Below are positions 1 through 43,750 of a stretch of 43,750 bases of DNA, piece by piece; the stretch's first letter is position 1, and each line of letters starts with the position of its first letter. The stretch comes from Candidatus Nanopelagicales bacterium. GTDB taxonomy: Bacteria; Actinomycetota; Actinomycetes; S36-B12. Both the position numbers and the translations under genes were made by a program. Under the pieces are notes generated by a model. It saw only the letters and a program-made list of their open reading frames with translations, searched no databases and was not told the DNA's origin. The stretch spans positions 1 to 43,750 of the forward strand of contig JANQZS010000023.1 in the NCBI GenBank assembly GCA_030728405.1, given 5' to 3'.

Positions 1-1237
1 CATTGGACCCTTGGGGTGCATCCCACGTCCACCGCGCCACGCGGTCGGCATTCGAGTCTCCGCCCGCGTTAGTGAAGTCTCCCCCCAGGTATACGACCGA
101 GTCATCAACCTTGAGGGCTCTTACAGGACCGCCCACTCCCTTTTGCCCGGTCGCGTACTGAAGCGGAATCCACGTATCAATCCCCATGTCCCACACTGCA
201 ACCCTGTTTGCGGTCACTGACCCGGCGGTCGTGAAGTCTCCGCCGGCATACAGCAACCCATGAGTATCATCCGTTGCCAGAGCTCTGACGGTGCCAAGAA
301 TTCCGGTGCCGAGGGGATGCCAGGTGTTATTCGCCCACGCAGCAACCCTGATGATGTTGGCATCTCCTGATGCTTCCGTGAACGCCCCGCCTGCATAAAT
401 CGTGTCATCCGTAGCGGCCAATGCGTATACGGAGCCGTTCATGCCGGTGCCGAGGGGCTGCCAGGTGTCATCCGACCACGCAGCAATCTGCCTGGTGTTG
501 GCAACTCCTGACGCGCCCGAGAACGGGCTGATGTTTCCGAAGTCTCCGCCCGCGTACAGGGTGTCATCAGTGGCGACCAGTACTTGTACGGTGTTGTTCA
601 TGCCGGTGCCGAGGGGATGCCAGGTGTCATCCGACCACGCAGCAATTTTGTTGGTGTTGGCATCTCCTGATGCTTCCGTGAACGCCCCGCCGGCATAGAT
701 CGTGTCATCAGTAGCGGCCAGTACTTGTACGTTGCCGTTCATGCCGGTGCCGAGGGGATGCCAGGTGTCATCCGACCACGCAGCAATGTAGTTGGTGTCG
801 GCAACTCCTGATGCGAGCGTGAACGCCCCACCTGCATAGATCGTGTCATCGGCGAGAGTGTTATCAGTAACGGCCAATGCGTATGTGGAGCCGTTCATGC
901 CGGTGCCGAGGGGATGCCACGTACTACTCGACCACGCAGCAATCTTGTCGGCGTCGGCTACTCCGGACGCGGCCGTGAACAAGCCAACCGCGTACAGGGT
1001 GTCATCACTGGCGGCCAATGTGTACACGTTGCCGTTCACACCGGTGCCGAGCGCTGTGAAGGTGCCCCACACCCCGTCGGCGGCACTCGCGGGTGAAACG
1101 ATGGCCCCGGTAGCGAAGGGAACGTTTGCTGAACTGGCCGGGGAGCCTCCCGCCGCCGTAGACACGGACGTCCCGAGAAATCCGGCCAACAAGACACCGG
1201 CGGCCACAAAACTTAATCGGGCAAAGTTATTGGACAC
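1..1237 (-). CDS. Secreted tandem-repeat (beta-propeller-like) protein, 3' end truncated by window edge
   Basis: Reverse-strand frame starting GTG at 1237 (VSNNFARLSFVAAGVLLAGFLGTSVSTAAGG, signal-peptide-like) stays open to position 1; repeated motif IAAWSDDTWHPLGTGMNGxVxALAATDDTIYAGGAFTEASGDAN about every 47-53 aa. In-frame TAG just upstream of the GTG. Missed by the ORF track. Confidence 0.85.
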   Translation of the reverse strand, partial: MSNNFARLSFVAAGVLLAGFLGTSVSTAAGGSPASSANVPFATGAIVSPASAADGVWGTFTALGTGVNGNVYTLAASDDTLYAVGLFTAASGVADADKIAAWSSSTWHPLGTGMNGSTYALAVTDNTLADDTIYAGGAFTLASGVADTNYIAAWSDDTWHPLGTGMNGNVQVLAATDDTIYAGGAFTEASGDANTNKIAAWSDDTWHPLGTGMNNTVQVLVATDDTLYAGGDFGNISPFSGASGVANTRQIAAWSDDTWQPLGTGMNGSVYALAATDDTIYAGGAFTEASGDANIIRVAAWANNTWHPLGTGILGTVRALATDDTHGLLYAGGDFTTAGSVTANRVAVWDMGIDTWIPLQYATGQKGVGGPVRALKVDDSVVYLGGDFTNAGGDSNADRVARWTWDAPQGSN

Positions 1238-1243
1238 ATGCTC

Positions 1244-1249
1244 ACGCTA
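1244..1249 (-). promoter_or_regulatory. -10 element TAGCGT, 6 nt before GTG start (leaderless)
   Basis: Minus strand TAGCGT-GAGCAT-GTG(1237). Confidence 0.5.
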
Positions 1250-1576
1250 TCGAGCATCCCGACGGGCCTTGAGATTTTTCACACCTGTGAACCCACGTCC
1301 AACGTGAGACCCTGCACAAGGCGGTGTCGACAGCCTGTTTCACTCGGGCCACACCGTGTCATCCACGGCATACACACCTCTCACCTACGAGCTATCGTTG
1401 GCAACCCATGCGGCTCAGGCCGCATAAACCGCGTGTCTACTTTCCGCGGGGAACGACCGAGGACGTAGGCGCAACTAAGACCCCCCACCGTCGCACCCAA
1501 TGCCCCACCACACACCGGACCTGAACACCATCGGCATCATGGGATCAGTACACAAGGTGCACCCACCGTCTGCGGA

Positions 1577-1596
1577 TTTGTCACTGCAGTGACAAA
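1577..1596. promoter_or_regulatory. Perfect 20-bp palindrome TTTGTCACTGCAGTGACAAA
   Basis: Direct reading; lies in the 1238-1689 intergenic region between two minus-strand genes. Confidence 0.5.
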
Positions 1597-1689
1597 CAGG
1601 GCCGCCCCAGTTCACTCACCCGACCAGAATGATCACTCGGTTCGAGCAGGCCTCCCCACCTGCGCAATGCCGCCCCAAACAAGTGCAAC

Positions 1690-2163
1690 TTACGTGTTAA
1701 GCGCCCCGGCAATTGCATCCCACGCACCCGGCGTTGGCTCACCCGGAACACGCACCATCACCGACCCGTCGCGGGCAATCACGCATGCCTGCACAACACC
1801 AGAGTCGGCGATACCCATCGCGCGTTGCAGTGCTCCAACATCGGTATACACCGTTACCGTGCGGGCAAGCACCCGTGGCACTTTGATGCTTGAGGTCATT
1901 CCACCATCGATGAAGCGCCGACCCAGATTCCACTTGGTGGAAATCACCGGAATTTCCAACACGCAGGTTTGATCGTCACTGGCCATATCAACAGGCGACC
2001 CCGGCACCCCCGAAGCCTCAGCCAATGCGATCCACCGGTCAACACAACCCTGGTGGTTCTGTTGAAAGGCAATGAGGCACAGCGTTTTCGCGGCGGGGAA
2101 ATCACTCGGAAGGTTCAATTCCTCACCCGATAGAGAACGCCCCTGAACCTCGGGGAAACGCAT
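1690..2163 (-). CDS. Peroxiredoxin-like / thioredoxin-fold protein
   Basis: 157 aa ORF; redoxin-like layout (LPSDFPAAKTLCLIAFQQNHQGCVDRW); start overlaps the stop of the upstream desaturase gene. Confidence 0.6.
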   Translation of the reverse strand: MRFPEVQGRSLSGEELNLPSDFPAAKTLCLIAFQQNHQGCVDRWIALAEASGVPGSPVDMASDDQTCVLEIPVISTKWNLGRRFIDGGMTSSIKVPRVLARTVTVYTDVGALQRAMGIADSGVVQACVIARDGSVMVRVPGEPTPGAWDAIAGALNT

Positions 2164-3101
2164 TAGTCGCGGGCGCGCAATCTCTCGCGGAGCGCCTCGC
2201 GCTTGTCATCGAACCGCTTAGCCTGAACATCCATGACGTCGAGCATGTCGGCAAGTTCCTGCCGGGCGATCTCGCCATCAGGCCCAAAGTTATTGCGCTC
2301 AAATACCTTCCAGTATCGCAACACCGGCATCACCACATCGTTGCGATGCTGACCAATATCGTAGATTCCGGCCACTGCGATTTCTACGGCCTTGCGGGTA
2401 AAGCCATCAATGCCATGGCCAGGCATCGCGAAATCTCGAACACTATTGGTGACAGCCTGCATCGTGGCGTCAGGGGAAACCTCGAACGCGGCGTTTAATA
2501 CGTTGCGATAAAACACCATGTGCAGGTTTTCGTCGGTGGCAATACGAGACAGCAGGGCTTCGGCAAGCGGGTCGCCGGTGGCTGTGCCGGTATTGCGGTG
2601 AGACACCCGGGTGGCCAATTCCTGGAACGACACATAGGACAGGCCAGCGAGAAGGCCCGGGTGAGTGGCCGAAAAACCCGCCACCATGTGCTGCATGCGG
2701 GCACGTTCCAACGCTACGGGATCGACCGCGCGAGTCACCACGAGATAGTCGCGAATGGCGATACCGTGCCGGTTTTCCTCCGCCGTCCACCGGCCCACCC
2801 AGGTACCCCACGCACCATCACGGCCAAAAATAGTGGCGATCTCATGGTGATAACTGGGTAGGTTGTCCTCGGTCAGCAGGTTGATGATCAAGCTTGTGCG
2901 AGCCGCCTCGCTGTAGCGCTGCTCATCAGGTGTCCAATCGGTGCCACCCAGATGGGCGAAGTCTTTGCCCTCACTCCACGGGATGTAATCGTGGGGGAAC
3001 CATTCCTTCGCCATGCTCATATGTCTGCTCAGTTCAGCCTCGGCCACCGGCTCGAGTTCGATGAGCAATCGCAGGTCAGCATCTAAGGCTTCGGTGGTCA
3101 T
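2163..3101 (-). CDS. Acyl-[acyl-carrier-protein] desaturase
   Basis: Di-iron desaturase motifs EDNLPSYHHEI, WTAEENRHG, ATDENLHMVFYR; start chosen at MTTEALDADL. Confidence 0.92.
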   Translation of the reverse strand: MTTEALDADLRLLIELEPVAEAELSRHMSMAKEWFPHDYIPWSEGKDFAHLGGTDWTPDEQRYSEAARTSLIINLLTEDNLPSYHHEIATIFGRDGAWGTWVGRWTAEENRHGIAIRDYLVVTRAVDPVALERARMQHMVAGFSATHPGLLAGLSYVSFQELATRVSHRNTGTATGDPLAEALLSRIATDENLHMVFYRNVLNAAFEVSPDATMQAVTNSVRDFAMPGHGIDGFTRKAVEIAVAGIYDIGQHRNDVVMPVLRYWKVFERNNFGPDGEIARQELADMLDVMDVQAKRFDDKREALRERLRARD

Positions 3102-3105
3102 GGAT

Positions 3106-5223
3106 CTAGGGTACCCGCCAAGAGCGAAAACTTCGATCGGCAACCATTTCGGCCAGCGTAAGCCAGTCCAATAGCCATACGCTCACGGCCAACGATGCCG
3201 CTGCAGTTTCGTCGTCTAGGTCCATCGCTTCACTCGCGTGGGCAAGCGCGGCGAACGGATCGAACGTGCCTTCGATTTCGGCCGAGTGGGCCAAAGGTTT
3301 TACGCCCGAACCACCCTGGGTCTGTTGGGCCAAATCCTGCCAGACCTCTTCGGTGTGCTGACCCAGCTGATCGACAACGCGGGCGTGTTCAGGCAGCGGA
3401 ACCGGCGCAACCTTGGGTAGCGCCCCCACCATCGAGCCCACCAAAACCAGCACGTGAGTATCTCCCGCGATGCGCGCCCACCGACCCTGGGAAGCATCAA
3501 TGTCACGCCTTTGCACGACACATAAATCGAAAGCTTCGCTGGCGCGTCGGATAACAGCACGATCAGCAGGCCAATGCTCACTCAGCGTCGCTCGCGATAT
3601 ACGCCCCAGCGCGTGATCAACGGAACGCTGTAGGCCGGCTGCACCGGTGTTGAGTGCATCAGCCAGCGCACGTCGCATGTCTGACACCATTCCGCTCGGC
3701 CACATCAAAAGACCCACCACAAGGGCCACGCCAACACCAACACCAATGTCGAGTAGTCGGTCGAAAGCGGTGTCATATTGCGGTGGCCAGCTCAGCGCAC
3801 CAAAGAGCACCAGCACAAAGAAACTAAATGCCCCCTGACCAACGGCGAAACCGATGGCGCGGGAAGACCATGCGGCCATGAAAGCGGCGATCGGAGCGAG
3901 AAGCCAAACGGCTGCAGGGTATGGATTAAGTGCGAGGAGAACGAAGAAGCCAATAACCACACCAACAAGAGTGCCCGTCAAAGCCCGGGCTGCCTGCCTG
4001 CCCGTAGCAGCAGCATCAATGCGCAGAACAGAAATTACACCGAGGATCACCCAGTACCCGTGACTTAAATCAGCGATGGAAACAACGGCAGCGGCTGCGG
4101 CCAGTGCGATACCCGTGCGAACAGCGTGTCGCCCCCACGGTGATCGAAGCGTCGCGTTTACCGCTAGGTCGGTCCACCATCGTTCCGGAGTCTCAAGCGT
4201 GCGTTGATCCGTTTTTCTCGTGTCGCCCAGGACGCGCTGCACCATCACCGACGCATCGGCGGCGAGGGCGAGAAGTATCTGCGCTCCGTGTCGTCGTCGC
4301 GTTTTCTCAATAGCAATTCGGGGTTGAACATTCATGCGAATCTGCCGCACCACAAAATCACGCGCGTCTTCGCGTTGATCATCAATGTCATTGAGTGAGG
4401 GTGGCGGTGAGATGCCATCGAGTGCATCGGCATTGGCGCGCATTGTTGCCACGGCCATGGTTGCGGTAGCTGAAACATCATCACTTTCATCCGGTATCGG
4501 TATACCGGGAAGTGAATCAAAGACGACGCGCATGCGTGATGCCAACAGGATGAGGGCGTGGTTGCTTTCGGCTGTGCCCGCCGGACGAAATGGTTTGCCG
4601 ATCCAGTCGCGGGTCAAGGTGTCGATGGTTTCGCGATAGTGCTCGTAAGTGGTGTCAGGGTTACCTTGGCGCAGCCAACGCGCAGAAACATAGTCGGCCT
4701 GTGCGCGCATAGCGATCGCAATGTCGATACGGATTTGCGAACGTGCGTCGCGCGGAAAGACCAGCAGCAGCACCACAACGGTGACACCCACGCCAATGGC
4801 GAGGCCGAGCACAACCTTGGGCAGGTCGGCCAGTTTAACGTCGGTCGTCACAGCGATGGCATACATGAGGAGAACCGAGGGCGCACCGGCTGCGGGTAGA
4901 CCCCGCAGGGTTGGCACGAAAGCAAGACCTGTTCCCACCACAAGCGTCACGAGCACGACCGATACAAGGTTCACGCTCGCCAAGATGCCAATGACGACGG
5001 CGATGCCGGCGAACCCAGCGGTGGCGATGGGTCCGAAAACACGCACCTGCCAGGGACCGGAAAAGTCCGAGTTGGCCAGGATCGTGGTGGCTAGCAGGGC
5101 GCCGTAGACCACACCTTCGGGGTCGAGGGCCACGCGGGAAACGAGAAAGGCAATAAGGGGAACAGCGATCGCGAGTTGGACCCCGCGCCGGAACGCAGCG
5201 CCGCCGGGATCGTGAATACGCAC
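3106..5223 (-). CDS. FUSC family (YccS/aromatic acid exporter-like) membrane protein
   Basis: 705 aa with two multi-TM blocks, each followed by a cytoplasmic region; GYWVILGVISVLR... FUSC-like segment. Confidence 0.85.
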   Translation of the reverse strand: MRIHDPGGAAFRRGVQLAIAVPLIAFLVSRVALDPEGVVYGALLATTILANSDFSGPWQVRVFGPIATAGFAGIAVVIGILASVNLVSVVLVTLVVGTGLAFVPTLRGLPAAGAPSVLLMYAIAVTTDVKLADLPKVVLGLAIGVGVTVVVLLLVFPRDARSQIRIDIAIAMRAQADYVSARWLRQGNPDTTYEHYRETIDTLTRDWIGKPFRPAGTAESNHALILLASRMRVVFDSLPGIPIPDESDDVSATATMAVATMRANADALDGISPPPSLNDIDDQREDARDFVVRQIRMNVQPRIAIEKTRRRHGAQILLALAADASVMVQRVLGDTRKTDQRTLETPERWWTDLAVNATLRSPWGRHAVRTGIALAAAAAVVSIADLSHGYWVILGVISVLRIDAAATGRQAARALTGTLVGVVIGFFVLLALNPYPAAVWLLAPIAAFMAAWSSRAIGFAVGQGAFSFFVLVLFGALSWPPQYDTAFDRLLDIGVGVGVALVVGLLMWPSGMVSDMRRALADALNTGAAGLQRSVDHALGRISRATLSEHWPADRAVIRRASEAFDLCVVQRRDIDASQGRWARIAGDTHVLVLVGSMVGALPKVAPVPLPEHARVVDQLGQHTEEVWQDLAQQTQGGSGVKPLAHSAEIEGTFDPFAALAHASEAMDLDDETAAASLAVSVWLLDWLTLAEMVADRSFRSWRVP
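3108..3113 (-). promoter_or_regulatory. -10 element TACCCT, 6 nt before ATG 3101 (leaderless)
   Basis: Minus strand TACCCT-AGATCC-ATG. Confidence 0.5.
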
Positions 5224-5229
5224 GCCCTG

Positions 5230-5235
5230 ACCCTA
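5230..5235 (-). promoter_or_regulatory. -10 element TAGGGT, 6 nt before GTG 5223 (leaderless)
   Basis: Minus strand TAGGGT-CAGGGC-GTG. Confidence 0.45.
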
Positions 5236-5252
5236 CGGGGTGAATCGAACGC

Positions 5253-5258
5253 TAGCCT
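5253..5258 (+). promoter_or_regulatory. -10 element TAGCCT, 6 nt before GTG 5265 (leaderless)
   Basis: TAGCCT-TTAGCC-GTG. Confidence 0.5.
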
Positions 5259-5264
5259 TTAGCC

Positions 5265-5840
5265 GTGCTGCTATCTGATCGTGACCTGAAGGCCGAAATC
5301 ACTGCGGAGCGGGTGCGGGTTGAGCCCTACGACCCGGGCATGATTCAGCCCTCAAGCATCGACGTGCGTCTCGATAAATTCTTCCGCGTATTTGAAAACC
5401 ACCGCTATCCCCATATTGATCCGGCGGAGGAACAGACCGATCTAACCCGGCTCATTGAGGCCGGTGATGAGGCATTCATTTTGCATCCGGGCGAGTTCGT
5501 GCTCGGGTCCACCTACGAAGTGGTGAGCCTGCCCGATGACATTGCCGGTCGGTTGGAAGGTAAATCATCCCTGGGCAGGTTGGGCCTGCTCACCCATTCC
5601 ACCGCGGGGTTTATTGACCCTGGTTTCTCCGGTCATGTCACGTTGGAACTGTCCAATGTGGCCACGTTGCCCATCAAATTGTGGCCGGGTATGAAAATCG
5701 GTCAGCTGTGCCTCTTCCGATTAAGTTCACCGGCCGAGCACCCGTACGGTTCCAGCGTCTATGGGTCCCGCTACCAGGGCCAGCGCGGGCCCACCCCCAG
5801 CCGGTCTCACGCTAATTTTCACCGCACCCCCCTCGAGTAA
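5265..5840 (+). CDS. dcd: dCTP deaminase
   Basis: [12 protein letters not shown]...[16 protein letters not shown]...[34 protein letters not shown], hallmark Dcd sequence. Confidence 0.96.
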
Positions 5841-5844
5841 CCCC

Positions 5845-5919
5845 CCGCTCACCAAACATTTTGGGTTGCTATTGGTGGTCAAAATGGCCGAATAGCAACC
5901 CAAAATGTTTGATCAGCGG
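5845..5919. repeat. Long palindrome copy 1 (75 bp)
   Basis: CCGCTCACCAAACATTTTGGGTTGCTATT...AATAGCAACCCAAAATGTTTGATCAGCGG; 72/75 identical to 6981-7055; starts 5 bp after dcd stop and contains the stop codon of the 5913-6929 gene. Confidence 0.95.
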
Positions 5920-6929
5920 GGGAGGTGGGGTGGATCGCGACGTAGGGCGCTCTTGAGCCGCATGGCAACAACTTTCGGTGATTGCACAATTTCATCCCAA
6001 GTCCATCGCACCACCATCCAGCCTGCCTGTTCCAAGGCCTCCTGGCGTCGCTTTTCCGTGCGCAATGTGTCCGGTGAGTGATACTTCATCATTCCGTCAC
6101 ATTCACCAAGGACTCTCTGCTCGGGCCACCCTAGGTCTGCCCAGTAGTTCTCACCCGAAACACCCTGAACATGCATGCCACAAATCGGTCTCGGCACGCC
6201 CCATTGGTCTAGTGTGCCGCGCGACAGAGATTCAAGCGGTGACTCACTTGCAGGATCGGCGCATTGAATCACCTCCGCCGCCCGCCGAATACCCTGCCAT
6301 CCACGCTGATCTTTCAACGCAGCAATGAGTCTCGCCCGCACTCGCTCGCGGAGTTCCTCGTCGTGCACTATTTGTCGAATATTGATGTTTCCGGTGATTG
6401 AATCAGTGCACCAGCGTCGAAAAAGTGCGTCCATAGCGATGAGGCCTCGGGGGAGTGGAACTGTGCGGGCGACATCTACGGCGCTACGAATGGGGCGCGT
6501 AACTGGAATTCCTGCCACGATTTGAACGTCGAGTGGCGCCAATGGCGATCCATGAATATGGACATTTCCTTCGCGCCGGTAGCGACCTTGAGAAGCAATG
6601 AGGTGAATCTGATCGTCTTCTACATACGGCACCGGGAGTCCGTGGACAGTTAAGGCTGATTCATAACCGACAGCCGCGTGCGGAAAGGCTGCTTGGGCTG
6701 ATCTGATCGCCGTTAGAGAATTACTGACATCGGCAATGGATGTGGGATCGCTCATTGGTAAGACGAAGATCCCGGGCCGTGATCTGACAATTTGGCCGCT
6801 GATTACTGCCTGGCGCACGCGCCCACGGTTGATGCCGGCTAGTTGTGCCTGAGCTATTGTGAAGGGTCGCGTACCGAAAGCAGCAAGTGCTTCGGCGGCA
6901 GTAATGTGGCTCCGATCTGGAGTGGGCAT
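5913..6929 (-). CDS. Type IV TA AbiEi-like N-terminal domain + DUF559 (PD-(D/E)XK/Vsr-like) nuclease-like C-terminal domain
   Basis: N-term HTH-like ...FTIAQAQLAGINRGRVRQAVISGQIVRSRPGIFVLP; C-term ADLGWPEQRVLGECDGMMKYH...RQEALEQAGWMVVRWTWDEI resembles DUF559. Confidence 0.8.
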   Translation of the reverse strand: MPTPDRSHITAAEALAAFGTRPFTIAQAQLAGINRGRVRQAVISGQIVRSRPGIFVLPMSDPTSIADVSNSLTAIRSAQAAFPHAAVGYESALTVHGLPVPYVEDDQIHLIASQGRYRREGNVHIHGSPLAPLDVQIVAGIPVTRPIRSAVDVARTVPLPRGLIAMDALFRRWCTDSITGNINIRQIVHDEELRERVRARLIAALKDQRGWQGIRRAAEVIQCADPASESPLESLSRGTLDQWGVPRPICGMHVQGVSGENYWADLGWPEQRVLGECDGMMKYHSPDTLRTEKRRQEALEQAGWMVVRWTWDEIVQSPKVVAMRLKSALRRDPPHLPR

Positions 6930-6980
6930 AGGTCATGATGCGCCAAAGGCGACTTCAGCGGCCGACATCGTCCACACACA

Positions 6981-7055
6981 CCGCTCACCAAACATTTTGG
7001 GTTGCTATTAGTGGTCAAAATGGCCGAATAGCAACCCAAAATGTTTGGTGAGCGG
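6981..7055. repeat. Long palindrome copy 2 (75 bp)
   Basis: CCGCTCACCAAACATTTTGGGTTGCTATT-AGTGGTCAAAATGGCCG-AATAGCAACCCAAAATGTTTGGTGAGCGG; 29-bp perfect stem. Confidence 0.96.
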
Positions 7056-7076
7056 GGAGATGGGTGAGGGTTCAGG

Positions 7077-9305
7077 TTAAGGGAGGGCCTTAACTTTGAC
7101 GCTGTTAAGTAGGACCGAAGCGACGTCGACCACCTCAACCCCCACAGCGCCACCTTCCTGCTGGCGCATGGTGACGCCGTCGTTGATCATGACATTGCAG
7201 AACGGACACGCGACAGCAACCTTGGTGGCTCCGGTAGCGATGGCTTCGTCAGCGCGATTCACATTGACCCGCGTACCGATCTTTTCTTCCATCCACATGC
7301 GCGCACCACCGGCGCCGCAACAAAACGACTCGGTACCGCTGCGGGGCATCTCCACCAGATCAACACCGGGCACCGATGCCACGAGATCACGTGGTGGCAC
7401 ATAGACGTTGTTGTGACGGCCGAGATAGCACGGATCGTGGTAGGTAATTTTCTCGCCAATACCAGAATCAGGCGATGTGACCGGGGTGAGTCGACCCTCA
7501 CTGACCAGGGTGGCGAGCAACTGCGAATGGTGGACAACCTCGTAGTCGCCACCGATTTGCGGGTACTCCCGACCCAGCGTGTTCATGCAGTGGGGGCAGG
7601 TGACCACGATCTTCTTGGCCTTGATTTCATTAAGGACCTCAACGTTTTGCATGCCCTGCATCTGGAAGAGGAATTCGTTGCCGGCCCGACGTGCAGGGTC
7701 ACCGGTGCAGGTTTCACCCTCGCCGAGAACCATGAAGTTGACCCCGGCAATGGTGAGCAGTTCCGCCACTGCCTTGGTGGTGCGCTTGGCTCGATCTTCG
7801 AAAGCTCCGGCGCACCCGACCCAGAAGAGATACTCCACATCTTCGGGGATTTCATCTTCACCCTCGGTGCCAAAGACGCGGACATCAAAGTCAACCTCTT
7901 CGATCCAAGCGTTGCGACTGGATGCGTTCATGCCCCACGGATTGCCCTTGTTTTCAATGTTTTTGAACAGTCCATTGAGTTCGGCAGGGAAGTTAGTTTC
8001 GATCAAAACCTGATGGCGACGCATGTCGATGAAGTGATCGATGTGCTCGATATCGACCGGGCACTGGTAGACGCAAGCCCCACACGTGGTGCACGACCAC
8101 AGCGCATCCTCGTCGATTGCTGGCCCATCCTGGGCGCGGTGCCCGGAGGCATCGTAGCCATCGGTGTCCTTGTGGGCCATACCTTCTCGGGACCCAACGA
8201 GAGGCATTTCAACCTCGGCACGCAGTTCCGGTGAAAGTCCGGCAAGTACTGCTTCGTCAAACTCACCCATGGGCGGGTTAGCGCCACCATTAGCTTTTTG
8301 GGCAGCCAGGACATAGGGCGCCTTGGCAAAAGATGCCTCACGCAAGTTCATAATCATGAGCTTTGGACTCAATGGCTTTCCGGTATTCCAGGCGGGGCAC
8401 TGCGACTGGCATCGGCCACACTCGGTGCAGGTAGCAAAATCCAGGGTGTCTTTCCAGGTGAAGTCCTCGATGCGGCCCACACCGAAGGTGGCATCGTCAG
8501 GGGGATCTTCAAAGTCCAGCGGCTTGCCATCGAAGTACATGGGTAGCAGTGGCCCTAAACCATTGGGGCGTCTAGAGAATGCCACGTTGATAGGGGCGAC
8601 AAAAATATGCAGGTGCTTGCTGTGCAGCACCAGCAGTAGGAAGCCGAGGATGACAGCGATGTGCGAAAGAATGCCGAAGACTTCGATCCATTGAAGCGCG
8701 GTCTCACTCAGTGGAGACATCCACGAGGCGATGGTGTTGGACAGGAATGCGCCCGGGAAGTCACCGTAGAGCGCCAACTTTGCACCACGATAAATCTCCA
8801 GGGTCAACAGCACCAGGAAGATCATCAGCAAGACAACCCATGCCGGGCCGGTGTGCGAGCCGAAGAAGCGTGAATATCGACCCTTCTTTACGGGGTTGTT
8901 GGTCAATCGGATGAGGGCGAACAAAATGATGCCGACGAGAACCAAGATGACGAACAGGTCTTCTAGGAAAAGCACGATCGGCCAGGTGCCGATGACGGGG
9001 AACCAGAAGCCGGGGATAAATACTTCACCGAAAGCTTCAACGACGGTGATGCCGAGCACGATGAAGCCCCAGAAGGCAAAGACGTGTGCGATACCGGGCA
9101 CGAACCATTGCAGCAGTTTCTTCTGTCCGAGGACCTCAACAGCTTCGGCGCGGGCACGACGCGGCAGGTGACCGGTGCGGTCAACCGCGGGCTGGCCGGA
9201 GCGAATGAGGGCATTGAGGAAAAGTGCGCGGCGCACGGCAAAGGCCAGGGCGACGACGATGATCGCCGTACCGAGGCTGAGACGGAAGATATCCACAGCA
9301 TCCAT
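7077..9305 (-). CDS. Heterodisulfide reductase-type (Fe-S)-binding oxidoreductase with N-terminal membrane domain
   Basis: Two 4Fe-4S motifs (CTECGRCQSQCP, CTTCGACVYQCP) and CCG-type C-terminal motifs (TCPHCMNTLGREYP, CCGAGGARMW); N-term TM helices; start at MDAVDIFRLS. Confidence 0.9.
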   Translation of the reverse strand: MDAVDIFRLSLGTAIIVVALAFAVRRALFLNALIRSGQPAVDRTGHLPRRARAEAVEVLGQKKLLQWFVPGIAHVFAFWGFIVLGITVVEAFGEVFIPGFWFPVIGTWPIVLFLEDLFVILVLVGIILFALIRLTNNPVKKGRYSRFFGSHTGPAWVVLLMIFLVLLTLEIYRGAKLALYGDFPGAFLSNTIASWMSPLSETALQWIEVFGILSHIAVILGFLLLVLHSKHLHIFVAPINVAFSRRPNGLGPLLPMYFDGKPLDFEDPPDDATFGVGRIEDFTWKDTLDFATCTECGRCQSQCPAWNTGKPLSPKLMIMNLREASFAKAPYVLAAQKANGGANPPMGEFDEAVLAGLSPELRAEVEMPLVGSREGMAHKDTDGYDASGHRAQDGPAIDEDALWSCTTCGACVYQCPVDIEHIDHFIDMRRHQVLIETNFPAELNGLFKNIENKGNPWGMNASSRNAWIEEVDFDVRVFGTEGEDEIPEDVEYLFWVGCAGAFEDRAKRTTKAVAELLTIAGVNFMVLGEGETCTGDPARRAGNEFLFQMQGMQNVEVLNEIKAKKIVVTCPHCMNTLGREYPQIGGDYEVVHHSQLLATLVSEGRLTPVTSPDSGIGEKITYHDPCYLGRHNNVYVPPRDLVASVPGVDLVEMPRSGTESFCCGAGGARMWMEEKIGTRVNVNRADEAIATGATKVAVACPFCNVMINDGVTMRQQEGGAVGVEVVDVASVLLNSVKVKALP

Positions 9306-9311
9306 GGGGTC

Positions 9312-9317
9312 AGGGTA
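9312..9317 (-). promoter_or_regulatory. -10 element TACCCT, 6 nt before ATG 9305 (leaderless)
   Basis: Minus strand TACCCT-GACCCC-ATG. Confidence 0.5.
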
Positions 9318-9416
9318 ACGCTCGTTTGCCAAGACGGCTCCCCGCACCGTCATTTAACGTCCGATATTTAAGTCCTTGTCGCCTGTCAGGTAACTAATCC
9401 GCCCGATTGCATAAGA

Positions 9417-9437
9417 CTTGAGCCGACTTGACTCAAG
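9417..9437 (+). promoter_or_regulatory. HAIR operator (HspR binding site)
   Basis: CTTGAGC-CGACTTG-ACTCAAG matches HAIR consensus CTTGAGT-N7-ACTCAAG with one mismatch; hspR is encoded in the same cluster. Confidence 0.88.
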
Positions 9438-9456
9438 AAAGTAATAAGTGCATACT
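9428..9456 (+). promoter_or_regulatory. Putative dnaK promoter TTGACT-N17-CATACT
   Basis: -35 9428-9433 lies inside the HAIR element, -10 9451-9456. Confidence 0.6.
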
Positions 9457-9496
9457 AAAGATATCCCTAACAGCTCAAGAAAGAAGGAAACCCCTG

Positions 9497-11341
9497 ATGG
9501 CCCGAGCAGTCGGCATCGACCTAGGCACGACCAACTCCGTCGTGTCTGTCCTAGAAGGCGGCGATCCCGTCGTCATCACCAACGCAGAAGGCGCCCGCAC
9601 CACCCCCTCGGTTGTCGCCTTCGCGAAGAACGGCGAGGTGCTCGTCGGTGAGGTTGCCAAGCGCCAAGCGGTGACCAACGTGGACCGCACCATTCGTTCA
9701 GTGAAGCGCCATATCGGCACCAACTGGACCACTGACATTGATGGCAAGGCCTACACCGCTCAGGAAATCAGCGCACGTACGCTGATGAAACTCAAGCGTG
9801 ATGCCGAGGCCTACCTTGGCGACACCGTCAACGACGCTGTCATTACCGTGCCCGCCTACTTCTCCGACGCCCAGCGTCAGGCCACGAAGGAGGCCGGCGA
9901 AATCGCAGGTCTGAACGTGCTGCGCATTATTAACGAGCCCACCTCAGCCGCACTCGCCTATGGCTTAGATAAGGGTGACGAAGAGCAGACAATTCTCGTC
10001 TTCGACCTTGGTGGTGGCACCTTCGACGTGTCACTGCTAGAAATCGGCGACGGCGTCGTTGAGGTCAAAGCGACCAGCGGTGACAACAACCTCGGTGGCG
10101 ACGACTGGGACGACAAGATTGTCGAGTGGATGGTCGGCCAGTTCAAGAACGGCCACGGCATTGACCTGAGCAAAGACAAAATGGCCATGCAGCGCCTTCG
10201 TGAGGCTGCAGAGAAAGCCAAGATTGAACTGTCTAGCTCGATGCAAACCTCCATCAACCTGCCCTACATCACCGCCGGCGCTGACGGCCCGCTGCACCTC
10301 GACGAAAGCCTCAGTCGCGCACAGTTCGAACAGTTGACGCGGGATCTTCTTGACCGTACGAAGAAGCCCTTCGAATCGGTTGTGCGCGATGCTGGCATTA
10401 AGTTGGCCGACATCGACCAGGTGGTTCTCGTTGGCGGTTCCACGCGCATGCCCGCCGTTGCCGAATCGGTGAAGGAACTCACTGGCAAAGAGCCCAACAA
10501 GGGGGTCAACCCCGACGAAGTTGTTGCCGTCGGTGCAGCACTTCAGGCCGGTGTACTCAAGGGTGAGGTAAAAGACGTTCTCCTTCTCGACGTCACGCCG
10601 CTTTCCCTGGGCATCGAAACCAAGGGTGGAGTGATGACCAAACTGATTGAGCGCAACACAACTATCCCAACGAAGCGCAGCGAAACATTCACCACAGCCG
10701 ACGACAATCAGCCCAGCGTGTTGATTCAGGTGTACCAGGGTGAGCGTGAGATGGCGGCGTACAACAAGCAGCTTGGCACTTTCGAGCTCACCGGCCTGCC
10801 TCCCGCACCCCGCGGCATTCCGCAGATCGAGGTGACCTTCGATATTGATGCCAACGGCATCGTTCACGTCGCTGCCAAGGACACGGCCACGGGCAAGGAA
10901 CAGTCGATGACCATCAGCGGTGGAAGTGCGCTGAGCAAAGATGACATTGACCGCATGATGCGTGAAGCAGAGCAGCACGCTGACGAGGACAAGCGTCTAC
11001 GCGAAGAGATTGAGGTCAAGAACACCGCTGAGGCGCTGGTGTACCAGACAGAGAAGTTCCTCAAGGACAACGAGGAGCAGATCCCTGCCGATGCCAAGGC
11101 AAATGTTGATGGTCCACTTGATGAACTGAAGAAGGCTATTGAAGCCAATGATCTTGAGGGCATGAAGAGCGCCACAGACAAGGTGGCACAGGCAAGTCAG
11201 ACACTGGGTGCAGCCATGTATGCCACGGCTCAGCAGTCAGCGGGTGGCGAAGGTGCAGCCGAGGCTGAAGCCGATATGGCAGAAGACGATGTTGTCGATG
11301 CAGAAATCGTGGACGACGAAACCACTGACGAACAGAAGTGA
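9497..11341 (+). CDS. dnaK: Molecular chaperone DnaK (Hsp70)
   Basis: [22 protein letters not shown]...; AAGAAGGAAA Shine-Dalgarno-like sequence upstream. Confidence 0.98.
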
Positions 11342-11823
11342 CGGGCGAAGACATGAACGACTCCGCGCCGGAGGGCGTAGCTGAAGAGCTCGAGGTTGAA
11401 ATCGATGAGGTTGAAGCCAAAGTTGCTGAACTCACCGATGATCTTCGTCGCGTTCACGCGGAGTATGCCAACTACCGTAAGCGCGTCGATCGAGATCGGG
11501 AAGCGGCTCGGATCAGCATTATTGGCATGACGCTGGCCGAGTTACTTCCGGTCCTTGACGATATTGATCGAGCGCGTGAACACGGTGAACTGACCGGTGC
11601 GTTTAAGGCGGTCAGCGAAAACCTCGAGCAGATCGTTGAACGCCTCGGTCTGGAGCGGTACGGGACCGTCGATGATCCCTTCGATCCCCAAGAACATGAG
11701 GCATTAACCAGTGAAGAACGCGAGGGCGTCAGTGAACCCACAGTGGCCAGCGTCTATCAACCCGGCTACCGACATGGCGGGCGAGTATTGCGTCCGGCGC
11801 GAGTGGCCGTTGCTGGAGCGTGA
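11338..11823 (+). CDS. grpE: Nucleotide exchange factor GrpE
   Basis: [51 protein letters not shown]; start overlaps dnaK stop. Confidence 0.93.
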
Positions 11824-11826
11824 TGC

Positions 11827-12987
11827 ATGAACAAGGATTGGGTAGATAAGGATTTCTACAAAGTTCTTGGTGTATCGAAGTCTGCATCCAGCGATGAACT
11901 GAAGAAGTCCTATCGCAAACTTGCACGGGAGTTTCACCCCGATAAGAACCCCGGAAACAAGACTGCCGAGGATCGTTTCAAAGAGGCGTCTGAGGCATAC
12001 GACGTTCTCTCAGACGACAAAACGCGCAAGGAATACGACGAGGCGCGGGAACTGTTTGCCGGTGGTGGTTTCGGTGGCGGCGCAGGTGGCACGCGTGGCG
12101 GCGGTGGAAATTACGATTTCTCCGACATGTTCGGTGGTCAAGACGCCGACTTTGGCGACCTGCTCGGCGATATTTTCTCGCGTGGTCGCGGTGGTCGAAG
12201 TGGACGCCGAGCCCAGGCTGCACCCCGTCGCGGAGCAGATTTGGAAAGTGAAATCACACTGGCTTTCAAGGAGGCACTCGACGGTGTCACCGTGCCGTTA
12301 CGGCTGTCTAGCGATGGTGCCTGCACGGTGTGCAGCGGAACCGGTGCTCGAGCCGGCACGGTGCCACACCTGTGCCCGACGTGTGAGGGCTCTGGTCAGA
12401 CAGCGCGAAATGCTGGCGGTTTTGCGTTCGCGGAGCCTTGCCCTACCTGCCATGGTCGGGGACTCATCGTTGACGATCCCTGCACCACCTGTCAGGGATC
12501 TGGGCGTGGAGTGTCGTCGCGAACAGTGCAGGCACGCATTCCGGCCGGGGTAAAAGACGGTTCACGTATTCGTCTCAAAGGAAAAGGTGCACCCGGTGAA
12601 CGCGGCGGACCCAACGGAGACCTCTTCGTGGTCGTGCATGTCACGGCTCATCCGGTGTTCACCCGCAAGGGCGATAACCTCACGGTGACCGTCCCGTTGA
12701 CCTTCGCCGAGGCGGTGCTCGGGGCGAACATCAAGGTGCCCAACACTGACGGCTCAACCGTCACCTTGAAGATCCCTGCGGGCACAGCCAACGGCCGGAC
12801 CTTTCGGGTGCGCGGGCGCGGCGTAACACGCAAGGACGGCACAAAAGGCGACCTCCTCGCTGCTGTTGATGTGGTTGTTCCTACTGCCCTCGATGATGCT
12901 TCTCGCGCAGCACTGATCGCATTCGCTGATGCGTCCGACCAGGGTGATCCACGCGAACAACTCCTCGCCTCGGTGGAAAAGAAGTAG
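11827..12987 (+). CDS. dnaJ: Chaperone DnaJ
   Basis: J domain with HPD ([12 protein letters not shown]), Gly-rich linker, four CxxCxGxG-type zinc motifs. Confidence 0.96.
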
Positions 12988-12991
12988 ACGC

Positions 12992-13327
12992 ATGGAACAC
13001 AACGAAGAAACCCCGGTGTATGCAATCTCAGTGGCGTCTCAACTCAGTGAGTTGCATCCGCAAACCCTGCGTCAGTACGACCGATTAGGTTTGGTGTCTC
13101 CGCAGCGTGCCAACGGCCGAAATCGGCTATACAGCATGCGTGATGTTCTTCGACTCCGCGAGATTGCTGAACTCTCCGCTGAAGGAGTTAACCTCGCCGG
13201 TATCCAACGTGTCCTCCAGCTCGAGGCAGAACGTGATCGCCTTCAGGGTGAACTGAGCCAACTACGCGAGGACCGACCCTCAACCGCTCTTGTGCTCTGG
13301 AACCCCAGGCGCCGCCGCCGGGCCTAG
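12992..13327 (+). CDS. hspR: MerR-family heat shock repressor HspR
   Basis: VYAISVASQLSELHPQTLRQYDRLGLVSPQRANGRNRLYSMRDVLRLREIAELSAEGVNLAGIQRVL. Confidence 0.93.
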   Translation: MEHNEETPVYAISVASQLSELHPQTLRQYDRLGLVSPQRANGRNRLYSMRDVLRLREIAELSAEGVNLAGIQRVLQLEAERDRLQGELSQLREDRPSTALVLWNPRRRRRA

Positions 13328-13362
13328 CCTGATCGAAACGTATAAGAAAGTAGTTGCACAAC

Positions 13363-15945
13363 ATGGATATTCAATTTACGACGCGGGCGCAGGAGGCCCT
13401 GGGCGCCTCGGTGCGGTTGGCTGCTGCGCAAGGTAATGCCCAGGTTGCGCCTCTACACATTCTTGATTCCCTGCTTCAACAGGGCGAGGGCATCGCCACG
13501 GCACTCCTAGCAGCGGTAGATGTTGATGTTCGAGCCATGACTGACAGTGTTCGAACTGCGGTGCAGGCGCTGCCCAGCGCCAGTGGTGCAACCGTTTCAG
13601 CACCTCAACTCAGCGCCCTGTCGTATGCCGTAATCGAAGTTGCTCGATCCGTGGCCAGTGAACGCGGCGATGAATACGTGAGTACTGAACACCTACTCAT
13701 TGGCCTGGCGAGCAAGCCAGACTGTGCGGATCGCTTGATCCGTGCGGGCGCAACCCCTGAGGCTTTGCTTGACGAACTCAATCGACTCCGAGGAGGAGCG
13801 CGCGTGACATCACCTGACCCAGAAGGCACCTTCCAGGCACTAGAAAAGTACGGCGTTGATCTCACCGCCCGGGCGCGGGAGGGCAAGATCGATCCGGTTA
13901 TTGGTCGCGACGAAGAGATTCGGCGCACCGTTCAGGTCTTGTCCAGGCGCACTAAGAACAACCCGGTGCTCATCGGTGATCCCGGCGTGGGCAAGACCGC
14001 AGTGGTGGAAGGCTTGGCCCGTCGCATGGTGGAAGGCGACGTACCCACTTCCCTGCAGGGAAAAACACTGATTTCCCTTGACCTTGGCGCCATGGTGGCG
14101 GGTGCAAAGTATCGCGGCGAGTTTGAAGAGCGTCTGAAGGCGGTGCTTGACGAGATCAAAGACAGTGACGGCCAGGTAGTCACGTTCATTGATGAGCTAC
14201 ACACGGTTGTTGGTGCAGGCGCTGGCGGGGATTCGGCAATGGATGCCGGAAACATGTTGAAGCCCATGTTGGCTCGCGGTGAACTGCGCATGATTGGTGC
14301 CACCACCCTCGATGAATATCGGGAGTACATCGAAAAAGATGCCGCACTGGAGCGTCGTTTCCAGCAGGTGCTTGTCGATCAACCCAGTGTCGAGGACACC
14401 ATCGCAATCTTGCGTGGCATCAAAGAAAAGTACGAGGCCCACCACAAGGTGGTCATTGCAGATAGCGCTCTGGTGGCCGCCGCGACGCTGTCAGACCGCT
14501 ACATCACCGCGCGCTTCCTACCCGATAAGGCCATCGACCTGATGGACGAATCGGCTGCTCGCCTGCGCATGGAGATCGATTCCTCTCCGGTTGAAATTGA
14601 CGTGCTGCAGCGCCAGGTTGATCGCCTGCGCATGGAAGAACTTGCGGTGTCGAAGGAAACTGATGAGGCCTCGGTGGCTCGACTAGCCAAACTGCGTGCC
14701 GAGATAGCCGATAAGGAAGAAGAACTTGGTGGCCTGCGGTCTAAGTGGGACACCGAAAAGGCCGGGCTTGATCGAATCGGTGAACTGAAGGTCCTCATCG
14801 ATGATCTGCGCGCAGTGGCCGATAAAGCCCAGCGCGCCGGCGACTTTGAACAGGCATCGCGCATCCTGTACGGCGAAATTCCGAAGTTTGAAGAGGAACT
14901 GCAACGAGTCTCGGCGGAAACCAATGCGCGTGAATCGTCCATGGTGCAAGAAGAGGTAACCGCTGATGACATCGCCGAGGTTGTTGCAACGTGGACCGGT
15001 ATTCCGGCTGGACGCCTGCTTGAGGGCGAGTCGGAGAAGTTACTGCGGATGGAAAGTTATCTCGACCAGCGCGTGGTGGGCCAAGCCGAAGCGGTACGCG
15101 AAGTAAGCGATGCGGTCCGGCGAAGCAGGGCCGGAGTCGCTGACCCGAATCGTCCGACGGGGTCCTTTCTCTTTCTCGGGCCCACCGGTGTGGGTAAGAC
15201 CGAACTGGCAAAAGCGTTGGCAGAGTTTCTATTCGACGATGAGCGTTCCATGGTGCGCATCGACATGAGTGAATACTCCGAGAAGCATTCCGTGTCGCGT
15301 CTGGTGGGTGCTCCTCCCGGCTATGTGGGCTACGAAGAGGGGGGTCAGCTCACCGAAGCAGTGCGCCGTCGGCCCTATTCGGTGATCCTTCTCGATGAGG
15401 TGGAGAAGGCGCACCCCGAGGTGTTCGACATTTTGCTGCAGGTGCTTGACGACGGCCGCCTCACCGACGGGCAGGGTCGCACGGTCGACTTTCGCAACGC
15501 CATCTTGATCCTGACCTCCAATCTTGGCTCCCAGTACCTCATCGACGTGTCGGTGCCGTTCCATGAGCGCAAAGAACAGGCGCTCAGTGTGGTTCGTCAA
15601 CAATTCCGACCAGAGTTTTTGAACCGACTAGACGCCATGGTCATGTTCGAGCCACTTGACCGCGCCGAGCTAGAAAAGATCGCTGACCTTCAGGTCGATC
15701 AGTTGCAGCAACGGCTGGCAGATCGGCGGATCAGTCTTCAGATGAGTGCAGATGCCAAGGCTTGGCTGGTAAACAAGGGTTTCGATCCGGCCTATGGCGC
15801 TCGACCCCTGCGCCGACTCGTCCAGACCGCGATCGGTGATCCGTTAGCCAAAGAGATTTTGGCCGGGGCCGTGCACGATGGCGACACGGTTGAGATTTCC
15901 ACCGCCGCTGATGGTGAGCGATTGCGGGTGACCACCCAGCGGTAA
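13363..15945 (+). CDS. clpB: ATP-dependent disaggregase ClpB
   Basis: [13 protein letters not shown]...; two AAA+ modules ([27 protein letters not shown]) with coiled-coil middle domain. Confidence 0.95.
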
Positions 15946-15965
15946 CGCTTCGCCGGTCACGCCCG

Positions 15966-15971
15966 TAACGT
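15966..15971 (+). promoter_or_regulatory. -10 element TAACGT, 6 nt before GTG 15978 (leaderless)
   Basis: TAACGT-GCAGGG-GTG. Confidence 0.45.
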
Positions 15972-15977
15972 GCAGGG

Positions 15978-17624
15978 GTGAGGTTGTCCCAGGCGGGTGT
16001 GTTGGCGGCGGCGATGTGTGCCGGTCTGCTGGCATCGCCAGTTTCGTCTTCGGCTGCCGTTTCGCTGCCTGCAATGTGTCGCAGCAGCCTCGCTGCCGTT
16101 GAGCGCTTCGACATGGATGTAAGTAAGTTGACGACCCGGGGTGTGCTGTTCCTTGATGACCGTGAAGTGATTGTGGACGGGCCGGGGGCGACCTGGGCGT
16201 TGTTCGATGAAGTCGACAACACGTGGAATAATCGGTTTCACGGGATGCAGTGGCTCATACCAGCGCAGCTAGCCGGAGTAGACGCGGTTGACCTCATGTT
16301 AAAGCGAGATCTGGCGCTGCCAGATGCTGGTGGTTTGGTAGACAACGCCACTCTCCGCGCGACTGGCTGGACCGCCGGTGCGCTGCGGATTCGACAGGGC
16401 GCGGTCAATTGTCTGTTTGAAATCACCGGAGATGAACGTCTGCGTCCGGCGATGGATGAACTCGTTGCGGCAAATCTTGACTCCGAGCGCTACCGAGGCC
16501 GCCCCCTAGATCAACCGCACAATCTGGGCGTGCTGGCCAATCTGGTTCTGCTTGACTCTGCCGAAACATTTGATGTGCCGCTGTGGCGTGACCTGGCTAT
16601 CGCCCGCATGAAGGCGGATGCGGATTTCGTGTTCAGTGCCTGCGGTATGTCGGTTGAGCAGTCCACCGCTTATCACTTGCTCAACCTGAAGACCTGGCGG
16701 CGTGCCATGCGCAGCCTGGACGACACCGATGCACAAGCCATGGGAGGTGCAATTATTGCCGGCGAACGAGCGATTTCCGCCCTCACTCGACCCGATGGTG
16801 TGCTGGAATCGATCGGTGATGGAAATCAAAGCGATCAATCACAACGGCTTGCCGCACAGGAGCTTTCGGATTTTTCGCTGTGGTGCAAGGCACGAGGTTG
16901 GGCGGCTAACCGAAGTGTTGGTGCGGAGGAATCGGTTGATGACTCCGACATTCACTACACCCTACGATTCGGCCCTCGACGCAAAGGGCACGGACATAGC
17001 GATCATGGTTCACTCACCTGGTACGCCCTGGGAGTTCCGGTGCTTTCTGACCCGGGTCTGTTTGACAAGAAGCGCGATCAGCGATTTGCGCGGGCGCGTG
17101 GCACAGAATCACACAGCGTGTTCGTGCCTGAAGGACGCTCAATGCGCGCACCCACCATTGCTAGTCGAACACCCTCGATTGACGGTGTCGATTCGTTCCG
17201 GTTAAGGACCCGGTACAAGGACATTGTACGGACTAGGCAAGTGTCTGTATCGCTCACCGAACCCGTGCTGCGGGTGGAGGATTCTGGTGTGAGTCGTTTC
17301 GCGATGCGATGGCTGCAGCGGTGGCAACTAGACCCTGCCTGGCAGCGTGTTGATGCAACCAGCTGGCAGGATCCGATTGCGATGCACCCTGACGGTGTAT
17401 GGCTCTATGTTGCCTGTCACGCGACTCGCACAGTACGCCCGGCCGTATGGTCGGTGGAAATGTTTCCGCAACGACGCAAAGCACACACGGCTATGTCGTT
17501 GGCGTGCGGAACCCGTGGTAAAGATGTCACGATGAAAACAGTTGTGATGGCGAGTCGCAAACAGGGCACCCTGGTGTGGGATCACGTCACGGACGCCTAC
17601 ACGATCGTTACTCCGGCAGTGTGA
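15978..17624 (+). CDS. Secreted heparinase II/III-like protein (putative polysaccharide lyase)
   Basis: Signal peptide; GHGHSDHGSLTWYALGVPVLSDPGLFDKK motif typical of heparinase II/III C-terminal domain. Confidence 0.82.
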   Translation: MRLSQAGVLAAAMCAGLLASPVSSSAAVSLPAMCRSSLAAVERFDMDVSKLTTRGVLFLDDREVIVDGPGATWALFDEVDNTWNNRFHGMQWLIPAQLAGVDAVDLMLKRDLALPDAGGLVDNATLRATGWTAGALRIRQGAVNCLFEITGDERLRPAMDELVAANLDSERYRGRPLDQPHNLGVLANLVLLDSAETFDVPLWRDLAIARMKADADFVFSACGMSVEQSTAYHLLNLKTWRRAMRSLDDTDAQAMGGAIIAGERAISALTRPDGVLESIGDGNQSDQSQRLAAQELSDFSLWCKARGWAANRSVGAEESVDDSDIHYTLRFGPRRKGHGHSDHGSLTWYALGVPVLSDPGLFDKKRDQRFARARGTESHSVFVPEGRSMRAPTIASRTPSIDGVDSFRLRTRYKDIVRTRQVSVSLTEPVLRVEDSGVSRFAMRWLQRWQLDPAWQRVDATSWQDPIAMHPDGVWLYVACHATRTVRPAVWSVEMFPQRRKAHTAMSLACGTRGKDVTMKTVVMASRKQGTLVWDHVTDAYTIVTPAV

Positions 17625-18096
17625 AATCCGCCGGGCCCTGCCCCGGTGGCACAAAATGGGCGGGAAACGCCACCCGGAATTGGACGGTGCGAGTGCTGCC
17701 ACCGTCGTCACCGCCCACCGTCGCTCGTACGACGTAGCCACCGGGGCGGCCAAATTGGACCTCTCCGCCGACGGCCAACACACTGCGAATGTCGGCTCCG
17801 GGTGTTGAACCAGCAGGGCGGCCAGCTTCAACCTCTCCCTCGACCTTGAATAGCTCCTCACCATCTTCGTGCTCAACGATGATGGTGAGGGGGAAACTCC
17901 GATTGGTGTCGTTCCAGCCGATAAGCAGACTCACGCCAATGCCGAGGTGCACAGTGCCGGCATTCCCATTGGCATCGAAGGGCTGATCCACATCGGTCCA
18001 ACCCGCACCCTGCAGGTAGAGCAGACCGTTGATCGCTTCGGCGTGGTGGGCAAGGGAGACGAACTCAATCGAGGGCATGGGGTTATCTTGCCTCAT
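17608..18096 (-). CDS. Conserved hypothetical protein (DUF6941-like)
   Basis: 162 aa; MPSIEFVSLAHHAEAINGLLYLQGAGWTD...; 3' end overlaps the convergent heparinase-like gene by 17 bp. Confidence 0.6.
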   Translation of the reverse strand: MRQDNPMPSIEFVSLAHHAEAINGLLYLQGAGWTDVDQPFDANGNAGTVHLGIGVSLLIGWNDTNRSFPLTIIVEHEDGEELFKVEGEVEAGRPAGSTPGADIRSVLAVGGEVQFGRPGGYVVRATVGGDDGGSTRTVQFRVAFPAHFVPPGQGPADFTLPE

Positions 18097-18101
18097 CCCA
18101 C

Positions 18102-18107
18102 TACGCT
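18102..18107 (+). promoter_or_regulatory. -10 element TACGCT, 6 nt before ATG 18114 (leaderless)
   Basis: TACGCT-GGGCCT-ATG. Confidence 0.5.
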
Positions 18108-18113
18108 GGGCCT

Positions 18114-19283
18114 ATGTCTGCTCCTGCTAATCCGCTTGTTCTCCGCATGCGGCCACACGCGCGCAGTATTTTCGCGGAAATGTCGGGTCTGGCCCGTGCG
18201 GCCGGGGCGATTAATCTGGGTCAGGGTTTTCCCGATGAGGATGGCCCGGAAAACATTCGTGAGGCTGCGATCGAGGCCATCAGCGAGGGGCGCGGCAACC
18301 AGTATCCGCCAACCCAGGGCATCCCAGAGCTTCGCCAAGCAGTGGCAGATCACCAGAAACGCTTCTACGACATCGATGTTGATCCAGATCTGGGTGTGGT
18401 GGTCACGACCGGGGCGAGTGAAGCCATTCAGTCCACCCTGCTGGCACTGTGTGAGTCCGGCGATGAAGTGGTTGTTTTTCAACCCTGGTTCGACCTATAT
18501 GGCGCCGGTATCGATCTAGCTGGCGCCACCTTGGTCAATGTGCCCTTAAGTGCCCCAGATTTTCGCCCCAACATAGATGCGGTCCGAGCTGCGGTCACTG
18601 ATCGCACCAAAATTATCCTGGTTAACTCACCGCACAATCCAACAGGTGCGGTATTCACCAGAGACGAAATGGCTGCCATTGCGCAGATCGCGATGGACAA
18701 CGACCTCATCGTGATCTCCGATGAGGTGTACGAGCACCTATGGTTCGACCAGCACCGGCACGTACCCATGGCCACCATCCCCGGTATGGCTGAGCGCACC
18801 ATCACCATTGGCAGCGGCGGGAAGATGTTCTCCCTCACCGGGTGGAAGGTCGGTTGGGCGAGTGGCCCGGCACACCTGATCGCCGCGGTTCGCACTATTC
18901 GCCAGCACCTTTCTTTCGCTTCGGGCGGACCATTCCAATATGCCTTCGCCTATGGACTGTCATTGCCAGACGAATACTTTGAGGGTTTGCGATTGTCTAT
19001 GCAGCACAGGCGCGATCTACTTACCGCGGGCCTGACTGACATTGGCTTCACCGTCAACCCATCTCACGGCACATATTTCTTAACTTCAGACCTAGGGCCC
19101 TATGGCGTGACCGATGCCAATGACCTAGCACTGTGGATGCCAGAGCATGTCGGTGTCGCTGTCATCCCGCTACTCAACGCCGGTCGTGCACCTGCGACCC
19201 CGCAAACATTGCGGTGGGCCTTCTGCAAGGCTGAACCCACCCTTGTTGAAGCGTTAGACCGACTACGAAAGGCAGCGCCATGA
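18114..19283 (+). CDS. Class I/II pyridoxal phosphate-dependent aminotransferase
   Basis: INLGQGFPDEDGP, NQYPPTQGIPELRQAV, NSPHNPTGAVFTRDE, SLTGWKVGW. Confidence 0.93.
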   Translation: MSAPANPLVLRMRPHARSIFAEMSGLARAAGAINLGQGFPDEDGPENIREAAIEAISEGRGNQYPPTQGIPELRQAVADHQKRFYDIDVDPDLGVVVTTGASEAIQSTLLALCESGDEVVVFQPWFDLYGAGIDLAGATLVNVPLSAPDFRPNIDAVRAAVTDRTKIILVNSPHNPTGAVFTRDEMAAIAQIAMDNDLIVISDEVYEHLWFDQHRHVPMATIPGMAERTITIGSGGKMFSLTGWKVGWASGPAHLIAAVRTIRQHLSFASGGPFQYAFAYGLSLPDEYFEGLRLSMQHRRDLLTAGLTDIGFTVNPSHGTYFLTSDLGPYGVTDANDLALWMPEHVGVAVIPLLNAGRAPATPQTLRWAFCKAEPTLVEALDRLRKAAP

Positions 19284-19705
19284 GAATCGCCATCGGCAGC
19301 GACCACGCGGGCTTTCCGCTCAAGCAACCACTCATGCAGTGGTTAGAAGAACAGGGTCATACGGTGCTGGATGCCGGTACGGATTCGCTCGAACGCACCG
19401 ACTACCCGATTTACGGTGCTGAAGTAGGCCGACTTGTTGGCGATGGCGAGGCCGACTTTGGTGTGGCTGTGTGCGGAAGCGGACAGGGTATTTGTATGGC
19501 GGTCAATAAGGTTGATCACGCTCGCGGTGGCATTCTGCGCGATCTTTACGACGCTGAAATGACGCGGCGCCACAACAACGCAAACGTGGCCTGCCTCGGT
19601 GCCCGGGTAACGCCGATTCCTACCGCCAAGGAGCTATTGCGTATCTTCCTCGCTACGCCCTTCGACGGTGGACGGCACGAAGCCCGCGTCGAGCAACTGC
19701 GTTGA
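19280..19705 (+). CDS. rpiB: Ribose-5-phosphate isomerase B
   Basis: MRIAIGSDHAGFPLKQ...DYPIYGAEVGRLV...GVAVCGSGQGICMAVNK...RRHNNANVACLGAR. Confidence 0.93.
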   Translation: MRIAIGSDHAGFPLKQPLMQWLEEQGHTVLDAGTDSLERTDYPIYGAEVGRLVGDGEADFGVAVCGSGQGICMAVNKVDHARGGILRDLYDAEMTRRHNNANVACLGARVTPIPTAKELLRIFLATPFDGGRHEARVEQLR

Positions 19706-19748
19706 GGATTGCAGCCCATAGTCTGAGCACGTCCAAAGGAGGATCTTC

Positions 19749-21095
19749 ATGGTGGTCTCACCCGACTCTGCCCGTGGTGCAGAGGTTTATGCCCTTGATC
19801 GCGAGTACGTCTTTCATTCTTGGAGCGCGCAGGGTGCCATCACGCCGCTGCCCATCCAGGGCGCTGAGGGCAGTTATTTTTGGGACTACGAGGGCAACCG
19901 ATACCTGGACTTCTCCAGTCAGTTAGTCAACGTCAATATTGGCCATCAGCATCCCAAAGTTATTTCCGCCATTGCCGAGCAGGCACAACGTCTGGCCACG
20001 ATCGCACCCCAGCACGCCAATGACATGCGCGGTGAAGCAGCCCGACGCATCGTTGACCTAGCCGGGGAGCGCCATCGCATGGTGTTCTTCACCAACGGTG
20101 GCGCCGATGCGGTGGAAAACGCTATCCGTATGGCTCGCATTCACACCCATAAGCACAAGGTGCTGTCCTTCTACCGCTCCTACCACGGCAACACCGGTGC
20201 AGCGATTCAAGCTACTGGAGATCCCCGACGCTGGCCCAATGAATATGCCGCGCAGCAGGTGCACTTCTTCGGCCCGTACGCCTACCGTTCCCCGTTCTGG
20301 TCTGATTCCCCCGAACAAGAATCTGCTCGAGCGCTGGAGCACCTTGAGCAGGTCATTATTTTTGAGGGTCCCCAAACGATCGGTGCGATCCTGATTGAAT
20401 CGGTGGTGGGCACCGCTGGTGTCCTGGTGCCACCGCCGGGCTATCTCGAAGGTGTCCGGGCCCTGTGCGACAAGTACGGAATTCTGTGGATCGCCGACGA
20501 GGTGATGAGCGGATTTGGCCGCACCGGTGCGTGGTTCGCCTGGCAGAACTGGTCGGTTGAACCTGATCTCATCACGTTCGCGAAGGGTTCTAATTCTGGC
20601 TACATCCCGGTGGGTGGCGTCGTGATCTCAGGCGAGGTTGCCGATACGTTCCGCGACAAGGTATTTCCCGGGGGCCTCACCTATTCAGGCCATCCGATCG
20701 CTGCGGCATCCATTGTTGCCTCCATCGATGCGATGAAGGAGGAGGGCATCGTGGAGAACGCAGCATCCATCGGTCGCGATGTACTTGCACCGGGCCTAGC
20801 CGAACTTGCCGAAAAGCACCCGGTGATTGGTGATGTGCGCGGGCTCGGTGTGTTTTGGGCGCTCGACCTGGTTAAAGACCGGGCCACGCGTGAACCCCTG
20901 GCCCCCTACGGCGGAACATCAGCCGCGATGGGCCAGTTGGTATCAGAATGTCGTGCTCGCGGGCTCATGCCCTTCACCAACTTCAACCGGTTGCACGTGG
21001 TGCCTCCGTGCACGGTGACGGTGGATGAAGCCAAGGCAGGTTTGACGATTTTGGATGAGGTCTTCTCTGTCATTGATGCCCACTACGAGGGTTAA
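19749..21095 (+). CDS. Class III (omega-type) aminotransferase
   Basis: FWDYEGNRYLDFSSQLVNVNIGHQHPKV..., WIADEVMSGFGRTGAWFAWQNW..., TFAKGSNSGYIPVGGVV; AAAGGAGG Shine-Dalgarno. Confidence 0.92.
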   Translation: MVVSPDSARGAEVYALDREYVFHSWSAQGAITPLPIQGAEGSYFWDYEGNRYLDFSSQLVNVNIGHQHPKVISAIAEQAQRLATIAPQHANDMRGEAARRIVDLAGERHRMVFFTNGGADAVENAIRMARIHTHKHKVLSFYRSYHGNTGAAIQATGDPRRWPNEYAAQQVHFFGPYAYRSPFWSDSPEQESARALEHLEQVIIFEGPQTIGAILIESVVGTAGVLVPPPGYLEGVRALCDKYGILWIADEVMSGFGRTGAWFAWQNWSVEPDLITFAKGSNSGYIPVGGVVISGEVADTFRDKVFPGGLTYSGHPIAAASIVASIDAMKEEGIVENAASIGRDVLAPGLAELAEKHPVIGDVRGLGVFWALDLVKDRATREPLAPYGGTSAAMGQLVSECRARGLMPFTNFNRLHVVPPCTVTVDEAKAGLTILDEVFSVIDAHYEG

Positions 21096-22492
21096 TTAAT
21101 CAGTAAGGGGTCTGCGCCCTGCACCACCGTGCCGGAATCGCGCACGCGAACGTTGTAAAACCCCGATCGGCTCGGCACCGATACCGAGATCTGGGTGCCA
21201 ACTGCACGCACCGTGCTGGTGGTGACACGCTTACCGCCGCGCAAAATGATGAGGGTGGTGCCCACCGGCCACGCCCCGGGCGCAATGGTCAGCAGCAGAT
21301 CTTGACCCTGTCGTTTCGCCTCGGTAACAGCGAAGGGCAACACGGTGATGTCGATTTTCTTGCGAGGTAGCGAGCCCACCACGAGTTGATAGTTTTTCGA
21401 TGCAGAAGTGATGCGCGCGCGAATGTCGACCACCCGCAAAGATCCATTTTCATCAACGCTGCCGAGCGCAAGCACTTCATCCCCCCACAGCACCTGGGCG
21501 AGAGTGCCCGATGCGACGCCTGCTGTATTGGCCGTGAGTGAGAACGGTTGCTCTGCGCTGAATTGAGTTGACGGCACCGGCGACTCCACCCGAACGCGTG
21601 GCTGGCGCACCCCTACCGACGTTGTCGCCCGCCCGATGGGTGCGGCGAACGAAGCCACCGGCTCGCCGGCGGCACATTGGTACTGGTTAATGAGCGGGTC
21701 GCACGCAGGTTGATCACCACGGGCGGTGATGTTAAGACGGGACCCTTCACCAGGAACCGTTGCGAACTCCGCGGCAGCGGTACCGCTGTCGTCGGTGAGT
21801 AAAACAGCACGTCGGGTGCCATTGAAAAACCGGCCCGGGCCATCTTCTGGAGTGGTCAAAATGACAGCAACACCGGCTACCGGATTGTTGAATGCATCGG
21901 TCACGGCAACGATCGCGGTCACCGGCTTGCCCGCACGCACCCGCTCAACCTCGGTACGCACCTCCACATTGCGCGCTGCGGCAGGGCTCGTGACGACGGT
22001 GACATCGGCTGATTCGCTGTTCTTCCCGCGTGCGGTCACCGTGACCTGACCTGCGGTTGTGCCCAGCAGGAACACACTGGCCACGCAGCCATCGCCCCCG
22101 GCCACGGTGAACACGGTCACCTGGTCGGGCGCCTGCGACCAGGGGTCATCCAGCCGCTCGATGAAGTGTGCGCCGGGAGCGGTGAACGTGACCGGTGCGT
22201 TGGCGGTACTGGCCCGCACGCTCACCTGCACTACCGAGGGCCGATCAAGGGGTCCGGCGGTGAGCCCGGCGAAGGGCACGGTGAGCGTGGTGGCGAAGGT
22301 GGCGGCGCTGACCTGATCGAAGGTCAAGCCGAAGATCTGGGGTGGCTGCCCAGCGGTGGCATCGGCGCACAAAGTTGGCATCGGACTGGCGCTCGTGGAG
22401 TCGGTGGGGTCAACCGTGGAGTTTTCGCCCGTGCAGGCGCTCACCCCGAGGAGTACCAGCGTCAAGATGACGGCGTTGGTCGAGCCACGCAT
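21092..22492 (-). CDS. Putative lipoprotein with Big-1/bacterial Ig-like domains
   Basis: N-terminal lipobox LLGVSAC; VTAIVAVTDAFNNPVAGVAVILTTPEDGPGRFFNG...LTDDSGTAAAEF Big-1-like motif. Confidence 0.8.
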   Translation of the reverse strand: MRGSTNAVILTLVLLGVSACTGENSTVDPTDSTSASPMPTLCADATAGQPPQIFGLTFDQVSAATFATTLTVPFAGLTAGPLDRPSVVQVSVRASTANAPVTFTAPGAHFIERLDDPWSQAPDQVTVFTVAGGDGCVASVFLLGTTAGQVTVTARGKNSESADVTVVTSPAAARNVEVRTEVERVRAGKPVTAIVAVTDAFNNPVAGVAVILTTPEDGPGRFFNGTRRAVLLTDDSGTAAAEFATVPGEGSRLNITARGDQPACDPLINQYQCAAGEPVASFAAPIGRATTSVGVRQPRVRVESPVPSTQFSAEQPFSLTANTAGVASGTLAQVLWGDEVLALGSVDENGSLRVVDIRARITSASKNYQLVVGSLPRKKIDITVLPFAVTEAKRQGQDLLLTIAPGAWPVGTTLIILRGGKRVTTSTVRAVGTQISVSVPSRSGFYNVRVRDSGTVVQGADPLLIN

Positions 22493-22498
22493 GCGAAC

Positions 22499-22504
22499 AC
22501 CTTA
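22499..22504 (-). promoter_or_regulatory. -10 element TAAGGT, 6 nt before ATG 22492 (leaderless)
   Basis: Minus strand TAAGGT-GTTCGC-ATG. Confidence 0.45.
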
Positions 22505-22524
22505 GATCGGATAGGCGCCCGATA

Positions 22525-23787
22525 GTGTTCAACATCGTGAAGATCCTCCTGGTGGGTTCTGGCGCACGTGAGCATGCGTTGCTGCGTGCCTTGATAGCCG
22601 GCGGCGACGAAGTAGTCGTGGCCCCGGGCAACGTCGGAATGACCGAGGCGGCTGCTCGATTTCCGCTGAATGTCTCCGATGGGCAGGCAATTGCTGACCT
22701 TGCGGAGACCGAAAGTGTCGATCTGGTCGTGATCGGCCCAGAGTTACCCCTGGTGAACGGCGCAGCCGATGCTGTCCGAGCGCGTGGGATCGCCTGCTTT
22801 GGCCCATCAGCTGAAGCCGCGCTACTTGAAGGCAGCAAAGCTTTTGCCAAGCAGGTGATGGCCGCTGCCGGGGTTCCCACCGCGATGGCCAGAGTGTGCA
22901 CCAACCAGACCGAGGTCGAGTCTGCCCTTGACGCTTTTGGCCCACCGTTCGTTGTTAAGGATGATGGTTTGGCCGGCGGCAAGGGCGTGGTAGTTACCGA
23001 CGACCGAAGGATCGCTGGTGAGCACGCAGCGGTGTGCCTGCAGCGCCATGGCGAAGCCGCGGTGGTCATTGAGGAATACCTCGACGGACCTGAGGTGTCC
23101 CTGTTTGCCATCACCGACGGTGTCACCGTCGTGCCACTGCAGCCGGCCCAGGATTACAAGCGCCTCGGTGACGGTGACGCAGGCCCCAACACCGGCGGTA
23201 TGGGTGCGTATTCGCCGCTGCCCTGGGCACCGGAGGGTCTCGTCGACGACATCGTCGCGCGCGTGATTCAGCCCACCATCGACCGGATGCGTCTTGACGG
23301 CGTGCCCTTCGCAGGACTTCTCTATGCCGGCCTCGCACTCACCTCGCGGGGACTTCGGGTAGTGGAGTTCAACGCTCGGTTTGGGGACCCAGAAACCCAG
23401 GCGGTGCTGGCTCGCCTCGAGTCACCGCTGGGCCCGCTTCTGTTCGCTGCGGCCACCGGGACTTTGGCCGAGGTGGCGCCACCGCGCTGGTCTAATGATG
23501 CCGCGGTTGTGGTGGTGCTAGCCGCAGCAAACTACCCGCAGGCGCCGCGCCTGGGTGATGAAGTGTGCGGAGTGGAACAGGCCGACGCCCTCGTTGACGT
23601 TGCGGTGCTTCATGCCGGAACTGAGGTTGCTGATGGTCGACTCCTTTCAGCCGGCGGCCGGGTACTCACGGTGGTGGGCTGCGGTGCCAACCTGTCCGAT
23701 GCACGCGAGCGCGCATATGCGGCACTCGACCACATCACGCTGGCAGACAGCCAGTTTCGGCGTGATATTGCACTAAATAAGGATTAG
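22525..23787 (+). CDS. purD: Phosphoribosylamine--glycine ligase
   Basis: KILLVGSGAREHALLRAL...KDDGLAGGKGVVV...QDYKRLGDGDAGPNTGGMGAYSP; start could be GTG 22525 or GTG 22537. Confidence 0.96.
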   Translation: MFNIVKILLVGSGAREHALLRALIAGGDEVVVAPGNVGMTEAAARFPLNVSDGQAIADLAETESVDLVVIGPELPLVNGAADAVRARGIACFGPSAEAALLEGSKAFAKQVMAAAGVPTAMARVCTNQTEVESALDAFGPPFVVKDDGLAGGKGVVVTDDRRIAGEHAAVCLQRHGEAAVVIEEYLDGPEVSLFAITDGVTVVPLQPAQDYKRLGDGDAGPNTGGMGAYSPLPWAPEGLVDDIVARVIQPTIDRMRLDGVPFAGLLYAGLALTSRGLRVVEFNARFGDPETQAVLARLESPLGPLLFAAATGTLAEVAPPRWSNDAAVVVVLAAANYPQAPRLGDEVCGVEQADALVDVAVLHAGTEVADGRLLSAGGRVLTVVGCGANLSDARERAYAALDHITLADSQFRRDIALNKD

Positions 23788-23805
23788 TCAGGGGTTGATG
23801 AGGGA

Positions 23806-25251
23806 GTGAGCCAGGTGCCTGAAGACAGTTCGGTATATCCCGATGTGCTGGCGCAGCGCTATGCCTCAGCACGCATGCGGTTGATCTGGTCGCCCGAGGA
23901 GCGGGTGCGCAGCGAACGGCAATTGTGGCTGGCCGTGCTCACCGCGCAGGAGCAGTTGGGGGTGTCGGTTCCCGCTGGAGCGATCCAGGCTTATCAAGCA
24001 GTGGCGGCGCAGGTAGATCTTGCGTCCATTTCCGCACGCGAACGGGTAACGCGTCATGACGTGAAGGCCAGAATTGAGGAGTTCAATGCTCTTGCTGGTT
24101 TCGAGTCGATTCACCTAGGCATGACGAGTCGGGACCTCACCGAAAACGTCGAGCAAATGATGATCCGTGCATCTTTAAAGGTGGTTCGAGACAACTGTGT
24201 TGCTGCGCTCGCTCGGCTCAGCGACCTTTCTATCCGGTTTAATGATCAACCCCTGACGGGTCGGTCGCACAACGTCGCCGCTCAAATGACCACGCTGGGT
24301 AAACGCTTTGCCAGTGCAGCTCAGGAACTTCTTACCGCCTACGACCGACTAACCACACTCTTGCAGCGGTACCCACTTCGGGGAATTAAAGGTCCGGTAG
24401 GCACGGCCCAAGACATGCTCACGTTGCTGGGTGATGACCTACAGCGGCTCGCTCAACTTGAGCACGCGGTCATGACACATCTGGGGTTCACCGACGTCCT
24501 CGACAGTGTCGGCCAGGTGTATCCGCGGTCCCTGGACTACGACGTTGTATCGACGCTGGTTCAGGTAGCCGCAGGGCCCAGTAGCTTGGCAACGACGGTG
24601 CGTCTGATGGCCGGCGGCGAACTTGTTACCGAAGGGTTTCGGCCCGGCCAGGTTGGCTCCAGTGCAATGCCGCACAAAATGAACTCCCGCTCCAGTGAAC
24701 GCATCAACGGTTTCGCGGTCATCCTGCGCGGATACGCATCCATGGTGGGTGAACTTGCCGGTGGCCAATGGAATGAGGGTGACGTTGCCTGCTCGGTCGT
24801 GCGACGTGTGGCGCTGCCCGATGCCTTTTTCGCCGTCGACGGTTTATTCGAGACGTTCTTGACCGTGCTCGACGAGTTCGGCGCCTATCCGGCTGTCATC
24901 GAGAAAGAGTTGGCGCGGTACCTGCCATTCCTGGCCACAACGCGAGCACTGATGGCGGCGGTGCAAGCAGGGGTGGGCAGAGAGACCGCACACGAAGCCA
25001 TTAAGGAACATGCGGTGGCGGTGGCACTCAACATGCGTGAGGGTGGGGCAACGAATGACCTGGTTGATCGGTTGTCTACCGACCCCCGCCTTGCCACCGT
25101 GCCACCGGACACCTGGGTGCATTTGTTGGCAGACCCCATGAGTTTCGCCGGTGCGGCAACGAGTCAGGTCGGTCGAGTGGTCGAACGGATCAGCGCGATC
25201 GTGGCTGCCCACCCCCAGGCTGCTGCGTACGCACCGGCATCGATCCTTTAG
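23806..25251 (+). CDS. purB: Adenylosuccinate lyase
   Basis: FESIHLGMTSRDLTENVEQ, RSHNVAAQMTTLGKR, GQVGSSAMPHKMNSRSSERI. Confidence 0.95.
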   Translation: MSQVPEDSSVYPDVLAQRYASARMRLIWSPEERVRSERQLWLAVLTAQEQLGVSVPAGAIQAYQAVAAQVDLASISARERVTRHDVKARIEEFNALAGFESIHLGMTSRDLTENVEQMMIRASLKVVRDNCVAALARLSDLSIRFNDQPLTGRSHNVAAQMTTLGKRFASAAQELLTAYDRLTTLLQRYPLRGIKGPVGTAQDMLTLLGDDLQRLAQLEHAVMTHLGFTDVLDSVGQVYPRSLDYDVVSTLVQVAAGPSSLATTVRLMAGGELVTEGFRPGQVGSSAMPHKMNSRSSERINGFAVILRGYASMVGELAGGQWNEGDVACSVVRRVALPDAFFAVDGLFETFLTVLDEFGAYPAVIEKELARYLPFLATTRALMAAVQAGVGRETAHEAIKEHAVAVALNMREGGATNDLVDRLSTDPRLATVPPDTWVHLLADPMSFAGAATSQVGRVVERISAIVAAHPQAAAYAPASIL

Positions 25252-25271
25252 TTGAGTGAGAGACTGCACAC

Positions 25272-26168
25272 GTGTCGATTACCCCAGATGATGTGCAACT
25301 ACCCGAGGGCTACACACATCTGTACTCAGGCAAGGTGCGCGACCTTTATCGGTCGCCTGAGGGGCGGCTGCTTTTCGTTGCCTCCGACCGAATTTCTGCC
25401 TACGACTGGGTGTTGCCGTCCACGATTCCAGACAAGGGCAAAATTCTCACCAGCCTGAGTCTGTGGTGGTTTCACCAGTTCGAAGGAGTGGTGCCTAACC
25501 ATGTGGTGTCCACGCACGTTCCCGCTGTCGTTGCTGGGCGAGCGATGCTGTGCCAAGAACTGGAAATGATGCCCATCGAATGTGTCGTGCGCGGCTATCT
25601 CGCCGGGTCGGGGTACACCGACTACCTCGCGACCCGCCAGATCTGTGGCAAAGGGCTACCTCCCGGTTTGAAGGAGGGCTCCCAGCTGCCCGTACCCATT
25701 TTCACCCCGGCCACTAAGGCGGCTCTCGGTGATCACGACCAAAACATTACCTACGACGAAGTGATCACCACGGTGGGGCAAAACGAGGCGCAGGACTTAA
25801 AACGTCTATCGGTTGATGTCTATGAGCGTGCTGCTGAAATTGGGGCACGTCGGGGTTTAATCCTGGCCGATACGAAATTCGAATTCGGTATTGCCCAAGA
25901 GGGTCGATATCGCGGGCACATGGTGCTGGCCGATGAGGTGCTCACCCCGGACTCTTCGCGTTGGTGGCCCCAGGATGTTTGGCAGCCGGGGCAACCTCAG
26001 CCATCCTTTGATAAACAGTTTGTTCGCGATTGGCTGATGTCGCCGGAGTCGGGGTGGCACAAAGACAGTGGAGAACCCCCGCCTGCGCTGCCGGAAAAAG
26101 TGATCGAGCAGACGCGCGCAAAGTATGTTGAGGTCTACGAGCGGCTCACCGAGGAGAAATTTCATTGA
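25272..26168 (+). CDS. purC: Phosphoribosylaminoimidazole-succinocarboxamide synthase
   Basis: YSGKVRDLYRSPEGRLLFVASDRISAYDWVL, ILADTKFEFGI. Confidence 0.96.
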   Translation: MSITPDDVQLPEGYTHLYSGKVRDLYRSPEGRLLFVASDRISAYDWVLPSTIPDKGKILTSLSLWWFHQFEGVVPNHVVSTHVPAVVAGRAMLCQELEMMPIECVVRGYLAGSGYTDYLATRQICGKGLPPGLKEGSQLPVPIFTPATKAALGDHDQNITYDEVITTVGQNEAQDLKRLSVDVYERAAEIGARRGLILADTKFEFGIAQEGRYRGHMVLADEVLTPDSSRWWPQDVWQPGQPQPSFDKQFVRDWLMSPESGWHKDSGEPPPALPEKVIEQTRAKYVEVYERLTEEKFH

Positions 26169-27109
26169 GCCGATGGTTGTTGACCGGTGGTGCGGGTTAC
26201 ATCGGCGCGCACGTACTGCGAGCGCTGCAGGTAGCTGGCAATGATGTTGTTGTCTACGACGATTTGTCCACCGGCCTGGCCCAGCGAGTACCCAGCGACG
26301 TTCCCATGATCTGCGCCAGCGTGTTAGACCTCCCAGAACTCACGCGGGCAATGCGAGACCATCAGGTAGACGGTGTGATCCACCTGGCCGCAAAGAAGTC
26401 GGTAAGTGAATCCGTGGCACACCCGTTGCGTTACTACCGCGAAAACGTCGGTGGCATCAACACAGTTCTCCTCGCCATGGCTGAGGTTGGCGTTCGCCAT
26501 ATCGTGTATTCCTCCTCCGCCGCGGTTTACGGAGAACCGCCATGGTCACCGATCCGTGAGGACACTCCGTGTGCGCCGATTTCGCCCTACGGTGAAACGA
26601 AACTTATTGGCGAGTGGCAGGTGCGTGCCGCAGCAGAACCCCTTGACCTGTCCTGGGTGGCCCTGCGCTACTTCAACGTTGCGGGTGCCGTATCGGCAGA
26701 TCTTGCCGATACCAGCGTGGCCAATCTGGTTCCCCTGGTATTCGCGGCCATTGATGCCGGGGAACGGCCACTGGTTTTTGGCACCGACTATCCGACCCCG
26801 GATGGCTCGTGTATTCGCGATTACATTCATGTGGTGGATCTGGCTGATGCCCATGTGGCGGCCGCTGAGTACTGCCTGCGCGAACGTGCCCAGGACGTGT
26901 TCAACGTGGGCCGAGGCGATGGCGCTTCCGTATGGGAAGTGATGGCTGCCGTATCTGCGCAGGTGGGCCATGATGTTAATGCCGAAGCCGCACCACGTCG
27001 GGCAGGTGATGCGCCTGAACTTGTGGCATCGGTCGAACGCATCAACGCACAGCTTGGATGGCAGGCATCACGATCGTTGGCCGACATTGTTCGCAGGTCG
27101 CTAGAATAA
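26165..27109 (+). CDS. galE: UDP-glucose 4-epimerase
   Basis: WLLTGGAGYIGAHVLRAL...VYSSSAAVYGEP...SPYGETKLIGE...GSCIRDYIHVVDLADAHV; TTG start overlapping purC stop. Confidence 0.9.
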   Translation: MSRWLLTGGAGYIGAHVLRALQVAGNDVVVYDDLSTGLAQRVPSDVPMICASVLDLPELTRAMRDHQVDGVIHLAAKKSVSESVAHPLRYYRENVGGINTVLLAMAEVGVRHIVYSSSAAVYGEPPWSPIREDTPCAPISPYGETKLIGEWQVRAAAEPLDLSWVALRYFNVAGAVSADLADTSVANLVPLVFAAIDAGERPLVFGTDYPTPDGSCIRDYIHVVDLADAHVAAAEYCLRERAQDVFNVGRGDGASVWEVMAAVSAQVGHDVNAEAAPRRAGDAPELVASVERINAQLGWQASRSLADIVRRSLE

Positions 27110-27110
27110 A

Positions 27111-28661
27111 GTGACCATGACCTCGGCAACGCCACCTCCGTCCCTCGGGGTTGTTCTACGTCCCGGCTCTGACGGGCGAGTGAGTTCTACGCGCATCGGC
27201 CAAGATGTTGTGGCTGTTGCCGCCGCGGCTGCGGATATGGATCTCAGTGATTGTGTCCGCGGGTATTCCCGCTGGCACCGCGACTACATTGAGGCTTACC
27301 GGGCATTGCTCACCTCTGCCGCCCACGACGCTCACGGTGCCGCGGCGATGTCCAAGGCCGGCGCTGAAGAGCTAATTCGTCAAGCAGGAATTCAAGACGA
27401 AGACGAAATGGTTTCGGTTGCCGAAGGTTTCAGCCGTCCGAATGAGCCGCTGTACGACACGCTAGTGGCCGGTGGGCAGGCCATGCGAGAGCGCGATTTT
27501 TCAGTGCCTTATCAAGGCCGGCGGCTCTTTGGCGACGAACTGCGCGCACAGTTGCATCGCTGGGTCGACCGTGGCATTGCCGAACCAAGTTTTGCTGAAG
27601 CGGTTGAGTTGGTGATGGATAACCCAGACTGGCTGGACCTCAGCGACGTAGATGTTGCGGTCATGGGTGCGGGTGCTGAGATGGGTCCTACCCGTTCACT
27701 ACTGCGCTGGGGTGCTCGCGTTCACGCCGTGGACCTGCCCAGACCTGCTCTGTGGCAACGACTTCTTGACACCACCCGGGTAACGGCCGGCACTTTGCAT
27801 TTACCCATCCAGCAAGGCACCATGCCATCGAAATGGCGCGACGGATATCGGTTAAATCTTGACGATGATGCACAAGCGGCTGCCCTCGCGGGGGCAGACC
27901 TACTGGGCAAAGCACCGCAGGTGCGCGACTGGTTCGCCCGCATCCAGCGACCCATGGTGGTGGGGAACTACACGTACGCCGATGGCGTGACGCACGTTCG
28001 GTTGTCTGTTGCGGCCGACGCGATTATGACCGACCTGGCCCAACGCTTCCTAGGTTCCACCATGGCCTATCTCGCCACACCGACCGATGTGTTTATGGTG
28101 CCTGAAGAGGCCGTCATTGAATCTCGCCGACGTTGGCAGCATCGCGGCGCTGGGCGGATGCTGCAGGCACCGTTGCGGTTGGCCCGACAATTCGCGCCCA
28201 ACTACCCAACGACGGTGACGACCACCACCGGGCGCATCGTGGGGGTTAACGATGCCCTCGTGCGTCAGCAGGGCCCCAACTATGCCTTGGCCAAGCGATT
28301 TCAGCGCTGGCGAGCAACGACATTGCGTGATCAAGGCCATCGAGTTTCTCTCAATATCGCACCGGCTACCCGCACAGAGTCGGTGGTGAAGAACAAGGCG
28401 CTTGCCGCTGCCTATGCCGGTGCGGGCCGATTTGGGGTGGAGGTGTTTGAACCGGCCACCTCGACCACCCTCATGGCGGCGTTGCTCGTTCATGACCTGC
28501 GCAATCCCGACGCGCCCGCTAATCCAGATGTCGTGCTCGATCATCCGCTAGACCTGTTCATTCAAGGGGCAAATCATGGTGGATTGTGGCGGGTGGCCTA
28601 CGCTCCACGCTCCATTCTTGGCATCGCGGCGCTCTTGGGCATGTTTGAGTCTCGCGCCTAA
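27111..28661 (+). CDS. Uncharacterised protein with Rossmann-like nucleotide-binding segment
   Basis: 516 aa intact ORF; VAVMGAGAEMGPTRSLLRWGARVHAVDLPRP resembles a dinucleotide-binding fold; no confident family. Confidence 0.75.
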   Translation: MTMTSATPPPSLGVVLRPGSDGRVSSTRIGQDVVAVAAAAADMDLSDCVRGYSRWHRDYIEAYRALLTSAAHDAHGAAAMSKAGAEELIRQAGIQDEDEMVSVAEGFSRPNEPLYDTLVAGGQAMRERDFSVPYQGRRLFGDELRAQLHRWVDRGIAEPSFAEAVELVMDNPDWLDLSDVDVAVMGAGAEMGPTRSLLRWGARVHAVDLPRPALWQRLLDTTRVTAGTLHLPIQQGTMPSKWRDGYRLNLDDDAQAAALAGADLLGKAPQVRDWFARIQRPMVVGNYTYADGVTHVRLSVAADAIMTDLAQRFLGSTMAYLATPTDVFMVPEEAVIESRRRWQHRGAGRMLQAPLRLARQFAPNYPTTVTTTTGRIVGVNDALVRQQGPNYALAKRFQRWRATTLRDQGHRVSLNIAPATRTESVVKNKALAAAYAGAGRFGVEVFEPATSTTLMAALLVHDLRNPDAPANPDVVLDHPLDLFIQGANHGGLWRVAYAPRSILGIAALLGMFESRA

Positions 28662-28711
28662 TTGTTGCCAGAGCGATGTTAGGTGAGGGAATTTGTGTCA
28701 ATAATGACGAC

Positions 28712-29146
28712 ATGAATGACGACAGGGGCGTAATCCGGTTGGCTGAGATAACAGAGCGCGTCATCGAAACGACTTTCTTGGAAGCCCTCGTGTTCGACGC
28801 TAGGGCCGGAGCCATCGTGTCATTCAGTGGCAATGTCCGTGATCATGACCACGGACGATCCGTGCGCACCCTTTCCTATGAAGGTCACCCCTCTGCTCAA
28901 GCGGTGCTTACTGAGATTGCTGACGAAATTGAAGCGCGATTCGATGTGGTCAGGTTGGCCGTTTCTCACCGCATCGGTCCAATCCCGATGGGTGAGGCTG
29001 CCTTGGTCGCGGTCGTGGCCACCGTCCACCGAGGTGAAGCGTTTGCCGCCTGCGAAGAATTGGTGAACACCGTGAAAGAGAGACTTCCGGTGTGGAAGCA
29101 TCAAATCTTTACCGATGGAACTGAAGAATGGGTGAACTGCGCATGA
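28712..29146 (+). CDS. moaE: Molybdopterin synthase catalytic subunit MoaE
   Basis: GAIVSFSGNVRDHDHGRSVRTLSYEGHPSA...HRIGPIPMGEAALVAVVATVHRGEAFAACEELVNTVKERLPVWKHQ. Confidence 0.94.
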   Translation: MNDDRGVIRLAEITERVIETTFLEALVFDARAGAIVSFSGNVRDHDHGRSVRTLSYEGHPSAQAVLTEIADEIEARFDVVRLAVSHRIGPIPMGEAALVAVVATVHRGEAFAACEELVNTVKERLPVWKHQIFTDGTEEWVNCA

Positions 29147-30189
29147 GTACCGACCTAGGTATGCCCACCCCGGCTCTTGGCGAGGCCACCGGATCGCTCG
29201 TGGACAGCTACGGACGTGTCCACCGTGATCTGCGCGTGTCGGTGACCGATAGGTGCAACCTGCGGTGCACATATTGCATGCCACCTGATTTCGCCGATTG
29301 GATGCCCGGTGATCACCTGCTCAGCATCGATGAACTCATGACGGTGATTGAGGTGGCTATCTCGCAGGGGATCGAAAGTATTCGACTCACCGGCGGTGAG
29401 CCGCTGATCCGTCCCGACATCGTGGACATCGTCGCGCGCATCAATGCACTCCCGCAACCGCCTCGCATCACCTTGACCACCAATGCGCTGCGACTGGCGA
29501 GCATGGCCCAACCCCTTGCCGACGCGGGGCTGGAGCGAGTCAACATCAGTCTTGACACCCTCGACGCCGATCGATTCACCAAGTTGACATTTCGAAATCG
29601 CTTCACCGATGTGATCGCCGGAATCGATGCTGCCCTGGCCGCTGGCCTCAATCCGGTCAAGGTGAACACGGTGCTGATGCGGGGCATCAATGACGATGAA
29701 GCAATCGCCATGCTGCGTCACTCCCTCGACAATGGCTGGCATCTTCGGTTCATCGAGCAGATGCCGCTGGACGCCCAAGGTTCCTGGGATCGCGAACAGA
29801 TGGTGACGGCCGAAGAGATCCATGAACTTCTCGAATCTGAGTTCACCTTGACCCCGAAGCCCGGACGCGGATCTGCCCCGGCAGAGGAGTTCGTGGTTGA
29901 TGAGGGCCCCGGCACCGTGGGCATCATTGCCAGTGTGAGTAAACCGTTTTGCTCCGCGTGTGACCGTCTTCGACTCACCGCCGATGGCCAACTCAGGAAC
30001 TGCCTTTTTGCCCGGGATGAAACGGACATCCGCGCTACACTGCGCGATGCAACCATGTCTGAGGCAGACCGCAGGGAACGCATCGCCGGGCTGTTCGCGC
30101 AGTCAACAATGGCTAAATTGCCCGGCCACGGCATCAACGACCCTTCATTTATTCAGCCGGATCGCCCCATGAGCGCGATTGGCGGCTGA
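29143..30189 (+). CDS. moaA: GTP 3',8-cyclase MoaA (radical SAM)
   Basis: SVTDRCNLRCTYCMPP, SIRLTGGEPLIRPDI, C-terminal CSACDRLRLTADGQLRNCLFA. Confidence 0.97.
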   Translation: MSTDLGMPTPALGEATGSLVDSYGRVHRDLRVSVTDRCNLRCTYCMPPDFADWMPGDHLLSIDELMTVIEVAISQGIESIRLTGGEPLIRPDIVDIVARINALPQPPRITLTTNALRLASMAQPLADAGLERVNISLDTLDADRFTKLTFRNRFTDVIAGIDAALAAGLNPVKVNTVLMRGINDDEAIAMLRHSLDNGWHLRFIEQMPLDAQGSWDREQMVTAEEIHELLESEFTLTPKPGRGSAPAEEFVVDEGPGTVGIIASVSKPFCSACDRLRLTADGQLRNCLFARDETDIRATLRDATMSEADRRERIAGLFAQSTMAKLPGHGINDPSFIQPDRPMSAIGG

Positions 30190-30190
30190 A

Positions 30191-30430
30191 ATGTCGGCCG
30201 AGGTGCACTTCTTCGCAGCCGCCCGAGCCGCCGTGGGAGCTTCGGTTCTCCAGGTGCCACCAGGAACTCTCAACAACGTGCTCAATCGCGTTGAGGCGGA
30301 AAATCCCGGTTTCGCCACGGTGCGCCCCCAGTGTTCCTTCCTGATCGATGGCATCGCCTCGTTAGATCCAGAGCAGAGCGTGGACGATGGGGCCCGGCTA
30401 GATGTGCTGCCCCCCTTTGCCGGTGGCTGA
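30191..30430 (+). CDS. moaD: Molybdopterin synthase sulfur carrier subunit MoaD
   Basis: 79 aa; ubiquitin-like fold sequence ending in LDVLPPFAGG (C-terminal GG). Confidence 0.88.
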   Translation: MSAEVHFFAAARAAVGASVLQVPPGTLNNVLNRVEAENPGFATVRPQCSFLIDGIASLDPEQSVDDGARLDVLPPFAGG

Positions 30431-30528
30431 GACCCCTCAACGCCCTTGAGAAAGCCCCGGTACGACTGCGGATAAGTGGGATCGGTCAATTTCGCTAATG
30501 CTCCCCCGACGTCTAGTCAGCGCATGTA

Positions 30529-30580
30529 GGGTTAGTAAAAATTGTTCGATGTATTTTTTCATTGCTGCAGCACCTAACCC
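30529..30580. repeat. Inverted repeat GGGTTAG-N38-CTAACCC upstream of coxG
   Basis: 30529-30535 and 30574-30580; AT-rich spacer. Confidence 0.4.
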
Positions 30581-30604
30581 CATACTGCTTTTCGCGGAGG
30601 ATTT

Positions 30605-31270
30605 GTGGAACTAGAAAATACCTTTGTCGTCCCCGCCGATATGGACACGGCCTGGAAAACACTTCTTGACGTGGAAGCCATCGCTCCGTGCATGCCAGGG
30701 GCAACGCTGACCTCATTCGATGGCGATAACTTTGCCGCGACCGTGAAGGTGAAGCTTGGTCCGGTCACCATGAACTTCGCTGGTGAAGGCTCTTTTGTTT
30801 TGATCGACGACTCCACTCACACCGCCAAGATTGATGCCACGGGCAAGGAAACCAAGGGGGCGGGCACCGCCGGGGCGAAGGTAACCGCCACACTCACCGA
30901 AGAGAGCCCTACCACCACTCGTGCAACGATTATCACGGACTTGACGGTGACCGGTAAGGCCGCGCAGTTTGGCCGAGGAGTGATGGCTGATGTGTCCAAG
31001 CGACTTATCGGCCAGTTCGCTGACAACCTGGAGAAAGTCATCGTGGCTCGTCAGTCACCCTCAGTTGAAGAACCAGCCGATGCAGCACCGGCAGCGGGTC
31101 AACCGGTGGCTGCTCCCAACCCGGCCAGTCCGGCTCCGCAATTGAATAACGACGCGCTAGATCTGGGCAACGCGGCTTTGGTTCCAGTGCTGAAAAGAGT
31201 GATTCCCGTGCTGGTCGGCGTTGCGTTCGTGGGCGTCGTCATCTGGTGGGTCGCCCGTCGTCGACGTTAG
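30605..31270 (+). CDS. coxG: CO dehydrogenase subunit G (SRPBCC) with C-terminal membrane anchor
   Basis: TAWKTLLDVEAIAPCMPGATLTSFDG...; C-term VIPVLVGVAFVGVVIWWVARRRR; GCGGAGGA ribosome-binding site. Confidence 0.9.
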   Translation: MELENTFVVPADMDTAWKTLLDVEAIAPCMPGATLTSFDGDNFAATVKVKLGPVTMNFAGEGSFVLIDDSTHTAKIDATGKETKGAGTAGAKVTATLTEESPTTTRATIITDLTVTGKAAQFGRGVMADVSKRLIGQFADNLEKVIVARQSPSVEEPADAAPAAGQPVAAPNPASPAPQLNNDALDLGNAALVPVLKRVIPVLVGVAFVGVVIWWVARRRR

Positions 31271-31299
31271 GTAGAACACTTCAGAAGAAGGGAAAAAGA

Positions 31300-32169
31300 A
31301 TGCAAACACCAGCTCCCACGGACTATGTGCGGGCAACTTCGGTTTCACATGCCATTAGTTTGCTCGAAGAACATGGCGAGGAGTCTCGAATTCTGGCCGG
31401 CGGTCACAGTCTGCTGCCCATGATGAAGTTGCGCATCGCCCGTCCAGAGATGCTTATCGACATCAATGAACTTGATGAACTACGCGGCATTCGAGTTGAT
31501 GGCGATGAACTCGTGCTCGGCGCCATGGTCACCCACCGCGAGGTGTTGGAGTCACCAGTGCTGTTCGAGCACTACGCGATCTTCCGCGAATGCGAAAAGG
31601 TAATTGCTGATCCCCTCGTGCGCAACCGCGGCACGGTAGGTGGATCTATGTGCCAGGCAGATCCATCCGAAGATCTCTCTGCCGTTGGGTCTGCGCTGAG
31701 GGGATCCGTGGTGATCCAGGGGGCATCAGGGACTCGGACTGTGCCGCTGCGGGAATTCCACGAGGGACCGTATGAGACACAGGTTGAACCGGCTGAGATT
31801 ATGACGGAGGTTCGCTTCCCTATTCGTCCAGGCGCTGGAAGCGCCTACGAGAAAGTGGAGCGGCGAGTCGGTGACTGGCCGGTCTGTTCGGCCGGTGTCT
31901 ATGTCGTTGTTTCTGACGGACTCGTCACCGACTGTGGAATCGGACTCACCGCCGTCAGCGCTGAGCATTTCTGTGCACCTGCTGCCGAGGCGTTCTTGAT
32001 CGGCAAGGCCCCCACGGAGGACAATCTTCGTTCAGCCGCCCAGTTAGCCGCCGACGCTGCTGATCCGTCCTCAGATCAGCGTGGACCTGCTGACTACAAG
32101 AAGCACCTTGCCAATGAACTCACGTATCGCGCTTTAGTCCGCGCCGCTGCTGCAAGCCAGGGAGCATGA
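31300..32169 (+). CDS. coxM: CO dehydrogenase medium (FAD) subunit
   Basis: ILAGGHSLLPMMKLRIARPEMLIDINEL, RNRGTVGGSMCQADPSEDL. Confidence 0.93.
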   Translation: MQTPAPTDYVRATSVSHAISLLEEHGEESRILAGGHSLLPMMKLRIARPEMLIDINELDELRGIRVDGDELVLGAMVTHREVLESPVLFEHYAIFRECEKVIADPLVRNRGTVGGSMCQADPSEDLSAVGSALRGSVVIQGASGTRTVPLREFHEGPYETQVEPAEIMTEVRFPIRPGAGSAYEKVERRVGDWPVCSAGVYVVVSDGLVTDCGIGLTAVSAEHFCAPAAEAFLIGKAPTEDNLRSAAQLAADAADPSSDQRGPADYKKHLANELTYRALVRAAAASQGA

Positions 32170-32170
32170 C

Positions 32171-32650
32171 ATGCAGGTATCGATGAACATAAACGGCGAG
32201 CCGGTCACCGCCGATATTGAAGCACGTAAACTACTGGTGCACTTCATTCGTGAGGATGCCGGTCTGCGTGGCACTCACTGGGGATGCGATACCTCCAATT
32301 GTGGGACGTGCACTGTGTGGGTTGACGGCGAAGCGGTGAAGAGTTGCACGGTCTTGGCGGCGCAGGCAGACGGTCACGAAGTGCGAACCGTCGAAGGGCT
32401 TGAAGGTGCCGATGGCCTTGATCCTGTTCAGCAGGGATTCATCGAGTGTCACGGTCTGCAGTGTGGGTTTTGCACTCCGGGGATGCTGATGACGGCACGT
32501 TGGTTCCTTGACCGGAATCCGAGTCCGACGAAAGATGAGATTCGCGAAGCAATCTCGGGCCAGATCTGTCGGTGCACGGGTTACAAGAACATTGTTGACG
32601 CGATCCATTGGGCTGCAGAGCATCCCCGGACGAATGAGGTAACCGCATGA
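32171..32650 (+). CDS. coxS: CO dehydrogenase small (2Fe-2S) subunit
   Basis: GCDTSNCGTCTVWVDGEAVKSC, CGFCTPGMLMTA, GQICRCTGYKNIVDAI. Confidence 0.95.
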   Translation: MQVSMNINGEPVTADIEARKLLVHFIREDAGLRGTHWGCDTSNCGTCTVWVDGEAVKSCTVLAAQADGHEVRTVEGLEGADGLDPVQQGFIECHGLQCGFCTPGMLMTARWFLDRNPSPTKDEIREAISGQICRCTGYKNIVDAIHWAAEHPRTNEVTA

Positions 32651-35094
32651 CCGCTGTTGAGGAAGTTCCCCTGAGCCCTGCTGGAAACCCCATCGGTTTC
32701 GGCAACATGAAGCGTGTTGAGGATCAACGTTTTGTGCGCGGTCAGGGCAACTACGTCGATGATGTAAGCCTCCCCGGCATGGTGCATGGAGCAATTTTGC
32801 GTAGCCCTTTCGCCCATGCGCGAATAAATGGAATTGACACATCGAGAGCCGAGCAGTTGCCAGGTGTTCTCGCCGTGATCACCGGAAAGGTCCTCGAGGG
32901 CATCCCACGACCAGATCTGCTGGGCGACAACTTTGCCTGGATGCCCACGCTTTCTTATGACACGCAGGCGGTCCTGGCCACCGACAAGGTGCGTTTTCAG
33001 GGTCAGGAGGTGGCATTTGTTATCGCCACCGATCGTTACATTGCAAAGGATGCTCTAGAACTCATTGACGTCGACTACGAACCGCTTGAACCGGTGATGG
33101 ATGCCAAGCGCGCCATGGAACCTGGCGCGCCCATTATCCGTGATGACAAAGGTCAGCAAGACAACAGCATCACCGACGTTCATGGCCATAAGGACTGGGA
33201 GTCAGGCAATGCCATCGGCACCGCCGAAGCGATCGCTGCAGCTCAGGCCGACCCTGATTGCGTGGTTGTGACGCAGGAGGTCATGTACCCACGCGTTCAC
33301 CCTGCACCCATGGAGACGTGTGGCTCAGTTGCATTCCTGGACAAGGTGACCGGGCAGTTAACGCTGTACACCACCAGTCAGGCACCCCACGCCCACCGTA
33401 CGGTTTACGCGATGGTGGCGGGTCTACCCGAGCACAAAATTCGCGTGATCAGCCCCGATATCGGCGGCGGTTTCGGGAACAAGGTCGGCATTTATCCCGG
33501 CTACGTCCTGTCGATTGTGGGATCCATCGTTACCGGTAAGCCGGTGAAGTGGATGGAGGACCGCAACGAGAACCTCACCTCGACATCCTTCGCACGCGAT
33601 TACCACATGACGGGCACGATCGCGGCGACCAAGGAGGGTAAAATCTTGGCGGTGGACGTCGACGTCCTCGCCGATCACGGTGCGTTCAATGGGGTGGCCC
33701 AGCCGACAAACTATCCGGCCGGCTTTTTTCACATTTTTTCCGGTTCCTACGACTATCCGAACGCGCACTGCAAGGTCACGCCGGTGTACACGAATAAGGC
33801 GCCCGGTGGCGTTGCCTATGCCTGTTCGTTCCGGATCACCGAGGCGGTCTATTTGATCGAGCGCCTCGTCGATTGCCTCGCAGCGGAATTAGGCATGGAT
33901 CCGGCAGAACTTCGGCTGAAGAACCTGCTCCGGCCCGAACAGTTCCCGTATACCTCGCCCACCGGCTGGGTCTATGACTCAGGCCAATATGAAAATACAA
34001 TGCGCCTCGCACTGGAAATGGCCGACTATGACCAGTTGCGTCGGGAGCAAGCGGAGAAACGTGCCCGAGGGGAATACATGGGTATTGGCCTGTCGTTCTT
34101 TACCGAGGGCGTAGGTGCTGGACCGCGTAAAGATATGGATATTTTGGGCCTAGGAATGGCTGACGGCATCGAGTTGCGTGTGCATCCAACCGGCAAGGCC
34201 GTGTTGCGTTTGTCGGTGCAGTCTCAAGGTCAGGCGCATGAAACAACGTATGCGCAAATCGTTGCGCACGAGTTGGGGATTCCGCCTGAGGACATTGAGG
34301 TCGTGCATGGAGACACAGACCAGACACCCTTTGGTCTTGGGACCTATGGATCGCGATCGACTCCGGTGTCGGGCGCAGCGGCGGCCGTGGTGTCCCGCAA
34401 GGTTAAGGACAAGGCACGCCAGATTGCAGCTGCAGCTCTTGAGTGTTCCCCAGACGACCTGGAATGGCAGTTGGGTCAGTGGCACGTTAAGGGCGATCCA
34501 GAGCGCGCGAAAACCATTCAAGAAATTGCTCTACTTTCGCATGGATCGTTGGAATTGCCCGACGGTGTTGAGGGACACCTTGAAGCCACGACCGTCTACA
34601 ATCCGCCAAACCTCACCTACCCGTATGGCTGCTACGTCTGCGTGGTTGATGTCGACCCCGGTACCGGTCAGGTGAAGGTTCGCCGGTTCATCGCGGTTGA
34701 TGATTGCGGCACACGAATTAATCCGATGGTGGTGGAGGGCCAGGTACACGGTGGGATAGCCGATGGCATTGGCATGGCGCTGATGGAACTCATCGCTTTT
34801 GACGAGGACGGCAACTGCCTCGGCGGGTCATTCATGGACTATTTGCTGCCCACGTCAATGGAGTGCCCCGATTATGAATTGGGTGAAACGGTCACTCCTT
34901 CTCCGCATCACCCCATTGGCGCAAAAGGCGTTGGCGAGTCAGCCACGGTGGGTTCTCCGCCGGCTGTCGTGAACGCCGTGATTGATGCCATCAGTCCATT
35001 CGGGGTCCGCCACGCAGATATGCCGTTGACACCGGCCAATGTGTGGCGGGCAATTCAGGGACGTCCGGTTCGCGTCGATATGGCCGTTGAGTAG
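32647..35094 (+). CDS. coxL: Form I aerobic CO dehydrogenase large (Mo-Cu) subunit
   Basis: 815 aa; AYACSFR at 33814-33834 matches the form I active-site loop AYXCSFR; GGGFGNK; coxM-S-L order. Confidence 0.96.
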   Translation: MTAVEEVPLSPAGNPIGFGNMKRVEDQRFVRGQGNYVDDVSLPGMVHGAILRSPFAHARINGIDTSRAEQLPGVLAVITGKVLEGIPRPDLLGDNFAWMPTLSYDTQAVLATDKVRFQGQEVAFVIATDRYIAKDALELIDVDYEPLEPVMDAKRAMEPGAPIIRDDKGQQDNSITDVHGHKDWESGNAIGTAEAIAAAQADPDCVVVTQEVMYPRVHPAPMETCGSVAFLDKVTGQLTLYTTSQAPHAHRTVYAMVAGLPEHKIRVISPDIGGGFGNKVGIYPGYVLSIVGSIVTGKPVKWMEDRNENLTSTSFARDYHMTGTIAATKEGKILAVDVDVLADHGAFNGVAQPTNYPAGFFHIFSGSYDYPNAHCKVTPVYTNKAPGGVAYACSFRITEAVYLIERLVDCLAAELGMDPAELRLKNLLRPEQFPYTSPTGWVYDSGQYENTMRLALEMADYDQLRREQAEKRARGEYMGIGLSFFTEGVGAGPRKDMDILGLGMADGIELRVHPTGKAVLRLSVQSQGQAHETTYAQIVAHELGIPPEDIEVVHGDTDQTPFGLGTYGSRSTPVSGAAAAVVSRKVKDKARQIAAAALECSPDDLEWQLGQWHVKGDPERAKTIQEIALLSHGSLELPDGVEGHLEATTVYNPPNLTYPYGCYVCVVDVDPGTGQVKVRRFIAVDDCGTRINPMVVEGQVHGGIADGIGMALMELIAFDEDGNCLGGSFMDYLLPTSMECPDYELGETVTPSPHHPIGAKGVGESATVGSPPAVVNAVIDAISPFGVRHADMPLTPANVWRAIQGRPVRVDMAVE

Positions 35095-35109
35095 ACGGAT
35101 ACTTTCGCA

Positions 35110-36018
35110 ATGGCAACGCGGAGCGTGCATGATCAAGCCGAACGCTTACGAGCGCAAGGTGTTCCGTTCGTGCACGCCCGCGTTGTGTTAGCTGAGCGCC
35201 CAACGTCTGCAAAGCCTGGAGACGAAGCCATCATTCTGCTAGACGGCACGATTGAAGGTTTTGTTGGCGGCCAGTGCGCAGAAGCGACGGTTCGGTCTCA
35301 GGGTATTGCCGCCCTGCAGTCGGGTTGTAGCGTGCTTCTGCGTATTTCACCAATCGTCGAGGCGAATCAGCAGGGCAAGTTAACCGTGCACAACCCGTGC
35401 CTGTCGGGTGGGACGCTGGAGATCTTTATGGAACCTGTGCTGCCGGCCCCGCGGGTCGCCGTTGTCGGAGACTCACCGATTGCGCGCGCCTTGGTGAGCG
35501 TAGGTACTGCGCTGGGTTATGAACTGATTACTTGGTCGTTGCCTGACATGCGCACGACCGACGCACTTGTTGTGGCAACACATGGCTTGGATGAGGAGCG
35601 TGCGCTTGTCGACGCGGTGAAGGCCCAGATTCCCTATGTTGCTCTCGTGGCAAGCCCGAAACGAGGACGCGCTGTGTTGGCAGGACTAGACCTGTCAGAC
35701 GACGAACGCTCACGTGTGAAAAGTCCCGCTGGACTAGATATCGGGGCGCGCACGCCAGAAGAGATCGCAGTATCGGTTTTCGCTGAAATCATTGACCGAC
35801 GGAGTGGGTCTGTGACGAGCCCAATGAATGCCCCGCCGCCCCTTTCGCTGGACGCACCGCCGTCGACACAAACCGCGGTTGACCCCATCTGTCAAATGAC
35901 GGTTGCCATGGTGGATGCCAGCATTCATGCTGAGATCAACGGCGGGACTTACTGGTTTTGCTGCCCTGGCTGCCGTGACACCTTTATTGCCGACCCGGCT
36001 CAGTACCTGAAGGCGTAA
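35110..36018 (+). CDS. XdhC/CoxF-like maturation protein fused to C-terminal YHS domain
   Basis: LLDGTIEGFVGGQCAEATVRSQG...RVAVVGDSPIARAL...; YHS-like VDPICQMTVAMVDASIHAEINGGTYWFCCPGCRDTFIADPAQYL. Confidence 0.85.
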   Translation: MATRSVHDQAERLRAQGVPFVHARVVLAERPTSAKPGDEAIILLDGTIEGFVGGQCAEATVRSQGIAALQSGCSVLLRISPIVEANQQGKLTVHNPCLSGGTLEIFMEPVLPAPRVAVVGDSPIARALVSVGTALGYELITWSLPDMRTTDALVVATHGLDEERALVDAVKAQIPYVALVASPKRGRAVLAGLDLSDDERSRVKSPAGLDIGARTPEEIAVSVFAEIIDRRSGSVTSPMNAPPPLSLDAPPSTQTAVDPICQMTVAMVDASIHAEINGGTYWFCCPGCRDTFIADPAQYLKA

Positions 36019-36020
36019 GT

Positions 36021-36905
36021 GTGAGTATCACCGAGCATATTCCCACCATCGGCGCGCTCACCGAACAACTTGCCACGCATGACTATCTGGTGGACCCCGG
36101 GCTGGCGTCAGCGCTTTTTTGTGCCGTTCGTTTGCCCCAGCCGCTTCTGCTCGAAGGTGAAGCAGGAGTGGGTAAAACCCAGGCCGCCAAAGCCCTTGCT
36201 TCACTGCTCGACACACCCCTAATTCGGCTGCAGTGCTTCGAGGGGATTGATGCATCAGAGGCCCTGTACGAATGGAATTACCCGCGCCAGCTCCTAGGGA
36301 TTCGGGTGGCTGAGGCGCAGGGGACGCACCTGGCCGAGGATTCTCTGTTCTCCCGCGACTTCCTGATCGAACGACCCCTGCTGCAGGCACTGGAACATCC
36401 CGGCCCCAATCCCGCCGTACTCCTGATCGATGAAGTTGATCGGGCGGATGAAGAGTTCGAAGCATTCTTGTTCGAGATGCTGGCGGAGAGTTCGGTTACG
36501 GTTCCTGAGTTGGGCACCCTGAAGGCAGTTATTTCACCCATCGTCATCCTCACGTCCAATCGCACCCGTGACTTACACGATGCGCTGAAGCGTCGCTGTC
36601 TGTATCACTGGATCGACTACCCAGATCTCGCCCACGCCACCGCAATTGTGCGATTGCGCGTGCCGCTCGCGCCGAAGGATCTCGTTGAGCAGGTTACCCA
36701 AGCGGTGCAGCGGCTAAGAGGCCTCGACGTGCAAAAGCCACCCGGTGTTGCTGAGGCCATCGACTGGGTCCATGCGGCCATGCTGTTGGGTGTGGGCAGG
36801 CTTGATGGTGCCGCGGTGGAGCAGACGCTTGGCTCAGTGTTGAAGTACCGCGAGGACCAAGATGTGGCAAGAACGCAGGGCTTGGCGTGGGTGGCCGGGG
36901 AGTAG
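36021..36905 (+). CDS. coxD: MoxR-type AAA+ ATPase (CoxD-like)
   Basis: LLLEGEAGVGKTQAAKAL (Walker A), AVLLIDEVDRADEEFEAFLFEML (Walker B). Confidence 0.88.
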   Translation: MSITEHIPTIGALTEQLATHDYLVDPGLASALFCAVRLPQPLLLEGEAGVGKTQAAKALASLLDTPLIRLQCFEGIDASEALYEWNYPRQLLGIRVAEAQGTHLAEDSLFSRDFLIERPLLQALEHPGPNPAVLLIDEVDRADEEFEAFLFEMLAESSVTVPELGTLKAVISPIVILTSNRTRDLHDALKRRCLYHWIDYPDLAHATAIVRLRVPLAPKDLVEQVTQAVQRLRGLDVQKPPGVAEAIDWVHAAMLLGVGRLDGAAVEQTLGSVLKYREDQDVARTQGLAWVAGE

Positions 36906-38125
36906 CTGACAACCTGTTCAGCGACATTGTTGCTGGCTTTGGTCAATTGCTGCATTCAGCTGGGGTGCCGCTGGCCCCGGAACAGTCTGTTCGCTTTGCC
37001 CGCGCCATCTCTGCAGCGCAACCAGAAACGGTGGATGAGCTCTATTGGATTGCCCGGGTCACCTTGCTGACCGGTCATAACCAGACCGAGATTTTCGATG
37101 CGGTGTTCAACCAAGTCTTCATGGGACTTATCGACTTCGCAGACTCTCGAGGTCAGAGCATGCATGCAGCCCCACCCGAAAGCACGCCAGCAGGCGAGCG
37201 CAGCCCCAACGCGGATGAACGAAGTGGAGAGTCATCGACGTCGAACAATGTCACCAGCGCGACACCGGGGGAGAGCAACACTGATGACCAAAACAGTGAA
37301 GATCCGCAGGTTCTTGCTGCCGTTAGCGACACTGAGCGGCTAGCCGAAAAGGATTTCGCATCATGTACCGAAGATGAGTTGGCGCTGATTCGTCGACTGG
37401 TCGAGCAACTTCCCGTTGTGCCGCCGCCGCGTGTGGGGCGACGCATGAAACGCCACAGTTCCGGGCGAAAGATTGATATCCGCGCGACGCTTCGTCGCGC
37501 ACATCGCTATGGCGGTGACCCGGTAGATATGGTGATGCGAAAAAGAATCCAGCGACCTCGACGCGTCGTCCTCATCGCTGATGTGTCGGGATCGATGGAA
37601 CCCTATGCGCGGGTGTACCTGCACCTGATGCGTGGGGCGGTACAAGCTCTGGGTGCTGAAGCCTTCGTATTTGCCACGCGGTTGACACGACTGACGCGGG
37701 CCCTGGGTGTGACCCACCCGGATGTCGCCTACCGCAAGGCTGTCGCGGCCGCTCCTGATTGGTCGGGTGGCACTCGTATCGGGCAGACACTGACACAGTT
37801 CTTGAACGAGTACGGGCGTCGAGGGTTGGCCCGTGGGGCGGTGATCGTGATCGTTTCCGATGGTTGGGAAGTCGACAGTCCGGGCCTCGTGGGCGAGGCG
37901 ATGGAACGTCTCTCACGCTTGGCACACCACATCGTGTGGGTTAATCCGCGCAAGGCGGCAGAATCATTTCAGCCCCTCGTTGGTGGCATGGCCGCTGCGA
38001 TGCCGTACATCGATACGTTCATTTCAGGGCATTCACTGCGGGCCCTGGAAGAAGTAATGGCTGCGATCGGCAACGCCACCAACCGCATCACCCCGGTGGC
38101 TACCACGACTAAGGTTTCGGTATGA
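36887..38125 (+). CDS. coxE: VWA domain-containing protein (CoxE-like)
   Basis: VVLIADVSGSMEPYARVYLHLMRGAVQ... MIDAS motif DVSGS; 19-bp overlap with coxD. Confidence 0.88.
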   Translation: MGGRGVADNLFSDIVAGFGQLLHSAGVPLAPEQSVRFARAISAAQPETVDELYWIARVTLLTGHNQTEIFDAVFNQVFMGLIDFADSRGQSMHAAPPESTPAGERSPNADERSGESSTSNNVTSATPGESNTDDQNSEDPQVLAAVSDTERLAEKDFASCTEDELALIRRLVEQLPVVPPPRVGRRMKRHSSGRKIDIRATLRRAHRYGGDPVDMVMRKRIQRPRRVVLIADVSGSMEPYARVYLHLMRGAVQALGAEAFVFATRLTRLTRALGVTHPDVAYRKAVAAAPDWSGGTRIGQTLTQFLNEYGRRGLARGAVIVIVSDGWEVDSPGLVGEAMERLSRLAHHIVWVNPRKAAESFQPLVGGMAAAMPYIDTFISGHSLRALEEVMAAIGNATNRITPVATTTKVSV

Positions 38126-38165
38126 ATTGCAGCTCGGTCCAGCGACCCTGTACGGCTCGGCCCCG

Positions 38166-38666
38166 ATGACCTATCAGGGACGTGTCATCACCTGTTCCAC
38201 GCGAGGAGCCGCCGGTGTCTGGGAAGACACATCAGGTCCAATTCTGGTTGCGGGCCTGCAACAACTTGGCGTCAACGTGAACGAACCAGTAGTCGTCGCC
38301 GATGGAGAGCCCGTTCTGGCGGCTCTGCGAGATGCAATCGCCGATGACGTTGACGTGGTGCTGACAACGGGTGGTACCGGACACACCCCGCGTGATCTAA
38401 CACCAGAGATGACGCGACAGGTCATTGATCGGGAATCTCCTGGGCTCGCCGAAGCGATTCGTAGCTTTGGCGTCGCTCATGGTGTCCCCACCGCGGTTCT
38501 TTCGCGCGGCATAGCAGGCCTAGCCGAAGGTACGCTGATCATTAATGCGCCCGGATCTCCCGGGGGCGCGCGGGACACGATCGCGGCTCTGGCACCGGTG
38601 CTCTTACATGCTCTTGACCAAATTGCCGGGGGCGATCATGTGCGCAGCGAAGGGGCACCGACCTAG
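38166..38666 (+). CDS. mog: Molybdopterin adenylyltransferase-like (MogA/MoaB family)
   Basis: GVWEDTSGPILVAGL, VDVVLTTGGTGHTPRDLTPE, LIINAPGSPGGARD. Confidence 0.88.
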   Translation: MTYQGRVITCSTRGAAGVWEDTSGPILVAGLQQLGVNVNEPVVVADGEPVLAALRDAIADDVDVVLTTGGTGHTPRDLTPEMTRQVIDRESPGLAEAIRSFGVAHGVPTAVLSRGIAGLAEGTLIINAPGSPGGARDTIAALAPVLLHALDQIAGGDHVRSEGAPT

Positions 38667-38676
38667 GATGGTCACC

Positions 38677-39435
38677 ATGACTCCATTACTGGGCCGTGCG
38701 TTGGCGGCTGGTGCCGTGTTGGCAATGTCGATCAGCCTGCTGACCGGCACTGCCGGGGCGGCGCAACGCCAGGAGCGTTATCAACCCGATGCGGGAACAC
38801 AGAACTCCCTGCAGCTGCCGATGAAGGCCAATGATCAGGGCAGCTACGTTCGCAGGCTGCAGGAACGTCTGGAGTGGCTCGGGTATGACATTTCCTGGCG
38901 TGACCACACCCTGCGTCGATTCGGCAAAAGCACGAAGCGAGCCGTCACTGCCGCGCAGGATAAGTTCTACCTGAACGAAAATGGTGCGGTAGATCGCAAC
39001 ACGTGGAACCGCATTGATGCAGCGGCGGGTGAAGTGGGGGCGTTACCTAGACAGTGCCGCTCTGAAGCGAAGACCCTGTGCATAGACAAAAGCGCCAAAG
39101 TGATTCGCTACGTCAACAACGGCAGGGTTGTGAAGACGATCGATGTGCGCTTCGGGGTGCCAGGGCTCGATACGCCATCGGGTACTTTTCGTGTGTGGCT
39201 GAAATGGGCCGATGCCACCTCTGGTATCAATGGTCCCGACCAGCCCCGTGCCCCCATGCCCTGGGCACTGTTCTTTGCCGGTGACGTGGCCGTTCACTAT
39301 TCCCCCACGTTCGCCAACGCTGGCTACTACCCCGGTGGTGGTTCACACGGGTGCGTCAACGTTGCTGACCTTGCCGCTGTCCGGTGGTTGTTTTATCAAA
39401 TCCCGATGGGAACCCTGGTGCACGTCTATCGGTAG
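38677..39435 (+). CDS. Secreted L,D-transpeptidase with peptidoglycan-binding domain
   Basis: Signal peptide; PG_binding_1-like repeat; YkuD motif GGGSHGCVNVADLAAVRWLF. Confidence 0.88.
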   Translation: MTPLLGRALAAGAVLAMSISLLTGTAGAAQRQERYQPDAGTQNSLQLPMKANDQGSYVRRLQERLEWLGYDISWRDHTLRRFGKSTKRAVTAAQDKFYLNENGAVDRNTWNRIDAAAGEVGALPRQCRSEAKTLCIDKSAKVIRYVNNGRVVKTIDVRFGVPGLDTPSGTFRVWLKWADATSGINGPDQPRAPMPWALFFAGDVAVHYSPTFANAGYYPGGGSHGCVNVADLAAVRWLFYQIPMGTLVHVYR

Positions 39436-39481
39436 GGTTCGGGTGCAGGTTAGCTTTGTTGGGGGTCGCATTTAGGGGCGG

Positions 39482-40168
39482 GTGAATGCTGTGACGTCAG
39501 CGCAGAAGTACACGATCCTGGTCGTGGAAGATGATGCTGACTCACGCGATGCCATCGCCGGTATCTTGGCCTTCGCTGGCTATGACGTGGTCACCCGAAC
39601 TCTGGGCGAAGACGCGCTGAGTGTGTTGGCGGTCGACGGCATTGACCTGGTGCTCCTGGACCTTATGCTTCCCGATACCGGCGGCTATGAAGTCCTGCGC
39701 CGTATGCGAGAACTCGAGGACATCCCGGTCGTTATTCTCTCTGGTCTCAGCGATCCGCAGCACAAGGTTCATGGTTTGCGTCTGGGTGCTGATGACTATC
39801 TGGTGAAGCCTTTCGATGCGGAAGAGTTGTTAGCCCGTGTTGATGCTCGCCTGCGCCGCGTGCGCAGTGATCAGTTCATTTCGGTGGGTGACCTTCGCCT
39901 CAACCTGACCGCACGTGAAGTATTTCTCCGTGATGTCCCAATAAATTTCACCCGCCGACAGTTTGATGTCCTGGTACTTTTCGCTGCCTCGCCGGGCCGG
40001 GCATTTAGTCGTGAAGAAGTACTCGATGCGGTGTGGGGCACACGTTTCGTGACACCGAGGAACGTGAATGAACAGATCCGCCTGATCAGACAGCGCTTGA
40101 AGAACGCGGGGCTGGACAAAGACATCTTCCAGGCAGCGCCAGGCCTTGGTTATCGCTTGCGGTTCTAA
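39482..40168 (+). CDS. OmpR/PhoB-family response regulator
   Basis: REC domain (VVEDDADSRD, LVLLDLMLPDTGG, LGADDYLVKPF) plus winged-helix C-terminus. Confidence 0.93.
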   Translation: MNAVTSAQKYTILVVEDDADSRDAIAGILAFAGYDVVTRTLGEDALSVLAVDGIDLVLLDLMLPDTGGYEVLRRMRELEDIPVVILSGLSDPQHKVHGLRLGADDYLVKPFDAEELLARVDARLRRVRSDQFISVGDLRLNLTAREVFLRDVPINFTRRQFDVLVLFAASPGRAFSREEVLDAVWGTRFVTPRNVNEQIRLIRQRLKNAGLDKDIFQAAPGLGYRLRF

Positions 40169-42360
40169 CCCTTAACTAGGTGCTGGTGCAGTACGTGGTC
40201 GAGAACGTCCGCCGAAATTGGTTTGAGTAGCAGCCGTGTTGCAGGAAGTTCCTCAGTGCGATGTTGTGTTTCAGCCGTGGCGTCTGCGGTGAGCAACACC
40301 GCGGGGATGTTCAATTCGCGCAGTTCCTTTTCCAGGGTGAAGCCATCGACATCAGGAAGGTGAAGATCGAGCAGTACTAGATCCGGTTGTTCTTCAGTCC
40401 ACATTTGGCGCGCTTGCTGACCTGTTCGGGCAACCACGACATCAACGTGTGGATGCAGGAGAGCGATCGTGGCCCGAACAATGTCAGCGTTATCTGCCAT
40501 GTCTTCCACGTAAAGCACACGTCCAAGAAGCGGCGCATCGGTGGCGGATCGGCGCTGGGCGCTGGGATCCTCTTCTATCGATGCCAGCACGGCGGGAAGA
40601 TTTAGTTGGAAGACAGTGCGGCTGGGCTGAGACTCGATGAGATCTAAGGTGCCCTCCATCGCCTCAGCGATTGAGCGCGAAACCGGAAGGCCGAGGCCAC
40701 GACCAGACACCGAAGCCGCTGTTGTTTCGTGTCGCCAGAAGGGCTCGAACACATCGCGCCATTTTTCCTGGGGAATACCTGGACCGTCGTCGGACACATT
40801 TATGATCAATCGGTTGCCATCGCCGCGTGTGACTGTGACGTTCACATGCGAACCGACGTGCGAGTACTTCAGCGAGTTGGCGATGAGATTGAGCAAAATT
40901 TGACGCAGTCGCAGTGGATCGAGGTAGATCAATCCGGCTGTGTCGGGGAGATGAAACGTTAGTGAGCTTCCCCGCTCTACCTGTAGTTCGCGCGCGAGTT
41001 CAGCGCAGCCGGCCATGACTGTGGGCAGGTCGATGACTTCGGGGCGCACGGTGATGCGTCCAGCCTCAATCGCGGAGAGGTCGATCACATCGTCGAACAG
41101 CGCCAGCAGATGTTTACCCGCCAGAACGATGCGCTGGGCATCGTTTCGGTCAACCTCGTTCTCGGTTCGCATGGCCATGAGTTGTGCGAAGCCAAGAATG
41201 CCGTTCAGCGGCGTGCGCACCTCGTGACTCATACGCGATAGGAATGTGTTTTTTGCGGTAGATGCCTGCTCTGCCCGAATCGACATCACTCGAAGGCGCT
41301 CCATCACGACGCGTCTTTCCCGCATTGCCCGAACGTTGACCAACACTGCGGCACATGTGGCCAAGAACGGCTGCATCCATTCGTTGAGGTCCTGACTAAA
41401 ACCGTGCGTGCTGTTAGCAAGTCCGAGGACGCCAATGACTCGGTCCTGTACAAGAATCGGCAACCCGGCAAAGGAAGACAGTGGTGGGTGTCCAGTCGGC
41501 AGCCCGCTGGCCCTGGGGTGGGCCACGGGTGTATTGGTGATTAGTGGCTGTCCGGTGTGCTGCACATAGCCAAACAGGCTCTCTTCGCTGTCGAAAATCA
41601 TGGGCGTGATGTTTCGCTGTGCGTAGACTTCCGCTGTGGCCTGGTCCCAGGCGATGTCAGAGATAGCCCTATTCACTAAGACCTCGCGGTCGCCTTCGGC
41701 GTTGTATTGAGTCTCAGCAAGAAAACCGAACTCGCTATCGGTGAGGGCAAGACTCACGTTGAGGATCTCATTGAAAACGATGGTTTCGTCGCCGGTAGAG
41801 ATCAATAGGTCCTGGATATGAACGACAGCTTCCAGGAGGTGATTTGCACGATTAAGGTTTGTATTGGCAGCGAAGAGAGTGCGGTTGGTTTCGGCAAGTT
41901 GGCGTCGACCCTCTAGCGCCTCACGTCGGTCAGTTTCGCGCCGGGTGATTTCTCGGTAGATCCACAGGTAACCCTGGGTACGGCCGTCCTGAAAAATTGG
42001 TGAGTAGTGCCGCTCAAGATAACGATGGTCAACGAGTTCAATGTCGTCGCCGACTCGCGAGATTGCTCCATGACGTGCGCTGGCCATCGTGTCGGCGACA
42101 TCTTGTGGCTGAGTGAACCATTTCAATGCGGGTTGAAGATAGTCATCGGTGGCCATGCCAAGGCCCACACTGCCTGTGTCTAAGGGAATCCGCAGCAGGG
42201 TGTGCAGTTCTTGATTGGCATAAATGACTTTCCCGGCGGCATCTTCAATGAGAACACCGAGGTTGGAATCTCGGTAGAGACGGTCGATGGCGGCGAGAAA
42301 AAGATCGGGTTGTGGAATGTGCAAGGTGCCAATCGGTACATTGGTGTGTCCCGTCCCCAT
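40165..42360 (-). CDS. Hybrid sensor histidine kinase (PAS-GAF-HisKA-HATPase-REC)
   Basis: H-box SHEVRTPLNGILGF, N-box LLNLIANSLKYS, DDGPGIP, C-terminal REC LVLLDLHLPDVDGF; start at MGTGHTNVPIG. Confidence 0.9.
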   Translation of the reverse strand: MGTGHTNVPIGTLHIPQPDLFLAAIDRLYRDSNLGVLIEDAAGKVIYANQELHTLLRIPLDTGSVGLGMATDDYLQPALKWFTQPQDVADTMASARHGAISRVGDDIELVDHRYLERHYSPIFQDGRTQGYLWIYREITRRETDRREALEGRRQLAETNRTLFAANTNLNRANHLLEAVVHIQDLLISTGDETIVFNEILNVSLALTDSEFGFLAETQYNAEGDREVLVNRAISDIAWDQATAEVYAQRNITPMIFDSEESLFGYVQHTGQPLITNTPVAHPRASGLPTGHPPLSSFAGLPILVQDRVIGVLGLANSTHGFSQDLNEWMQPFLATCAAVLVNVRAMRERRVVMERLRVMSIRAEQASTAKNTFLSRMSHEVRTPLNGILGFAQLMAMRTENEVDRNDAQRIVLAGKHLLALFDDVIDLSAIEAGRITVRPEVIDLPTVMAGCAELARELQVERGSSLTFHLPDTAGLIYLDPLRLRQILLNLIANSLKYSHVGSHVNVTVTRGDGNRLIINVSDDGPGIPQEKWRDVFEPFWRHETTAASVSGRGLGLPVSRSIAEAMEGTLDLIESQPSRTVFQLNLPAVLASIEEDPSAQRRSATDAPLLGRVLYVEDMADNADIVRATIALLHPHVDVVVARTGQQARQMWTEEQPDLVLLDLHLPDVDGFTLEKELRELNIPAVLLTADATAETQHRTEELPATRLLLKPISADVLDHVLHQHLVKG

Positions 42361-42404
42361 AAAGCCATTGTGCACCGCTGACCAGCATCGCGTGGAAAAT
42401 GGGA

Positions 42405-42440
42405 CAGACCCACCCGGACGGGGGGGACCGGATGGGTCTG
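42405..42440 (-). terminator. GC-rich hairpin CAGACCCATCCGG-TCCCCCCGT-CCGGGTGGGTCTG (possible terminator or leader structure)
   Basis: 13-bp stem with one G.U wobble on the minus strand, between two minus-strand genes; no U-tract. Confidence 0.5.
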
Positions 42441-42453
42441 CCGGCGCCACTAG

Positions 42454-42481
42454 GGCGCTTCGCTCCGGGGGGTGGAGCGCC
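42454..42481 (-). other. Second GC-rich hairpin adjacent to the first
   Basis: GGCGC/GCGCC outer arms and alternative CGCTCC/GGAGCG inner arms. Confidence 0.4.
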
Positions 42482-42575
42482 AGATCCCACTATCTATCAA
42501 CTCATGCAAAGTTGGAAACGAAATGTGCCTACCTGAACTGTCTTTGTCCGGACCTTGTTTTCTACCGCGGTGCCC

Positions 42576-43214
42576 TTACACACCAAACGTGCTGGCCTCG
42601 AACGCCTCAATGGCGACTGGTGCGCCCTCGGTGGTGAGTTGCACGTCGGTGCGACCATACAGACGCAGCAGGAGTTCAACCGGTGCGCCAATTAATTGCA
42701 CCACCGGTGTTGACTTGCGCGCAACGATGGAGTCCCCGGTGTCTGGGCGCATCAACACCACACCCACGGTGGCCTTTCGGGTCAGGATGCGTGCCATTCG
42801 GTTCAGGCGCGACCACACCAGATTTTGCTGATCCATGGTGAGGTCACGGGGTTGCCACCCGGGCACTGCGCGACGCACGTCTTCGTGGTGGATCAAGTAT
42901 TCGAAAAGGTTGGCTGCACCGTCAACGCCGGGAAGCCGAAACGGCGACAGGGCGCGAGGCCCCGAACGGACTTTGTCGACGTTGGGCTCATACGGCTCAC
43001 GCGCCACTTTGTCTTGAACAGACTCGGCGTATCCGGCAAGCGGTCCATCGAGAATACCAAGGGCAGCATCGGGTCGGTTTTCACGCACTAAGAGGTGGGC
43101 CACGAGGTCGCGCGTAGTCCAACCGGCGCACAGGGTGGGTGCATCTGGTCCGACTGCCTCAAAAAGGTCTGCGAGTTGGTGACGTTCGGACTGGGCCATC
43201 GCGGTCGCATTCAT
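42576..43214 (-). CDS. TIGR03085-like / maleylpyruvate isomerase N-terminal (DinB-like) domain protein
   Basis: PTLCAGWTTRDLVAHLLVRENRPDAALG...EYLIHHEDVRRA. Confidence 0.8.
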   Translation of the reverse strand: MNATAMAQSERHQLADLFEAVGPDAPTLCAGWTTRDLVAHLLVRENRPDAALGILDGPLAGYAESVQDKVAREPYEPNVDKVRSGPRALSPFRLPGVDGAANLFEYLIHHEDVRRAVPGWQPRDLTMDQQNLVWSRLNRMARILTRKATVGVVLMRPDTGDSIVARKSTPVVQLIGAPVELLLRLYGRTDVQLTTEGAPVAIEAFEASTFGV

Positions 43215-43388
43215 AGCCCGATGCTGCCACAGGCGAGTGGTCCTTGATCGGTCACGCCTGATTGGATGACCGATTGTGGCGCTAGACCGTCCTTAGCGTG
43301 TGCGATACGGAACCGGGTAGGAAGACGCGGCACACTGACCCTCCGTTCGCCCGGTGTTGGCGCAGGGGTGTGCTGGGTGTTGTGGTGA

Positions 43389-43404
43389 GCGGCCTTCTGG
43401 CCGC
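43389..43404 (-). terminator. Hairpin GCGGCC-AGAA-GGCCGC downstream of tRNA-Lys
   Basis: Perfect 6-bp stem 15 nt past the tRNA 3' end; no U-tract. Confidence 0.35.
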
Positions 43405-43419
43405 GGGGCTGAGCGCAGG

Positions 43420-43492
43420 TGGGCCGCGTGGGACTCGAACCCACAACCTACGGATTAAAAGTCCGCAGCTCTGCCAATTGAGCTAGCGGCCC
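43420..43492 (-). tRNA. tRNA-Lys (anticodon TTT)
   Basis: GGGCCGC TA GCTCAATTGGCAGAGC T GCGGACTTTTAATCCGT AGGTT GTGGGTTCGAGTCCCAC GCGGCCC A; full cloverleaf. Confidence 0.97.
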
Positions 43493-43580
43493 GGCCGCCT
43501 AATACTAGGGGTCGGGCTAGCAACGTTTACCTCGGGTCGAATTCGCCCGACAGTCAACGCACCATCTTCAATAAGCGTCA

Positions 43581-43750
43581 TCATTCGCGGTTGGTGGCCG
43601 GTGGGGATCGCCAGGTTTGGTTGGTGAGGGTGTTGGTGATGACGACGTTGTGGTTGGCGTTGCCGGTGAGGGTCCAGGGTTTGTGGTGGATGAGGTGGTG
43701 ATGATGCCAACACAGCCCGATCAGGTTCGTCATCTCTGTTTGGCCACCGT
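43581..43750 (-). CDS. HNH endonuclease (13E12/DUF222-type) C-terminal fragment, truncated by window edge
   Basis: Minus-strand open frame ...GGQTEMTNLIGLCWHHHHLIHHKPWTLTGNANHNVVITNTLTNQTWRSPPATNRE*; typical NLxxLCxxHHxLxH HNH core. Confidence 0.82.
   Translation of the reverse strand, partial: GGQTEMTNLIGLCWHHHHLIHHKPWTLTGNANHNVVITNTLTNQTWRSPPATNRE

Follow-up and report, generated by a model that had tools for sequence, protein, structure and literature searches.

A predicted nuclease gene of the window, by which we mean the whole 43.75-kb stretch of DNA analysed, is flanked on both sides by palindromes of 75-82 nt, and the protein and its palindrome very probably form a matched pair, as judged by their association, by the privacy of each palindrome to its own gene and by the co-variation of the two. 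Recognition of the palindrome by the protein is strongly supported by this co-variation of sequences, and a single-gene, REP-like selfish system, whose nuclease would recognise its own palindrome and maintain or spread it, is the explanation that we favour, if with measured confidence. The locus comprises the following features.

5265-5840, plus strand: dcd, a neighbouring gene, the 3' end of which abuts palindrome copy A
5842-5922, no strand: palindrome copy A, with 32-bp arms (94% complementary) and a 17-nt loop
5843-5873, plus strand: left outer arm, pairing with 7027-7057 as a 31-bp perfect inverted repeat
5913-5915, minus strand: stop codon of the nuclease-like gene (TCA on the plus strand), inside the right arm of copy A
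5913-6929, minus strand: nuclease-like gene, 338 aa, with an AbiEi-type module and a predicted nuclease domain
6981-7055, no strand: palindrome copy B, with 29-bp perfect arms and a 17-nt loop
7027-7057, minus strand: right outer arm, the exact reverse complement of 5843-5873
7077-9353, minus strand: Fe-S oxidoreductase gene, the other neighbour, the 3' end of which faces copy B

The 75-nt stretches 5845-5919 and 6981-7055 of the two palindrome copies show exactly three differences, of which one falls within the loop and the others within the right arm of copy A; on rereading, both this count and the perfect complementarity of the 31-bp outer arms, as given in the first-pass annotation, proved exact. 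The 31-bp 'TIR' is a by-product, because any two copies of one palindrome give inverted outer arms. The nuclease gene runs at its 3' end into copy A, and its stop codon, by direct reading, is created by one of the two arm mismatches (at 5914); copy B is placed between the start of this gene and the Fe-S oxidoreductase gene, the 3' end of which it faces. At the threshold used, copies A and B were the sole long hairpins across the window, and in single-strand folding they reached -34.5 kcal/mol (z = -10.1) and -38.9 kcal/mol (z = -13.4), respectively, none of 200 dinucleotide shuffles being as good in either case. An intrinsic terminator was considered and rejected, since direct reading of the sequence revealed no T run beside copy A or B, the stems of 29-32 bp far exceed the required length, the copies match each other in sequence, and they co-vary with the gene (see below). 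Away from this locus, the window contains at 277-1122 three direct repeats of ~249 nt with a spacing of 297-300 nt, near which the alignment with a relative is broken.

The Pfam search assigned the N-terminus of the window protein to AbiEi_4 and its C-terminus to DUF559/MTES_1575 (PF04480, PF18741), in agreement with the domain order proposed at first pass, which is supported by the structure model as well. The AbiEi-type DNA-binding module occupies approximately residues 1-200 and the Vsr/EDxHD-like nuclease domain approximately residues 231-330; in an alignment of 45 sequences, E233, D265, E276, D278 and R295 are invariant and K282 is nearly so. The top PDB match of the AlphaFold2 model of the 338-aa protein (mean pLDDT 92.9, pTM 0.87) was the AbiEi antitoxin of Streptococcus agalactiae (6y8q, E 2.5e-5), the match covering the N-terminal wHTH and the second domain. 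For the C-terminal domain the matches were I-Bth0305I, an EDxHD homing endonuclease, in its catalytic domain (3r3p, target-normalised TM 0.73) and Vsr (1cw0), both with weak E-values, 6y8q and 3r3p being the best interpretable structure matches. As modelled, the protein couples a fold known to bind inverted repeats to a nuclease fold of the homing/Vsr type, and its putative nuclease residues are conserved.

The arrangement recurs well beyond the window. Sixty-eight homologous loci, mostly 25-40% identical to the window protein, were taken from the order and subjected to a pair test, in which a hairpin no more than 450 bp from the gene had to recur in sequence on the other side with a score of at least 20, gene ends being set by a profile HMM. 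Matching palindromes on both sides were found at 51 of the 62 order loci with adequate flanks; the chance level was 10/2236 in comparisons of hairpins with the flanks of other loci, and among control genes 2/94 passed, both of them adjoining solo palindromes. The palindromes are typically ~60 bp long (median 62 nt, up to 91 nt), and the best match between the flanking pairs was direct in 31 cases and inverted in 20. Across the phylum, the gene is present in 122 of the 397 genomes sampled, and 20/29 loci carry matching flanking palindromes (21 had passed, and L279 was removed as an artefact of a duplicated gene). Members without a detectable palindrome pair make up about 18-30% of the family. 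In named organisms, namely Arthrobacter sp. StoSoilB13 (2 loci) and Tsukamurella tyrosinosolvens NCTC13231 (4 loci), all six loci have paired flanking repeats, clearly palindromic in four and weakly so at the Tsukamurella loci L261 and L262. The Tsukamurella NCTC13231 'plasmids' NZ_LR134451, NZ_LR134464 and NZ_LR134465 carry tatB, purB, rpmG and the like, and therefore look like chromosome pieces labelled as plasmids.

Each gene has a palindrome of its own. Among the 37 loci with pairs, none of the 31 same-genome gene pairs shares a palindrome (best score 14); both pairs above 50% protein identity share it (scores 41 and 35), and below 50% a single pair does (score 27 at 32% identity). Overall, protein similarity and palindrome similarity correlate weakly (Spearman 0.18), a consequence of palindrome turnover below ~50% protein identity. 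A conserved TIR of a transposon family was rejected, the arms being unrelated between members below ~50% protein identity. The orthologous cassettes L017 of genome G030 and L211 of its sister species G059 occupy the same site and encode proteins with 62% amino acid identity. Their palindrome arms, CGTCTGAGTTACCTGAATGGTCGCTAACT in G030 versus CGTCTTAGTTACCTAAATGGTCGATAACT in G059, differ by three changes, each of which is found in all four arms, and the solo copies in either genome carry their own species' version of the palindrome. Where copies within G030 vary, the same variant nearly always occurs in both arms (12 concordant cases and 1 discordant by manual count), and in the genome of the window's own species (G011, MAG HE327_NSB002) the changes that distinguish a diverged solo copy from the window copies are likewise common to both its arms. 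In the G030 family (L017, L161-L167, L223, L224 and other loci), the 29-bp arms are identical in the sampled copies and the 5-nt loop often varies between copies, as if remade or unconstrained; the arms are therefore actively constrained or homogenised and the loops freer. In G021 (L103, L168-L176), most copies share one asymmetric 3-bp arm mismatch, GAG versus ATC, which gives the palindrome a direction, and a few are perfect at that point.

Bacteria commonly contain dispersed palindromes, and those studied here also occur as solo copies away from the gene. About 40 such copies were found in G030 (40 forward and 41 reverse arm matches; control 0), several to ten or more in each of G048, G043 and G021 as lower bounds, and at least ~25 copies in the complete genome G251; the counts were obtained by searching and should mostly be read as minima, only some candidates having been scored in the last four genomes. 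In Arthrobacter StoSoilB13 the palindrome is present at 10 places, and no other plasmid record has it. In the window's species, the copy-number search proposed in the first-pass annotation returned, besides the pair at the gene, a single diverged solo copy (C2:118460, between convergent cytochrome genes) and one half copy at a contig end; this small family in the window's own species is counted against our best explanation as regards recent activity there. The same annotation had held that its reading would be refuted by many palindromes at 3' ends of unrelated genes and unlinked to AbiEi-DUF559 genes, together with a gene always present at this locus in relatives. This is not what was seen: the palindrome families tested co-occur with their cognate gene, despite copies near unrelated genes, and the gene is not constant at the locus (see below). 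Of 24 solo copies examined with crude gene calls, 22 are intergenic, 10 of these between convergent genes. No target duplication was seen at solo copies by inspection, insertions between strains were not observed, and intergenic flanks of different species were too diverged for alignment. In both G011 (L047:8457-8533) and G030 (L161:2055-2117), the same cytochrome b gene has a solo palindrome close to its 3' end, and the two palindromes are unrelated, a coincidence that suggests hot spots. A solo palindrome near one Arthrobacter gene (L263:5593-5662) resembles the pair around that strain's second gene (L303). Contig ends fall in palindromes in G030 (C3, C29, C33, C36, C54, C67, C74 and C92) and at L035:23-55; with many contigs starting or ending in this way, the repeats probably break assemblies.

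The dcd and Fe-S genes are an old convergent pair, at the junction of which the nuclease gene is accessory: among the relatives inspected, some have nothing between the two genes (33-217 bp), others have different genes there, and in G031 alone there is a homologue of 33% identity with a different palindrome. Distant homologues with different palindromes are thus seen at the same junction in two genera (L072:1848-3020 and window 5913-6929). Vertical inheritance at this junction was rejected, the sister species G022 and G059 having a different gene there. At two solo sites of G030 the palindrome is absent in G059; the site of cassette L073 is empty in G011 and G022, and in G059 it carries a distant homologue that is oriented the other way. 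The suggestion that the cassette moves as one unit found no backing, since a duplicated palindrome-gene-palindrome cassette was seen in none of the genomes. A near-identical protein is encoded in G011, a MAG placed in another genus, and recent transfer of the cassette between genera was considered and rejected: all aligned parts of the window contig share 98-99.5% identity with a contig of G011, which therefore points to binning or close relatedness and not to cassette movement. The window's bin has none of the other palindrome copies of G011, the tetranucleotide usage of the window lies nearer to G011 (0.968 versus 0.921, the latter from only 9.5 kb), and the window contig may be misbinned.

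From these patterns we infer that the protein binds and cleaves the palindrome and that break repair copies or inserts it, and suppose the following order of events. A pair of protomers would engage both palindrome arms, either as a single long symmetric site or as an extruded hairpin, and the nuclease would cut at the palindrome; the break could then be repaired on the template of another copy or of the other arm of the same hairpin. Such repair copying would preserve the identity of arms and copies and from time to time give rise to new intergenic copies, and the gene would persist by being embedded between two of its own targets. A two-arm site of ~60 bp would agree with the behaviour of the related proteins: AbiEi has two inverted repeats of 23 bp as its binding site (PMC7319586), I-Bth0305I forms a dimer on nearly 60 bp of target (PMC3943268), and both fit the median palindrome length of 62 nt. 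That nuclease action and copy repair account for the spread or uniformity of the palindromes seems to us reasonably probable. The G030 copies, identical in arms and differing in loops, count against a simple copy-and-paste of the whole palindrome, which would not predict them.

The main rival is classical homing, in which the gene itself would be mobile, the solo palindromes would be its targets or scars, and repair of a cut palindrome would insert the gene, leaving a palindrome on each side of it, the solo copies having spread otherwise. The kinship of the catalytic domain, which comes nearest to that of I-Bth0305I, an EDxHD homing endonuclease, agrees with homing, as do the patchiness of the gene at the dcd/Fe-S junction and the L073 site and the palindrome-gene-palindrome order, which is the expected product of insertion into a palindrome. 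Nevertheless, we hold it to be rather improbable, as a lone cognate palindrome was never seen at an empty site where a relative has the gene, the gene remains single-copy per family even with ~40 palindromes in the genome to serve as targets, and the number and homogeneity of solo copies would still need explaining. Unlikely, in our estimation, is an autoregulator with the palindromes as operators and bidirectional terminators and the nuclease fold kept for some other reason. The promoters of AbiEi and Rv2827c do contain inverted repeats to which these proteins themselves bind (PMC7319586), copy B sits a short way upstream of the gene, copy A lies at convergent 3' ends, and the intergenic and often convergent setting of the solo copies would suit such a role. 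An operator, however, leaves the downstream copy, the dozens of copies beside unrelated genes and the private sequence of each paralogue unexplained, and terminators require neither identity between copies nor co-variation with the gene.

Roles in chromosome organisation or repair have been proposed for some REP sequences, and host-adopted binding sites of this kind, devoid of mobility, would accord with the persistence of orthologous cassettes at one site in G030 and G059 and with the very strong constraint on arms whose loops vary; the patchy distribution of gene and copies, the rapid turnover of palindrome sequence and the presence of several independent gene-palindrome pairs per genome make this still less likely than autoregulation. 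Least credible, and barely so, is the anti-phage or restriction device suggested by the AbiEi/DUF559 names. PADLOC did return matches to AbiEi models and weak nuclease-domain matches to Hhe/PDC-S37, of which the AbiEi matches reflect a shared DNA-binding fold. No AbiEii nucleotidyltransferase toxin gene adjoins the window gene, its neighbours being dcd and the Fe-S oxidoreductase gene, no homologue was found in phage records, and the palindromes abound in the host's own genome in several relatives. The defence role put forward in the first-pass annotation thus gained neither a partner gene nor a phage match, and defence and plain regulation are both unlikely.

If the selfish system proposed above is real, its selfish repeats would be driven by a type of enzyme that is not known for such a role, and it would offer many natural protein-target pairs for studying nuclease-site coevolution, perhaps a further source of nucleases with long sites, and a testable account of how many unexplained intergenic palindromes and assembly breaks of actinobacteria arose. 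The family annotated as 'DUF559' or 'AbiEi antitoxin' carries a readable record of the DNA that each protein probably recognises. Whether it amounts to a separate, phylum-wide class of elements, in which an AbiEi module and a restriction/homing-type nuclease propagate their own lineage-private palindromes as a convergent, transposase-free counterpart of REP/RAYT, we consider an evenly balanced question. No record linking the DUF559 family to palindromes was found in the full-text literature search, nor any published description of such a system, subscription journals and preprints lying mostly outside the literature searched; in that literature, the sole dedicated enzymes tied to dispersed palindromes are the Y1 transposases.

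Several known systems share parts of this design. The C-terminal domain belongs to DUF559/REase_MTES_1575 (PF04480, PF18741). With the EDxHD/Vsr nucleases the protein shares, on the model, the C-terminal fold and the invariant acidic residues; unlike the EDxHD homing genes, the present gene is not within an intron, intein or conserved gene, and its putative target is a multicopy intergenic palindrome that flanks the gene. The AbiE type IV toxin-antitoxin systems have the AbiEi fold in common with it (6y8q), and AbiEi proteins bind inverted repeats (PMC7319586), whereas here there is no adjoining AbiEii partner, an extra nuclease domain is present, and the putative sites lie on both sides of the gene and genome-wide. 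From classical insertion sequences the system is distinguished by the lack of family-conserved TIRs and of target duplication seen at solo copies.

The closest resemblance is to the REP/RAYT systems (REPtrons), which are best described in gammaproteobacteria. In both, one gene is framed by two palindromes that are also dispersed, mostly in intergenic positions (at low copy in the window's species), and gene and palindrome coevolve in gene-specific families. The RAYT gene is delimited by two repeats, has dispersed copies and coevolves with them (PMC2817692), with compensatory changes and gene-specific palindrome families (PMC2817692, PMC3733652). The RAYT/REP-like arrangement suggested at first pass holds, accordingly, in its general features, i.e., paired gene-specific palindromes, solo copies and change in step with the gene, and does not hold as regards the protein, which is an AbiEi module with a Vsr/EDxHD nuclease and not a Y1 HUH tyrosine transposase. 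A RAYT encoded elsewhere in the genome was also considered and rejected: PF01797 (Y1_Tnp) had no match in 20 of 21 genomes, and the sole match, L302 (G251:C1:327649-327987), is in the complete genome mentioned above with its at least ~25 palindromes. Membership in the RAYT family fails on both grounds, the nature of the protein and the lack of PF01797 in 20/21 genomes. In further distinction from REP/RAYT, the present palindromes are longer (median and maximum as given above), their families show by inspection no constant GTAG-type tag, the flanking pairs are direct as well as inverted, and the system is found in Actinomycetota. It works like a REPtron and is not one.
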